Made by a program: the position numbers and the translations under genes. Under the pieces are notes generated by a model. The model was not told the origin of the DNA and did not search any database. It was given only the letters and a program-made list of their open reading frames with translations. Positions 1 to 64,000 of a stretch of DNA of 64,000 nt are shown piece after piece; position 1 is the first letter of the stretch, and each line of letters opens with the position of its first letter. Source of the stretch: Cytophagales bacterium (lineage in GTDB: Bacteria > Bacteroidota > Bacteroidia > Cytophagales > Cyclobacteriaceae); the NCBI GenBank assembly GCA_022360015.1, contig JAKSDQ010000062.1, positions 1-64,000 of the forward strand, given 5' to 3'.

Positions 1-85
1 TAAAATTTTTAAACTATCCTCCAATGATACTCCTGGCAACATCTTGGGACAAGGGACTCGTTGGGTTCAATAAATCTTAATTAAC

Positions 86-1303
86 ATGAAAAATTACATA
101 TATATCATAGCCATTTTGTGCTGTATCACTCATATGAACTACGCTCAATCTGAGCAAGAAAGCTTGATTGGCAAAAAAGTGCCTGATCTTACCTTTGGGC
201 CAATCATGAACTACTCAAAAGAAGCTGCCAAGCTTTCTGATTATACTGGAAAGATTGTAATTCTGGACTTTTGGGCTACCTGGTGTGCCGGTTGTATCGA
301 AGCATTTCCTCACTTGGAGGCGTTAAAAGAAAAATTCTCAGAAGAGATTGAAATTTTAGCTATTTCTTCCTCTGATAGCAAAGAACGCATAGAGAAGTTT
401 TTAAGCAAAAAGAAAACCTTGCTACCAATCGTTCTTGATACAGCCCTTGTGTTGAAAATGCAATTTCCTCACCGTGTTCTTTCTCATACCGTTATAATTG
501 ATGCTGACCGTATCACTCGGGCTATAACCACACCAGAGCACATCACCGAAGAAGTAATTCAAAATGTCCTGGACGGAAAGGAAATTAATTTAAAAGAAAA
601 ACGATACGATTTTTCATGGAGCAAGGATGATCACCTTGCTTCAGAAGATGCAATTTTTCAATTTACCCTAACGGCATTTAATGGTGGATCACAGATGCTC
701 AAACCATTTAATAATGGTAGGCTTTTGATGAACGGTCTTTTCCTAAGCACTATCTATGAGTATGCTAACAGTTTTCCAAGTTATACACGTACAGTCTTTG
801 AGGTGCAAAATGCAGATAAATATAAAGCGTATCAATATAGCTTAGAAATTATCGCACCGGATATGACTGAAGGTGAAGTAAAACCCATTATACTTGATTT
901 TCTACATAGAACGGTTACCTTGAAATCCAGGGTTGAGAGGCGAAAAGTACTTGTTAAAGTGTTACAAAGAACAACTGAGCCTTTAAAAATAAAAAAAGCA
1001 GATCCAGATTCAAAAGAAGAGTTTTCATTTAGTGGCAGAGGTGTCCATATGCAAAATAGTCCAATAGATGGTAGATTAACACGTTTTTTGGAGAATAGAT
1101 TAGCTAAAAAAAACCAAATCACAATCGTAATGAATGAAACAGGCCTTTCAGCAAATTATGATGTAGACATACCTTGGTACCCTGAAAATCCGGAAAATAT
1201 CCATATAGAGCTCGCAAAGCTCGGTTTGAAGCTGGTCGATGCTGAAAGGGAGGTTGATTTGCTTATTTTATACGATGAGTTGGATACCACGGAGATAAAT
1301 TGA
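86..1303 (+). CDS. TlpA/thioredoxin-like redoxin protein with signal peptide and a long C-terminal extension
   Basis: Signal peptide MKNYIYIIAILCCITHMNYAQ; thioredoxin-fold segment 'KIVILDFWATWCAGCIEAFPHLEAL' with a WCAGC active site. Confidence 0.85.
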   Translation: MKNYIYIIAILCCITHMNYAQSEQESLIGKKVPDLTFGPIMNYSKEAAKLSDYTGKIVILDFWATWCAGCIEAFPHLEALKEKFSEEIEILAISSSDSKERIEKFLSKKKTLLPIVLDTALVLKMQFPHRVLSHTVIIDADRITRAITTPEHITEEVIQNVLDGKEINLKEKRYDFSWSKDDHLASEDAIFQFTLTAFNGGSQMLKPFNNGRLLMNGLFLSTIYEYANSFPSYTRTVFEVQNADKYKAYQYSLEIIAPDMTEGEVKPIILDFLHRTVTLKSRVERRKVLVKVLQRTTEPLKIKKADPDSKEEFSFSGRGVHMQNSPIDGRLTRFLENRLAKKNQITIVMNETGLSANYDVDIPWYPENPENIHIELAKLGLKLVDAEREVDLLILYDELDTTEIN

Positions 1304-1561
1304 TTACTTGCTCACCTAGTAACCATTCAGCTTTCCAATCTTCAAATTAGTGTCGTGTTATACACGGCACTATATATTTTCCATGGGAAGGTGATATTGG
1401 TTAATGTCAATAAAATTCAATTATGTATTAAAAAAGTAGTAGTATATTTTACCATTTTGTAAGGGTTTATATGGTTTTTGGGTAGAATAACATTGAGATA
1501 ATATTTCTGCGGCTTAAATTCACTACCAGTAAACAATTTTCCAACCTAAAACAAATCCAAA

Positions 1562-1834
1562 ATGAAAAAGATGGTATTAAAAGTTGCCGCCGTTGCGCTT
1601 TGTATGTCCGGCTTTTTGGCCGTAAATGCTAGGAATGCAAATCCAGCACCTACATGCCAAAATCAAGATCCTATTGCTGTTGGAGCTGTAGAAGCTGGTG
1701 ATCAAATGCAGATTACAAGATGTAAAACATCAAGTCCGAATGTTTCAGATGAATGTCCAATGCCTTTTGAAGTAATTTATTGTCAGATAACCTCGGGACC
1801 TGGTCAAGGAATCTACTTAGGGCCCATATTGTAA
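1562..1834 (+). CDS. Small secreted Cys-containing protein (NVEALA-like small exported peptide?)
   Basis: 90 aa ORF, N-terminal signal (MKKMVLKVAAVALCMSGFLAVNA), four Cys in the mature part; followed by a strong hairpin terminator. Family assignment is tentative. Confidence 0.6.
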   Translation: MKKMVLKVAAVALCMSGFLAVNARNANPAPTCQNQDPIAVGAVEAGDQMQITRCKTSSPNVSDECPMPFEVIYCQITSGPGQGIYLGPIL

Positions 1835-1853
1835 AGTAGAAAATCTATAAGAT

Positions 1854-1889
1854 CAAAAACCCATCCCCTGCCAGGGGATGGGTTTTGAT
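1854..1889 (+). terminator. Rho-independent terminator-like hairpin
   Basis: Near-perfect inverted repeat aaaacccatcccctg/ccaggggatgggtttt directly after the 1562-1834 ORF. Confidence 0.75.
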
Positions 1890-1938
1890 TTTGCTGGGGG
1901 AAAATAGCCATCCACCCACATACTTCATTACTAAAGCT

Positions 1939-2051
1939 ATACCATTTTTAAGTTTGGGAAAGTTAAGGGGAAGTTATGGGTTAACGGGGAATGACCAGCT
2001 ATCTGATTATCAATACCTGCATTCGTTTGTTCTTGCCGAAAATTATGGTGG
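1939..2051 (+). pseudogene. Remnant of a SusC/RagA-type TonB-dependent receptor C-terminal barrel
   Basis: Translation 'PFLSLGKLRGSYGLTGNDQLSDYQYLHSF...YGGN' matches the SusC-family KLRxSYGxTGNDQ motif, but there is no flanking receptor sequence. Confidence 0.65.
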
Positions 2052-2054
2052 TAA

Positions 2055-2321
2055 CCTGCTGATTCAACCCCTGCCATTGCAGGTGATCTGGCATTCACTC
2101 ATACATCACCTTATTTGGAATTTGCCGCAACCAATGCAGCGGGGAGTTATACTTTTACCTTTAAAAATGCCGGGGGAGATACACTGGCCTCGTTCGATTT
2201 AGATCCGCTGCGAAGGGGGAGAGAAGTGGCTTTCAAAAACATTTCCCTGGCATTGATCGGCCGTGTTGATAATGGCGAAGGCAACAGCACACTCCGGGTG
2301 ATTCAAATCAACAATTTTTAA
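2055..2321 (+). pseudogene. C-terminal remnant of a DUF4397-like surface protein
   Basis: Open frame from 2055 to the stop at 2321 'PADSTPAIAGDLAFTHTSPYLEFAATNAAGSYTFTFKNAGGDTLASFDLDPLRRGREVAFKN...'; no start codon or N-terminus. Family call is tentative. Confidence 0.4.
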
Positions 2322-2533
2322 GCGACCATGGTGTTAGAATGTGGCTGTTCAACAAGCATTACGTTTCGACTCGTTTCAGGAAACGTTGAGTAAAATAAAA
2401 ACCTTTATTTCTTAACCGGAGCAAACTTATCGAACAGCCCCACTTCGAATACTAAACCCCGATCCGATTAAATACCCTCACACCCAAACCCCCACTGACA
2501 CCCAAACTCCATTGACCCCTACTTAGTGACTGC

Positions 2534-3469
2534 CTAAAAGTTATCACTTTGCCGATAAGCTTCAATCACCGCCAACTCCCCCTCTTTCCCCTGTTTGGAA
2601 TTGCCGTGCTCCATGCCCATGATGCCTGTGAATCCCTTTTTATAGATATGTTTAAAAATGTTTTTATAATTGATTTCACCGGTTGTAGGTTCCTTGCGGC
2701 CAGGGTTGTCTCCCATTTGGAAATAGGCGATTTGTTCCCAGGCGCGGTCGATGTTGGGGATTAGATTGCCTTCAGTGATTTGCTGATGATACAGGTCATT
2801 CAAAATTTTGCAGGCGGGGCTGTCGACAGCTTCGCAGATCATGTACGCCTGGGGGATTTTGGTCAGGAATAATCCGGGATGGTTGGTGTAAGCGTTAAGT
2901 GGCTCCAGGACCATGGTCAGATTGTGGGGTTCCAAAATTTCACTGCACCGCTTTAGTAGTTCTATACAATTGGCGGTTTGGTAGTCCCAGGGTATTTTGG
3001 TGCTGTACATGCCTGGCACGACCGTCATCCATTTGGCATTACAGCGTTTGGCTATTTCTATCGAATTTTTGATATCCTTAAGCACAGCCTCCCTCCGGCC
3101 CTTCTCCTCACCGGCAAATGTAACCTCTGAAAACGTAGCCGACGCCACAAATACACCCATTTCCATGTCCAGGGCCTCCAGTTTTCGGCCGATTTTGGTT
3201 TGTACGGATATTTCCCGCTTTGGCATGCCGTTGTCTTCCAATGCATTGAATCCTGCTTCTTTCATAAAGGTGAGTTGATTCATCAAATCATCGCCGGCAT
3301 GATGTTTAAACATGCCAAAGTGGGGGGCATATTTCAATTTGAATTTTGACGCTGTAGTGTTCATTGAGTTACTTTTCTCTGGTTTGGATGTTGTACTTAA
3401 AGCAGAAGGCACATATAATACTGAGCCTCCTGCCAAGACAGAATTTCTTACAAATACTCTTCTTTTCAT
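2534..3469 (-). CDS. Hydroxypyruvate isomerase-like / sugar phosphate isomerase-epimerase TIM-barrel protein, exported
   Basis: N-terminal KRRVFVRNSVLAGGS signal; 'KYAPHFGMFKHHAGDD', 'VLEPLNAYTNHPGLFLT', 'GYRGIMGMEHG-like' AP-endonuclease-2/xylose isomerase-like pattern. Confidence 0.8.
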   Translation of the reverse strand: MKRRVFVRNSVLAGGSVLYVPSALSTTSKPEKSNSMNTTASKFKLKYAPHFGMFKHHAGDDLMNQLTFMKEAGFNALEDNGMPKREISVQTKIGRKLEALDMEMGVFVASATFSEVTFAGEEKGRREAVLKDIKNSIEIAKRCNAKWMTVVPGMYSTKIPWDYQTANCIELLKRCSEILEPHNLTMVLEPLNAYTNHPGLFLTKIPQAYMICEAVDSPACKILNDLYHQQITEGNLIPNIDRAWEQIAYFQMGDNPGRKEPTTGEINYKNIFKHIYKKGFTGIMGMEHGNSKQGKEGELAVIEAYRQSDNF

Positions 3470-3489
3470 ATGTTATTACTACCTGAACA

Positions 3490-4839
3490 TTAGTAGATCT
3501 TAAACTGACCTGGCACCGGTACCGGGTAGTTGCCGTTTTCATCAGGCATCACAGGGGGATCGGAGTCCCAGGAAAGGTTATCAGGAACCAGTTGGCTGTC
3601 GGAGTTCATCGCCTGATCCCAGGTGATGACCTGTCCTGAATAAGTAGCCATTCTGCCCATGATCGCAGCCAGCGTGCTTTTGGCACCGTTTTCTGCGTCG
3701 CTGATAACATCTCCATTGCGGATGGCACTAAATAGCTTGTCGTGCTCGACCTGGTAAGGATTGGGATCTTTGTTGCCGCGGTGATTGTAGATAGTATTTC
3801 CCTGATAATCCTTTACCCTTCCTTTGTTGCTGCTGTTGGTGTAAGAAGTGCCTTTGGTGCCCTGAAAAACTTCATCGACCCTGGACATGGTTCCCGGTTG
3901 ATGCCTGCATTGGCTGCTGATGATCGTACCGGAAGGATAAGTGAATTCCACAAAATGATGATCGAATATATGACCATGGTCTTTACCTTTTCTCACCTGC
4001 CTTCCTCCCATACCCTGGGCAGTGGTAGGATAGTCATTGATGAACCAGTTGGCTACGTCGATATTGTGGATATGCTGTTCCAGAATATGGTCACCGCACA
4101 GCCAGTTGAAGTAGTACCAGTTTTTCATTTGATATTGCATTTCAGTCTCACCGGCTTCCCTGGGTCTTACCCAAACACCGCCGCCGTTCCAGTACACCTG
4201 GCCGGATATGATGTCACCGATGGCACCTGACCTTATGTTTTCAAGCACCTTCAGATAGTTATTTTGATAATGTCTTTGTAACCCAACCACCACATTAAGT
4301 TTTTTCTCTTTCGCAATTTTTGCGTTTTCGAGCACTTTTCTTACTCCGGGCGAGTCGGTTGCCACAGGCTTCTCCATGAATACATGTTTGTTGTTGCTAA
4401 TAGCGTAAGCAAAATGCTGGGGCCTGAAACCCGGAGGGGTGGCAAGTATAACCACATCGGCTAAATCTATTGCCTGCTTGTAGGCATCGAAGCCAATAAA
4501 TTGTTGATCTTTGGATACCTTTAGCTTTTTCGAATTGCCGAACTTTTCAGTGATATGCTTGAAGCTTTTGTCAAGCCGGTTTTGAAATGCGTCGGCCATC
4601 GCTACCAGTTTAACCTTTCCTTCGGTGCTGAGGGCCTGTACTGCTGCGCCCGTGCCTCGTCCGCCACAACCTACTAAAGCGACTTTTATGGTGTCATCAC
4701 CCAAAACATGGGCTGCCTGGCTCACCGGTAACTGTGAAACCATCAGCCCCCCTGAGACAAGGGCTGTGTTTTTGACAAACGCTCTTCTGGATTTTCCGGA
4801 ATGATTCAATAATGATTGATTCGTCGTCGTTTTTTTCAT
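3490..4839 (-). CDS. Gfo/Idh/MocA family oxidoreductase with Tat-type signal
   Basis: SRRAFVKNTALVSGG signal; 'KVALVGCGGRGTGAA' Rossmann motif; 'FMEKPVATD' motif. Confidence 0.9.
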   Translation of the reverse strand: MKKTTTNQSLLNHSGKSRRAFVKNTALVSGGLMVSQLPVSQAAHVLGDDTIKVALVGCGGRGTGAAVQALSTEGKVKLVAMADAFQNRLDKSFKHITEKFGNSKKLKVSKDQQFIGFDAYKQAIDLADVVILATPPGFRPQHFAYAISNNKHVFMEKPVATDSPGVRKVLENAKIAKEKKLNVVVGLQRHYQNNYLKVLENIRSGAIGDIISGQVYWNGGGVWVRPREAGETEMQYQMKNWYYFNWLCGDHILEQHIHNIDVANWFINDYPTTAQGMGGRQVRKGKDHGHIFDHHFVEFTYPSGTIISSQCRHQPGTMSRVDEVFQGTKGTSYTNSSNKGRVKDYQGNTIYNHRGNKDPNPYQVEHDKLFSAIRNGDVISDAENGAKSTLAAIMGRMATYSGQVITWDQAMNSDSQLVPDNLSWDSDPPVMPDENGNYPVPVPGQFKIY

Positions 4840-5065
4840 GGTTGTTCAATATTAGAATTAGAAACTTATTTACATGTATTTGACCGGAATTACCGGGAAT
4901 TTTGTTACTTCCTTTGCACAGGGGACTGCATGACCTTACCATGTCAAACGCGCCGGTAATGATTTTCCCATCTCAGAACAAAAATTTAATGTTGCCTTCC
5001 CAATTTAATTATTTTTATTTTATTATTAAGATAAATTAAGCCTAACCATTCAGGTTTATCAACTT

Positions 5066-8035
5066 ATGATAAGAAAAAGACTAAAAAAATTAGTACTGTG
5101 CCTCGCTGCAGGCTGGGTGCTTTTAAATGCTCCGGCACAAAACCTTTCATCAGACCAGGGTTTACGCTCATTTGACACTGTCGATAAAAAGGCGCAGGAA
5201 TGGGTGGATTCTGTTTTTAACCAACTGTCGCCACGGCAAAGGATCGGCCAGCTATTTATGGCGGCAGCCTATTCCAACAAAGGCCGGGAGCATCGGCAGG
5301 AAATTTTGCATTTGGTCCGTGAATATGGCATAGGCGGGTTGGTGTTTTTCCAGGGAGGCCCGGTCAGGCAGGCAAATCTGACCAATCGATACCAGCAGGC
5401 TTCTGCTGTGCCATTGCTCATTGCCATGGATGCGGAGTGGGGATTAGGCATGCGGCTGGATAGCACCATAAATTTTCCTTATCAGATGGCTTTGGGGGCG
5501 ATTCAGGATGATCAGCTCATTTATGACATGGGCAAAGAACTGGCTTTAAATTTCAAAAGAATCGGTATGCACATGAATTTTGCGCCGGTGGCAGACGTCA
5601 ATAATAATCCTGCCAACCCTGTGATCAACTACCGTTCTTTTGGAGAGCAAAGGGAGCAGGTAGCCAATAAAAGTATCGCCTTTATGAAAGGTATGCAGGA
5701 TCATGGTATTTTAGCTACAGCCAAACATTTTCCGGGACACGGTGATACGAATGTAGACTCCCACTATGATTTACCAGTCATTAACCATGGGAAAACCAGG
5801 CTGGATAGTTTGGAATTGTTTCCTTTTAAAAGGTTGATTAATGAGGGAATCAGCAGCGTCATGATCGCCCATATGAATATTCCTGCCCTGGATAGCACTG
5901 CCAATTTGCCATCGACACTTTCAAAGCCTATCGTGAGTGGATTGCTGAGGGAGAAGTTAAATTTTGAAGGGTTGATAGTCACAGATGCTATGAATATGAA
6001 GGGTGTTACCAAACATTTTGCGGTAGGCGAGGCTGATGTCAGGGCCTTGCAGGCAGGTAACGATCTGATAGAATTTACAGAAGATATTCCAAAGGCCATC
6101 CAGGCGATCCGGGCGGCTGTTCAGCGGGGCGACCTGAAACAAGCCGATATCGACAGCAAATGTAAAAAGGTATTGCTGGCAAAATATCAGGTGGGTCTCG
6201 CTGATTCCAACCCTGTTGAGATCAAAAACCTGGTTGAGGATTTAAATAATCCCCGGATAAAACTGGTCAACCAAAAACTGGTAGAGGCTTCCATTACTTT
6301 GTTGAAAAATGAAAATGGCATACTGCCGCTAAAAGATTTAAGTGGCAAAAAATTCGCTTCTCTTTCCATCGGCAGCAAAAATGTTTCGGCTTTTCAAAAA
6401 ATGCTGGAGAAATACGCCAAAATCGATCATTATAATATAGGCCTTAAAGCAAGTACTGATGAAATCAATCGACTGGAAGGAACGTTGAGTCAATATGATC
6501 GGATCCTTGTGGCCTTACATCAGGTGAGAAGGAGACCATCCAATAATAATGCCTATCCATCGGAAGTCAAACGTTTGGTCGGCAGAATGGCTGCAGGAGG
6601 AAAAGCGATCGTGACTGTCTTCAGAAACCCTTATACCCTTGCGAGGTTTGAAGGCATTGAACAGTCACCGGCACTCATCATGTGTTACTCGCAAAGCGAA
6701 GTTTCACAACGTATGGCTGCCCAGTTGATATTTGGCGGTATCGGTGCGCGTGGCAAGCTACCTGTGACTGTTAATGATCACTTTAAAACCGGAGATGGGT
6801 TGAAAATTTCAGAGATCGGCAGGTTTAAATACACTTTGCCTGAGGAGGCAGGTATGGATTCAGGGGTTTTGAACAGGGGTATCGATTCTTTAATGGAACT
6901 GGCGATGGTAACCAAAGCTACACCGGGTGGACAGATACTGGTTGCAAAGGAAGGAAAGGTTGTTTTTCATAAGGCTTATGGATATCACAGCTATTTTGAT
7001 ACGGTAAAAGTCCGACTGGACGATTTGTATGATCTTGCATCGATCACCAAAGTTACCACCTCTTTGCCCATCATTATGCAATTGATAGATGAAGGAAAGA
7101 TTAACCTGGACGATCCATTGAGCCAATATGTGCCGGAACTCAAAAACTCCAACAAGTCAGCACTCACCTTTAGAAGTATTCTTGCCCACCAGGCGAGGCT
7201 GGAACCGTGGATACCCTACTGGAAGAGCACTATTAAAAAGAATAACTCCGGCTTTAAGCCAAAAACTTTCAAAACCGATTCCTCCGGTAAGTACCCGTTG
7301 AAAATAGCTGACAACCTGTACCTTCACAGGAATTATAAAAAAAAAATATTTCACGCCATCAAAAAATCACCACTGGAACCCGAACCCGGCTACAAGTATT
7401 CAGGCCTGGCGTTTTATCTGTTTCCGTCAATGATTGAAAACATGACCGGACAGGATTTCGAAAGCCACCTTTACGCTCACTTTTATCGCCCTCTGGGAGC
7501 CACAACACTGACTTATAAACCGTTCCGCGATTTCCCGATATCACAAATAGTACCTACTGAGTTCGACCTGCCTTTCAGACAAGTAGTGATCCATGGCCGG
7601 GTGCATGACGAAGGGGCGGCCATGATGGATGGTATATCTTCCAACGCCGGCCTGTTCAGTAATGCCAATGACCTGGCCAAGCTGTTTCAGATGTATATGA
7701 ATATGGGAGAATATGGTGGTAAACGGTTTGTTTCAGAAACCACCATGAAAGAATTTACCCGTTACCAGTTCCCCGAAAACAATAACCGCCGGGGACTTGG
7801 CTTTGACAAACCGGCTTTGACCTGGAAAGCCAATGGCAACGCTGCCAAAGATGCCAGCCCGGAGAGCTTCGGGCATACCGGATTTACCGGTACCAGGGCC
7901 TGGGCTGATCCCAAACATCAATTGGTTTATATATTTTTATCCAACCGTGTACATCCTACCCGTTCTAACACCAGACTTTACCGCTTAAACACCCGTACGG
8001 AGATCGAGCAGGTGATCTACGATTCGATGAAGTAG
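5066..8035 (+). CDS. Glycoside hydrolase family 3 (NagZ-like) domain fused to a C-terminal serine beta-lactamase/PBP-like domain
   Basis: N-terminal 'GMHMNFAPVADVNNNP', 'ATAKHFPGHGDTNVDSHYDLP' (GH3); C-terminal 'DLASITKVTT' (SxxK) and 'HTGFTGT' (HTG) motifs. Confidence 0.9.
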   Translation: MIRKRLKKLVLCLAAGWVLLNAPAQNLSSDQGLRSFDTVDKKAQEWVDSVFNQLSPRQRIGQLFMAAAYSNKGREHRQEILHLVREYGIGGLVFFQGGPVRQANLTNRYQQASAVPLLIAMDAEWGLGMRLDSTINFPYQMALGAIQDDQLIYDMGKELALNFKRIGMHMNFAPVADVNNNPANPVINYRSFGEQREQVANKSIAFMKGMQDHGILATAKHFPGHGDTNVDSHYDLPVINHGKTRLDSLELFPFKRLINEGISSVMIAHMNIPALDSTANLPSTLSKPIVSGLLREKLNFEGLIVTDAMNMKGVTKHFAVGEADVRALQAGNDLIEFTEDIPKAIQAIRAAVQRGDLKQADIDSKCKKVLLAKYQVGLADSNPVEIKNLVEDLNNPRIKLVNQKLVEASITLLKNENGILPLKDLSGKKFASLSIGSKNVSAFQKMLEKYAKIDHYNIGLKASTDEINRLEGTLSQYDRILVALHQVRRRPSNNNAYPSEVKRLVGRMAAGGKAIVTVFRNPYTLARFEGIEQSPALIMCYSQSEVSQRMAAQLIFGGIGARGKLPVTVNDHFKTGDGLKISEIGRFKYTLPEEAGMDSGVLNRGIDSLMELAMVTKATPGGQILVAKEGKVVFHKAYGYHSYFDTVKVRLDDLYDLASITKVTTSLPIIMQLIDEGKINLDDPLSQYVPELKNSNKSALTFRSILAHQARLEPWIPYWKSTIKKNNSGFKPKTFKTDSSGKYPLKIADNLYLHRNYKKKIFHAIKKSPLEPEPGYKYSGLAFYLFPSMIENMTGQDFESHLYAHFYRPLGATTLTYKPFRDFPISQIVPTEFDLPFRQVVIHGRVHDEGAAMMDGISSNAGLFSNANDLAKLFQMYMNMGEYGGKRFVSETTMKEFTRYQFPENNNRRGLGFDKPALTWKANGNAAKDASPESFGHTGFTGTRAWADPKHQLVYIFLSNRVHPTRSNTRLYRLNTRTEIEQVIYDSMK

Positions 8036-8151
8036 TTTCCACCAATATATTATAATGCCTGAATTGTCAGCTATTTGCCAGTTCAAATCAAATGGTTACC
8101 CATCCGGAATTTTGATTGTATCTCTCCATGTTGTGAAGGCCATTTTTATGG

Positions 8152-8184
8152 AACACCTCATTCATCGGTCAGGTGTTTTTTTTG
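8152..8184 (+). terminator. Terminator-like hairpin after the GH3-beta-lactamase gene
   Basis: aacacct-(12 nt)-aggtgtt followed by a T run; overlaps the 3' end of the convergent gene. Confidence 0.5.
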
Positions 8185-8538
8185 CCGGGTCGACTGAAAG
8201 TATTGAAAAGACAGCACCAGGAAACTTAGCAGTAATCCCAGACTTTCCCGCGATTTTTCTATGAAAGGTTTTTCGGCTTTCATGGATTTGGTAAGGTCGC
8301 CAATTTCATGATCGGAAAACAGCTCGATCAGGCCGGGAAAGTAGAAGATGCTTCCAGCCATACAAATGATCATCAGCATGATAAGGGCAGGACGGTTGTA
8401 TTTTTCCCAAATGGCAAAACCTGAGATGATTGCTACTGCGGCATAAATAGCTACCCATAAATAAGGATCAGGATCATTAAACTGAACCATGGCAAATAAA
8501 ACAAAAATAATAGCCAGTACGATGTTAAGTATTTTCAT
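8158..8538 (-). CDS. Transmembrane 220 (TMEM220)-like small membrane protein
   Basis: 'FVLFAMVQFNDPDPYLWVAIYAAVAIISG' is characteristic of this family; several TM segments. Confidence 0.75.
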   Translation of the reverse strand: MKILNIVLAIIFVLFAMVQFNDPDPYLWVAIYAAVAIISGFAIWEKYNRPALIMLMIICMAGSIFYFPGLIELFSDHEIGDLTKSMKAEKPFIEKSRESLGLLLSFLVLSFQYFQSTRQKKHLTDE

Positions 8539-8554
8539 AGGTACAATGTTTATT

Positions 8555-9367
8555 TTACCGGACCGGAACCTTTCTTACAATTTTTGAAAAGACTGCCGGA
8601 AAAAATCTTTTAAGATATACACCATATTTTTCTATTCCGCCAATATAAACTTCTTCCTTCTCTTTTTTAATTGCCCGGATGATTTTTTGTGCGCAAACTG
8701 CTGCCTCCATGCCACTGGCCTGGGCTTTATCCATTTGGTTGAAATTTTCCCCGGTACCTGTGAGGGCATTTACCGACACCTGGGTTTTGATGTATCCCGG
8801 GCATATCATGATGACTTTGATATTTTCTTTCCATAACTCAGCCCTTAGCGAGTCATAAAATCCATGTAAAGCATGTTTAGAGGCAGCATAGCCGGAGCGG
8901 TAGGGAGTACCGAATTTGCCAACCAGGCTGCTGACATTAACAAAATGTCCTCCCTTGTTTTCAATCATATGTGGTAAGAGATGCTTGGACAAGGCGATGG
9001 TTCCGAAAAAATTAATCTCCATGATTTTCCGGTCTACGGAAAGCATGGTCTCTTTTACCAGTGACCGCTGGCTTACACCACCATTGTTGATTAAAATATC
9101 CACTTTACCAAAAAACGCCACAGCTTCTTTTACCTTCTCATCCAATTCCGTACTGTTGGCCAGGTCGAGTGGTAGTACCTCAATGAATGACTGGATTTCA
9201 TGTGGGCAATTTTTCTTTACCCTCATCAATTCATTTTCCCGCCTTGACGAAACAATCATCTTTACCCCTTCCCTGCACAGCGCATAGACCAATGCTTCGC
9301 CTATACCTGAAGACGCCCCGGTCACCCAAACTACCTTATTTATTAAATTTTTCATCCGTACCGCCAT
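8555..9367 (-). CDS. SDR family NAD(P)-dependent oxidoreductase
   Basis: 'VWVTGASSGIGEALVYAL' and 'YAASKHALHGF' (YxxxK) motifs. Start likely at the internal Met ('MKNLINKVVWVTG'). Confidence 0.92.
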   Translation of the reverse strand: MAVRMKNLINKVVWVTGASSGIGEALVYALCREGVKMIVSSRRENELMRVKKNCPHEIQSFIEVLPLDLANSTELDEKVKEAVAFFGKVDILINNGGVSQRSLVKETMLSVDRKIMEINFFGTIALSKHLLPHMIENKGGHFVNVSSLVGKFGTPYRSGYAASKHALHGFYDSLRAELWKENIKVIMICPGYIKTQVSVNALTGTGENFNQMDKAQASGMEAAVCAQKIIRAIKKEKEEVYIGGIEKYGVYLKRFFPAVFSKIVRKVPVR

Positions 9368-9386
9368 TTATCACTGTTGAAATCCG

Positions 9387-9443
9387 TATCCCACTACCAA
9401 TAGTCTATCCCACTACCAATAGTCTATCCCACTACCAATAGTC
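9387..9443. repeat. Three perfect 19-bp tandem repeats (tatcccactaccaatagtc)
   Basis: Exact units at 9387-9405, 9406-9424 and 9425-9443, running directly into the palindrome at 9439-9473. Confidence 0.9.
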
Positions 9444-9473
9444 ATAGTATGGCTCAAAGCCATACTATGACTA
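9439..9473. repeat. Palindromic hairpin element, copy 1
   Basis: tagtcatagtatggct-caa-agccatactatgacta, perfect 16-bp arms. Confidence 0.9.
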
Positions 9474-9856
9474 GAACGCCATTACCTTCATCGAAACTTA
9501 AAATAATAAAATTCTAATGAGAATCCTTGTCCGCTGTTCACCTTCGAGCGAATTGTGTACGCTGGCGATACAAAATTAGTGAGAATTGAAAGAATACATT
9601 TTTATAAAACCTTGTAAATCAGGAAATTAAAATATTGGCATGTAGATTGGAGCAGATGAGTTAAAGCTATTTTAAAAGGTCAAATACTCAAATTAAAAAG
9701 GTCAGACAACTCAAAACCAAAAACTATGAAGGCTTTATACTATTTTGCGATTGATTATTTTCAGAAGAAAAAGAAAATAAAAAAAATTAAAATTCGAAAG
9801 AAATTATTATTTCAGAATCAATCCATTCTTATAGGTTAAATAGTTAAAATGTCGTG

Positions 9857-9902
9857 GCGCCACAAAGTCTTGTGGCGCTACTGCATTCTTTGGCGCCACA
9901 AG
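9857..9902 (-). terminator. Overlapping alternative hairpins downstream of the bacilliredoxin gene
   Basis: gcgccacaa(9857-9865)-agtc-ttgtggcgc(9870-9878), and cttgtggcgc(9869-9878) with gcgccacaag(9893-9902); the middle arm can pair with either side. Confidence 0.6.
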
Positions 9903-9919
9903 ATTTTGCAGCCTTGCGT

Positions 9920-10336
9920 TTAGCAATATTCATCAAATATCTGTGACAGGTGATCGGCAATCATCTCTGCAGACCTTCCTTCAATGTGATGTCTTTCTAC
10001 AAAATGAATCAACTCGCCATCTTTAAATAAAGCGATTGAGGGAGAAGAAGGAGGGTAGGGGGCAGTATATTCCCTGGCTTTGGCGACCGCTTCCTGATCA
10101 ACACCTGCAAAAACTGTCAACAATTCATTAGGCTTTTTGGTCGAATTCTCCACTGCCAACTTCACGCCGGGACGGGCTGAACCGGCAGCACAACCGCAAA
10201 CCGAATTAATCACCACCAGCGATGTGCCCTGGTGATCTTCAAGATGATTCACCACTTCGTTTCCTGTTTTTAACTCCTTAAAACCAGCAGTGGTTAAGTC
10301 TGCCCGCATAGGAGCTACTAATTCTTCTGGATACAT
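9920..10336 (-). CDS. BrxA/BrxB (YphP/YqiW) family bacilliredoxin
   Basis: 'LVVINSVCGCAAGSARPGV' CGC active site and full-length similarity to the family. Confidence 0.92.
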   Translation of the reverse strand: MYPEELVAPMRADLTTAGFKELKTGNEVVNHLEDHQGTSLVVINSVCGCAAGSARPGVKLAVENSTKKPNELLTVFAGVDQEAVAKAREYTAPYPPSSPSIALFKDGELIHFVERHHIEGRSAEMIADHLSQIFDEYC

Positions 10337-10364
10337 TTTATTGTTTTTTTTATTTGTTACTTAA

Positions 10365-10694
10365 TTACATAAATCCTAATTCCAGTTTAGCCGCCTCCGA
10401 CATCATGTCCGGCGAATAGGGAGGGTCGAAGGTCAGCTCGATTTGAACATCGTTTACACCTGCTATCTCTTTTACCTTCATTTCTATCTCAGCAGGTATG
10501 GCTTCTGCAGAGGGACATGATGGCGAAGTGAGCGTCATTTGAATGTAAACATTGTTGACCGGATAGACATTAATCTCGTAGATTAATCCAAGCTCATAAA
10601 CATCTACCGGTATTTCAGGGTCATAAACTTGCTTTATAGCTTCTACTATTTTGTCCTTTATCGAAATTTCCTGTGTTTCTTCTTTCATAATCAT
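10365..10694 (-). CDS. DUF59/MIP18-like Fe-S assembly protein (SufT-like)
   Basis: 'VYDPEIPVDVYELGLIYEI' and 'MTLTSPSCPSAEAIPAEIE' motifs; position in the suf operon. Confidence 0.9.
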   Translation of the reverse strand: MIMKEETQEISIKDKIVEAIKQVYDPEIPVDVYELGLIYEINVYPVNNVYIQMTLTSPSCPSAEAIPAEIEMKVKEIAGVNDVQIELTFDPPYSPDMMSEAAKLELGFM

Positions 10695-10700
10695 AAGAAC

Positions 10701-11147
10701 TTATGAGGCTTTACTTTCTATTTTGCTTTTATAGGCAATGGCATACATTTTCATTTGTTTAATCATAGCAACAAACCCGTTGGACCGTTGTGTACCGATA
10801 AAACGGTCCATGCCGATCCGATGAATAAAGTACAAATCCGCATGGATAATATCATCCACCTTTTGATCAGATAAAATGTTGACCAGTAAGCTCACCAGGC
10901 CTTTGGTAATTGCTGTATTGCTATCAGCGCTGAACCTGATACGGTCCTGATCTAACTCGGTTTTGAGCCATACTTTCGATTGACAGCCTTTTACAAGATT
11001 TTCCTCTACCTTATCGCTTTCCGGCAGGGGTGTTAATTTCTGCCCCAACTCCATCAGGTAAAAACTTGCCATTTCAACGTCTCCGTCCAATAGGGAAAAC
11101 GCTTCTATGATTTCGTCTTGTCTGGCGTTAATAGATGATTTTTGCAT
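10701..11147 (-). CDS. sufE: SufE cysteine desulfuration protein
   Basis: 'GCQSKVWLKTELDQDRIRFSADSNTAITKGLVSLLV' SufE motif; start set at MQKSSINARQDE; adjacent to sufS. Confidence 0.92.
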   Translation of the reverse strand: MQKSSINARQDEIIEAFSLLDGDVEMASFYLMELGQKLTPLPESDKVEENLVKGCQSKVWLKTELDQDRIRFSADSNTAITKGLVSLLVNILSDQKVDDIIHADLYFIHRIGMDRFIGTQRSNGFVAMIKQMKMYAIAYKSKIESKAS

Positions 11148-11148
11148 G

Positions 11149-12399
11149 CTACTTAAACCTTTCCGCAATATTCTTCAACCCCTCTACCATGATATCGATT
11201 TCTTCAAAAGTATTGTACAAAGACAGCGATGCCCGTACAGTACCTTCGATATTGAACAGATCCATCAGTGGTTGTGTGCAATGATGTCCTGTTCGCAGAG
11301 CCACTCCCCTGGCGTCCATCATCATGCCGATATCAAAATGATGAATGCCTTCCATAATGAAAGAGACTACACTTATTTTATTTTGTGCGGTACCTATTAG
11401 TTTCACACTGGGGATAGTTTGTAATCTTTCGTTGGCATACTGCAAGAGCTCATCTTCATATTTGCTGATGTTTTCTTTGCCATATGCTTCTACAAACTCC
11501 AGGGCTCTCTTGATAGCTACTACGTCGCCAATGTTGGGGGTACCTGCCTCAAATTTATAAGGAATATCGTTGTAAGTGGTTTTTTCAAAAGTCACTTCCT
11601 TGATCATTTCACCACCGCCTCTGAAAGGAGGCATAGCTTCCAGTAATGGCCTTTTACCATATAAAATGCCAGTCCCGGTGGGGCCGAATAGCTTATGCAT
11701 TGAAAATACATAGAAATCACAGTCCAGATCCTGCATATCGATTTCGATGTGTGCAGAGGCCTGGGCCCCGTCTATCAGAACTTTTGCACCATATTCGTGT
11801 GCTTTTTGTATCACCGCTTTGACCGGATTGATGGTACCCAGGGAATTGGAGATATGCACGATCGAAACCAGCCTGGTTCTTTCGGAAAGCATTTTTTCAA
11901 ACGCCTCAAAAACGATTTCCCCCCGGTCATTGATAGGAATTATTTTAAGTTTGGCTCCTGTCTCTTCGCATAACATCTGCCATGGAACTATGTTTGAATG
12001 GTGTTCCATCGAAGAAATAATGATTTCATCCCCTTCCCCGATGTTGGCCCTTCCAAAGGTACTTGCTATTAAATTGATACCATCTGTAGTGCCATAGGTA
12101 AAGATGATCTCCTCAGCCTCGGGGGCATTCATGAATTCCTTAACGGCCCTTCTGCTTTCCTCAAAAGCCGAAGTAGCCTTTTCGGCCAGTGTATGAATAC
12201 CTCTGTGTATGTTGGCATTGTACCCTGAATAATAATCGGTTAATGCCTCGATAACCCTCAATGGTTTCTGGGTAGTAGCAGCATTGTCAAAGTAAACCAA
12301 CGGTTTTCCGTTTACTTGCTGGTGAAGAATAGGAAACTCCGCCCTGATTTTCCGAATATCGAGGCCGTGCTTGTTTAAAGTTTCGTAGTTGCTACTCAT
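11149..12399 (-). CDS. sufS: SufS cysteine desulfurase
   Basis: 'YFDNAATTQKP', 'FSMHKLFGPTGTGILYGK' and 'RTGHHCTQPLM' motifs. Confidence 0.97.
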   Translation of the reverse strand: MSSNYETLNKHGLDIRKIRAEFPILHQQVNGKPLVYFDNAATTQKPLRVIEALTDYYSGYNANIHRGIHTLAEKATSAFEESRRAVKEFMNAPEAEEIIFTYGTTDGINLIASTFGRANIGEGDEIIISSMEHHSNIVPWQMLCEETGAKLKIIPINDRGEIVFEAFEKMLSERTRLVSIVHISNSLGTINPVKAVIQKAHEYGAKVLIDGAQASAHIEIDMQDLDCDFYVFSMHKLFGPTGTGILYGKRPLLEAMPPFRGGGEMIKEVTFEKTTYNDIPYKFEAGTPNIGDVVAIKRALEFVEAYGKENISKYEDELLQYANERLQTIPSVKLIGTAQNKISVVSFIMEGIHHFDIGMMMDARGVALRTGHHCTQPLMDLFNIEGTVRASLSLYNTFEEIDIMVEGLKNIAERFK

Positions 12400-12408
12400 C
12401 TTGGTTAT

Positions 12409-13779
12409 TTACCGGTTTAAACGGATACTTATATGGTGATCAATGTATTCTTTTAAAACGTCAATTTTAACATTTTCAAGAGCATCGATGGCAAAAGCGT
12501 ATAACAAAAGCGACCTGGCTTCCTGTTCACCCAGTCCCCGGGAACGCAAATAAAATAACTGCTCTTTATCCAACTGACCTGTGGTAGCGCCATGGGAACA
12601 TTTCACATCATCGGCCCATATTTCAAGTTGGGGCTTGGTATTGATACTTGCCTCATCAGAGAGCAGGATGTTTTTATTGGATTGAAAGGCATTTGTTTTT
12701 TGCGCATCCTGCCGCACGTAGATCTTGCCGTTAAAGACCCCGGTTGAATTACCTCCCAATATACCTTTGTAAAGTTCGTTGCTGTATGAGTGAGGCTTTC
12801 TGTGATCTACCATGGTTTGGTTATCAACATGCTGCCGATCATTCAGCAGGTATAAGCCGTGCATATTGGCTTCGCAGTGCTCATCGTCCAGTACCACATT
12901 CAAGTTGTTTCTAATCAGACTACCGGCCAGTGAAATGGTGGTGGTATTGAAGGTGCTTTTACCTGCCTGATATACCTGCGTATTGCCTACATGATAAGCA
13001 TTGTCTCCGTGAATTTCAAGTTTGTAATAATCTATGTAGGCATTTTCATCGACAATTATTTCGCTTACCGTGTTGGTAAAAGCTGCCTCATTGCCATGGT
13101 GAATGTAATTTTCGATGATACTCGCCTGACTGTTTTTACCTGCGATTATCAGGTTTCTTGGCTGAACTGCCCAATTGGCAGCGGTTGATTCGGCTATGGA
13201 ATAAATAACAATTGGCTTGTCGACAACCAGGTTGTCTTTTACTTTAATAAATGTTCCATCGAGCGAAAATGCAGTGTTCAGCGCAGTAAAGGGGTCTTTG
13301 TCAAATTCAGCATATTTGGCAAAGTAGGAGCCTACCAAATCCGGTTGTGACTCATAGGCACTTTTAAAATCGGTGATCTCCAGGCCCTTTAATGTAATAT
13401 CCAGGTTTGACAACTCCTGAGAGAAACGACCATTGATCAAGACGACATTGTAGGCATCGAGACCTTTGATCAATAATTCGCTGATCGCTGCTTTTGAAAT
13501 AGCCGGGATGCCCGGTGAAGCATAATCAAAATTGAATTGTTTCTTCAGCAACCTTGTAATCGGGGTATATTTGTAGTTTTCGGTTTTCCGGTCCGGCATG
13601 CCTAATTGCTCAAATGACCGGATAGCTTTTTTTCTGGTTTGGTGAAAATCTGTGAGACTTTTGCCATTCAATTCCTTTTCAAAAATCCCGAATTGCTCAA
13701 CGAAATTTTTATGTAAATCTATACTATTTGATGCGACCGTCATTGTCCTTATTTCATTTTTATAACAGAAAATAAACAA
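12409..13779 (-). CDS. sufD: SufD Fe-S cluster assembly protein
   Basis: 'DDVKCSHGATTGQLDKEQLFYLRSRGL' SufB/D signature; probable start at the internal Met (MTVASNS). Confidence 0.95.
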   Translation of the reverse strand: MFIFCYKNEIRTMTVASNSIDLHKNFVEQFGIFEKELNGKSLTDFHQTRKKAIRSFEQLGMPDRKTENYKYTPITRLLKKQFNFDYASPGIPAISKAAISELLIKGLDAYNVVLINGRFSQELSNLDITLKGLEITDFKSAYESQPDLVGSYFAKYAEFDKDPFTALNTAFSLDGTFIKVKDNLVVDKPIVIYSIAESTAANWAVQPRNLIIAGKNSQASIIENYIHHGNEAAFTNTVSEIIVDENAYIDYYKLEIHGDNAYHVGNTQVYQAGKSTFNTTTISLAGSLIRNNLNVVLDDEHCEANMHGLYLLNDRQHVDNQTMVDHRKPHSYSNELYKGILGGNSTGVFNGKIYVRQDAQKTNAFQSNKNILLSDEASINTKPQLEIWADDVKCSHGATTGQLDKEQLFYLRSRGLGEQEARSLLLYAFAIDALENVKIDVLKEYIDHHISIRLNR

Positions 13780-13785
13780 GCTGGA

Positions 13786-14541
13786 TTAATGGATAGGCTC
13801 TGCCTCCTTGATCCAGTCATAACCCTTTTCTTCCAGCTCCAGTGCCAATTCTTTAGGGCCGGATTTTACGATTTTTCCATTGTATAAAACATGGACGAAA
13901 TCAGGAACTATGTAGTCCAGCAGCCGCTGATAGTGGGTTACTACAATCGTTGCATTGTCTTTAGACTTTAAAGTGTTCACCCCATTGGCCACTACTTTTA
14001 GCGCATCGATATCCAGCCCGGAGTCTGTTTCATCCAGCACAGCAAGTCTGGGCTCCAGCATGGCCATCTGGAATATTTCATTACGTTTTTTTTCACCTCC
14101 TGAAAAGCCTTCATTCAATGACCTGTTTAACAGGGATTTATCAATCTCAACCAGCTTTATTTTCTCTTTCATTAACGACAGAAACGATACTGCGTCCAGG
14201 GGGTCCAAACCTCTGTGCTCACGTATCTGATTCAGTGCGGTTTTAAGAAAATTGGTAGAGCTGACACCTGGTATTTCAACGGGATACTGGAACGCAAGAA
14301 ACAGCCCTTCCCTGGCCCTTTCTTCTGCTTCCAACTCCAGTAAGTCTTTTCCCAGAAATTCAATGCTGCCTTCTGTCACCTCATAGTCCTCCCTGCCTGC
14401 GAGTACGGAGGCCAGGGTACTTTTTCCGGAACCGTTAGGTCCCATGATGGCATGTACCTCCCCGGGCTTTACCTCCAGATTGATGCCTTTTAATATTTGT
14501 TTATCTTCTATAGAAGCATGCAGATTCTTAATGCTTAACAT
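13786..14541 (-). CDS. sufC: SufC Fe-S cluster assembly ATPase
   Basis: Walker A 'GPNGSGKST', signature '[14 protein letters not shown]', '[11 protein letters not shown]'. Confidence 0.97.
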
Positions 14542-14649
14542 TTTTGTTCGATTTAGTAATAATTATTTGAAAGCTTTTAACAGATCTTTTAAGCTGCCAT
14601 CTCGTACCGGATGGCAGGGTAAAAAATCTTCTGTTAGAGTTCAATAAGT

Positions 14650-16095
14650 TTAACCTACGCTGCCTTCAAGTGTCAGCGCCAGCAACTTTTGAGCCTCGAC
14701 CGCAAATTCCATCGGTAGTTGATTGAGTACCTCCTTACAGTAACCATTTACGATCAGGGCCACCGCACTTTCTTCATCGATACCTCTTTGCAAACAATAA
14801 AAAATCTGATCTTCACCAATTTTAGATGTGGTTGCTTCGTGCTCAATCTGCGCTGAATTGTTGCTGGTTTCAATGTATGGGAAAGTATGAGCCCCACATT
14901 TGTCACCCATCAGCAATGAATCACATTGAGAGTGGTTTCTGGCATTTTTGGCGCGTTTGTGGATTTGTACAAGTCCGCGATAACTGTTTTGACTTTGTCC
15001 GGCAGAGACCCCTTTGGAAACGATGCGGCTCCTGGTATTTTTACCCAGGTGGATCATTTTGGTGCCTGTATCTGCCTGCTGCCAGTTGTTGGTGACCGCT
15101 ACAGAGTAAAATTCTCCGACAGAATGATCGCCTTTTAAAATGCAGCTAGGATATTTCCAGGTGATGGCTGAACCGGTTTCCACTTGCGTCCATGAGATCT
15201 TGGAATGATCGCCGGCACAAATACCTCTTTTTGTTACAAAATTATATATGCCACCTTTTCCGTCTTTATCACCCGGATACCAGTTTTGTACGGTAGAGTA
15301 TTTTATCTCTGCATGGTCGCAAGCATATAATTCTACCACTGCCGCGTGCAACTGGTTTTCATCCCGCATCGGCGCTGTGCAACCTTCCAGGTAGCTTACA
15401 TAAGAGCCCTCGTCAGCTATGATCAAGGTTCTTTCAAATTGCCCGGTATTTGCCGCATTGATCCGGAAATACGTGGATAATTCCATGGGACATCTCACTC
15501 CTTTAGGAATATAACAGAAAGAGCCATCAGAAAAAACTGCGGAATTTAACGCTGCAAAATAATTGTCATTTACCGGAACGACAGAACCTATATATTTTTT
15601 CACCAGTTCAGGGTGTTCCTGTACAGCTTCACTGAAAGAGCAAAAAATAATTCCTAACTCAGCCAGTTTATCTTTAAAGGTAGTAGCCACTGACACACTG
15701 TCTATGACAGCATCGACTGCAACCCCTGTCAATCTTTTTTGCTCATCCAGGGATATACCGAGTTTTTCAAAAGTCTCTCTTAATTCCGGATCCACCTCGT
15801 CCAGGCTTTTGGGGGCCACCTTTTGCTTGGGCGCAGAATAGTAGATGATATCCTGATAGTTTATTTCCGGATAGCTAACATTAGGCCATTTCGGTTCCTT
15901 GAGTGTGAGCCAGTGCCTGTAAGCTTTCAACCGCCACTCCAACATCCATTCAGGTTCATTTTTTTTGCTGGAAATGAACCGTATAATGTCTTCATTAAGG
16001 CCTTTGGGTGCTGAATCTGCTTCTATATTGGACTCAAAACCATATTTATATTCAGAGGAAGTTAGTTCTTCTAATATTTCAGTGTCTTTACTCAT
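14650..16095 (-). CDS. sufB: SufB Fe-S cluster scaffold
   Basis: '[51 protein letters not shown]' and '[17 protein letters not shown]'. Confidence 0.97.
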
Positions 16096-16184
16096 TTCTT
16101 TGCATATTTAGACTTATTAAAAATAACGAGGTAAAGTTACAACATAAAATCATTTTAAAAGTTTTTTATAGCCAATATTTAGAT

Positions 16185-16209
16185 TCGATTTTGTGATAGA
16201 TAAAATCGA
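16185..16209. promoter_or_regulatory. Palindrome upstream of sufB (candidate operator)
   Basis: tcgatttt-gtgatagat-aaaatcga, perfect 8-bp arms, about 90-115 bp upstream of the sufB start codon. Confidence 0.45.
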
Positions 16210-16327
16210 TAATATATGGTGCCATTTGTGCGTATTTGGCTGATAAAAATTATTTAAATTAATTCTAAATAAGAACTTTAGTGGTTAAACGCGCTCACCC
16301 CCCTAAAAGTTTTGAGTTTGTAAAAAT

Positions 16328-16807
16328 TTATAGATCTAACTGAATGTGGCGATTAAGTGTTTCTTCCAGGGAGATAAAGGTTTCGGTTCTTTCTATACCT
16401 TCGACTTTTTGGATTTTATCGTGCAATACTTCTCTTAAATGCTTGGTATCGCGACAATGAATTTTGATAAATATACTATAGTTACCAGTTGTATAGTGAA
16501 TTTTCACGATTTCCGGTATAGCTCTCAAATCTGTGGTTACCTGATCATATAAGGAATTCTTCTCCAAGTAAATACCCATAAATGCGGTAATGTCGACACC
16601 CATTTTTGAATAATCCATTTTAAGGGTGGTGCCTTTAACTACACCCATTTCTTCCAGCTTCCTCATTCTAACATGAACCGTACCCCCTGACACATATACT
16701 TTCTTAGCAATTTCCGTATATGGAATCTTAGCATCATCCATTAAAAGGGATAATATCTTAAGATCTATTTTGTCAATTTCATAATTTTTATCCGCTTTGG
16801 AATCCAT
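16328..16807 (-). CDS. Lrp/AsnC family transcriptional regulator
   Basis: 'IDLKILSLLMDDAKIPYTEIAKKVYVSGGTVHVRMRKLEEMGVVKG' HTH plus RAM domain. Confidence 0.95.
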   Translation of the reverse strand: MDSKADKNYEIDKIDLKILSLLMDDAKIPYTEIAKKVYVSGGTVHVRMRKLEEMGVVKGTTLKMDYSKMGVDITAFMGIYLEKNSLYDQVTTDLRAIPEIVKIHYTTGNYSIFIKIHCRDTKHLREVLHDKIQKVEGIERTETFISLEETLNRHIQLDL

Positions 16808-16938
16808 ATTTTGAGATATTTATAATATATTTTATGCAAAAATAAATGAAATGTAAATTTTTAGCAAATTTATTAAAAAAATTTTAATTTTTTTTCTTAT
16901 CTATTAAATTTGTAATCACAAAATAGTTAAATATATAC

Positions 16939-17060
16939 TGTAGGGTGTTGAAATTGGCAGACAAGCCCTCCTGTCTCGAGGGTGGAGATCACTGGATAAA
17001 CTACATATAGAGCTTGTGTGTAGCTAACTTCTCCGTGGAGGTTCGAGTCCTTCCCCTACA
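16939..17060 (+). tRNA. Atypical class-II tRNA or tRNA-like RNA (GUC anticodon triplet, 54-nt variable arm)
   Basis: Acceptor TGTAGGG/CCCTACA (7 bp); D arm TTG-AAATTGGCAGA-CAA; anticodon arm CCCTC-CTGTCTC-GAGGG; variable arm GGAG(16984-16987)/CTCC(17031-17034) with inner stem CTACATA(17001-17007)/TGTGTAG(17017-17023); T arm GGAGG-TTCGAGT-CCTTC; then G and CTTTTTTT. Confidence 0.8.
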
Positions 17061-17252
17061 GCTTTTTTTGGGTTTATGTTGTTTATTTATTAAAGGGGTT
17101 GCTTATGTAACCTCTTTTTATTTTGTCCAATCTTGATTATTTTTAGCAACTTTATTTATTTTCGGATAAGCGGTTACTGTTTAATTTTTTTCCGAAAATA
17201 GCATGTTGATTTAATTTAAGTTAGTTCATTCATTTTACCCAAAGCGAAAAGT

Positions 17253-18929
17253 ATGGAAAACTATCCATGGTATAAGGCCTACCCAAACGGCGTCCCAAAA
17301 GAAATCAATCCCGATCAGTATTTATCTATTTTAGAGCTATTTGAAGAATGTGTGGAAAAATTCGGTGATGCACCTGCCTTCATCAATATGGGAGCAGGTC
17401 TTACCTACAGGCAACTGGATGTGGAGAGTAAAAAATTTGCCGCCTACCTGCAAAATGTGGCAGGACTGGAAAAAGGTGACAGGGTAGCTATTCAAATGCC
17501 TAATCTTTTGCAGTTTCCGGTGGCCCTGTTTGGGGTTTTAAGGGCCGGAATGGTAGTGGTGAATACCAATCCGCTTTATACATCGAGGGAAATGGCCCAC
17601 CAGTTTAATGATTCCGGGGCCAAAGCGGTGGTAATATTGACCAATTTTGGCCACAATCTTGAAAAAATATTAAAATATACCCAGATAAAACTGATCATTA
17701 CCACCGAACTGGGCGATTTGCTGGGCGGGGTCAAAGGGCATTTGGTGAACTTTGTGGTCAAAAGAATAAAGAAAATGGTGCCGGCATTTAATCTGCCTGA
17801 GGCTATACCTTTCAAGCAGGCGCTGAGGGAGGGAAAAAGACAGGTATATCACCGTCCGGAAACAGATGCTGAAGACCTTGCTTTTTTGCAGTATACGGGA
17901 GGTACAACCGGTGTTTCAAAAGGGGCTATGCTGACCCACAGAAACATGGTCAGCAATATGGAGCAAAATTGTGCATGGATGGGCGTAGACCTGGATGATG
18001 GAAAAGAGGTGGTCATTACAGCACTTCCGTTGTATCATATTTTTGCCTTAACTGTCAATTGCCTTACTATGATGAAAAAAGGGGCCAAAAATGTCCTGAT
18101 CACCAATCCAAGGGATATGCCTGCCTTCATTAAGGAGTTGAAAAGATATCCTTTTTCAGTCATAACCGGTGTAAACACTTTGTTTAACGGCCTGCTAAAT
18201 CAACCGGCTTTTCAGCAGGTGGATTTTGACAAACTGAAAGTGGCTGTTGGCGGGGGCATGGCTGTGCAGGATGCTGTGGCACAGGAATGGAAAAGGATAA
18301 CCGGCAGACCGCTGGTCGAAGGATATGGATTGACAGAGACTTCTCCTGTCCTCTCTTGCAATCCCCTGGATGGTTCGGAGAGACTGGGTACTATAGGGTT
18401 ACCCTTTCCAAGTACAGAGCTTAAGCTGGTGGATGAAAATAATCAGGTGGTACCAGTAGGTGGAGTAGGAGAAATTTGTGCCCGTGGCCCACAGGTCATG
18501 AAGGGGTATTGGCAAAAACCTGAGGAAACGTCTAATGTATTTATGGTAGATTGGCTGAAAACCGGGGATATGGGTACAGTGGATGAAGAGGGCTTTTTCA
18601 GAATCGTAGACAGGAAAAAGGAGATGATTAATGTTTCAGGGTTTAATGTCTATCCCAACGAAATAGAAAATGTTATCGCCCTGATGGATGGGGTGCTGGA
18701 GGTAGGTGTGATTGGTGTTCCGGATGACAAATCTTCTGAGGTAGTAAAAGCCTTTATTGTCAAGAAAAACCCGTCTGTCACTGAAGATGAAATAAAGGAA
18801 TTTTGTAAGGAAAATCTGACGGCCTACAAGGTGCCTAAATTCATTGAGTTCAGGGATGAGCTGCCGAAATCAAACATTGGCAAGATTATGCGGAGGCTGC
18901 TTAAAGAGGGGGAGCCGGCGGAAGGGTAG
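17253..18929 (+). CDS. Long-chain fatty acid--CoA ligase (AMP-binding)
   Basis: 'LQYTGGTTGVSKGAMLTHRNM', 'VEGYGLTETSPV', 'KTGDMGTVDEEGFFRIVDRKKEMI'. Confidence 0.95.
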   Translation: MENYPWYKAYPNGVPKEINPDQYLSILELFEECVEKFGDAPAFINMGAGLTYRQLDVESKKFAAYLQNVAGLEKGDRVAIQMPNLLQFPVALFGVLRAGMVVVNTNPLYTSREMAHQFNDSGAKAVVILTNFGHNLEKILKYTQIKLIITTELGDLLGGVKGHLVNFVVKRIKKMVPAFNLPEAIPFKQALREGKRQVYHRPETDAEDLAFLQYTGGTTGVSKGAMLTHRNMVSNMEQNCAWMGVDLDDGKEVVITALPLYHIFALTVNCLTMMKKGAKNVLITNPRDMPAFIKELKRYPFSVITGVNTLFNGLLNQPAFQQVDFDKLKVAVGGGMAVQDAVAQEWKRITGRPLVEGYGLTETSPVLSCNPLDGSERLGTIGLPFPSTELKLVDENNQVVPVGGVGEICARGPQVMKGYWQKPEETSNVFMVDWLKTGDMGTVDEEGFFRIVDRKKEMINVSGFNVYPNEIENVIALMDGVLEVGVIGVPDDKSSEVVKAFIVKKNPSVTEDEIKEFCKENLTAYKVPKFIEFRDELPKSNIGKIMRRLLKEGEPAEG

Positions 18930-18951
18930 GGGGGCTGGTGGGTTTTGTGGG
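18924..18951 (+). other. Putative G-quadruplex-forming sequence at the 3' end of the acyl-CoA ligase gene
   Basis: GGG-TA-GGGGGG-CTGGT-GGG-TTTTGT-GGG; overlaps the stop codon. Confidence 0.5.
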
Positions 18952-19064
18952 ATAGATAGTTATTATGGTGGGGTGTGGAAGGGGTTTTGAATTGACAATT
19001 GACAATGGAAGATGGGGGGGAGGTAGGTTTGTGGCTGATAATTGGGGTTTTTCTATTTGCTTCT

Positions 19065-19826
19065 TTACGGAATTCGACCTTTGATTTGCTTTTTTATATA
19101 GTCTTTTGCTTTTTCGAAGTCCTCAGGGGTATCGATACCGAGGCTTTCGAGGTGTGTTTCGGCAACTTTGATGGTAAAGCCATTTTCGAGCCACCGCAAT
19201 TGCTCCAGGGATTCTGCTTTCTCTAGTAAAGACACTGATAAGCTGGCGATTTGGAGCAAGATGTCGGTTCGGTAACCGTAGATGCCCAGGTGTTTATAAA
19301 ACGGGTGTTCGCCCAGCCAGTCCTCCTGTTTTTTTCCTCTTAAGAATGGAATCGTAGAGCGGCTAAAATAAATGGCTTCGTTTAGGGTGTTTTTTACTAC
19401 TTTTACTACATTGGGATCAAACAAGGTATCTGCGCTCTCGATGGGTTTAATCAGGGTGGCGATTTGCGTTTGTCTGTCGAGTAAGTCTGCCAGCGTATCT
19501 ATCGATTCAGGGGAAACAAAAGGTTCATCTCCCTGAATGTTGATCACATAATCAAATTTTTCTTCCAGTTTCCGGACCACTTCTACACAACGGTCGGTGC
19601 CGCTGCGGTGTTCGGTACTTGTTAACATGACGTTTCCACCGAAACCTGTTACGTGGTCATAGATTTCGCGGTGGTCCGTGGCTACCATGAGTTTCCGAAT
19701 AACCTGGGTTTTTGCAGCCTGTTTATAAACCCGTTCAATCACTGATTTTCCGCCAAGATTGGCCAGGGCTTTGGCAGGAAACCGGCTGGAAGCATACCGT
19801 GCGGGGATAATTCCTAAAATTTTCAT
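19065..19826 (-). CDS. kdsB: 3-deoxy-manno-octulosonate cytidylyltransferase
   Basis: 'GIIPARYASSRFPAKAL', 'VINIQGDEPFV', 'GIYGYR' motifs. Confidence 0.96.
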   Translation of the reverse strand: MKILGIIPARYASSRFPAKALANLGGKSVIERVYKQAAKTQVIRKLMVATDHREIYDHVTGFGGNVMLTSTEHRSGTDRCVEVVRKLEEKFDYVINIQGDEPFVSPESIDTLADLLDRQTQIATLIKPIESADTLFDPNVVKVVKNTLNEAIYFSRSTIPFLRGKKQEDWLGEHPFYKHLGIYGYRTDILLQIASLSVSLLEKAESLEQLRWLENGFTIKVAETHLESLGIDTPEDFEKAKDYIKKQIKGRIP

Positions 19827-19833
19827 CGCAATT

Positions 19834-21216
19834 TCAGGCTTTTTTTACCTTTAGGGAAGTACCTTCTTCACCGATCACTATGACCTCTTCATCTTTATTG
19901 ATAAAGCTTCCCCTTGTATAGGCATCGTATAACTCATTGTCAATCATTATTTTACCACTTGGTCTTAACACGGTATAAGCAATTCCTTTTTTATTGAGCA
20001 TGGATGTTTCGCTGACATTAGCTGTATAACCCTCACTACTCTGCTGCGTATCTACCAGTGCAATTTTTTTAAAAAACTTTGTTTGTGTGAGTTTTACCCC
20101 TCCCATAAACATTAACATAAAACCTCCCAGCAGTCCCACCAAAGCCACCGTTGCGGCCAGAAAAATATCTTTTATTTCTACAAATGAGAAATCAAAATTT
20201 TCATTGTTGAGCATGACCAGAATCAGTGATCCAATAGTACAGATGAGACCCATCACGCCAGCAACGCCAAAACCGGGAATCACAAATACCTCTAACGCAA
20301 GCAGCGCAACGCCCACAAAAAAAACAGCTATTTCCCAGTTTTCAGCAAGACCATTCAGATAATAAGGCGTAAAATACAAAATCATGGCAGTCACAGAAGC
20401 CAGGATTGGAAATCCGACACCCGGTGTTTGCAGTTCGAAATAGATGCCTCCAATGATGATCAGGATCAGCAATCCGCTGATCACAGGATTCAGGAAAAAG
20501 GCAATTATTCTTTCTGCCGGATTCAATTTATGCCTTTCCAGCCTGTAATTTTCAATATTGTTTCTTGTCAGAATTTCTTCAATGCTACTCACCTGCGCTT
20601 CACAGTACCCATATTCGATAGCTTCTGAAGTAGAGAAAGTGATCACTTCTCCGGCTTTTGAGATCCCTTCCACTTCCAGATCCTCATCAACCATGGCTTC
20701 GGCAATCCGGGGATCCCGGCCATTGGCTTCGGCTGTGGATCTCATAATCGATCTCATGTAGGACTGGTATTTATCAGGCGCAGCCTGTCCGTCCTGGAAG
20801 ACTACCGTAGCAGCCCCGATGCTGGCACCCTTGGCCATGTAAATACTGTCACAGGCAATTGATATCAGGGCCCCGGCCGAAGCGGCGTCTTTATTGATAA
20901 AAACAAATACCGGTTTCTCAAATTCCAGAATTTGTGTTCTTATATCGTCTGCATCTGTCAAAACCCCACCGTAGGTATCCATCTCTATTATCAGGTAGTT
21001 GGCACCGATCTCCCTCGCCTGTTCCAATCCCAGCCGTACATAACGATTAGATCTTGGATCAATATCGGATTTAATCTCCATCACGAAAACCAATGTTTCA
21101 TCTTCGGTCGTTGATGTTTGGCTGGAAACCGGGCTGGGGGCCATCAGCCACCCTGTAAACAACATGCTGACAGTGATAATCCCGGAATATACTTTATTTT
21201 TTATGAAGCTGTTCAT
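19834..21216 (-). CDS. NfeD family (long form): ClpP-like serine protease domain, TM region and NfeD C-domain
   Basis: 'IEMDTYGGVLTDADDIRTQIL', 'INKDAASAGALISIACDSIYMAKGASIGAATVV', C-terminal OB-like domain. Confidence 0.9.
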   Translation of the reverse strand: MNSFIKNKVYSGIITVSMLFTGWLMAPSPVSSQTSTTEDETLVFVMEIKSDIDPRSNRYVRLGLEQAREIGANYLIIEMDTYGGVLTDADDIRTQILEFEKPVFVFINKDAASAGALISIACDSIYMAKGASIGAATVVFQDGQAAPDKYQSYMRSIMRSTAEANGRDPRIAEAMVDEDLEVEGISKAGEVITFSTSEAIEYGYCEAQVSSIEEILTRNNIENYRLERHKLNPAERIIAFFLNPVISGLLILIIIGGIYFELQTPGVGFPILASVTAMILYFTPYYLNGLAENWEIAVFFVGVALLALEVFVIPGFGVAGVMGLICTIGSLILVMLNNENFDFSFVEIKDIFLAATVALVGLLGGFMLMFMGGVKLTQTKFFKKIALVDTQQSSEGYTANVSETSMLNKKGIAYTVLRPSGKIMIDNELYDAYTRGSFINKDEEVIVIGEEGTSLKVKKA

Positions 21217-21453
21217 TCTTTGATTTTATTCAGGGAATAAAATTAATGAATTTATAAATATAAATGATTGGGATGAATATATTGGCTTTTATACAGAGTA
21301 ATGTTCTAAAAGGCCTTTTGTATTGAATAATCATTCTTTGAACGTTAATTTTGTCTTTATTTTCAGTGAACCATCCATTTGCCGGAATAATTAATAAATT
21401 TTCAGGATCAATTGTCAATAATTTAATTATTTTGTGCAATAAAAATCTTTTGC

Positions 21454-22614
21454 TTGCAATACATGGCCCTAATTAACGTAAATCTTAATACATACTTAAA
21501 TTTATTGCCAAAGGTGAAGTCCGTTATTATTGTTTTTACACTGATATCATTCGCATTCTATGGAGAAGCCACTGCTTTTACATCCGTAAGCGCAGATTCA
21601 ATAGGCCTGGAGACCAACAAGGATGGTAAAACGTATATCCTGCATAAAGTAGCCCCCGGTGAAACGTTGTATTCGCTGTCCCGAAGGTACAAAGCCCCGG
21701 TATCCGGAATACTAAAATCCAACCCGGGAGCTGAATCAGGCATCAAGGTTGAACAAATTTTGAGAATACCTTATGAAAAAAAGCCTGAACTGGCAAAAGG
21801 CGCGGTAAGTCATGTGGTGAAGCCCAGCGAAACCCTGTATTCTATCTCCAGAAAGTATAATGTGAAGCTTTCCGATATAAAAAAGTGGAATAATCTTGAA
21901 GGCACGGCCTTAAACATAGGCCAAACCCTGGTGCTTTATCCCAAAGGTGGCGGAAAAGACAAAAATCCGGTTGCCAACACCCCGGCAACGCCAAAGGCCG
22001 GTGAGGGGGATTTTGTGCACACCGTAGCCTCTGCAGAAACCTTATATTCCATCTCAAGAAAATACAACGTAGCCATGGCAGATATCAAGAGATGGAACAA
22101 TTTAGATGATGTTAGTTTGAATATTGGTCAGAAATTAATTATAAAACCTTTAAAGCAGCCTGTTGCCCGCAAAGATAAACCAGTTGAAAAGCGTAAGAAG
22201 GAAGTCGCCGAAGTTTCCGGCAAACCAACCGGAAGTCAGACCAAGGATTCAGGCTACAAAGAGTATAAAACCTCTATGGAGGAAATAAAACGAGTTAATA
22301 CCAGCAACCCACAGCCCCGGAAAAGCAGTAATACCGGCGGCTTTAATAAAGTAGTTGAGCTTGGCTTTGCAGAAGTGATCAAGACAGAAAAAGAGTCAAA
22401 AAAATGGCTGGCCCTCCACCGAACCGCCCCCATAGGCACCATAGTGAGGGTGAAAAATGAGATGAACAACCTCTGGGTATTTGTCAGGGTGGTGGGTGTG
22501 CTGCCCGAAACAAGTGTCAATGACAAGGTTTTGATTAAAATATCCCAAACTGCCTACGATAAGCTCGGGGCCATTAACGATAGATTTCCAGTTGAAATAT
22601 CGTACGTCCCCTAG
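21454..22614 (+). CDS. LysM-repeat protein with C-terminal RlpA/DPBB-like domain
   Basis: Three LysM units ('HKVAPGETLYSLSRRYKAPVSGILKSNPG', 'HVVKPSETLYSISRKYNVKLSDIKKWNNL', 'HTVASAETLYSISRKYNVAMADIKRWNNL'). Confidence 0.9.
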   Translation: MQYMALINVNLNTYLNLLPKVKSVIIVFTLISFAFYGEATAFTSVSADSIGLETNKDGKTYILHKVAPGETLYSLSRRYKAPVSGILKSNPGAESGIKVEQILRIPYEKKPELAKGAVSHVVKPSETLYSISRKYNVKLSDIKKWNNLEGTALNIGQTLVLYPKGGGKDKNPVANTPATPKAGEGDFVHTVASAETLYSISRKYNVAMADIKRWNNLDDVSLNIGQKLIIKPLKQPVARKDKPVEKRKKEVAEVSGKPTGSQTKDSGYKEYKTSMEEIKRVNTSNPQPRKSSNTGGFNKVVELGFAEVIKTEKESKKWLALHRTAPIGTIVRVKNEMNNLWVFVRVVGVLPETSVNDKVLIKISQTAYDKLGAINDRFPVEISYVP

Positions 22615-23389
22615 CGCTTTCGATGCTCATCTCAAAGACTTTCTCGAGGAGAAAGTCAGCCAGTTTAACAGACCGGCGTTTATTGCAGATGATCCGGTAT
22701 GCATTCCTCATCTGTTCTCCTTAAAGCAGGACCGCGAAATCGCAGGGTTTTTGGCTGCAACGCTTGCCTGGGGGCAGCGAAAAACGATCATTAATAAGAG
22801 CAAGGAGCTTTTGAAGTATATGGATAATGCGCCATATGACTTTGTTCTTAATCATCAGGAAAAAGATCTTTCAAAGCTCTTAAGTTTTAAACACCGTACT
22901 TTTAAGGATACTGACACCTTATATTTTATTGCGTTTTTCAAACACTTTTATCGAAACAACCAAACGCTCGAAAATGCCTTTATCAGGGGTATGGAAAAAG
23001 ATGGTGAAAATCTTGAGGTGGGACTGATTAACTTTCACAGGTTGTTTTTCAGTTTACCTGATTTTCCGCAAAGGACCAAAAAACACGTCGCCACGCCCGA
23101 GAGGAATTCTGCCTGCAAGCGAATCAACATGTTTCTGCGTTGGATGGTGAGAAAAGACAATAATGGTGTAGACTTCGGCCTATGGCAAAAAATAAAACCG
23201 GCCCAACTCATCTGTCCCTGTGATCTCCACGTAGACAAGGTGGCCAGAAAACTGGGACTGATTACCCGGAAGCAGACCGATTGGAAGACAGCGCTTGAGC
23301 TGACCGAAAACCTTAAAAAGCTAGACCCCCGAGATCCTGTTAAATATGATTTTGCCTTGTTTGGGTTGGGAATTCTGGATAAATTCTAA
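22592..23389 (+). CDS. TIGR02757 family protein
   Basis: 'REIAGFLAATLAWGQRKTIINKSKELL' and 'RINMFLRWMVRKDNNGVDFGLW'; start overlaps the LysM gene. Confidence 0.88.
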   Translation: MKYRTSPSAFDAHLKDFLEEKVSQFNRPAFIADDPVCIPHLFSLKQDREIAGFLAATLAWGQRKTIINKSKELLKYMDNAPYDFVLNHQEKDLSKLLSFKHRTFKDTDTLYFIAFFKHFYRNNQTLENAFIRGMEKDGENLEVGLINFHRLFFSLPDFPQRTKKHVATPERNSACKRINMFLRWMVRKDNNGVDFGLWQKIKPAQLICPCDLHVDKVARKLGLITRKQTDWKTALELTENLKKLDPRDPVKYDFALFGLGILDKF

Positions 23390-24060
23390 ACCACTTTGGA
23401 CTTTTGCGGATCGTTAGTCCACGCTGCGGGATTTTCCCTCCAGCCTTTAAGTAGCTCAACCTCCTTTTCGGAAATGATGCCCTGCTGTAAAGCTTCTTCA
23501 ATTAACGTATTATAATCACTTAAACAAACCAATGGAATGTTGGCCTCCCCGAAGTTTTGCCGGGCAGTGTCAAAGCCATAGGTAAATATTGCAACCATAC
23601 CTAAAATTTTGAATTCGGCTTCCTTTAATGCCTGGGCCGCTTTAAGTGAACTACCCCCTGTTGAGACGAGGTCTTCGATCAGTACAACTTGCTGGTTTTT
23701 TGTAATTTTGCCTTCAATCATATTTTCCATCCCATGCCCCTTGGGTTTCGATCGCACATATAAAAATGGCAACCCTAATTGTTCAGCCACCAGTGCCCCT
23801 TGCGGTATTCCGGCGGTAGCGACACCTGCTATGGCTTCTACTTCCGGATAATTGAGTTTTATCTGCTCAGCCAACAGGTTTTTTATATAAGATCTTACCT
23901 CGGGGAAGGACAGTGACAGCCGGTTATCACAATATATAGGTGAATTCCATCCGGAGCTCCATACAAAAGGTTTTTGAAGGCTCAACTGAATAGCACCGAT
24001 GTTCAACAGCATTTTTGCTATTTGATGTGATTGATCCTGATTTTCTATGATTTTTATCAT
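23386..24060 (-). CDS. pyrE: Orotate phosphoribosyltransferase
   Basis: 'FVWSSGWNSPIYCDNR', 'VVLIEDLVSTGGSSLKAAQAL' PRPP motif. Confidence 0.96.
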   Translation of the reverse strand: MIKIIENQDQSHQIAKMLLNIGAIQLSLQKPFVWSSGWNSPIYCDNRLSLSFPEVRSYIKNLLAEQIKLNYPEVEAIAGVATAGIPQGALVAEQLGLPFLYVRSKPKGHGMENMIEGKITKNQQVVLIEDLVSTGGSSLKAAQALKEAEFKILGMVAIFTYGFDTARQNFGEANIPLVCLSDYNTLIEEALQQGIISEKEVELLKGWRENPAAWTNDPQKSKVV

Positions 24061-24160
24061 AGTGCAAATTTACAATAATATTTACTTGAGACATAAATTT
24101 ATGTTTGTAACACAATCAGATATTTTTTTCATTTGTACATTGTTTTGATATACCGTTTAT

Positions 24161-24850
24161 ATGAAAATATTTATCAATGATATTCCGGTTAATATCGTGC
24201 CCAAAAAGAGCCTGAAGGAATGGGATAAATATCACACTATTAAAAAGGGGGACAATAAAATGATATCCCATCTGGACTTAACCGGTGATATACTTTTTGT
24301 AGATTTGGCAGGGAATGAATTAAAGGTATTTCTGGTTTTAATGCAGGATAAAAAATTCAAAAAAGCCACATCTATTACCTTTGCGGTAAACGACTACCGT
24401 GAGGCAAAAAAACTGGTGAAAGATCAGTTTACCATTGTGAAGGCAGCAGGTGGATTAGTCTTGAAAGGGGACCGGTTTTTACTGATAAACCGGCTGAAAA
24501 AATGGGATTTACCAAAGGGAAAATCGGATAAGGGCGAAAAAATGAAAGAAACCGCGGTGAGAGAAGTTGAGGAAGAGTGTTCGATCAAGGTAAATTTGAT
24601 AAAAAAGATTGGGGTGACCTGGCATACTTATACGCAAAACGATAAACGTATTCTAAAGCGAAACAAATGGTTTCTAATGGAGTGCCTGGATGACCGGGAT
24701 ATGAAGCCTCAGGTTGCGGAAAACATCGAGGAGGTTGGCTGGTTTGATCAGGAAACACTTGCAAAGCTTCTAAAAACCTCCTATCCTTCCATCGTTGAGG
24801 TTTTCAGACGCTACAGCACCAAATTTGCCCATAAACTGAAATTACCATAA
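24161..24850 (+). CDS. NUDIX hydrolase
   Basis: 'DLPKGKSDKGEKMKETAVREVEEECSIKV' Nudix box. Confidence 0.93.
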   Translation: MKIFINDIPVNIVPKKSLKEWDKYHTIKKGDNKMISHLDLTGDILFVDLAGNELKVFLVLMQDKKFKKATSITFAVNDYREAKKLVKDQFTIVKAAGGLVLKGDRFLLINRLKKWDLPKGKSDKGEKMKETAVREVEEECSIKVNLIKKIGVTWHTYTQNDKRILKRNKWFLMECLDDRDMKPQVAENIEEVGWFDQETLAKLLKTSYPSIVEVFRRYSTKFAHKLKLP

Positions 24851-24939
24851 CACCTACCTCTTCTTCATCCCCTCAATGCCTTCCATCCCACCCATCCACC
24901 TTCCCCATGAAAGCATTAAATTTACACCCACACTCTTCT

Positions 24940-25392
24940 TTACAACTTGAAGGGAACAAAAGGTGAAATATCAGCCCCATATTTATGAATTTCACGGATA
25001 ATGCTGGAATTAACGGCGGCGTATTTTGGCGAAGTAATGAGGAAAACGGTTTCAATTTCCCGGTTTAAGTTTCTGTTCACCTGCGAAATGCTGTTTTCAT
25101 ATTCAAAGTCTGTGGTGTTACGCAGGCCTCTGAGTATATAGTTGGCACCATGTTTTTTGGCCAGATTGGCCGTGAGTTCGTTATAAATGACCACTTTAAT
25201 GTTAGGGTATTTGACAAAATTATCATTGATCAATTGCGCCATTTTTTCTACTTCAAAATGTCTGACCTTTTTAGTATTATGACCAATACCGATAATAATT
25301 TCGTCAAAAATCTTTAAGCCTCTCAACACAATGTCTTCATGGCCTTTGGTAAAAGGGTCGAATGATCCTGGGAATATGGCTTTTTTCAGCAT
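24940..25392 (-). CDS. coaD: Pantetheine-phosphate adenylyltransferase
   Basis: 'AIFPGSFDPFTKGHEDIVLRGLKIFDE' and 'ILRGLRNTTDFEYENSISQVNR'. Confidence 0.97.
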   Translation of the reverse strand: MLKKAIFPGSFDPFTKGHEDIVLRGLKIFDEIIIGIGHNTKKVRHFEVEKMAQLINDNFVKYPNIKVVIYNELTANLAKKHGANYILRGLRNTTDFEYENSISQVNRNLNREIETVFLITSPKYAAVNSSIIREIHKYGADISPFVPFKL

Positions 25393-26280
25393 TTATTCAC
25401 AAAGGAATGTATTGTAGAGATCGAAGTACTGATGATCATCGGCTTCGTCAAACATGTAATTATAGTTCAAAAAATCAGGTTTGGTGCCAAATGAAACATG
25501 TCTGAAATGCTTATACAGTTCTTTAAACAGTGCTGAGTCCTTCGTAATGCTTCCCCACACGATGACTTTGGAGCGGTTTTGGTCCATGTCATAAAGCTGG
25601 AAGGCATTGGCTACGTATCTGAAATACTCCATGGTCGTATTATAGGCAAACTTGTTGTAAAGCTCCAACTGGCGATTCCTGGTGATAATAATACTTACAT
25701 GGCTTCGGTCTGTAAATATATACATCGACCGGTTTTCATTATGATCATCATAATTCAGAACACCTTCGATGAGCGCATTTCCCTGATGAATTACATGAAC
25801 AGTGCTGTTGGGGTAAAGGGAAAACAGCCAATCGGTGAATTTCTTGCTGGCGGAGAACACCGCAACAGCCTCTGTCTTTATGTGCTTATAATAGTGGATT
25901 TTTTCCTCATCGACATTTATTTCACAGCTCAGCTTCAGATAAGCTGCCAGATTATCTTTATCAAACAGACTTTCCGGAACCAAAGTGAATTTCACGTTTT
26001 TGATAGAGAACTTGACCGAATTCCAAAATCCGGCGTGTAGCACATGATGATTTTCAAACAATTGCGACAACGTAGCGATTAGTGCATCGATAGATTGGCT
26101 GTCATTTAAAATATAATCCTCCAGTAACAGACAATTGTTGGTCTTGCTGTCGCTGATGCATAACTGAAAGTCGTTTTCAGCAAGCTGAATGGACAAATTA
26201 TAGCGATCAAGACTTTCTATATCAAACTTGTCATCTTTGATTTTCTTTACCTGCCGATAGTTTGCGGTTGTATTTTCCAA
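25393..26280 (-). CDS. DUF3822-like Bacteroidota protein
   Basis: 'VVWGSITKDSALFKELYKHFRHVSFG', position immediately upstream of coaD. Confidence 0.75.
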   Translation of the reverse strand: MENTTANYRQVKKIKDDKFDIESLDRYNLSIQLAENDFQLCISDSKTNNCLLLEDYILNDSQSIDALIATLSQLFENHHVLHAGFWNSVKFSIKNVKFTLVPESLFDKDNLAAYLKLSCEINVDEEKIHYYKHIKTEAVAVFSASKKFTDWLFSLYPNSTVHVIHQGNALIEGVLNYDDHNENRSMYIFTDRSHVSIIITRNRQLELYNKFAYNTTMEYFRYVANAFQLYDMDQNRSKVIVWGSITKDSALFKELYKHFRHVSFGTKPDFLNYNYMFDEADDHQYFDLYNTFLCE

Positions 26281-26288
26281 AATATTTT

Positions 26289-26879
26289 TTATTCCCCCCA
26301 GTTTCCGGACGTTGTAATTTCTGTTCTTGATCCAAACCTGAGAGGTCTTCTGTTTTTTATTTCACTGTCTTCTTTCCTGGTTTTATCAATAGGATCAACA
26401 TCACGGACTTCAATCACATCTACTGTTACGCCGGATTTGGTGATCTTATCAGCAAAAATCTCAAATTTTTTATTGCTTTCCGGTATCAAAGGAAGATCTT
26501 CAATGACCAGATTTGGATATTTTACTCTGGAAAACAAAGAGTCCCTGACATTAACAGTATCCAGGGTGTCGACATGTACCACCAGGGAATCTGCTCCATA
26601 GTCTAAAGGAATAATCTCTTCCCGTCTTTCAACTACATAAATCTTGCCATTATTTATAAAAGATATCAACTTGTCCCAATTACTTGTATATTGCCCATGT
26701 ACCGCCTGGTATGCTATTTGTGCCTCTCTGATCATTTTTAATTTTTCAACTACCCTCGCTTCGACTTCGGCAATGCGCCGTTTTCTTTCGATGTCGCTGT
26801 AGATTAAATTAACCAAATAGGCGGCTAACCCGATGGCAATAACTAAAAAGACATAGGTTAAAATCTTCGTAAGGTTCAT
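26289..26879 (-). CDS. Hypothetical membrane-anchored protein with pseudopilin-like N-terminal region
   Basis: Single N-terminal TM, then a coiled helix and 'IREAQIAYQAVHGQYTSNWDKLISFI'. Confidence 0.7.
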   Translation of the reverse strand: MNLTKILTYVFLVIAIGLAAYLVNLIYSDIERKRRIAEVEARVVEKLKMIREAQIAYQAVHGQYTSNWDKLISFINNGKIYVVERREEIIPLDYGADSLVVHVDTLDTVNVRDSLFSRVKYPNLVIEDLPLIPESNKKFEIFADKITKSGVTVDVIEVRDVDPIDKTRKEDSEIKNRRPLRFGSRTEITTSGNWGE

Positions 26880-26959
26880 ATTTTTTTTCTTTTTGATGCA
26901 AGTATTTGTAGGTTACGAGGTATCTCAATTAATTCAACCGCTATATTATGGAAATATTT

Positions 26960-27436
26960 TTAATAATTAAAATAACCATTCATTTTTAAAAGCCCGGAAA
27001 TTGAATGGCAATAACTGAATAAATTATGAAGCTCATTTTCCTTCATAGCCGCTATTTCGGTGAAGGAAAAAAATTTAATTACTTCCAGAATTTGATGATT
27101 TTCGTCAAATTCCGGATCACTGCCGAGTCTCAATTGACCACCGGTTCTTTCTACTAAAAAAAACAATTCAATGGCATGAAACGGTGGCTTTACAAATTCA
27201 TTTACAAACCGCAACTCCGATACCCGGATTTGCAACCCGGTCTCTTCCAGAAATTCCCGTTTGAGATTTTCCTTTAACGAAGACCCGTATTCAACACCTC
27301 CTCCCGGCGGGATCCACAAATGCCCATCGCCAAGCCCCCGGTGCTTTATCAGTAAAATTTTTTCTTCCTCTATCAATAAGCCACATACCCTTACCCTTAG
27401 TTTATTACCATATTGACGTCCAATTGAGTTTTCCAT
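26960..27436 (-). CDS. NUDIX hydrolase
   Basis: 'PPGGGVEYGSSLKENLKREFLEETGLQI' Nudix box. Confidence 0.93.
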   Translation of the reverse strand: MENSIGRQYGNKLRVRVCGLLIEEEKILLIKHRGLGDGHLWIPPGGGVEYGSSLKENLKREFLEETGLQIRVSELRFVNEFVKPPFHAIELFFLVERTGGQLRLGSDPEFDENHQILEVIKFFSFTEIAAMKENELHNLFSYCHSISGLLKMNGYFNY

Positions 27437-27515
27437 ACAACGATTACAGTATTCTAATAATCAATCATTTATAAACATGACACCCTATACCTCCCTTTAA
27501 ATCACCCAACCTGTC

Positions 27516-27753
27516 TGGCGCCAGCGTCTCGTACCTGTTGCACAACATTTTCTACAAAATTCTTTGTGTCTCTTTGTGTCTTGGTGCCTTTGTGGTTCAC
27601 CATTTTTCACCACGGAGGCACCAAGACACAAAGAGACACAAAGGTTTTCGCCTGTAAGATAAAAATTCAAGCACATTCTTAAGTTATGCAACACCCACGT
27701 CCGTTGGCGCGAGGTTAAGAATTCAGTTATATGAAAGGCACCAAGACACAAAG
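27516..27753. repeat. Dispersed palindromic 'CACCAAGACACAAAG' element, copy A
   Basis: 35-nt arms 27562-27596 and 27609-27643 (33/35 complementary; the 2 others are G-U in RNA), an outer weaker inverted pair, and a third short unit ggcaccaagacacaaag at 27737-27753. Confidence 0.85.
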
Positions 27754-27948
27754 TCTGGACTTGCTCATTTCATTTGCTGTATGCATAATGATCATTTTAA
27801 CAAAAAGTCACGCAAAAATGTCATAAAAATCGACTTTTGAATAAAAAAATTCAAATTTATGTTCTAACTTGTAGTCAGTCAATGGCCGGGAAAAGGTTTC
27901 CGGTGGCCTTGCGTATAATTTTTTGCAGGCGTTAATTTTTTAAATTTT

Positions 27949-30087
27949 ATGATCGAAAATTTCATGTGGATGCCCTATCCATATGTAAGATACACTTTCT
28001 GCCTTGTTTCGGGTATATTGATGTCTGGCTATGTAGGCGCACCTGCTGTTTTTGAGATACTGTTTGTTGTTTCGACAGTAGCTTTTACCATCACGTTTTT
28101 GTTCAGGCGGTGCCTGCCAGCCGCTTTTTGCCACAACTGTTTTGGGTTCCTGGGTATGCTGATAATTTTCGGCCTGGGTGCAATAAGATTTGAGCAAAAT
28201 GATCACAGAAATAATCCCGGTCACCTTACCAGGTTAAAGGACGCTATTAGCCATTACACGGCTACAGTGACAGGTGATGCCGTTAATCTTAAACACTATT
28301 CAAAAGTCCGGGTTTCTGTAAACACCGTCAAAACTCAAAAAGGTTGGCAAAATTCAAAAGCCAAAGCCCTTCTTTATCTAAAACAAGATACGCCGGTATT
28401 TGCGGTTGAGTATGGAGACAGGTTATTGCTTAAGGGAAGTCCCGGTATGATTAAAGGCTCATCCAACCCCGGAGCCTTTGATTACCAAAACCATATGGCC
28501 CTGCAAAATGTCTTTCATCAACATTTCGTCAGCAGTGATAAAGTAGTCAAATACGGCCGGGGAAAACCTAATTTCATAATTTACAAAGCAATTCAGGTAA
28601 AAAAAGGCGCTAAAAGCATTATTGACGGTGCCGTGCGGAATCAACGGGAAAAGTCAATTGTGATGTCATTGTTGATTGGTGAAAGGTCCACGTTGGATCC
28701 TGAAGTGAAAAAAATCTATAGTGAGGTGGGTGCCATGCATGTTCTGGCAGTTTCAGGCCTCCACGTTGGGATCGTTTACCTGTTGTTGTCCATTGTCTTG
28801 GGCTTTTTAAAAAAAGACAAAAAGCTCAAATGGCTTTTCCTGGTTATTTGCCTGATGGCACTTTGGTTTTATGCGATGCTGACCGGGTTGTCCACTTCAG
28901 TGTTGCGGGCAGTGGTGATGTTTACATTGATATTACTAGGTGACACCCTCGGCCGGAAGTCCAATATATATAATAACATAGCGCTGGCTGCCTTTCTGTT
29001 GTTGCTGTTCGACCCGAACTATTTGTTTCAGGTGGGGTTTCAATTGTCGTTTGCCGCTGTGACCGGGATAGTCTACCTGCAACCTAAAATTGCAGCGTGG
29101 TTTCGATTCAAAAATATGATATTAGACAAAATCTGGCAGCTAACAGCAGTTTCCCTGGCAGCACAACTGGCTACTTTTCCCATTTCACTTTATTACTTTC
29201 ACCAATTCCCCACATATTTTTGGTTAACCAACCTCCTGGTGATACCGTCAGCTACAGTGACTGTTATTTTAGGAATTATTGTGTTATTCCTGGGATCACT
29301 GGACATAGCGGCTGCTTTCTTTTCGGGCTTATTAGAAAAAGTGGTCTTCTTCACGAATGAAGGCCTGGCGTTAATACACGCCATGCCATTGAGTAGCATT
29401 CGTGATCTTTATTTTACCACCAAGGACATGCTTTTGATTTATGCGGTGATAATAGTCCTGATAAGATTTCTTTGCACCTTTAAAATCCACTACCTCGGTT
29501 TAAGCCTGTTTTTACTTGGCCTGTTTTCATCAGAAAATGTACTTCATTATTTGCGTACACTTCGGCAACGTCAAATTGTTTTTTATGATATCAATAAAAT
29601 ATGTGCTATTGATTTCATCGATGGTCGTGCGCACCACCTTTTGCTGATGGCAAATCAGCAGGTGCCCCTTCCGGATTTGCACGCGTCTGTAGTCAATCAC
29701 CGGCTGGCCCTTGGTTTGAACAGCAGGGATCTCGCCAGTCCAAAGGTAGTATACAATGACTTTCAGTCCCCTGATAACAAGGGGTTTGAGTTTTTTTACT
29801 GGAAAGGCCTTGTTTTTCTCCTGCTTAATAAAACAATGAGTTTCTATCAGGATTCTCTGAAGAAAATTAACATAGATTATCTTGTGATTAATAATCAGGC
29901 GATTCGGGATTTTGACCAAATTGCAAAAAATTTTGAGTTTAAGCGATTAATTATAACCAACCTTAACCCTTCCGGGTACGCATCGGAACTGTATAATTAT
30001 TGTTTGCAGAATCAAATAAGCGTTCACTCGGTGGTTCGTAACGGGGCTTTGGTAGAGAACATCGGACAAAAGAATAATTTAGATTAA
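27949..30087 (+). CDS. ComEC/Rec2 family competence-type DNA transport protein
   Basis: 'MSLLIGERSTLDPEVKKIYSEVGAMHVLAVSGLHVGIVYLLL' and a multi-TM competence domain. Confidence 0.93.
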   Translation: MIENFMWMPYPYVRYTFCLVSGILMSGYVGAPAVFEILFVVSTVAFTITFLFRRCLPAAFCHNCFGFLGMLIIFGLGAIRFEQNDHRNNPGHLTRLKDAISHYTATVTGDAVNLKHYSKVRVSVNTVKTQKGWQNSKAKALLYLKQDTPVFAVEYGDRLLLKGSPGMIKGSSNPGAFDYQNHMALQNVFHQHFVSSDKVVKYGRGKPNFIIYKAIQVKKGAKSIIDGAVRNQREKSIVMSLLIGERSTLDPEVKKIYSEVGAMHVLAVSGLHVGIVYLLLSIVLGFLKKDKKLKWLFLVICLMALWFYAMLTGLSTSVLRAVVMFTLILLGDTLGRKSNIYNNIALAAFLLLLFDPNYLFQVGFQLSFAAVTGIVYLQPKIAAWFRFKNMILDKIWQLTAVSLAAQLATFPISLYYFHQFPTYFWLTNLLVIPSATVTVILGIIVLFLGSLDIAAAFFSGLLEKVVFFTNEGLALIHAMPLSSIRDLYFTTKDMLLIYAVIIVLIRFLCTFKIHYLGLSLFLLGLFSSENVLHYLRTLRQRQIVFYDINKICAIDFIDGRAHHLLLMANQQVPLPDLHASVVNHRLALGLNSRDLASPKVVYNDFQSPDNKGFEFFYWKGLVFLLLNKTMSFYQDSLKKINIDYLVINNQAIRDFDQIAKNFEFKRLIITNLNPSGYASELYNYCLQNQISVHSVVRNGALVENIGQKNNLD

Positions 30088-30151
30088 AGAATTATTATTT
30101 TAATATTTTTATGAAACAGGTTGACTTTTATGACAAAAACATTGCCGTATA

Positions 30152-32056
30152 ATGAACAAAGCGCAGCAAATATTAAAGAAATACTGGGGGCATGAGGCCT
30201 TCAGACCGCTGCAGGAAGATATTATAAACGCGGTGGTGTCGGGCAGGGATACGTTGGCCCTCCTGCCTACCGGTGGTGGGAAATCAATCTGCTTTCAGGT
30301 GCCGGCCATGATGCAGGAAGGATTGTGCATTGTGATATCACCATTGATCGCCCTGATGCGCGATCAGGTGGATAATCTTAAAAAAAGGGGCATCCCGGCT
30401 GAGGCCATTTATGCTGGCATGAGCAGCAGGGAAGTTGACCTTACCCTGGATAACTGTGTTTATGGCCCTGTGAAGTTCCTGTATGTTTCGCCAGAACGTC
30501 TGAAAACCACCATTTTTAAAGAAAGGTTAAAAAAGATGAATTTGTGCCTGTTGGCGGTGGACGAAGCACATTGCATCTCCCAATGGGGCTACGACTTTCG
30601 ACCTGCCTACCTGGAGATCGCCCTGATAAAAGAGATTATACCTGATGTCAATATTCTAGCACTTACAGCCTCGGCCACCTTAAGGGTTCAGGAGGATATT
30701 ATTGAGAAACTTGCCTTAAAAAATGCGGTTGTTTTCAAAAAAAGCTTCGCCAGGGAAAACCTGTCATATTCGGTTTTTAATGTGGAAGACAAAGATAGAA
30801 AACTGTTGGAAATCTTAAATGGCGTAAACGGAAGTTCGATCGTTTATGTCATGAGCCGGAAAAGTGCCAGGGTGGTGGCTGAGTTTCTAAACAGCAGGCA
30901 TATCCGGGCTGAATATTATCATGCCGGGCTTAGTGCCGGTCAGCGGGCGTTAAGACAAGACCGGTGGATTAAAAACCAATTCCGGGTGATGGTGGCCACC
31001 AATGCATTTGGAATGGGAATAGATAAACCCGATGTGCGTCTGGTGGTTCACTATGAATTGCCTGCAAACATCGAGGCTTATTACCAGGAAGCCGGCAGGG
31101 CGGGCAGGGACGGAAAAAGGGCCTACGCAGTGATCGTTTATCATGTTTATGATGTTTCGGTCTTGCGTAAGCGGTTTGAGCAATCCACACCCTCCGTTGA
31201 TTATTTACGCGAGGTATATCAGGGATTGGCCAATAACTTTAAGCTGGCTATCGGAAGCGGCCTGATGGCCACCTATGATTTTGATCCGGGGCATTTTTCA
31301 TCTACCTATAATTTTGACCCATTAAAAGCTTACTATGCCATTAAAAAGCTGGAAAATGAAGGATTAATCCAGCTAAATGAAGGGTTCTACAACCCGTCCA
31401 AACTATTTTTCTCCATCGACAAACAGCACCTTTATGAATTTCAGGTGGCGAATGCTAAATTTGACCCGATCATTAAGTCCCTGTTGAGAATGTATGGAGG
31501 AGAATTGTTTTCAAATTTTTGTGTGATCCATGAGAAAAAACTGGCTGATTTCCTTGGCATGAACATGCAGGAAATCAAAGAGCAATTGCAGGCTTTGCAC
31601 AGTCAGGAGGTACTGGTTTATCAGCCTCTTAAGGATGAACCTCAGATTACGTTTATGACACCCCGTCTGAATCCGGATAATTTGCCCCTGGACACACTTC
31701 GACTGGCGGAAAAAAGACAACTCGATCAAGAGAAAATCGAGGCGGTGATTCACTATGTAGATCTTCCTCACCGATGCCGTTCGCAATACATCCAAAACTA
31801 TTTCGGTGAAGACTTCGGAGACGATTGCGGAATTTGCGATTTGTGCCTCAGACGTAAGCGATCGGGGTCGGATAATGAAAAAATTCCGGAAGTCAGGGAG
31901 TCGATAAGGCAATTACTAAAAAAGAATTCCTTATCCATCGGCCACATTGTGGAGAAATTACCTGATTATCAGGAAAAAACCATCGTTGACACCATCAGAT
32001 GTATGTTGGATAATAACGAGTTGAAAACCCTGGATTCGGGTGAATTGGGTTTTTAA
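30152..32056 (+). CDS. recQ: RecQ-type ATP-dependent DNA helicase
   Basis: 'FRPLQEDIINAVVSGRDTLALLPTGGGKSICFQVPA', 'DEAHCISQWGYDFRPAYLEI', 'QEAGRAGRDG', Zn-binding RQC Cys motif. Confidence 0.96.
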   Translation: MNKAQQILKKYWGHEAFRPLQEDIINAVVSGRDTLALLPTGGGKSICFQVPAMMQEGLCIVISPLIALMRDQVDNLKKRGIPAEAIYAGMSSREVDLTLDNCVYGPVKFLYVSPERLKTTIFKERLKKMNLCLLAVDEAHCISQWGYDFRPAYLEIALIKEIIPDVNILALTASATLRVQEDIIEKLALKNAVVFKKSFARENLSYSVFNVEDKDRKLLEILNGVNGSSIVYVMSRKSARVVAEFLNSRHIRAEYYHAGLSAGQRALRQDRWIKNQFRVMVATNAFGMGIDKPDVRLVVHYELPANIEAYYQEAGRAGRDGKRAYAVIVYHVYDVSVLRKRFEQSTPSVDYLREVYQGLANNFKLAIGSGLMATYDFDPGHFSSTYNFDPLKAYYAIKKLENEGLIQLNEGFYNPSKLFFSIDKQHLYEFQVANAKFDPIIKSLLRMYGGELFSNFCVIHEKKLADFLGMNMQEIKEQLQALHSQEVLVYQPLKDEPQITFMTPRLNPDNLPLDTLRLAEKRQLDQEKIEAVIHYVDLPHRCRSQYIQNYFGEDFGDDCGICDLCLRRKRSGSDNEKIPEVRESIRQLLKKNSLSIGHIVEKLPDYQEKTIVDTIRCMLDNNELKTLDSGELGF

Positions 32057-32124
32057 CAGTGAGGAAATTATTTTTTAAATTTCAAGTAATTTTCAGCATT
32101 TTTACGAATTAAAGAACTGCTATT

Positions 32125-33951
32125 ATGCTCTCATTATCCGGAATATTTGTGTTGGGAATTTTTGCACAATGGCTGGCTTGGAAGATAAAACTACCGGCCA
32201 TATTGCCGCTCATTCTTACCGGCTTGTTGTTGGGCCCCATTTCCACCCTGTTTACTCCCGATGGTGAAAAGCTGGTTAGCGGTGATGACATTTTTCATGG
32301 CGAGTTATTGTTTTCCTTTGTTTCCATTTCCGTAGGGGTCATACTTTTTGAAGGAGGCCTGACCTTAAACATCAAGGAAATCAGAAAGGTAGCCGGTTCG
32401 GTGAGAAATATATTGACAATCGGGGTGCTGATCACATGGATCGGAGGTACTTTAGCTGCTCATTACCTGTTTGGTTTGGGATTTAAAATCTCCTTTCTTT
32501 TCGGGGCTTTAATTATCGTATCCGGCCCTACAGTCATCACACCCATACTAAGAAACGTGAGGCCCACAGAAAAGATTAATGCCATATTAAAATGGGAGGC
32601 CATATTAATTGATCCGCTGGGGGCTTTGATTGCTGTACTGGCTTATGAGTTTGTCATCACCTCTAAAACCCAGAATGAATATACATTTTATGCTTTAAAG
32701 GAATTTATCCTGACCATTTCCACAGGTCTGTTCATAGGGGGTGCGGCGGCCATTTTCCTTTATTATCTGTTAAAAAAGAACCGTATTCCGGAATATCTGA
32801 TGAATGTGGTAACGCTGGCCATTGTCATCACGGTATTTGCGGTTTCGGATTCGTTAATGAAGGAATCAGGATTACTGTCTGTGACTGTGATGGGCATTAT
32901 CATGGCCAACCTGAAAATTGAGCAGTTGAAAAACATTTTATCTTTTAAAGAAGATGTCAGCATCATCCTGATTTCGGTGCTTTTCCTGATGTTGTCTACC
33001 AGAATTGAGTTACAGGAGATTAACCGGCTCGGCATCAATAGTGTCTGGTTATTTTTAGTAATAATAATGATTATCAGGCCTTTGAGTGTTTTTTTTAGCA
33101 CCATTAAATCGAATTTGACCTTCAAGGAGAAGCTATTCATCTCATGGATCGGTCCCAAGGGGATTGTGGCAGCGGCGGTGGCCTCGCTTTTTTCTATTGA
33201 ATTACTGCGAGAGGGTGCCAAAATGAGTGAAAAAACCTATCAGGATGCCAACATGCTGTTGCCCCTGGTATTTATGATGATTGTGGGAACGGTGGTGCTG
33301 CAGGGGGCTTCGGCAAAAATTGTGGCCAGGTGGCTTGGGGTAATCAGAAAGGAAAGGCAGGGAGTTTTGTTTATTGGAGCGACCGAAGTTGCCAGAAAAA
33401 TTGCGGTATATTTAAAAAATCAGGGGCTCGATGTGATATTGTCGGATACTTCCCAGGAAAACCTGTTTGAAGCCAGAAAACTGGGATTAAAAGTGTTTGC
33501 AGGTAACATTCTTAAAGATGATATTTTTTATGTTATCGACCTTTCGTCAGTAGGCAGGGTATTGGCTATGACACCTAACAGCGAAATTAATACGTTGGCA
33601 CTTAAAAAATTTGAACCTGAATTTGGCAAGGACAATGTCTTCAGGGTCATGTCAAAACGTGAATCCGAAATCACAGACCTTGAAAGACCTGTAAACCTGC
33701 TGTTTGGAGCAACTGCAGATCCATTGGTACTGGATGAAGTTTTCAAGGAAGAACCTGACTTTTTAAGTAAAGTAAACACCGCAAATTCGGGTTTTCAGGA
33801 TTGGCTTGAGGTAAACTGGAACAAAATCATTCCATTATTTGTAAAAACCCAGGCTGGTAAGTTAAATTTTGTCAGTAGGGATATACCGCTGCTAGCTCGC
33901 GATGAAACACTCATCTATCTGGATCCCGGAAATAAGAGGGTTGATTACTAA
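32125..33951 (+). CDS. Cation:proton antiporter (CPA family) with TrkA-N-like C-terminal domain
   Basis: Multi-TM 'FEGGLTLNIKEIRKVAGSVRNILTIGVLITWIGGTLAAHYL', 'SWIGPKGIVAAAVASLF', then a Rossmann-like region. Confidence 0.93.
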   Translation: MLSLSGIFVLGIFAQWLAWKIKLPAILPLILTGLLLGPISTLFTPDGEKLVSGDDIFHGELLFSFVSISVGVILFEGGLTLNIKEIRKVAGSVRNILTIGVLITWIGGTLAAHYLFGLGFKISFLFGALIIVSGPTVITPILRNVRPTEKINAILKWEAILIDPLGALIAVLAYEFVITSKTQNEYTFYALKEFILTISTGLFIGGAAAIFLYYLLKKNRIPEYLMNVVTLAIVITVFAVSDSLMKESGLLSVTVMGIIMANLKIEQLKNILSFKEDVSIILISVLFLMLSTRIELQEINRLGINSVWLFLVIIMIIRPLSVFFSTIKSNLTFKEKLFISWIGPKGIVAAAVASLFSIELLREGAKMSEKTYQDANMLLPLVFMMIVGTVVLQGASAKIVARWLGVIRKERQGVLFIGATEVARKIAVYLKNQGLDVILSDTSQENLFEARKLGLKVFAGNILKDDIFYVIDLSSVGRVLAMTPNSEINTLALKKFEPEFGKDNVFRVMSKRESEITDLERPVNLLFGATADPLVLDEVFKEEPDFLSKVNTANSGFQDWLEVNWNKIIPLFVKTQAGKLNFVSRDIPLLARDETLIYLDPGNKRVDY

Positions 33952-34265
33952 AACTTCAATATCCTGCCCTTTGATCACATGATTATTATCAATTTTTTCA
34001 ACAGTTTTTAAAATAAATTCATAAATAGCCGCTGTCTTCTTCGATGGTTTTCCCGCCATCATGGCTTCTGTTGTCGAATTCAAATGAAGCATACAATCGC
34101 CAATCAGAAGGTTTTGGATAGTGAATGGTAAAAAAATAATATTTTATGAAAACCGGAGGCTGAAAACGATTTCATCGGAAAGTTTCACATTGGAAATATA
34201 ATTATTTCTTTACCAGGGGGATTCTGAAAGAATTGGTTTTCAGGTTTTTTGACCCGAAAATTAGA

Positions 34266-34297
34266 TTTGATACCGTCGCCATTTTTTGCTATTTTTG
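34266..34297 (+). promoter_or_regulatory. Bacteroidota-type promoter (-33 TTTG, N20, -7 TATTTTTG)
   Basis: TTTG at 34266-34269 and TATTTTTG at 34290-34297, about 65 bp upstream of the E1 ORF. Confidence 0.55.
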
Positions 34298-34361
34298 TTA
34301 GCAATGCAATGCTACCTCGGTAAAACTACCGATCATTTTTTTAACAATAAATCCGAATGCC

Positions 34362-36773
34362 GTGGGTCAGACAAAAATCGTTAAAGATATCAAACTTTCT
34401 ACCGAAGAAATCCTGGCGGACTATCGCATAGCCTGTGAGAGCCGGAATGCCAGCATACTGGGTAGAAAAGAAGTTTTCATGGGAAAAGCCAAGTTTGGCA
34501 TCTTTGGGGATGGAAAGGAAGTCGCACAAATTGCCATGGCTAAAGCGTTTCGGGATGGGGATATCAGATCGGGATACTACCGTGATCAAACCTTTATGAT
34601 GGCCATCGGCGCTTTGTCTGTTCAGGAATATTTTGCGCAATTATATGCACATACTGATGTGTGGTATGAGTCCTCATCGGCAGGCAGGTTAATGAATGGT
34701 CATTTCAGCACACGGTTGATCGATGAAGATGGCAATTGGTATGACCAGACAAGCCGGAAAAACTCGAGTGCAGACGTATCGTGTACAGCCGCCCAGATGC
34801 CTCGCCTGGTAGGTCTGGCCTATGCTTCCAAACTTTACCGGGAAAATCCTGATCTGGCAAAATTTGAGCAGTTTTCTGTGAATGGAGATGAAGTAGCTTT
34901 CGGAACCATCGGTAATGCGGCTACGTCTGAGGGCATGTTTTTTGAAGCCATCAATGCGGCAGGCGTATTGCAAATTCCCATGCTGGTGGCGGTTTGGGAT
35001 GATGAATACGGGATTTCCGTACCCAAGGAATACCATACCACCAAAGGGGAAATATCCGATGTGCTGGAAGGGTTCCAAAGAACAAAAAAGGAAAATGGAA
35101 TCGAGATTTTCAGAGTTAATGGCTGGGATTACACCGGCTTATGTGATACCTTTCAAAAGGCTGCTGCCATTAGCAGGGAAGAGCATGTGCCAACCCTGAT
35201 TCACGTCAGGGAAATGACCCAACCCCAGGGACATTCCACTTCTGGTTCGCATGAGCGCTATAAAACTGAGGAAAGACTGGCGTGGGAACAGGAATTTGAC
35301 TGTATAAAGAAGATGCGTGAGTGGATCATTGAGCAGGAAATAGCGACTCCGGAAGTATTGGATGAAATTGAACTCAAGGCCAAGGAAGCGGCAAAAAAAG
35401 CAAAAAATGAGGCCTGGAAAGCCTTTCGCGCCGCTGTTACACAGGTAATCGAATCTGCATTGGAGCATTTGAGGACATTGTGTGCCCAATCATCTTTTGA
35501 GCGTGAGCTGAATGGTGTAGTGAAGGAACTGGAGAATACGTTGAATCCCATCAAACTTGACGCGGTGAAAGCTGTGAAAAAAGCACTCCGAATTGTCAGA
35601 TCAGAGCATAATATGGCTAAAAGTGGTTTGCTTGAATGGTTGCAGGAAACCGTGCAAAACAGCCATGACGAATATAGCGCCCACCTTTACAGTGAGTCTC
35701 GGTCCTCTGCGTTGAGGGTTGACGAGATTAAGCCGGTATTTCATGAACAGTCCAGGATTGTGGATGGCAGAGAGGTGTTGCAGGCGTTTTTTGACCTGGC
35801 TTTAGTAAGGGATCCCAGGGTTTTTGCCATAGGCGAGGATGTTGGCAGGATTGGTGATGTCAACCAGGGATTTGCCGGCCTTCAGGCAAAACACGGAGAG
35901 CTGAGGGTTACCGATACAGGTATCAGAGAATGCACCATTGTAGGCCAGGGAATAGGTGCGGCATTGCGTGGACTGCGACCTATCGCAGAGATTCAATACC
36001 TCGATTACCTCCTGTATGCTATCCAGATTCTTTCAGACGACCTGGCTACCTTACAATACAGGACAAAGGGCGGCCAAAAAGCACCCCTCATCATCAGAAC
36101 AAGAGGGCATCGTTTGGAAGGCGTCTGGCATTCCGGATCACCTATCAGCATGATATTAGGCAGTTTGAGAGGTATTTATCTGCTGGTACCCAGAAATATG
36201 ACCAAGGCAGCAGGGTTTTATAATACCATGTTGAAGTCAGATGATGCTGCCCTGATCATTGAGTGTCTGAATGGATACCGGCTAAAAGAACGGATACCTG
36301 AAAATCTGGAAGAGTTTACAGTGCCGTTGGGTGTCCCGGAAGTAATCAGGGAAGGAAGTGACGTAACCCTGGTCACCTATGGCTCCATGTGCAGGATTGT
36401 TATGGAAGCAGCTACCGAATTGGATAACCATGGTATTTCCTGTGAGGTAATTGACGTGCAAACTTTACTTCCCTTTGATATTCATCACAAAATTGTTGAA
36501 TCAGTCAAAAAAACCAACCGTGTTGTATTTTTGGATGAAGATGTGCCTGGTGGGGCGTCAGCTTACATGATGCAGGAGGTATTGGAGAAACAAAATGCCT
36601 ATTATTATCTTGATTCGCGTCCGTTGACTATCAGTGCGAAAGCACACAGGCCGGCTTATGCCTCTGACGGAGATTATTTTTCAAAACCTAATGTAGAAGA
36701 AATTTTCGACAAGGTATATGCGATGATGTCTGAGTTTGATCCGGAAGGTTTTTCTCCTATATATCCGGAATAG
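34362..36773 (+). CDS. Fused alpha-beta 2-oxoacid dehydrogenase E1 component (branched-chain type, thiamine-dependent)
   Basis: Alpha half 'SVNGDEVAFGTIGNAATSEGMFFEAINAAGVLQIPML'; beta half 'VFAIGEDVGRIGDVNQGFAGLQ', 'PIAEIQYLDYLLYAIQILSDDLATLQYRTKGGQKAPLIIRTRG'. Confidence 0.93.
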   Translation: MGQTKIVKDIKLSTEEILADYRIACESRNASILGRKEVFMGKAKFGIFGDGKEVAQIAMAKAFRDGDIRSGYYRDQTFMMAIGALSVQEYFAQLYAHTDVWYESSSAGRLMNGHFSTRLIDEDGNWYDQTSRKNSSADVSCTAAQMPRLVGLAYASKLYRENPDLAKFEQFSVNGDEVAFGTIGNAATSEGMFFEAINAAGVLQIPMLVAVWDDEYGISVPKEYHTTKGEISDVLEGFQRTKKENGIEIFRVNGWDYTGLCDTFQKAAAISREEHVPTLIHVREMTQPQGHSTSGSHERYKTEERLAWEQEFDCIKKMREWIIEQEIATPEVLDEIELKAKEAAKKAKNEAWKAFRAAVTQVIESALEHLRTLCAQSSFERELNGVVKELENTLNPIKLDAVKAVKKALRIVRSEHNMAKSGLLEWLQETVQNSHDEYSAHLYSESRSSALRVDEIKPVFHEQSRIVDGREVLQAFFDLALVRDPRVFAIGEDVGRIGDVNQGFAGLQAKHGELRVTDTGIRECTIVGQGIGAALRGLRPIAEIQYLDYLLYAIQILSDDLATLQYRTKGGQKAPLIIRTRGHRLEGVWHSGSPISMILGSLRGIYLLVPRNMTKAAGFYNTMLKSDDAALIIECLNGYRLKERIPENLEEFTVPLGVPEVIREGSDVTLVTYGSMCRIVMEAATELDNHGISCEVIDVQTLLPFDIHHKIVESVKKTNRVVFLDEDVPGGASAYMMQEVLEKQNAYYYLDSRPLTISAKAHRPAYASDGDYFSKPNVEEIFDKVYAMMSEFDPEGFSPIYPE

Positions 36774-36887
36774 CGTAGAAATTATTAAGCCAATAAAGCT
36801 TGCAGGAAGCCGCTAAAAGCCTTCCTCATATATCCATACATCCATCCCGCCCCGGATAGGATAGAAAACCCCGCCATCACCAGGCCT

Positions 36888-37634
36888 TTATTGTAATGTG
36901 AAATCGTTAGAAGATACAACGTTGCTCTTATTCAAAGCCCTGTCCTGGATTTGAATATCTACTTTCAGAATATTATCCCTGAAAATGGGACTTATGCGGA
37001 ATGAATTTGTCATTTTATAAGTTAAAGTGCCCCTCAAAGGCCTTTCATTGTCAGAAGTGTTGAGACGAAAGAAACGCCCGTTGAGGTTAAAGCCTGGCTG
37101 GCCACCGAAGATATCATTAAAGTCGATCAGTATATAGTCGGTATCATCATCGATGTCACCATCGCCGTTGGTGTCGGCCCTGTAAAAGAAATCTATAAAA
37201 ATGTTAAAAAAGTTTTCATTGAATTCAACCCTGACGGTATCTTCAACATCATCACCGTCAAAATCAATATCCCTTATCCAATGTTCAAAATCCAATGGTG
37301 GCTGGTTTGGTGCGCCAAACCTGACAACCCTGTTGTCAAAGGTTGGAATTAGCTCACCGGTAGTGGTTACAAAAAAGAACTCCTGATACCTGACATCTCC
37401 CTCATCCTCCCGGCCCAAACCAAGATCCCCGTCCCCGTCCTCAAAGTCTACCTTTAAAATCAGCGAATCCCTGTTATTCAACCCTTCCTTGAATTCAATG
37501 CTGTTGAAACTGATTGTGGGGCCCAAAGGTAACTCAGGAGGTTCGTTACACGATACCACTGAAACTAAAAACAACAGAAATATAAGGGAGTATTTAAAAT
37601 GAGCATTCACCATAATCGCATAAAATCTGCACAA
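36888..37634 (-). CDS. Hypothetical lipoprotein
   Basis: Signal plus lipobox-like 'LFLVSVVSCNEPPELPLGPTI'; Asp/Gly-rich 'DFEDGDGDLGLGRED'. Confidence 0.75.
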   Translation of the reverse strand: MCRFYAIMVNAHFKYSLIFLLFLVSVVSCNEPPELPLGPTISFNSIEFKEGLNNRDSLILKVDFEDGDGDLGLGREDEGDVRYQEFFFVTTTGELIPTFDNRVVRFGAPNQPPLDFEHWIRDIDFDGDDVEDTVRVEFNENFFNIFIDFFYRADTNGDGDIDDDTDYILIDFNDIFGGQPGFNLNGRFFRLNTSDNERPLRGTLTYKMTNSFRISPIFRDNILKVDIQIQDRALNKSNVVSSNDFTLQ

Positions 37635-37746
37635 CCAACGCTATATTTACTATCTATTATTACTTAAATATAGCCAAAAGATCAAGAAACCGAAGAAGGC
37701 TATTTAAAGAATTACTTCATAAATTTGGATCTTACTATGATAACGA

Positions 37747-38742
37747 ATGAATTTTTTAAAAAGTTTTAAGGAACGTATTTTTTCAACCAGTGAACTGGAA
37801 TTTGAAAGTTTGGCCCTGGAATTATTTAAATACCAGAGCCGAAACAACCTCATATATCGCGAATATCTGCAACGGTTAGGTAAGGTTCCGGAGACGATCA
37901 GCGATTTTGAGGAGATTCCTTTTCTGCCCATTGAGTTTTTCAAATATCACCGGGTCACCACAGGGGAATGGCAGGAACAGGCCATTTTTCAAAGCAGTGG
38001 TACCACAGGCCAGGTGAGCAGTAAAAATTATGTGGAGGACCTTCAATTCTATGAAAAAGTAGCTACACGGATTTTTGAAACCTTATATGGCCCACTCGAG
38101 GGTTACCATATACTCGCTTTGCTCCCGTCTTACCTGGAAAGGGGAAATTCATCCCTTGTTTACATGGTAAATGGTTTTATAAAAGCCACTGCCTCAAGGC
38201 ATTCGGGTTTTTACCTTGCCAATTTCAACGAGCTGGCAGATCAGTTAAATCATCTGATACAAGGCACTAAAAAGGTATTGCTGATTGGCGTGACTTATGC
38301 GTTACTGGATCTGGTGGAAAACTTTGAGATAGATACGACTCATGCCAACCTGATTGTCATGGAGACCGGCGGAATGAAGGGCAGGAGAAGGGAAATGATT
38401 CGTGAGGAGTTACATCAAACCTTATCCGGCGGTTTCAGGCTTGACACGATCCATTCCGAATATGGCATGACTGAATTAACCTCCCAGGCTTACGCCCTTG
38501 AAAAAGGAAAGTTTCAGTTACCACCCTGGCTCCGGGTAAAAATCAGGGATATCAATGACCCTTTCAGCACATTGCCACACGGTCGTACCGGGGGTATTAA
38601 CCTTATAGATCTCGCCAATGTTGCTACCTGCGCTTTTATTGAAACCCGGGATCTGGGCAAACGAAATGCGGACGGCACGTTTGAGGTGTTGGGGAGGTTT
38701 GATAATTCGGAGGTGAGGGGGTGTAATCTTTTGGTGGGGTAG
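37747..38742 (+). CDS. LuxE-like acyl-protein synthetase / phenylacetate-CoA ligase-like adenylating enzyme
   Basis: 'AIFQSSGTTGQVSSKNYVEDLQFYEKV', 'HILALLPSYLERGNSSLVYMVNGFI', 'IHSEYGMTELTSQAYA'. Confidence 0.88.
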   Translation: MNFLKSFKERIFSTSELEFESLALELFKYQSRNNLIYREYLQRLGKVPETISDFEEIPFLPIEFFKYHRVTTGEWQEQAIFQSSGTTGQVSSKNYVEDLQFYEKVATRIFETLYGPLEGYHILALLPSYLERGNSSLVYMVNGFIKATASRHSGFYLANFNELADQLNHLIQGTKKVLLIGVTYALLDLVENFEIDTTHANLIVMETGGMKGRRREMIREELHQTLSGGFRLDTIHSEYGMTELTSQAYALEKGKFQLPPWLRVKIRDINDPFSTLPHGRTGGINLIDLANVATCAFIETRDLGKRNADGTFEVLGRFDNSEVRGCNLLVG

Positions 38743-38776
38743 GGAGGTGGCGGAATCCGCAACAACATCCCCCCAA

Positions 38777-41014
38777 CTATCTTTGAATTAACAACCGTTC
38801 CGTGGTTTTTCCCGATCTCCCCTGCGCCCTTAACAAATAAAGCCCGTTGGGAAGAGCAGACACATCGATGGTCAAAATTTCATTGCCTGCTACTGTACCT
38901 AAATGGGTAATTTTTTGTCCCAGAACATTAATGATTGATAATTCAGCCGGTTGATTGCTTTCAATTTTTACAATACTGTTGGCGATGGCTGGGTTAGGGT
39001 AAATGATTAAGGTAACACCGGCATCTTCTCCACCGGGAATCTTTTTGGTACTTTTATTGGTAAACATCTGCACACCTCCCTGCACACCACCAACCACCAT
39101 ATCTGCGAGCCGGTCATTATTCAAATCGGCAAAAGTCGTCCATGATGCCCGGCCCAGGCGAGCATTAACGACTGATTCATCCAGGCTGTTGATTATTACA
39201 TTTTCAAGAGGCGGGGTAGGATTATCAATGTTTCTCCGAAAATCTTCATAAATGCGAATATTGCCGGTGCCGTCTGTTATGACAAGTTCGGGCAGATTGT
39301 CACCATTTAAATCGAAAGTGTTGATAGAGGGGTTCCTTTTAAAGATATCATTGTCAATGTTAAAAAAAGTCTCATTTTCCAGTGTGAAATTATTCGTGGT
39401 GCTGTTACGATAGTATTCTATCGCTCCGGTCGGTTTACCCAGCAGAATATCCAAAAATCCGTCACCATCTACATCCACAAAATACAAGTTATCATTGATC
39501 CCTGACGAAAAAGGAAGCTGCTCTGCCAGGTTCGGATCAAAAGCAAATGCGTTTTGGGAGTTAGCGCCATTTGGCATGAAAAATATATTTTTAGTAGTGT
39601 TATTACCTGCCGGGCTGCCTGTAAAAATAAGGTCGGGAATATTATCCTGATTGTAATCTGCGATAAATGGCTGCAGGTTTTTTAATTTCAAAGAGGAAAA
39701 ATTCAGATAATCTTCATCCACCAACTCAAATGAGGGAGTGGACGCGTCTCCGACATTTTCGAAAAGGAACATCGAGGCATAGAATCCGTCACTACGCAAG
39801 AATCCCTTACTGCCGATAAGGAGGTCACTATCTCCATCACTATCAATGTCAATAAACAAGGGAAACGCATTTTCGCCTAAGTCAATGGATTGGTTTTGCA
39901 TGAAATCATTGCTGCTAAATTCAAATTGAGGCCGGTCATCATTTCCGTTGTTGATGTACAACCAACTGGAATTTCTAAAGTTGATCAGATCTCCCGGATT
40001 CAAGGCGGTATTGGGGGCGGCAATCAGGTCTTTAACACCATCGAAGTTAACATCTTCGTAATACCCGGCCGGGAAAAAGGGAAAACTGATACGTGTCTGG
40101 TCTGTTGGGTAGTTTTCATCGACATCCAGAATAATAGCTTCCTGCGGTGTGCCCTGATTTTCAAAAAATACTAAATCAGTACATTCCTCATCACCAAATA
40201 AAATGTCTTTATCACCATCACCGTCATTGTCAAATGCCAGCAGAGCTTTTCCCCCTGCATGGTTAGTGCGTGCCTGTCTCTGAGACCGGCCGCCGGTTTT
40301 TTCGGCGCAAGTCTGGCCAAAAGCGTAGTTCCCACAATTACACTCCTCGAATTTGCCCCAATTACGATCGACACGCTGAAAATCCAGGCTGTCGCAAATT
40401 CCATATTTTTCCATGCTACGGTTGAGATGGTAATCAATGAAACCACCGGCAAAAAAATTAAAAACCAATATATCCAGGTCCCCATCTCCATCCAGGTCAT
40501 TAATTGCCGGTATGTCTGATTGATTCATCTGCAGGTTAATCTGAGAAGAGGTGCCCTGTGTAAATAAAGGATCTGCGACTACACGCCAGGCGGGTTGATC
40601 TTCCGAAACATTCCGGTATATTTTAATCCCAAGCCGGGTATTGGTGAAAATATCTTTTTTCCCATCACAGTCGTAATCAGCCAACACCATCCAGCTATTG
40701 ACATCTGCCGGAAAAAAATGCTCGTAATTACTGTTGTATTCATACCTGTTGTTTTCGACATTCAGGTAGGGCAGCACCTTGCCTGATGTACGGTCAAAAA
40801 TCACCAGATCATCCAGGTTATCACCGTTGAGATCCATGGTATTGTATTGCCCCGAATTGAGCCCCCCGGCCCAGGCAAAATCCAGCGCATTTTCATCGAT
40901 AATGACTGGAATACTAAAATCCGGTTCAAACGAAAACTGCGGATATCCTTTTAGGACAAAAAAGGACAGCAACGTTAAAGCAATTGAAAACCTACCCCTG
41001 TTTTTTATTACCAT
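38777..41014 (-). CDS. FG-GAP/VCBS repeat secreted protein with T9SS type A sorting domain
   Basis: Repeated 'DLDGDGDLDILVF'-type motifs; C-terminal 'LIIYPNPAIANSIVKIES...GLYLLRAQGRSGKTTERLLIQR'. Confidence 0.93.
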   Translation of the reverse strand: MVIKNRGRFSIALTLLSFFVLKGYPQFSFEPDFSIPVIIDENALDFAWAGGLNSGQYNTMDLNGDNLDDLVIFDRTSGKVLPYLNVENNRYEYNSNYEHFFPADVNSWMVLADYDCDGKKDIFTNTRLGIKIYRNVSEDQPAWRVVADPLFTQGTSSQINLQMNQSDIPAINDLDGDGDLDILVFNFFAGGFIDYHLNRSMEKYGICDSLDFQRVDRNWGKFEECNCGNYAFGQTCAEKTGGRSQRQARTNHAGGKALLAFDNDGDGDKDILFGDEECTDLVFFENQGTPQEAIILDVDENYPTDQTRISFPFFPAGYYEDVNFDGVKDLIAAPNTALNPGDLINFRNSSWLYINNGNDDRPQFEFSSNDFMQNQSIDLGENAFPLFIDIDSDGDSDLLIGSKGFLRSDGFYASMFLFENVGDASTPSFELVDEDYLNFSSLKLKNLQPFIADYNQDNIPDLIFTGSPAGNNTTKNIFFMPNGANSQNAFAFDPNLAEQLPFSSGINDNLYFVDVDGDGFLDILLGKPTGAIEYYRNSTTNNFTLENETFFNIDNDIFKRNPSINTFDLNGDNLPELVITDGTGNIRIYEDFRRNIDNPTPPLENVIINSLDESVVNARLGRASWTTFADLNNDRLADMVVGGVQGGVQMFTNKSTKKIPGGEDAGVTLIIYPNPAIANSIVKIESNQPAELSIINVLGQKITHLGTVAGNEILTIDVSALPNGLYLLRAQGRSGKTTERLLIQR

Positions 41015-41171
41015 ATCTTTGTTATCTAACGAATAATTACGTCTGGCTGTTTTAACAATAATTGGTGAAAGATTAGTTTCTCCATTCCCTGAAATTTACG
41101 CAGACAGCACAAGCCGTATTAGTCGACATCTCTTATTATAAATTACAGCAAATGCCTGGCAATACCCTAAA

Positions 41172-41819
41172 CTATTTGTAAACAATCAGATAAAAGCCCA
41201 GCCACACGAAAAAGAATAATACATAAGTGCTGAAAACGATGCTATAGGCGTAACTTATTTTCTTTTTTGCCGCAAGGTGAATAAGATAAACCAGGATAAA
41301 CCAATAGATCACCTCAAAAAGGTTGATGGACTTAAGGGGATAGTGCCATCGTGTTTCAATGAACCGATAGTCAAACAGGTTCATGAGAGACAACGGATAG
41401 AAAGCCTTGATATCCCAGTACGTCGGATCGGTTTCTATGAACATGAACCATCCTGTTTTTATAAAATCAGGGAGTAGAAAAATTGTTTCACTGATCAAAA
41501 CAATTTGCCATAGCTTACCATAAGTGATTTTATAACCAAACATAAAACAACCTACCCATAGCACAAAGCCGATCACGGTGAATTTCCAAAGATAAAAGAG
41601 CGGAATTGAAAGATATTGCAGCGCGCTGATCATGTGAAAAATGCCCATTTCACCTCTTCCTTCCATAATTTCGAAGGCTGCTATCCGGCTTTCTATGAAA
41701 CTCTTTTTTATAAACAGCAGTAAGAACGTGGCCAGGCAAAGCAAAAAGAAGTAGGTCCATTTGTTGATATTGATCAAATCGTCTGCCATCAAAAACCACT
41801 TGCTTTGGCTGTTATTCAT
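41172..41819 (-). CDS. Multi-pass hypothetical membrane protein
   Basis: About five predicted hydrophobic segments; no family recognised with confidence (Yip1-like possible). Confidence 0.65.
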   Translation of the reverse strand: MNNSQSKWFLMADDLININKWTYFFLLCLATFLLLFIKKSFIESRIAAFEIMEGRGEMGIFHMISALQYLSIPLFYLWKFTVIGFVLWVGCFMFGYKITYGKLWQIVLISETIFLLPDFIKTGWFMFIETDPTYWDIKAFYPLSLMNLFDYRFIETRWHYPLKSINLFEVIYWFILVYLIHLAAKKKISYAYSIVFSTYVLFFFVWLGFYLIVYK

Positions 41820-41836
41820 GAATTTGTCTGAAGTTA

Positions 41837-43063
41837 TTACCCCCTCCCCTTTCGCAATTCTTTTAACGCACTATGGGCTCTTTTATAGGAAGGATGGCTG
41901 CTTTTGGCTTGTTTTTTGACCAGTTTAAAATATTTTCTGGCTTCCCGCCTGTCACCGTCTTCTTTGGCAATTTCCCCTAAGCTCAGCAGGGAGTAAAGAT
42001 AGTAACCGGTATTTGTGGCCTCAATTTTTTCTGAGAACTCCACGGCCCTTCTGTAATAGTGTTGGGCTTTGTCTTTTTGGCCGAATGAGTCATAAATTTG
42101 GCCCAGGAAAAAACCGGCATATCTGCCGCTGATAGCCTCATAACCCCTTTCACCGTCATCAATTTTTTTCAGGAGGTCCAGTGTTACACTTCTGGCTTTG
42201 ATGTATTGCCCGGTAGTATATAAAAGCCTTGCGTAGTAGCGGTGGAAATAGGCATTGTCAGGAAATGTCCGGTGCAAGTATTCTGCTATTTGTAATCCGC
42301 CGGCAACATCTTTTTCTTCCGTCGCTAAAAGTCTCATTAAAAAATACTGTGCCTCAGTCCGGGTATAAAAAGCGTTTAAAGAAACCTCTCTTAGTTGCTT
42401 AAGCCCAAGTTCCTTGTCACCTTTTTTGAAAAAGATTAATATGGGTTTAAGCAGGGGATAGTTTTCCGGAATCCACACCGAATAATAATTGTACAACGCA
42501 TCCCCAAACAATAGCTCAGGGCTAAAATCAGGTTTCTTTTTGCTGATTTCCAAGTATTTCAGGGCGTTTTTACCATTCACTGCGGCTTTTCTCCAGTTCT
42601 TTCTTTCAGAGTGTATGCGTCCTTTAAATCCATAAGCAGCGGCCAGAAAGAATGCTGCTTCGACATTGTCTTCATTTTGATAGTAGAGTTTTTTAGCCCT
42701 GTTTATAGCCGAATCCATATAGGCCAATAACTTTTGGTCATAAATGGTCACATTTTCATTAGGGACAATTTTCCACCATTCATTTAAGCCCAGCAGGAAA
42801 TAGGGCAATGGATGCCAGCCGTAGCGGTATTTAAGGGCATTGAAGGCAACACTTGCTCTTTCATGTTTGAAATTGTACATGTTGTTAACAGCTTCGGTGA
42901 CTTCTATTTGAAGCCGCATATTATTGAGAAGGAATTCACTTTCTACCGGTTCGGACTCTGACTGGGATTGGGCATAAGCCAACAGTGGTACTAAAAAATA
43001 TGATAGTACCGACAGCAGAAAAACTGCTGCAACCTCTCCTATTTTTTGTGACGACTTATGCAA
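41837..43063 (-). CDS. TPR-repeat protein with signal peptide
   Basis: 'AGFFLGQIYDSFGQKDKAQHYYRRAVEFSEK' and 'YLYSLLSLGEIAKEDGDRREARKYFKLVKK'. Confidence 0.85.
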   Translation of the reverse strand: MHKSSQKIGEVAAVFLLSVLSYFLVPLLAYAQSQSESEPVESEFLLNNMRLQIEVTEAVNNMYNFKHERASVAFNALKYRYGWHPLPYFLLGLNEWWKIVPNENVTIYDQKLLAYMDSAINRAKKLYYQNEDNVEAAFFLAAAYGFKGRIHSERKNWRKAAVNGKNALKYLEISKKKPDFSPELLFGDALYNYYSVWIPENYPLLKPILIFFKKGDKELGLKQLREVSLNAFYTRTEAQYFLMRLLATEEKDVAGGLQIAEYLHRTFPDNAYFHRYYARLLYTTGQYIKARSVTLDLLKKIDDGERGYEAISGRYAGFFLGQIYDSFGQKDKAQHYYRRAVEFSEKIEATNTGYYLYSLLSLGEIAKEDGDRREARKYFKLVKKQAKSSHPSYKRAHSALKELRKGRG

Positions 43064-43387
43064 ATTCTGTTTATAAAACGCTCAATTTAAACGAATATTT
43101 TTCATTAAAACAAATGAATAATAAAAGTTCCAACATAAAATTCCAGGACCTATGATTTAAGTGAATAAGCAGACACGATTCTTCTTTAAGCAAACGGTTT
43201 CTGCCAGCACAGGTTCCGGATTTCCAAAGCAGTATCCCTTGGGTATAACTGATGTAAAATCACCCTGAAACGTTGCGTTTTATGGAGAATCAGCTCGATG
43301 CCCAAAATTATTTACGTCATAATTTTGTTATCGGGAATAGTATTGTAGTTTGGTATAAAAAAATTGAAAACAACCATAAATCGAATC

Positions 43388-44176
43388 ATGGAAATAAACT
43401 TAACAGGAAAGCGAGCCATTGTATGCGGCAGTACCCAGGGGATCGGAAAGGCCGCGGCCGTTCAACTTTCAAAAGCGGGTGCGGCCGTTACATTGGTCGC
43501 CCGGAATGAGGAGGCATTGCAACGTGTGTGTAAGGAACTTGATGATTCACCGGAACAACAACATGCGTATTTACGCGCTGATTTTTCCGATTTGGCCCAG
43601 GTAAAAGATGTGGTTAACAGTTATCTGGAAAACCAGCCGGAAGTTCATATTCTGGTTAATAATACCGGTGGTCCACAGGCAGGAAAAGCTATTGATGCGA
43701 CAGATGACGCTTATCTCTCCGCCTTTACCTCCCACCTGCTATGTAATCAGTTCTTGGCGCAGTCTTTTGTTCCGTTGATGAAAAAAGAAAGCTATGGAAG
43801 AATTATTAATATTATTTCCACCTCTGTAAAAGCCCCTATTCCGGGTTTGGGCGTCTCCAACACAATCAGGGGTGCTGTAGCCAATTGGGCCAAGACCCTT
43901 GCCGGGGAGCTGGGAGGCTATGGAATTACTGTTAATAATGTGTTACCGGGGTTCACAAAAACCGCCCGCCTGTTTTCCCTCATAAAAACCAATGCAGTCA
44001 AAGCCAATATCACAGAAGAAGAACAAACACAACGGATGATCAATTCCATTCCGGCCGGCCGGCTTGCTGAGGCAGATGAAGTAGCGGCCGCGGTGGTTTT
44101 TCTGGCATCACCATGGGCCTCCTACATCAATGGTATCAATCTGCCTGTAGACGGAGGCCGAACTAATAGCTTGTAA
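43388..44176 (+). CDS. SDR family oxidoreductase
   Basis: 'KRAIVCGSTQGIGKAAAVQLSKAGAAVTLV', 'VNNTGGPQAG', C-terminal 'NGINLPVDGGRTNSL'; start reassigned to MEINLTGK. Confidence 0.93.
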   Translation: MEINLTGKRAIVCGSTQGIGKAAAVQLSKAGAAVTLVARNEEALQRVCKELDDSPEQQHAYLRADFSDLAQVKDVVNSYLENQPEVHILVNNTGGPQAGKAIDATDDAYLSAFTSHLLCNQFLAQSFVPLMKKESYGRIINIISTSVKAPIPGLGVSNTIRGAVANWAKTLAGELGGYGITVNNVLPGFTKTARLFSLIKTNAVKANITEEEQTQRMINSIPAGRLAEADEVAAAVVFLASPWASYINGINLPVDGGRTNSL

Positions 44177-44192
44177 TGTAGTATTCAAACGG

Positions 44193-44735
44193 ATGATCAT
44201 GAAAATCAGAACTACTGAGGCAATTATATTCGGATTTGTGTCAATGCTTTTTGCTTCCTGCGGATCTGTCAAGGTTGTGAGTTATCAGACTCCTGATACT
44301 GATTTTTCGGCATACAGCTCCTATAGCATTCTTTCCAATGAATATTTTTCTGCAAACAATATACAGGAAAGAGATAAGCTGGAAAGCGCCATTATCAATG
44401 AAATGGATAACCGTGGTTTTATGTTCGCTGAAAAGCCAGACCTGATAATTGGTTATCAAATTGTATTAGGCGCTGAAACAAGGGTAAGAAATGATCAGCA
44501 ATTTTTCCCTTTTTTCGGAAGTTTCTATCGCTTTAATACAATTGATGTTGACCGGTACAATGAAGGAATTTTAATGGTTGAGGTGCGTCAGAAGAAAAAA
44601 GTGCTTTGGCAGGGAAGCCTGGATTTGAGATACAACAGCAGAAGCAAAACAAAAAAGGACATCCATGAATTAATCGCCCTGATCTTCCGGGAGTTTCCCT
44701 CACCTGTGGACAGTACTGAAAACCTCGACAACTAA
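44193..44735 (+). CDS. DUF4136-like lipoprotein
   Basis: Lipobox 'MLFASCGSVKVVSYQTPDTDFSAYSSYSIL', 'KPDLIIGYQIVLG'. Confidence 0.8.
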   Translation: MIMKIRTTEAIIFGFVSMLFASCGSVKVVSYQTPDTDFSAYSSYSILSNEYFSANNIQERDKLESAIINEMDNRGFMFAEKPDLIIGYQIVLGAETRVRNDQQFFPFFGSFYRFNTIDVDRYNEGILMVEVRQKKKVLWQGSLDLRYNSRSKTKKDIHELIALIFREFPSPVDSTENLDN

Positions 44736-44796
44736 CGGGCATAAGTGTTCCTTGACTGTTGCACAACATTATATATACTACAAATAGTGCAGGGCT

Positions 44797-45870
44797 CTAG
44801 CAAAGCTTGACATAACTGCCCAGCAAACTAATTTCCTTTTTATGCTTGGTCAGTACTTTTTTAACGTGCTCATCCTGAAAATGACCATCCAGGTCAATGA
44901 AAAACCAATATTTAAAGTTTTTCCCGATTTTTGCCGGGTGGCTTTCAATTTTGGTTAAGTTAATATTGGCATTATGAAAATCCTGAAGGAAAGAGGCGAG
45001 GCTGCCGGGCTTATCGGAGTCCGACGGTTTGGCCAATAGTGTGGTTTTGTCATTGCCGCTAGGATGGTTTTCAAAGTTTTTACCCATTATAATAAAGCGT
45101 GTGTAATTGTCTTTGGAATCTTCGATGTTGTCAAACAAAATGGGTAATTGTGACTCCCTGGCGGCAATATGGGAACAGATTGCCGCACTTTCATCATCCT
45201 TGAGTGCAATTTTGACAGCCTTCGATGTTGAGTTTACCGGTATTAGCTCTACCTTTTGCTGACCAAATGAGTCCTGCACAAATTTCCTGCATTGCCGGAA
45301 GGCGATATCTTTGGAATATATTTTTTTGATGGAAGTGAGCTTTTCAGCGAAAGAGGCGAAACTGAAGTGGATAGGCATGGGAATTTCAGCCACAATTTTA
45401 AGATCAAATTTTGCCAGGTAACTAACAGTTTCACTGACCACCCCTTCCTGATTGTTTTCAATAGGCACTACACCGAAGCTAGCCCTGTCAGTCGATACGG
45501 CTTCGAATACAGACCGTATGCTCGCCAATGAAAAGTATTCACTTGCGGCACCAAATCTGCTTTCGGCAGCCTGGTGCGTAAAACTGCCCTCTGGCCCAAG
45601 GTAAGCAACTTTTTCAGGCAGTTCAAAGTTTCTGCTTACCGAAAAAATTTCCAGGAAAATCGCATCGATGGCTTTCTGATTTAACGGGCCCTTATTGAAC
45701 TTTTCGAGCCGATCCAGGATGGATTTCTCTCTTTCGGGCCTGTAAATTTTACTGTTAGCCTTGTTTTTCAGGACTCCCACTTCCTTAACATAACTCATCC
45801 TTTGATTAAGCAATGCCAGCAATTGATTGTCAATTTGGTCTATTTTTCGTCTTAATTCTTCTAAGCTCAA
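44797..45870 (-). CDS. pheA: Bifunctional chorismate mutase / prephenate dehydratase
   Basis: N-terminal CM 'LRRKIDQIDNQLLALLNQRM'; PDT 'YLGPEGSFTHQAAESRF', 'GVVPIENNQEGVVSET', ACT 'IESHPAKIGKNFKYWFFIDLDGH'. Confidence 0.95.
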   Translation of the reverse strand: MSLEELRRKIDQIDNQLLALLNQRMSYVKEVGVLKNKANSKIYRPEREKSILDRLEKFNKGPLNQKAIDAIFLEIFSVSRNFELPEKVAYLGPEGSFTHQAAESRFGAASEYFSLASIRSVFEAVSTDRASFGVVPIENNQEGVVSETVSYLAKFDLKIVAEIPMPIHFSFASFAEKLTSIKKIYSKDIAFRQCRKFVQDSFGQQKVELIPVNSTSKAVKIALKDDESAAICSHIAARESQLPILFDNIEDSKDNYTRFIIMGKNFENHPSGNDKTTLLAKPSDSDKPGSLASFLQDFHNANINLTKIESHPAKIGKNFKYWFFIDLDGHFQDEHVKKVLTKHKKEISLLGSYVKLC

Positions 45871-46041
45871 AATGTAATTTATTGATAAAACCGCTTGATT
45901 TAGTACGAGGATTTCATTTTTTATAGGCCCGAAATAAAAAATTTCTCCAAATTAAACTAATTTTTTGAGATATATGAATTGAAAAATAAAAAAAGCTTTC
46001 TCATTGTAAAAGGCTTTTGTTCATAAAAAGATATTTTACTT

Positions 46042-46911
46042 TCAATCAATATGAACTGACAATACCGGAACTTTCGCCTGTCTTACCAAATCCTCGGAAA
46101 TACTTCCTTTGAAAAAATGGGCCAGGCCTTTACGGCCGTGAGTAAAAGTGACGATCATATCTGCCTTCATTTCACTAGCAAATCTTTGGATACCCATTTT
46201 CAGCTTGTTATGACGGATAACATTACTGGTATAGTTTTCCAACTGATGTTTTTTAGCAAACTGGCTTATCTTTTCATCAGTTTCCTTCACAGAAATACTA
46301 TTCGATCTGGAGATATGTAAAAGGTGAATTTGAGGCTTTAATTCATTGAAGAGTCCGAGGAGATGGGACATACATTCCGAAGCGTTGGTTTTAAGATCGG
46401 TAGCTATGACCACATTTTCCATCTTAAATTTGTCTATTTGATTTCTGATAGCCAGTACCGGCCTGTTGGCTTCCCTCATCACTTGTTCCGTATGATTGCC
46501 TATGAAATACTCCTCAAAGGTATTTTCACCGCTGGTTCCCATTACCACCAGGTCAATTTTGTGCTTTTTCATAAAACCCAGCACGCCATCTCCCACCTTG
46601 TCGATGGCAATGGTTGGACATATATCAACGTTACCTCTTGCGTATCTTGCGGCAAAAGCAGCTAACTTTTTTTCATTTACTGCGTGCAGTTCGTAAATGT
46701 AGCGGTCTTCTTCAGTAATGGTATATTCAAAATCCAGTGATCCCGAAGCACTAAAGCCCGCATCTACCAGGGGTTCTATAACATTCAGTAAATAAATTTC
46801 AGCGTTAGATTTTTCAGCTATATCCAGTGCCACATTCAGCGCGTTTGCAGCGATATTTGAAAAATCGGTTGGGACCAATATTCTATTCATAATAACAGTT
46901 TTTATGCTCAA
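46042..46911 (-). CDS. Universal stress protein (tandem UspA domains)
   Basis: 'RILVPTDFSNIAANALNVALDIAEKSNAEIYLLNVIEP', 'VMGTSGENTFEEYFIGNHTEQVMREANRPVLAI'. Confidence 0.95.
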   Translation of the reverse strand: MSIKTVIMNRILVPTDFSNIAANALNVALDIAEKSNAEIYLLNVIEPLVDAGFSASGSLDFEYTITEEDRYIYELHAVNEKKLAAFAARYARGNVDICPTIAIDKVGDGVLGFMKKHKIDLVVMGTSGENTFEEYFIGNHTEQVMREANRPVLAIRNQIDKFKMENVVIATDLKTNASECMSHLLGLFNELKPQIHLLHISRSNSISVKETDEKISQFAKKHQLENYTSNVIRHNKLKMGIQRFASEMKADMIVTFTHGRKGLAHFFKGSISEDLVRQAKVPVLSVHID

Positions 46912-46934
46912 ACATTTGTAAAATATAATTATTT

Positions 46935-47672
46935 CTAAATAACGGTTTCGTTGTCATTTTCGTCTCTTTTAACTTTCCCAAGCCCAGACACATTTTTATT
47001 GACACTTTTAGGGTTACCCCGGTACTTTATACCACCAATGCCACTGACCCTGGCATCAAGTTTTTCTTTTACATATACCTTTGCCGCTCCAACGCCACTG
47101 AGGTTTACGGAACACGCGTCGCTTTTCAGTTCATAGGCATCCAGGCTCCCGGCACCACTTAATTCAAGGAACTGCTCATCAGTCTCACCCGATAACCTGA
47201 CCATGCCTGCGCCAGACAGATTTAAGTCAAGCATTTGGGTTTCGACATCCATTTCTATCAAACCAGCCCCTGACATAGCTATTTTCAGATCTTCTGTCGT
47301 CACGGTGCCATTTGTTTTGATCACAGAGGCACCACTTGAAGATATGGCTTTCAACGCTTTGTAGGTTATAGCTATTTTTATGCCAAAATCACTTTTTAGT
47401 GATTCTTCACTCGCTATGATCAATTTGTTGCCCCGTACAAAGACTTCGATAAAATCAAACAGGTTTTCATCCGTTTCGATGGTTACTCCTTCCTTCGTGC
47501 CGGGTTGCAGCGTGACTTCATAAAAACCGCGGACGTCAACTTTTTCAAAACCGGAAACCTCGATTGTTTGGAGGATAATATCACCATTCCCTCTTTCAAA
47601 GCGAAGGTGGCCACAGGATGTGAGCAGGGCTGCCCCCATGCTGATCAATACGAATGAACAGGTTTTTAACAT
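46935..47672 (-). CDS. DUF2807 / head GIN domain lipoprotein
   Basis: 'FEKVDVRGFYEVTLQPGTKEGVTIETDENLFDFI', repeated 'LSGAG' beta-helix motifs. Confidence 0.9.
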   Translation of the reverse strand: MLKTCSFVLISMGAALLTSCGHLRFERGNGDIILQTIEVSGFEKVDVRGFYEVTLQPGTKEGVTIETDENLFDFIEVFVRGNKLIIASEESLKSDFGIKIAITYKALKAISSSGASVIKTNGTVTTEDLKIAMSGAGLIEMDVETQMLDLNLSGAGMVRLSGETDEQFLELSGAGSLDAYELKSDACSVNLSGVGAAKVYVKEKLDARVSGIGGIKYRGNPKSVNKNVSGLGKVKRDENDNETVI

Positions 47673-47867
47673 AGGTATTAGAAGTTAGTTTTTTTAATAT
47701 AAGATTAAATTGTCTAATTTTCAAGTTTTTCAACAAATGCCTGGTTTTTTGGCATACCGGAGGAAATAATCTCTGATTATCGAGATAAAAATAATCATAA
47801 ATAAATTTCATGTTCTGGGTGGTTCATGTATTTTTGCCACAAAAATTATTGGTCATAAATCATTAAC

Positions 47868-49139
47868 ATGCGCAGGGATACTATTTTATTTGACTTGATC
47901 GACAAGGAAAAAAGAAGACAGGAATCCGGCATAGAATTAATTGCCTCGGAGAATTTTGTGTCAGATCAGGTGCTTGAAGCAATGGGAACCGTGTTAACGA
48001 ATAAATATGCGGAGGGCCTGCCCGGCAAGCGTTACTATGGAGGGTGTGAGGTGGTTGATGAAGTAGAACAAATCGCCATTGACCGGGTTAAGGAATTGTT
48101 CGGGGCAAGTTGGGCGAATGTACAACCCCATTCAGGCGCCCAGGCCAACGCAGCGGTTATGCTGGCCGTGCTTAACCCCGGTGACAAGATTCTTGGATTT
48201 GATCTTTCCCATGGAGGACATTTAACGCATGGCTCAACGGTCAATTTTTCCGGTAAATTGTACAGTCCTTCTTTCTATGGCGTGGGAAAAGAAAGTGGTG
48301 TGATAAACTGGGATGAGGTGGAAGAAATTGCCAAAAGAGAAAAACCCAGGCTCATTATATGCGGAGCATCAGCCTATAGCCGGGATTGGGACTATAAAAG
48401 GTTGAGATCGGTCAGCGATGAAATAGGTGCCTTGCTGTTGGCAGATATTTCACATCCGGCGGGGTTAATTGCCAGGGGTTTGTTAAGCGACCCTCTGGAA
48501 CATTGCCACATAGTTACCACCACCACGCATAAAACATTAAGAGGCCCCAGAGGAGGGCTCATATTGATGGGGGAGGATTTTGAAAACCCCTTTGGCATCA
48601 AAACGCCCAAAGGAAAGGTCAGGATGATGTCCTCCTTACTGGATTCGGGTGTTTTTCCCGGGACTCAGGGAGGTCCCCTTGAACATGTAATTGCCTCCAA
48701 GGCAGTAGCATTTGGCGAAGCATTGAGTGACGCATATATGGAATACATCATCCAGGTACAGAAAAATGCTAAAGCCATGGCGAGGTGCTTTGTTGACAAG
48801 GGCTACGATCTGATTTCCGGTGGTACTGACAACCACCTGATGCTGATTGACCTGCGTTCCAAGGGAATTACCGGCAAAGATGCTGAAAATTCCCTCGTAA
48901 AAGCAGACATTACCATTAACAAAAATATGGTGCCATTTGATGACAAGTCGCCGTTTGTTACCTCGGGTATGCGGGTTGGCACGGCAGCGATTACCACGAG
49001 GGGACTGGTTGAAAATGATATGGCCAAGATCGTAGAACTGATTGACCGTGTTATTGAAAACCATGAGGATGAAAGAGCGATCGGGGAGGTAAAAAAGGAG
49101 GTGAACACATGGATGAGCAGTTATCCGTTATTTAAATAA
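47868..49139 (+). CDS. glyA: Serine hydroxymethyltransferase
   Basis: '[40 protein letters not shown]', '[18 protein letters not shown]'. Confidence 0.98.
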
Positions 49140-49173
49140 TTTTTGACCATTTAAGGTGTCAACAGGAAAAGAA

Positions 49174-49965
49174 ATGTCTTTTTTAGACCACCTGGAAGAG
49201 CTCAGGTGGCATATAGTGAGATCAGTGATTGCAGTGTTTGTATTTGCTGTTACCGCTTTTTTGCTAAAAGATTTTGTCTGGGGCACACTTATACTAGGGC
49301 CTACCAAACCCGATTTTTTAACTTTCCGGGTCTTATGTAAAATAGGAGAGATCACCGGGTCGAATGTTTTGTGTATTGAGGAACTGGATTTTGTTATCCA
49401 AAGCAGGAAAGTTACAGGGCAATTTACCATGCACCTGACCTCTTCCTTCGTTATCGGGATCATTTGCGCTTTTCCTTACACTTTCTGGGAGTTCTGGCGT
49501 TTTATCAGCCCGGGACTTTATGAGCAGGAAAGAAAGGTAAGCCGGGGGGCGGTCTTTTTTGTAAGCGTTTTGTTCATGAGTGGAGTATTGTTTGGATATT
49601 ACGTAATTACACCGCTTTCATTCAACTTTATGGTCAATTACAAAGTGTCTGACGCGATATCCAATGAATTTGATATTACCTATTTCGTTACTTTTATTAC
49701 TACCCTGGTACTGGCATGCGGCATCCTTTTCCAGATTCCGGTAGTCACACTTTTTCTTTCCAAAGCGGGCATTGTCACCCCGGAATTTTTGAAGAAATAC
49801 AGAAGGCATGCCATAGTGATCATATTATTCGTCGCGGCTCTCCTCACTCCTCCCGATATAATCAGTCAGATTTTGATTGCCATTCCCTTGACAATTTTGT
49901 ATGAATTTAGTATCTCTATATCAGCAAGGGTTGAAAAAAAGAGATTAAAGGAATTAGAATCATAA
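49174..49965 (+). CDS. tatC: Sec-independent (Tat) translocase TatC
   Basis: 'MSFLDHLEELRWHIVRSVIAV' and 'FPYTFWEFWRFISPGLYEQER'; start reassigned to the internal Met at 49174. Confidence 0.96.
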   Translation: MSFLDHLEELRWHIVRSVIAVFVFAVTAFLLKDFVWGTLILGPTKPDFLTFRVLCKIGEITGSNVLCIEELDFVIQSRKVTGQFTMHLTSSFVIGIICAFPYTFWEFWRFISPGLYEQERKVSRGAVFFVSVLFMSGVLFGYYVITPLSFNFMVNYKVSDAISNEFDITYFVTFITTLVLACGILFQIPVVTLFLSKAGIVTPEFLKKYRRHAIVIILFVAALLTPPDIISQILIAIPLTILYEFSISISARVEKKRLKELES

Positions 49966-49976
49966 ACAGGAAAAAA

Positions 49977-50414
49977 ATGAGTACGAAAATTGCCATTGGA
50001 GGAGACCATGCAGGTTATGAATATAAGCAACGCCTGGTAGAGAAACTAGAAAAAGAAGGCGTCAGTGTAAAGGATTTCGGACCCTTTAGTCCCGACTCGG
50101 TAGATTATCCTGATTTTGTACACCCGGTTGCCATGGCGGTCGAGAGCGGCCAGTCCGAATTTGGCCTGTTGATATGCGGCAGTGGCAATGGTGTGGCTAT
50201 CACTGCCAATAAACATCAGGGCATCAGAGCCGCAGTATGTTGGAAAGAAGAACTTGCCGCCCTGGCCAGGCAACATAATGATGCCAATGTGTTGTGCCTT
50301 CCGGCAAGATTCATTGAATTTTCACTGGCTGAGAAAATTGTAGACACGTTTTTTTCGTCTGACTTTGAAGGCGGCAGACACGCCAGAAGGGTCGCCAAAA
50401 TCGCCTGTTTATAA
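49977..50414 (+). CDS. rpiB: Ribose 5-phosphate isomerase B
   Basis: 'IAIGGDHAGYEYKQRLVEKLEKEGVSVKDFGPFS', 'GLLICGSGNGVAITANKHQGIRAAVCW'. Confidence 0.96.
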   Translation: MSTKIAIGGDHAGYEYKQRLVEKLEKEGVSVKDFGPFSPDSVDYPDFVHPVAMAVESGQSEFGLLICGSGNGVAITANKHQGIRAAVCWKEELAALARQHNDANVLCLPARFIEFSLAEKIVDTFFSSDFEGGRHARRVAKIACL

Positions 50415-50509
50415 TCTTCTGAATGTGGAGGCGCGATCCTTCGAACCTGCGAATGGTAGGTATCTCCTGCAATTGTCTCTGGTAACACCCGAGTATCTTC
50501 GTGCCTGGA

Positions 50510-50662
50510 TGTCTTTGTGGTTCGCCATTTTTCTACCACGGAGGCACCAAGACACAAAGAGAAACAGCCGTTTTGCCTGTAAATAAAATAAAAATACGGG
50601 TACATGCTTAAGTGGCAAAACACCCACGGACACTTGCGCCGGTCACTTCATTTGCTTTTGAA
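50510..50662. repeat. Dispersed 'CACCAAGACACAAAG' element, copy B (diverged)
   Basis: gtctttgtggttcgccatttttctaccacggaggcaccaagacacaaagaga...tgcctgtaa...gcttaagtggcaaaacacccacggacacttgcgcc...cacttcatttgct; parallels 27590-27775. Confidence 0.8.
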
Positions 50663-50708
50663 ATAAAATTTTTTGATTACCGGGACTTGAAATACGGTGA
50701 TCCGAAAG

Positions 50709-52130
50709 TTATGGCTTTACGACCGGCCGTTTGACATAAACCTTCCCGTTTTCCCGCGACTGGTAGGCCTTTTTTATGGTAGGCATTTTATTCATGACCT
50801 CGACCATCACCCCTTTTTCATCGATAATAACCTCGGGTAGCTCCCTTTGAAAATTTTTGTAGATAGCGGTAAGGTTATCAAAATACTGCGAGTAATTTAA
50901 ATGCAATTTTGACAAATCCCAGTTAAAATAGGGAGTGGCCAGACTGGCACTTTGGTAAATGCTGTAGTCTTTCCCCAGGTATAGAATTTTTTTACCCCTG
51001 ACCAGGTCGTCCCACCGGGTAGTGCCCACCTCAAGGTCATCGTAACTAATGTATTTCATCACAAAACCTGTTTTTTGGTAGGTGCTGATATTGATGAAAA
51101 GCATTCCTCCTAAAAAGATAGCAAAAAGTACTTCAGCCTTCCATTTTGCGCGGATATTCAAAAAATAATGTGTCAGAAAAAAAGCTATGGGTGGAATTGT
51201 TATGATCAGTTGAAACGGGGCACGCTCTTTATTAAATAGCCAGGCCAGGGCTGCAAAGAATAAAATGATTAACATCAGCTTCTGTATTCTCTCCTGTTGG
51301 TTCGTAAAACGGATAGAACGTAATGTTTTTGTAATGGCCACCAATGCGAAACCAAAAGGAATTATGAGAATACACAAATAAAATACCGGCTCAAGATAGT
51401 TATGGCTGCTTACATTGAAAATGGAAAATACAAAATCAATGTAAAACTCTTTCATACCCCCTTGCAGATAATAGTATATCCATGTTATTATGATGGGTAA
51501 GCCATACCCGAAAGTAAGGAGTAAATATCGCCGGATACTGGTAGCAGTCAGGAAGGTGTAGGCGACATAGACAGCGATCAGCACCATAAATGAAGGATAG
51601 TAAAACAAATTGGCTACCCCCAGATACAAGCCTGTATAAAGAACAAGTTGGTCATTTCTGGTATCACTCAAATGTGTGATAATATTGTCGAGCGCCAGCA
51701 AAATAAAAGTCAAACCCATCAATACGGGTGAAAGGAGATAAAAGTCAAAGAAAAGGTTCATTAAAATCACATACAAAAACGCTGGCAGATAGGTGTTTTC
51801 ATTGTAGGCCCTGTGTTTAAGAAGCAGGTTATTAAAGATGATAGCCTGGAAAAACACCAGGAACAGTGATAAGATGTGATTGGTAAGAGGAGATCTGTCG
51901 AAAACACTGTCGATAAAACGGTAAACTGCCGCTGACAGTGGGGGGAAATTATCCCAGAGATCCACATATAGCACCGAGTCTCCGGATAATTTTTCACCCA
52001 TGACCATCCATTTTAGTTCCGAAATATGTTCGGGAAATTCACCTGAAAAAATTGTAAGCCTTACCAAAACCAAAAAAGCAAAAATCACAGCTAATCGGTA
52101 AGGATCATTTATTCTGAAATAGCTTAGCAA
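50709..52130 (-). CDS. Multi-pass membrane protein (DUF6427-like)
   Basis: Many hydrophobic segments; 'ELKWMVMGEKLSGDSVLYVDLWDNFPPLSAAVYRFID' is glycosyltransferase-C-like in layout. Confidence 0.75.
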   Translation of the reverse strand: MLSYFRINDPYRLAVIFAFLVLVRLTIFSGEFPEHISELKWMVMGEKLSGDSVLYVDLWDNFPPLSAAVYRFIDSVFDRSPLTNHILSLFLVFFQAIIFNNLLLKHRAYNENTYLPAFLYVILMNLFFDFYLLSPVLMGLTFILLALDNIITHLSDTRNDQLVLYTGLYLGVANLFYYPSFMVLIAVYVAYTFLTATSIRRYLLLTFGYGLPIIITWIYYYLQGGMKEFYIDFVFSIFNVSSHNYLEPVFYLCILIIPFGFALVAITKTLRSIRFTNQQERIQKLMLIILFFAALAWLFNKERAPFQLIITIPPIAFFLTHYFLNIRAKWKAEVLFAIFLGGMLFINISTYQKTGFVMKYISYDDLEVGTTRWDDLVRGKKILYLGKDYSIYQSASLATPYFNWDLSKLHLNYSQYFDNLTAIYKNFQRELPEVIIDEKGVMVEVMNKMPTIKKAYQSRENGKVYVKRPVVKP

Positions 52131-52319
52131 ACGAAGTTACATTTAAGTATTTTATCCTTTCCTGAATTTTTGTAAAAATAAGGTTCAATTTTTAATTCTC
52201 AAACGGCCATCTTAATTAAAGATAGGAATTAATTTAGGTAAAAACCGGGAGTTGATTTCCACTGTTTATTAAAATATACTAATATTGACGAAATTTACCG
52301 TTTGTTTATCTAATCATAT

Positions 52320-52709
52320 ATGGCGGACAGCAAAAGACAAAAGAAGTATTCCCGGCTGATACAGAAAGATTTAGGTGAAATTTTTCAGCGGGAGGGGAGA
52401 GGCCTTTTTGACAAAGCCTTTGTTACAATCACCGAGGTCGTCATGAGTCCTGACCTGAGCTTAGCCAAAGGTTATGTAAGTGCTTTGATGACGCCGGACA
52501 AAAGGCAACTGGTGGAGCACCTGAACAATCGCAAATATGAAATCAGGGGTTTTCTTGGTCATAAAATCGGAAAACATGTAAAGGCGATTCCGGAGTTACA
52601 CTTTTATTTGGATAATGCCCCGGATCACGCCGACAGGATAGACAAAGTGTTTAAAGAGCTTCAAATACCGGATGAAAAAACGGATGGTAGTGATGATGTT
52701 GAAACGTAA
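52320..52709 (+). CDS. rbfA: 30S ribosome-binding factor RbfA
   Basis: 'RQKKYSRLIQKDLGEIFQREG', 'ITEVVMSPDLSLAKGYVS'. Confidence 0.94.
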   Translation: MADSKRQKKYSRLIQKDLGEIFQREGRGLFDKAFVTITEVVMSPDLSLAKGYVSALMTPDKRQLVEHLNNRKYEIRGFLGHKIGKHVKAIPELHFYLDNAPDHADRIDKVFKELQIPDEKTDGSDDVET

Positions 52710-52721
52710 AACATTTTAAGG

Positions 52722-53945
52722 TTGAATTTACCCTATTTTATTGCCAAGAGATATTTTCAGTCCAAGAAAAAACGAAATTTCATCAATGTAATTTCAAAAA
52801 TTTCCATGTTTGGCGTGGCAATCGGTACTATGGCTCTGGTCATAGCTTTGTCAGTCATGAACGGACTTAAGGAAAACATCAGGTCACTGTATGGTTCCTT
52901 TGATCCGGAGATTAAAATTTCCGCCAGTTCAGGTAAATCTTTTGAGATGACAGAAGCGTTACTTACTGCCATTAACAGCGTTGAAGGGGTTGAGTTAGTG
53001 ACCGAAGTGGTGGAAGATAATGCCCTCATTGAATATCAGGATGATCAGGTCATTGTAAAGATTAAAGGTGTAGGCGAAAATTTTCTTTCGGAAAAGCGTC
53101 TCAAAGATCAGATAATTGAGGGGGAGCTGAAACTGAGCGAAGGTAAAATAAGATATGCGATCATTGGAAGAGCTACCCAACTGGCTTTATCCATTCCACC
53201 TGAAAATGAGTTTAATCCATTAAAAGTTTACTACCCTAAAGCCCTCAAAATAGGTGCCGTAGATCCTGGCGACCTTTTCAAGCAAAAAAGCATTATGCCC
53301 GGAGCGGTGTTTGCAATTGAACAGCAATATACAGAAGAGTACGTCTTTGTTCCGCTTGATTTTGCCTTGGATTTATTTGGAATGAAAGATCAGCGCACTT
53401 CTTTGGAAATAAAAACCGGTGCACGGTATAATGTGAAAGGTGTTCAGAGAAGACTAAAATCTTTATTAGGAAGTGAATTTGAGGTATTGAACGGAGATGA
53501 GCAACATGCAAGTCTGTTGAGGGCCATTCGTATTGAAAAGTTATTTGTATTTCTGGTTTTTTCATTCATACTGGCCATTGCTTCTTTTAACACTTTTTTT
53601 GCATTGACCATGCTGGGGATTGAAAAGAAAAAGGATATGGCAATTCTCCATTCCCTGGGAGCATCGAGAAACTTGATCAAAAGAATCTTTCTCTCAGAAG
53701 GAGCGATCATCGCCTTTACCGGTGCTTTTTTTGGGTTGTTACTGGGCTTAACATTACTGTTTTTGCAGCAGGAATTCGGATTGGTTTCTATGGGCATGCA
53801 ATCTTCAATTCTGGAAGCATATCCTGTGAAAATGCAATTCACGGATTTTCTTTACACCGCAATCAGCATTATTATTATCACATTCCTCGCTTCGTACCGC
53901 CCGGCCCTTCAGTCCTCCAGAATAAAAATAGGAGAAAACTTATAA
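52722..53945 (+). CDS. LolC/LolE-like FtsX-domain ABC transporter permease (TTG start)
   Basis: 'FIAKRYFQSKKKRNFINVISKISMFGVAIGTMALVIALSVMNGL', C-terminal FtsX domain. Confidence 0.93.
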   Translation: MNLPYFIAKRYFQSKKKRNFINVISKISMFGVAIGTMALVIALSVMNGLKENIRSLYGSFDPEIKISASSGKSFEMTEALLTAINSVEGVELVTEVVEDNALIEYQDDQVIVKIKGVGENFLSEKRLKDQIIEGELKLSEGKIRYAIIGRATQLALSIPPENEFNPLKVYYPKALKIGAVDPGDLFKQKSIMPGAVFAIEQQYTEEYVFVPLDFALDLFGMKDQRTSLEIKTGARYNVKGVQRRLKSLLGSEFEVLNGDEQHASLLRAIRIEKLFVFLVFSFILAIASFNTFFALTMLGIEKKKDMAILHSLGASRNLIKRIFLSEGAIIAFTGAFFGLLLGLTLLFLQQEFGLVSMGMQSSILEAYPVKMQFTDFLYTAISIIIITFLASYRPALQSSRIKIGENL

Positions 53946-54144
53946 TGTATTTTCAAATGTTCGTGTTCTTCGAATGTATTAAACCCTGCCCTTTTTTAAG
54001 CATATTGTAATTTTTGAGTGTTTTTTTAAAATTATCGTAACTTTTTTGCTAAACTTTTAGCAAAGACTCTATGTTACATAATTTGTAATTTTTTATGACT
54101 TATAATATTTTTTTTTTATTTTGCGATTTAGTTGAAATTAAAAA

Positions 54145-57090
54145 ATGGTAGTATCCACCGCCAAACCGTTTAGAATAATTTATTCGCTTTTTGAGCATGA
54201 ATACCTGGGTTATCTGTTTGAATCATTTGTGGTTCAGTTAGATACAAAAGGAAAGCTGACTTTTGTTCATCAAAACATCTCCTCTCAGAACGCCAAGGAG
54301 TTTGCCGCAGGCCTCGACAGCCACGATTATGAATTGATCAGGCTGATGGATTCAATGCAACAAGATGCCGTAATAAAGTTTTATCACAAAAAGAAGATTA
54401 AACCTGCCGAGTTTTTTCCCAAGGTGTTTCATCCCGAAAGGGGGAACAAGGATTTGCAGCAAGAAATCGAACGCTATCTGGGAAGACGGCGTGCGAAAAT
54501 ACTATGCCTGTTACAGGGGAAGGAATTGTATGAAATGAATAACGATGGGGAACCTGCCGGAAACAGGATCGATATTCTTGAAAAGGAGGCTACCATATTA
54601 TTTCATTTCAGGAGAAATGAAGGAAACACGCATTATTTTCCTACCATCAAATACGATGGTGAAAAGGTGGATTTCCAATATAAAGGCGCCTATATAATTT
54701 GTAATGAACCCGCCTGGATGGTGGTAGACCGTAAACTTTATCATTTCAAGGGTCAGGTGGATGGCAAAAAACTGATCCCTTTTATCAATAAAAAGTTTAT
54801 TGAGATTCCCAAAAAAGTCGAAGACACTTACTACAAGAAGTTTGTAGCACCCCTGGTAGCATCTTTTGATGTTTATGCCAAAGGGTTTGACATTGTAACT
54901 GCCAGCCCGGAACCTGTGCCGGTGTTAACCTTTTCGGAACTAAGCAGAGTGGGGAATACTATGGATCTTTTTTCCAAAAATGGCCATGGTGTGGCGCTGG
55001 CTGAAGAGGATCGGGGCGGCACCATACTGTTCAGGTTAGGCTTTAAATACGGGCCTTATAATTTCGGGGCTGACCATTTGGTGCCCACGAGTGTAAAAGT
55101 GGAAAAGGATGGCAATAATTATGTTTTTCATCGCATCAGCCGGCAACTCGATAAGGAAAAACGGTTTTTATCCATGCTGCGTGACAAAGGTTTTATTGCC
55201 AAAAACGCGGTTTTGAGCTGGCCAAAATTACAGGCTTTTACCTGGATCAGAAAGTACAAAGATCAATTGGAAAAGGAAGGGTTTGTTATCAGACAGGATG
55301 CCAACCACGATAAAAAATATTTCCTGGGGGAGCCATCCATCAAAATTGAGGTGAAGGAAAATATTGATTGGTTTGACATTTACGCCATTGTAAAATTCGG
55401 GGAATACGAAATTCCGTTTAATGAGCTCAGGAAAAGAATTCTCAAAAAACGACAGGAGATAATTTTACCAAATGGGGAAATTGCGGTGATACCGGAAAAA
55501 TGGCTTATCGAGTACTCGGAACTTTTTGCCTTCATGGAGGAAAAAGAGAAAGGGCTGGATGATCTGACGTTGAAAAAGCATCATTTGGCCTTGGTGAAAG
55601 ATCTTGAAAATGGCAATCTCGCCCAAGTCACTATGAGTCGTAAACTAGAAAAACTCCGGGAATTTGACGAAATAGAAGATTACCCGCTTCCGGAGAAGTT
55701 TATCGGCACCCTCAGGCCTTATCAAAAGGCTGGATATAACTGGCTCCAGTTTCTGAATAAATTTGGCTTTGGAGGCTGTCTGGCAGATGATATGGGCTTG
55801 GGGAAAACGGTTCAGACCCTGGCCATGCTTCAGGCAGAGAAGGAAAATGGTACCGTAAATGCCTCGCTATTGATCATGCCAACCTCTCTGATTTACAACT
55901 GGGAAATGGAGGCAAGAAAATTTACACCACAGCTAAACATCTTTGTGTACACGGGAACGAACAGGCTGAAAGATGTCACCCAATTTGAAAGTTATGATTT
56001 GATTTTGACATCTTACGGAATCAGCCGGCTGGATGTGGAAATTTTGAAAGAATACTACTTCCACCACATTATACTGGACGAATCGCAGGCCATAAAAAAC
56101 CCGAATTCCAATATTGCCAAGTCAGTCAAGCAATTAAAATCAAAGCACAGATTAATTCTTACAGGTACGCCATTAGAAAACAGTACCCTGGATTTATGGT
56201 CACAAATGTCTTTCATTAACCCGGGATTATTGGGAAACCAATCCTTTTTTAAAAATGAGTTTTTGACACCGATCGAAAAGAAGCGGGACCAGAACAAGAC
56301 CATCAAGCTAAACTCCATTATCAAACCATTTATTTTAAGGAGGCATAAATCCCAGGTGGCCCGTGAACTTCCGGAAAAGATAGAAAACATCCGGTACTGT
56401 ACCATGACCACCATGCAGGAAGAGCATTACGAGGAGGCTAAGTCGTTTTACCGGAATAAGATATTGGAGCATATTGACTCTCACGGTGTCAATAACTCCC
56501 AGTTTCTGTTATTGCAAGGTTTGACCAAACTGCGCCAGATTGCCAATCATCCACGCATGGTGACCGAAGATTATGGGGGTGACTCCGGTAAACTGGATGA
56601 AAGCACCGGTATGTTAATGAATGCCATCTCTAAGGGTCACAAAATGCTGGTGTTCAGTCAGTTTGTTAAACACCTTTCTATTTTCAGAACTTTTCTGGAT
56701 AACCAAAAGATTGCGTATGTTTACCTGGATGGGACAACCAAAGACCGCAAGACCCAGGTGGAGCGATTCCAAAACGAAAAAGATCTTAAAATTTTCCTTA
56801 TTTCCCTGAAAGCAGGTGGATTAGGACTAAATCTAACCCAAGCGGATTATGTTTTTATCCTGGATCCCTGGTGGAACCCGGCCATTGAAGCGCAGGCAGT
56901 AGACAGGGCACACCGGATCGGTCAGAAAAATACGGTATTCACCTATAAGTTCATCTCTAAAAATACAGTAGAGGAAAAAATATTGCTTCTGCAAAAAAAT
57001 AAGCTGAAGCTGGCCAATGATTTGATTTCCACGGAAGAAAGCTTTGTTAAAAACCTATCCAAAGAAGATATCGAGTCTTTGTTTGAATAA
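54145..57090 (+). CDS. SNF2-family DEAD/DEAH helicase
   Basis: 'GGCLADDMGLGKTVQTLAML', 'ILDESQAIKNPNS', 'DPWWNPAIEAQAVDRAHRIGQ'. Confidence 0.96.
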   Translation: MVVSTAKPFRIIYSLFEHEYLGYLFESFVVQLDTKGKLTFVHQNISSQNAKEFAAGLDSHDYELIRLMDSMQQDAVIKFYHKKKIKPAEFFPKVFHPERGNKDLQQEIERYLGRRRAKILCLLQGKELYEMNNDGEPAGNRIDILEKEATILFHFRRNEGNTHYFPTIKYDGEKVDFQYKGAYIICNEPAWMVVDRKLYHFKGQVDGKKLIPFINKKFIEIPKKVEDTYYKKFVAPLVASFDVYAKGFDIVTASPEPVPVLTFSELSRVGNTMDLFSKNGHGVALAEEDRGGTILFRLGFKYGPYNFGADHLVPTSVKVEKDGNNYVFHRISRQLDKEKRFLSMLRDKGFIAKNAVLSWPKLQAFTWIRKYKDQLEKEGFVIRQDANHDKKYFLGEPSIKIEVKENIDWFDIYAIVKFGEYEIPFNELRKRILKKRQEIILPNGEIAVIPEKWLIEYSELFAFMEEKEKGLDDLTLKKHHLALVKDLENGNLAQVTMSRKLEKLREFDEIEDYPLPEKFIGTLRPYQKAGYNWLQFLNKFGFGGCLADDMGLGKTVQTLAMLQAEKENGTVNASLLIMPTSLIYNWEMEARKFTPQLNIFVYTGTNRLKDVTQFESYDLILTSYGISRLDVEILKEYYFHHIILDESQAIKNPNSNIAKSVKQLKSKHRLILTGTPLENSTLDLWSQMSFINPGLLGNQSFFKNEFLTPIEKKRDQNKTIKLNSIIKPFILRRHKSQVARELPEKIENIRYCTMTTMQEEHYEEAKSFYRNKILEHIDSHGVNNSQFLLLQGLTKLRQIANHPRMVTEDYGGDSGKLDESTGMLMNAISKGHKMLVFSQFVKHLSIFRTFLDNQKIAYVYLDGTTKDRKTQVERFQNEKDLKIFLISLKAGGLGLNLTQADYVFILDPWWNPAIEAQAVDRAHRIGQKNTVFTYKFISKNTVEEKILLLQKNKLKLANDLISTEESFVKNLSKEDIESLFE

Positions 57091-57105
57091 TTAAAACTAT
57101 TACGA

Positions 57106-57138
57106 AGTCATCGTATGGCTCCAAGCCATACGATGACT
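57106..57138. repeat. Palindromic hairpin element, copy 2
   Basis: agtcatcgtatggct-cca-agccatacgatgact, perfect 15-bp arms; same family as 9439-9473. Confidence 0.9.
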
Positions 57139-57177
57139 AGCCCGCTGCTCAGGGGGCACAATGCATTGTATTAACTA

Positions 57178-58872
57178 TCATTTAACAAACAATGGCGGAT
57201 GTTTTTCATCAAAACCGGTGGCATGCTGAAACATGCTGGCCACTGCCAGAATAGCAGCTTCATCGTATAAATTTCCGATAAAACTTATGCTGGCAGGACT
57301 CCCATTTTCATTAAAACCATTTGGGGTTACCACGCATGGATGACCGGTTAGATTGGTAATGAGTAATTGATTGCCCCCAAAACTTGGCGTTACTATCACA
57401 TCGTAATCCCGTATCATTTTAAAAAAGGCACCCTGCAACAAATAACGCAGGCGATTGGCCTGAATATACTCAACGGCTGGAATGTACCTGGCTATTCGAA
57501 AAACATTGGGCCAGGCATTTTTAATTTGTCTTACCAGCAAGGTGTCGCGGTTGTTACGGGTTAAGTCGTCGAATGCCGTGGCGGCTTCTGCACTGAGGAT
57601 AAATGCCAAAGCATCGGCGGGAATGTCTTCCGGGAGGTTTACAGGGAAGAGGGTGGCTCCGAGATCTTTTAGCACTTTTAAGCTCAATGAGTCATTTTGT
57701 TTGTTTCCATAGTCTCTTTCAAACAATGATTTAAAATATCCAACCTTCATATTTTTAAGGTTAATATCATTTCTGTAATTAAATGGCAGGTCTTTTAAGG
57801 TAGCATCCCTTGGATCCGGACCCCGAATGGCATTAAAAACAATGGCACAATCCTCGGCACTGCGGCAGATAGGTCCGATTTTATCCATGCTCCAGCTCAG
57901 CGCCATAGCGCCATGCCTGCTAACCCTGCCATAAGTAGGTCTGAGTCCGGTTACTCCACACCGGGTGGAAGGCGATACAATGGAACCCCATGTTTCGGTG
58001 CCGATTGAAAAACCCACCAGGCCCGCAGCGGTAGCCGATGCCGAACCGGCTGAAGATCCACTGGATCCTTGTGCCGGATTCCATGGGTTTTTGGTGATAC
58101 CCCCAAACCATACATCGCCCCAGGCCAGGGCCCCCATCGTCAATTTCGCTACAAGTACTGCCCCGGCTGCTTCGAGTTTAGAAACCACAGTAGCAGTTTC
58201 ATTGATTGCCTGATCCTTAAAAGGCATGGCGCCCCAGGTGGTTTTGTAGCCTTCGACTGCCAGTAAATCTTTTACGCCATATGGAATACCATGCAAAGGG
58301 CCTTTGTATCTCCCAGCCGCAATTTCCACGTCAGCCTGTTTTGCCTGCCTCAGGGCCAGGGTTTCGGTAATGGTGACTACGCATTGCAAAGTGTCACCAT
58401 ACTTTTTAAGTCTTTCCAGGTATATTTCAGTTAACTCGGTTGAGGTTATCTTTTCATTTTTTATCAGTGAAGCCAATTTCATAACAGGCATAAAAGCCAG
58501 TTCAGCATCTGATTGAGGTCTGGACAACTTGCTATCGTAAGACCAGGAAATGACCTCCTGCTGTTGTTCAAAAGTCATACCCGGCAAAATAGGATTGAAT
58601 ATAACAGCAGGCGGAATATCATTTTCGATGTCAAACTTTCGTATCCGCAGATAGCTTTTGAGATTGTCTTTTACTCCGGTTCTCAGGGAATCTCTCTCCG
58701 ACTTTGTAAAGTGCAGCCCCATAACCTTTCCTGCAATGTCAAGGGAATCTTGAGATGCCGGTTCCTGTGCATAAATAAGGTCAGGCAATAACAGAAAAAC
58801 AGGCAGCAGGAACAAGCTTTTCACACCTGGAGAAGCTTTCAATAAGTATCCGGAAAAGAAACAGGTTTTCAT
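57178..58872 (-). CDS. Amidase (amidase signature family) with signal peptide
   Basis: 'GPLHGIPYGVKDLLAVEGYKTTWG', 'PWNPAQGSSGSSAGSASATAAGLVGFSIGTETWGSIVSPS'. Confidence 0.95.
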   Translation of the reverse strand: MKTCFFSGYLLKASPGVKSLFLLPVFLLLPDLIYAQEPASQDSLDIAGKVMGLHFTKSERDSLRTGVKDNLKSYLRIRKFDIENDIPPAVIFNPILPGMTFEQQQEVISWSYDSKLSRPQSDAELAFMPVMKLASLIKNEKITSTELTEIYLERLKKYGDTLQCVVTITETLALRQAKQADVEIAAGRYKGPLHGIPYGVKDLLAVEGYKTTWGAMPFKDQAINETATVVSKLEAAGAVLVAKLTMGALAWGDVWFGGITKNPWNPAQGSSGSSAGSASATAAGLVGFSIGTETWGSIVSPSTRCGVTGLRPTYGRVSRHGAMALSWSMDKIGPICRSAEDCAIVFNAIRGPDPRDATLKDLPFNYRNDINLKNMKVGYFKSLFERDYGNKQNDSLSLKVLKDLGATLFPVNLPEDIPADALAFILSAEAATAFDDLTRNNRDTLLVRQIKNAWPNVFRIARYIPAVEYIQANRLRYLLQGAFFKMIRDYDVIVTPSFGGNQLLITNLTGHPCVVTPNGFNENGSPASISFIGNLYDEAAILAVASMFQHATGFDEKHPPLFVK

Positions 58873-59156
58873 AATTACTACAATTCGGGTGATGACCCAA
58901 GTTAAAAGATAAATAGCATATTGCCCAAAATTGAAGCAACAAAAGCGCTATGGAGCCTTTTATGTTGCCAGGCAGCACGTACCAAAAAGACTTCCTGATC
59001 CGATTCAGCTATTTTTTGATGAAAAGGTTGGCAATAAGTATGATAACTGCCGTCTCCCGAATTAAAAAAGATGTGAGAAAATTGCTTACGGGAATTATAT
59101 TGTAACCATCTGGTAATCAAAGATAACCTTTGCCTTACACCATTTTAGCTTCATTC

Positions 59157-59187
59157 CTTGAGCCATATTACATTTTTTGTATTTTTG
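59157..59187 (+). promoter_or_regulatory. Bacteroidota-type promoter upstream of plsY
   Basis: CTTG at 59157-59160, N19, TATTTTTG at 59180-59187. Confidence 0.45.
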
Positions 59188-59275
59188 AAGTTTTCTTATA
59201 TTTTTGGAGCTTCTCTTCTTTTAATTTTGTTATTAAAAGGATTGAAATGGTAATTGTTAATGTAAATAATATTGT

Positions 59276-59923
59276 ATGAATTTTCCATTAGTGGCAGTAA
59301 GTGTAGTATTGGCCTATTTAATAGGTTCTATTCCAACAGCAGTGTGGGTAGGTACACACCGTTATGGCATAGATGTTAGGGAGCATGGCAGCGGTAATGC
59401 CGGAGCCACCAATACTTTCAGGGTACTTGGGGCAAAAGCAGGTCTTATTGTAATGTTGGTCGATATTATGAAAGGGCTGGCAGCTTCTTCTTTAGCAGTG
59501 CTGTTGTTTGCTATCAATGCTATACCACAGCATGACATAGTAGTTTTTAAATTAATTCTTGGCATTGTGGCGATTCTGGGACATATATTTCCAGTGTACG
59601 CCAATTTTAAGGGAGGAAAAGGTGTGGCTACCCTATTTGGCATGGCATTGGCCATCAAGTTTCCGGTGGCGCTGATTTGTGTGGGTATATTTTTTATTGT
59701 TTTACTGATTACAAGATATGTTTCTCTGGGTTCTATTTTAGGGACCCTGGCATTTCCAATACTTATGACCATTCCGGTATTTTCCCCTGGTGAACCGGTA
59801 TTAGTGGTTTTTGGATTTGTGTTATTCGCCATAGTTGCCTACACGCACAAAAAAAATATCAGGCGAATATTGAATAACGAAGAAAACAAAACCAACCTGC
59901 GCATTAAAAAAAGGTCCATGTAA
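59276..59923 (+). CDS. plsY: Glycerol-3-phosphate acyltransferase PlsY
   Basis: 'YLIGSIPTAVWVG', 'DVREHGSGNAGATNTFRVLG', 'GHIFPVYANFKGGKGVAT'. Confidence 0.97.
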   Translation: MNFPLVAVSVVLAYLIGSIPTAVWVGTHRYGIDVREHGSGNAGATNTFRVLGAKAGLIVMLVDIMKGLAASSLAVLLFAINAIPQHDIVVFKLILGIVAILGHIFPVYANFKGGKGVATLFGMALAIKFPVALICVGIFFIVLLITRYVSLGSILGTLAFPILMTIPVFSPGEPVLVVFGFVLFAIVAYTHKKNIRRILNNEENKTNLRIKKRSM

Positions 59924-59966
59924 CCTAATGAAGATTTCAAACAACAAACCCAAACTAACATTCAAA

Positions 59967-60007
59967 CAAAAAAATGCCATTCCCTGAATTGGGGAGTGGT
60001 TTTTTTG
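59967..60007. terminator. Bidirectional terminator-like hairpin after plsY
   Basis: aaaaaaatgccattccc-tgaattg-gggagtggttttttt. Confidence 0.7.
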
Positions 60008-60030
60008 TTGACTATTATCAAACATAAAGT

Positions 60031-61410
60031 ATGAGTACGGCAATTAACAAATATATCGGGCAACATCAGCAAAGATTTATCGATGAATTGTTCGATTTAC
60101 TTAGAATACCCTCGGTCAGTGCAGACAGCAAGTTCAGGAATGATGTGCTCGAGGCAGCGAATTTTGTCAGGGACAAATTGCTGGCGGCAGGGGTCGATGA
60201 GGCTGAAGTAATCACCACCGCAGGGCATCCGGTGGTTTATGCGGAAAAAATACTTGATCCGGTCCTCCCAACCATTTTGGTTTATGGCCATTATGATGTG
60301 CAACCCGCTGACCCGTATGAGCTATGGGACTCTCCCCCCTTTGAACCGGTGATTAAGGATGAGAACATTTATGCCAGAGGGGCAGCAGATGATAAAGGGC
60401 AATTTTATATGCATGTGAAAGCATTTGAGGCTATGCTACAGACCGGCGGCCTTACTTGCAACGTTAAGTTTATGATAGAAGGGGAGGAAGAAGTAGGGTC
60501 AGAAAACCTGGAGGATTTTCTGCAGGAAAACCAGCAGAGGCTTAAAGCAGACGTTATTCTGATATCAGATACTAGTATCATTTCCACTGAGACCCCATCC
60601 ATTACTATAGGTTTGAAGGGACTCAGTTACCTGGCTGTGGAGGTAACCGGACCTAACCGCGATTTGCATTCCGGTGTGTATGGTGGTGCGGTAGATAACC
60701 CTATCAATGTACTGTGCAAGATGATAGCCTCCCTGAAAGACGAAAATAACAAGATCACAATTCCCGGATTTTATGATAAAGTAGTAGCATTATCGGAAGC
60801 AGAAAGGACGGCGCTCGCCAAGGCGCCATTTGACCTCGCTGCCTACATGCAGGATTTGGGATTAGAGGCAGTGGACGGTGAAAAAGGCTACTCCACACTT
60901 GAAAGAACAGGTATCAGGCCTACGCTGGATGTGAATGGGATGTGGGGAGGTTACATTGGAGAAGGCGCCAAGACGGTCTTGCCTGCCAAAGCTTTTGCAA
61001 AAATCTCCATGAGGCTTGTCCCTGACCAGGATAGTGACGAAATCGCCAGGCTTTTTACAGCGCACTTTATGTCCATAGCCCCGGCCACCGTAAAAGTAAA
61101 AGTCACGCCTCATCACGGTGGTAAACCTTATGTGACCCCGTTGGACTCCATTGCCTTTCAGGCAGCCAGTATGGCCTTCGAGGAAGCCTGGGGCAAAAAG
61201 CCGGTACCCACAAGAGACGGAGGTAGTATCCCTATTGTGGCGCTGTTCGATGAAATATTAAAAATCGACACAGTTCTAATGGGTTTTGGCCTGGACTCCG
61301 ATGCCATACATTCCCCGAATGAGAAGTTCGGCGTATTTAATTTTGTAAAAGGAATCGAGACCATTACACTGTTTCACAAACATTTTTCAGCCTTGAAAAA
61401 TAAATTATAA
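60031..61410 (+). CDS. M20-family dipeptidase
   Basis: 'PTILVYGHYDVQPADPYELWDSPPFEP', 'RGAADDKGQFYMHVKA', 'MIEGEEEVGSENL'. Confidence 0.96.
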   Translation: MSTAINKYIGQHQQRFIDELFDLLRIPSVSADSKFRNDVLEAANFVRDKLLAAGVDEAEVITTAGHPVVYAEKILDPVLPTILVYGHYDVQPADPYELWDSPPFEPVIKDENIYARGAADDKGQFYMHVKAFEAMLQTGGLTCNVKFMIEGEEEVGSENLEDFLQENQQRLKADVILISDTSIISTETPSITIGLKGLSYLAVEVTGPNRDLHSGVYGGAVDNPINVLCKMIASLKDENNKITIPGFYDKVVALSEAERTALAKAPFDLAAYMQDLGLEAVDGEKGYSTLERTGIRPTLDVNGMWGGYIGEGAKTVLPAKAFAKISMRLVPDQDSDEIARLFTAHFMSIAPATVKVKVTPHHGGKPYVTPLDSIAFQAASMAFEEAWGKKPVPTRDGGSIPIVALFDEILKIDTVLMGFGLDSDAIHSPNEKFGVFNFVKGIETITLFHKHFSALKNKL

Positions 61411-61474
61411 GTAAAAAGTCTCTGTATAAACTATTTTTTTTTTACAACGTTTTTCAAGTATTGGTGATCACTTA

Positions 61475-63721
61475 TTGAAAATGATAGGAAGGACAAATTT
61501 TTTACTAACACTGGCACTGATTTTAGTTAGTTTGATCGGACATGCCCAGGTAATAGAACCAGCCACCTGGTCGCATGAATTATCTGCCGGGAGTGTAAAG
61601 GTGGGAGAAGAAATAGATTTAATATTCAAAGCAGAAATTCACCCCGATTGGTATTTATACTCCTCTGATTTTGAATGTGACATAGGTCCGATGGTAACTA
61701 CATTTACTTTCGGGGCGTCTGACGCCTATACACTCGTCGGCAATATTCAACCCATCGATGCCAAAAAGAAATACGATGAGATTTTTGAATGCGACTACAC
61801 TTATTTTAAAGTAAAAGGTGAATTCAGGCAAACCATTAAGGTCTTAAAGCCGGGATTAGTGATCAAAGGCACTTACGAATACCAGGTTTGTACGGATGTA
61901 GATGGTAAATGCATACCGTTTGAAGAAGAATTTACTTTTGGCAATATTGAGGTGATTGCGGCTAAAACAACGGAGGAACCGGTTAAAACAGGAAAAACCA
62001 AAGCACAAAAATCCGGTGAAGCCAAGACCCCGGAGGTAAGCCAGAGTGATCAACAGCCTACAGCCCAAAAGCCTCCGGTATCTGACAGCCGGGCTATTAA
62101 CGAAGTGACAGATGATAAAGAAAAAGAGGATAAAGAAAAAAATTTTAACGCCGGTACAGAGGTAAAAAAACAAACGGCAAACGCAGGTGGCGAAGAGGAG
62201 GTTGGTATTCCTGTAGTTGCCATGGAGCCCTTTTTTGATAAAGACTATCGACAGACCCAGGAGTCATATTGGTGGTTTATGGTGGCTGCATTTTTAGCTG
62301 GACTGGCCGCTTTACTTACACCATGCGTATTTCCTATGATTCCCATGACCGTCACCTTTTTTACCGGTGGTAATAATGGAAAATCAGGCGGTACCGGCAA
62401 GGCTTTGTTTTACGGCCTTTCAATTATATTGATATACACATTTATAGGGTCACTTGTTGCCCCTTTAATGGGCCCCGAAACGGCCAATGACCTGGCAACC
62501 GAGTGGCTTCCCAACATTATATTCTTTGCCGTATTTCTGTTTTTTGCCTTGTCATTTTTTGGCATGTATGACATTGTGCTGCCCAGTGCATTTGTAAATA
62601 AAATGGACAGGCAGGCTGATAAGGGAGGGTTTATCGGCGTATTTTTTATGGCCTTTACCCTGGTATTGGTTTCATTTTCATGTACAGGGCCCATTGTAGG
62701 CACTATTTTAGTAGAAGCTGCCGGTGGACAGGTATTAAAGCCCATTTTGGGCATGTTGGCTTTTTCAATGGCGTTTGCCATCCCTTTTACCTTGTTTGCC
62801 ATTTTTCCGGGATGGCTTAATAGTTTGCCAAAATCAGGTGGATGGTTGAACTCGGTAAAAGTGGTTTTAGGATTTCTCGAACTGGCACTTGCTTTCAAAT
62901 TTTTAAGCATTGCCGATCAGGCCTTCCATTGGGGAATTCTGGACAGGGAAGTGAATATTGCCATTTGGGTAGTTATTTTTTCTTTGATGGGCTTTTATCT
63001 TTTGGGTAAAATCAAATTGCCCCATGACAGCGAATTAAAATATATCAGTGTGCCGAGGTTGTTGCTGGCAATTATTACCTTTTCATTTGTGGTATACCTT
63101 GTGCCCGGCATGTTCGGGGCGCCTTTAAAGACCCTGGCGGGTTATCTGCCACCCATGTATACCCACGATTTTGACGTGGCCGGTATTATCAGGGATTCCC
63201 AGTCAACTGATGAAGATTCATTTTATGAAAACTGTGATAAACCTAAATATGCTGATTTCCTGCATTTACCGCATGGGTTAAAAGGGTACTTTGATTATGA
63301 ACAGGCACTGGCATGTGCACAGGCTCAAAATAAACCTGTATTTATTGATTTTACGGGGCATGGTTGTACGAACTGCAGGGAAATGGAAGCTGCTGTCTGG
63401 TCCGATCCCAGGGTTTTGGAGAAGTTAAAAAATGAATTTGTGGTGGTGGCTTTGTATGTCGATGATAAAACTACCCTTCCTGAAAGTGAATGGTATATAT
63501 CGGCCTATGACGACAAAGTTAAAAAGTCTATCGGAAAACAAAATGCAGACCTGCAAATCCAACGTGCTAATAACAACGCCCAACCTAACTATTTTGTAAT
63601 TGGCCACAATGAAAAAGCGCTCACGGACCCTATTTCTTACAGCAAGGTTGAAGAGTTTGTAAATTTTCTTGACGAGGGATTAAAGAACTTCAGGCAGCAG
63701 GAGTTGGCATCCAAAAGATAA
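61475..63721 (+). CDS. DsbD-like thiol:disulfide interchange protein (CcdA-like TM domain plus thioredoxin domain)
   Basis: 'AGLAALLTPCVFPMIPMTVTFF', 'FSCTGPIVGTILV', C-terminal 'VFIDFTGHGCTNCREMEAAVW'. Confidence 0.95.
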   Translation: MKMIGRTNFLLTLALILVSLIGHAQVIEPATWSHELSAGSVKVGEEIDLIFKAEIHPDWYLYSSDFECDIGPMVTTFTFGASDAYTLVGNIQPIDAKKKYDEIFECDYTYFKVKGEFRQTIKVLKPGLVIKGTYEYQVCTDVDGKCIPFEEEFTFGNIEVIAAKTTEEPVKTGKTKAQKSGEAKTPEVSQSDQQPTAQKPPVSDSRAINEVTDDKEKEDKEKNFNAGTEVKKQTANAGGEEEVGIPVVAMEPFFDKDYRQTQESYWWFMVAAFLAGLAALLTPCVFPMIPMTVTFFTGGNNGKSGGTGKALFYGLSIILIYTFIGSLVAPLMGPETANDLATEWLPNIIFFAVFLFFALSFFGMYDIVLPSAFVNKMDRQADKGGFIGVFFMAFTLVLVSFSCTGPIVGTILVEAAGGQVLKPILGMLAFSMAFAIPFTLFAIFPGWLNSLPKSGGWLNSVKVVLGFLELALAFKFLSIADQAFHWGILDREVNIAIWVVIFSLMGFYLLGKIKLPHDSELKYISVPRLLLAIITFSFVVYLVPGMFGAPLKTLAGYLPPMYTHDFDVAGIIRDSQSTDEDSFYENCDKPKYADFLHLPHGLKGYFDYEQALACAQAQNKPVFIDFTGHGCTNCREMEAAVWSDPRVLEKLKNEFVVVALYVDDKTTLPESEWYISAYDDKVKKSIGKQNADLQIQRANNNAQPNYFVIGHNEKALTDPISYSKVEEFVNFLDEGLKNFRQQELASKR

Positions 63722-63878
63722 AATTTGATCTTATTAATGTCAGTGGGACAATAAAAAACACAAATTCTCATTGTGGTATTACATAACTGTGAATTTTAGT
63801 ATATTTTACACTGATTATTGAAGATTATCTGTTTATTTAGCTAACAGTAAGAAGTTTATCAAAAAATTTTTCAAAGTA

Positions 63879-64000
63879 ATGAGGAGAAGTCTTGTAGTGT
63901 TTGGTGCTATTTTGGGAGCGGCATCAATATTTTATTTTTTGAATGAAGAAGAAGGCCAAATAAAATTCCAGGAAGCTGCTATTGAGCAAGTGGTTGATTC
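63879..64000 (+). CDS. 5' end of a CDS truncated by the window edge
   Basis: ATG at 63879: MRRSLVVFGAILGAASIFYFLNEEEGQIKFQEAAIEQVVDS, open to the window end. Confidence 0.6.
   Translation, partial: MRRSLVVFGAILGAASIFYFLNEEEGQIKFQEAAIEQVVD

Follow-up and report, generated by a model that had tools for sequence, protein, structure and literature searches.

An unusual tRNA-like element in a Cytophagales genome belongs to a real, conserved RNA gene family and is no one-off. We propose, with a probability of roughly 60%, that it is a dedicated non-decoding tRNA-like RNA that would be charged by AspRS and amidated to asparagine by GatCAB, under the control of an AsnC-like regulator. The wider claim, that Bacteroidota and the phages carrying the gene use an AsnC-like-regulated non-decoding tRNA as the carrier for AspRS/GatCAB asparagine synthesis, with amino-acid biosynthesis as its sole job, we consider slightly better than an even bet. 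We infer charging and amidation from determinants defined in other bacteria. If the proposal is right, tRNA-dependent amino-acid synthesis would be uncoupled from translation, strict AspRS, AsnRS and GlnRS would be compatible with feedback-controlled RNA-dependent asparagine synthesis, the retention of GatB in many Bacteroidota having both AsnRS and GlnRS would be accounted for, and the tRNA arrays of some phages would include a metabolic RNA.

The element lies in the window, the whole stretch of 64,000 nucleotides that was analysed (contig JAKSDQ010000062.1 of assembly GCA_022360015.1), where the following features were located.

16328..16807, reverse strand: gene for an AsnC-like regulator of the Lrp/AsnC family, transcribed away from the RNA across a gap of 131 bp (divergent pair)
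16905..16912, forward strand: Bacteroidota -7 promoter element TAAATTTG (TAnnTTTG)
16939..17062, forward strand: tRNA-like RNA gene, comprising a 7-bp acceptor, Leu-type D arm, Asp-type anticodon loop, long variable arm, T arm, G73 and C74
16939-16945/17054-17060, forward strand: acceptor TGTAGGG/CCCTACA, read from the sequence
Within the gene, forward strand: D arm TTG/CAA with loop AAATTGGCAGA, read from the sequence
Within the gene, forward strand: anticodon stem CCCTC/GAGGG, read from the sequence
16971..16977, forward strand: anticodon loop CUGUCUC (positions 32-38; CTGTCTC in DNA), in which G34, U35, C36 and C38 are AspRS determinants and U37 stands against the A37 of tRNA-Asp
16984..17034, forward strand: variable arm with basal stem GGAG/CTCC
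16994-17000/17024-17028, forward strand: conserved internal loop of the variable arm, GGAUAAA/CUAAC
17001-17007/17017-17023, forward strand: covarying distal hairpin CTACATA/TGTGTAG
Within the gene, forward strand: T arm GGAGG/TTCGAGT/CCTTC, read from the sequence
17061..17062, forward strand: G73 (17061) and C74 (17062), invariant in 260 of 260 family members
17067..17087, forward strand: lineage-conserved 3' trailer (TTTGGGTTTATGTTGTTTATT)
17092..17118, forward strand: terminator-like hairpin with a T run (AAAGGGGTTGC..GTAACCTCTTTTT), read directly from the sequence

Rereading the sequence bore out the arms, stems and loops described over 16939-17060 in the original prediction; because G73 and C74 belong to the gene, its 3' end was extended to 17062. 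The absence of an encoded CCA had also been remarked on, and the letters were read correctly. This is no anomaly, since at least C74 is likewise encoded after the discriminator in 37 listed ordinary tRNA genes of this genome. The genome's own tRNA-Leu shares with the tRNA-like RNA its D-loop, T44, the position of the variable stem and the GU 5' of the T stem. The combination of a Leu-like body, G73 and an Asp (GUC) loop had been recognized correctly and is conserved across the family, which marks the mixture as functional rather than accidental. ARAGORN, one of the checks suggested at the outset, made no call on the window's element, an Rfam search of it gave no match among 4227 families, and single-sequence folding was only mildly better than chance (z -1.56); a comparative test was thus needed. 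The promoter element is found 15-75 nt upstream of 116 of 220 bacterial copies, against about 4% expected from shuffles.

Homologues were found with blastn (151-base query) in 45 of 61 relatives, and a covariance model, also among the suggested checks, was built from 29 of the blastn homologues. The model yields two clearly separate groups, with true members scoring at least 72 bits and measuring at least 110 nt in bacteria, and ordinary tRNA-Leu scoring at most 67 bits and measuring 84-89 nt. At this cut-off 44 of the 61 relatives are positive; two more carry a homologue that is cut by a contig end or has no variable arm, bringing the RNA-positive relatives to 46. Among the matches listed in a GTDB pattern scan were Cytophagales, Sphingobacteriales, Chitinophagales/Saprospiraceae, some Flavobacteriales MAGs and an Ignavibacteriales MAG, and all named matches among those listed were Bacteroidota, apart from one record labelled 'bacterium' only. 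Across 300 sampled Bacteroidota genomes, most families beyond these groups lack the RNA. A large tRNA-like family has been overlooked by ARAGORN and Rfam in genera as well studied as Hymenobacter, Pedobacter, Chitinophaga and Dyadobacter.

The fold is maintained by compensatory change. In 128 distinct sequences outside the model-building set, 96.1% of cells are paired and 21 pairs have changed on both sides, with 579 cells showing such changes, a level reached by 0 of 500 shuffles. Over two alignments pairing stands at 95-96% of cells and covariation is far above shuffled and slid controls; it is seen in every arm, and both tests detected it in the 17001-17023 stem, where the original prediction had proposed to look. 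Drifting, non-covarying stems or an ordinary Leu or Ser tRNA at this locus in relatives would have spoken against a dedicated RNA; the stems covary, and in relatives the position is occupied by the same long-armed RNA.

The acceptor has 7 bp and the T stem 5 bp throughout the family. Variable arms span 28-120 nt (13 nt in one phage form) and are built around the conserved internal loop, with distal hairpins of several types, and some copies, including 14 of 32 from phages, have an extra hairpin inserted in the D loop. The homologue in one relative (G051, L272/L276) has lost the variable arm wholly and has a new anticodon stem, with the loop CUAUCUC and G73C74 kept; ARAGORN calls it tRNA-Asp(atc). 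A variable-arm submodule, GGGUNGACCAC, a possible GUNGA pentaloop hairpin, is present in 104 of 260 members (for example L085, L087, L100 and phage loci) and is lacking in the window's copy. Tandem arrays also occur, with two to four diverged copies per genome that differ in their variable arms and are spaced by about 160-900 nt or more (L061, L063, L064, L077 and L080).

The strong determinants of aspartate identity are G73, G34, U35, C36 and C38, and both G1-C72 and G2-C71 are conserved in bacterial tRNA-Asp (PMC9976931). As the pattern-scan loci were selected by their loop, loop statistics rest on 78 members found by blastn or the covariance model without use of the loop. In these unbiased members U35, C36, C38, G73 and G2-C71 are each present in 78 of 78 and G34 in 75; the whole AspRS set (G73, G34, U35, C36, C38 and G2-C71) is complete in 75 of 78, and in 240 of 260 overall. 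G34 is replaced by A or C in 19 of 260, chiefly in some Hymenobacter- or Pontibacter-like copies. U33 occurs in 54 of the 78, position 37 is U, C or G and never A (0/78), and U33 with a purine at 37 is found in 2; the genome's own tRNA-Asp has the loop CUGUCAC where the tRNA-like RNA has CUGUCUC. With the AspRS set near-invariant and U33 and A37 not kept, the determinants read by the synthetase have been retained and those read by the ribosome lost. Other features of tRNA-Asp are absent or mostly absent (G1-C72 in 0 of 260, G10 in 54 of 260), for which reason charging may be weak.

A U1-A72 pair makes Asp-tRNA a substrate for the amidotransferase, and G1-C72 and U20a prevent its amidation (PMC9976931). 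U1-A72 is present in 256 of 260 members overall and in 78 of 78 unbiased ones, and position 20a is A in 260 of 260, never U. Together with the AspRS set, this makes the RNA look like an AspRS substrate that is also fit for GatCAB.

From U1-A72 without U20a an association with gatB was to be expected, and we went on to test it, using gatB as the one GatCAB gene by which presence of the amidotransferase was judged. Among the 61 relatives, 46 have both RNA and gatB, none has the RNA without gatB, six have gatB without the RNA and nine have neither (Fisher p 3e-7). Because genomes without GlnRS need GatCAB for Gln-tRNA, GlnRS was searched as well. All six genomes with gatB and no RNA are without GlnRS, so GatCAB is needed there for Gln-tRNA; the 33 GlnRS-positive relatives comprise 26 with RNA and gatB and seven with neither, with no mixed case (p 2e-7). 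By a hand count over 74 sampled genomes of the same class, 33 have gatB, of which 30 carry the RNA, and none of the 41 genomes lacking gatB carries it (p 1e-17); these p-values treat genomes as independent, and shared ancestry inflates their significance. RNA and gatB are jointly absent in at least three otherwise RNA-bearing families (the window's own, f23 and f24), and in one lineage (G010) the regulator and the next gene, fadD, are kept while RNA and gatB are both lost. In other classes gatB is commonly present without the RNA.

The window's genome encodes AsnRS, GlnRS, GatB and one bacterial AspRS; with AsnRS and GlnRS both present, neither Asn-tRNA nor Gln-tRNA formation there calls for GatB. 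We rejected the idea that the RNA replaces asnA or is a simple substitute for an asparagine synthetase, since asnA is no rarer with the RNA (7 of 46 RNA-positive and 3 of 15 RNA-negative relatives; p 0.70) and asnB-type genes are common. A dedicated second AspRS was likewise discarded, as each genome searched has one full bacterial aspS, except one relative (G023; C84 and C293) that has a second, split aspS-like gene in addition to its intact copy.

At 116 of 205 loci the RNA has a Lrp/AsnC-family gene as its divergent neighbour, and the gap between the two has quartiles of 131, 146 and 159 bp. A second tally of neighbours showed this gene to be divergent every time (111 of 111), and the next commonest neighbour was found at 29 loci. 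RNA and regulator are not adjacent in one subclade of the window's family, nor in f27, one other family of the class. A leucine/Lrp reading of this neighbour was dropped in favour of AsnC after comparison with NCBIfam and PDB. For nine sampled regulators from several lineages AsnC is the best NCBIfam model, at 156-181 bits (157 for the window's protein) with the next best at most 87, all nine scores lying below the AsnC equivalog cut-off of 227 bits. E. coli AsnC matches the neighbour at 112 bits and Lrp at 61, and the alignment with AsnC retains the YTTG-YSIFIK-CR stretch. This identity emerged later than the AspRS reading of the loop and did not draw on it. The asnA gene of E. coli, encoding an Asp-to-Asn enzyme, is activated by AsnC, and asparagine abolishes the activation (PMC4482635). 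A strong shared palindrome between RNA and regulator, as a candidate AsnC site, was not borne out: palindromes with arms of at least 9 bp occur in 9.5% of loci against 3.1% expected, a weak enrichment. Beyond the AsnC-like gene, the reverse strand carries suf Fe-S cluster assembly genes (11149-16095, from ORF sequences), of which sufB is a conserved neighbour in the order.

We propose that the RNA is processed as a tRNA and has CCA added, that AspRS would charge it with aspartate and that GatCAB would then amidate this aspartate to asparagine. An Asn-charged RNA with an Asp anticodon would, if it entered the ribosome, insert asparagine at Asp codons; it may be kept off by its enlarged variable and D arms together with the family's loss of U33 and A37. 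The AsnC-like protein would tune transcription to the supply of asparagine or aspartate, much as AsnC acts on asnA in E. coli. There is precedent for such a dependence: S. aureus has AsnRS and no asparagine synthetase, and its asparagine depends on RNA-dependent amidation (PMC6523644).

The family extends to phages. Matches were found on 38 viral contigs, all of which carry true members by the covariance model. In the contigs that were scanned for tRNAs, these members sit inside tRNA arrays, often with tmRNA, and a few bases from the adjoining gene; one such contig (L263) codes for a clamp loader and for a DNA polymerase of phage type. The full Asp determinant set is present in 32 of 32 distinct phage copies, which were chosen by loop pattern, so that the independent evidence from them is limited to G73, G2-C71 and covarying acceptor stems. 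On two of the viral contigs the RNA is flanked by tRNA-Ser(tga) and the phage tmRNA gene (L241 4947-5118 and L247 1315-1485). Cultured-phage records gave no blastn match to the RNA. Such copies might support the host's asparagine supply during infection.

The main rival to a carrier for asparagine synthesis is an AspRS-binding regulatory RNA, a decoy or sensor that, charged or not, would gauge or limit aspartylation under AsnC-like control without any role for GatCAB. The retention of Asp determinants alongside the loss of decoding determinants, the adjoining AsnC-like gene and the known regulatory tRNA-like decoys and pseudo-tRNAs (PMC3399842) all accord with it, and the elaborate variable arm with its conserved internal loop hints at another partner protein. 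It leaves unexplained both the near-invariant U1-A72 without U20a and the tight co-occurrence with gatB in GlnRS-positive genomes, and we regard it as possible though unlikely. We think it quite improbable that the functional part is instead an antisense sRNA, acting through its 3' trailer or its loop, with the tRNA fold merely a scaffold for processing or stability. The trailer is indeed conserved between RNA and terminator downstream of many copies, of the GGGTTTATGTTGTTTATT type in Cytophagales and the AGGTTTATAATTGGTTAG type in Sphingobacteriaceae (57 of 256 copies, with about 7 expected), and at one locus (L279) promoter and trailer persist where the tRNA-like body is gone; most members and the phage copies, however, have no trailer, and U1-A72 and the gatB link would go unaccounted for. 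Contiguous antisense pairing by the loop is further disfavoured by the variable position 37 amid invariant neighbours, a pattern that seems to suit recognition by a protein better. Anti-Shine-Dalgarno pairing through the CCUCC of the anticodon stem was also rejected, because the stem varies with compensation (CCGTC/GACGG, CCCGC/GCGGG, CCGCC/GGCGG) while the loop stays constant.

The original prediction had left three options, of which a tRNA-derived non-translational RNA fits best. Its second option, a decoding tRNA charged by SerRS or LeuRS that would insert Ser or Leu at Asp codons in the manner of Ser-accepting allo-tRNAs, now appears very improbable. The determinants of SerRS do include G73 and a large variable arm, and many allo-tRNAs have a GUC anticodon (PMC7609411), but the LeuRS determinant A73 occurs in 0 of 260 members and the remaining SerRS bases are essentially absent (position 72 is A in 256 of 260, not C; C11-G24 in 11; G30-C40 in 2). 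The near-absence of U33 with a purine at 37, the 7/5 rather than 8/4 or 9/3 acceptor and T arms, and the homologue that lost its variable arm yet kept its loop and G73 speak against it too. The idea of a missing Leu tRNA was dropped: the prediction had asked whether a normal tRNA-Asp and complete Leu and Ser sets are present, and the tRNA-Asp is there, as, on the leucine side, are two tRNA-Leu(UAA)-like sequences beside a tRNA-Gly, so that the Leu set looks complete. The third option, a pseudogene or remnant, has in its favour that neither ARAGORN nor Rfam recognizes the element; hundreds of compensatory changes, invariant functional positions, the promoter, synteny and the phage copies refute it, and we give it practically no weight.

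RNA-dependent asparagine synthesis on tRNA-Asn (PMC6523644) and pseudo-tRNAs with extra-translational roles (PMC3399842) are already known; a literature search of limited coverage found no description of this family or of any dedicated non-decoding tRNA for amino-acid synthesis. With bacterial tRNA-Asp(GUC) the RNA has in common G73, G34, U35, C36, C38 and G2-C71, the genome's own loop differing at position 37 only; it departs from it in its class II, Leu-type body, U1-A72 for G1-C72, the lack of U20a, U37, a U33 that is not kept and a very long variable arm. Like tRNA-Asn as the substrate of Asp-AdT (GatCAB) in the transamidosome pathway, it has U1-A72 and G73, lacks U20a and co-occurs with gatB, whereas it has C36 for U36 and does not decode normally, and AsnRS is also present here. 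In S. aureus, Deinococcus, Thermus and Helicobacter, RNA-made asparagine is formed on a decoding tRNA-Asn with a relaxed AspRS (PMC6523644). Bacterial tRNA-Leu, the next-best match of the model, shares the D-loop, T44, the placement of the variable stem and the GU before the T stem, and differs in having A73 for G73, no Asp loop and no variable arm of 28-120 nt. Allo-tRNAs and selC tRNA-Cys are also class II tRNA-like RNAs with unexpected anticodons, GUC being common among allo-tRNAs (PMC7609411); unlike our RNA, allo-tRNAs combine acceptor/T arms of 8/4 or 9/3 with SerRS identity, are usable in translation, and have been described in Clostridia, Proteobacteria and Acidobacteria. Bacillus cereus tRNA-Other and other pseudo-tRNAs are likewise tRNA-like RNAs with an extra-translational role (PMC3399842), as we propose for this family, although tRNA-Other has a Trp anticodon, belongs to another lineage with other partners and has no described link to GatB or AsnC.
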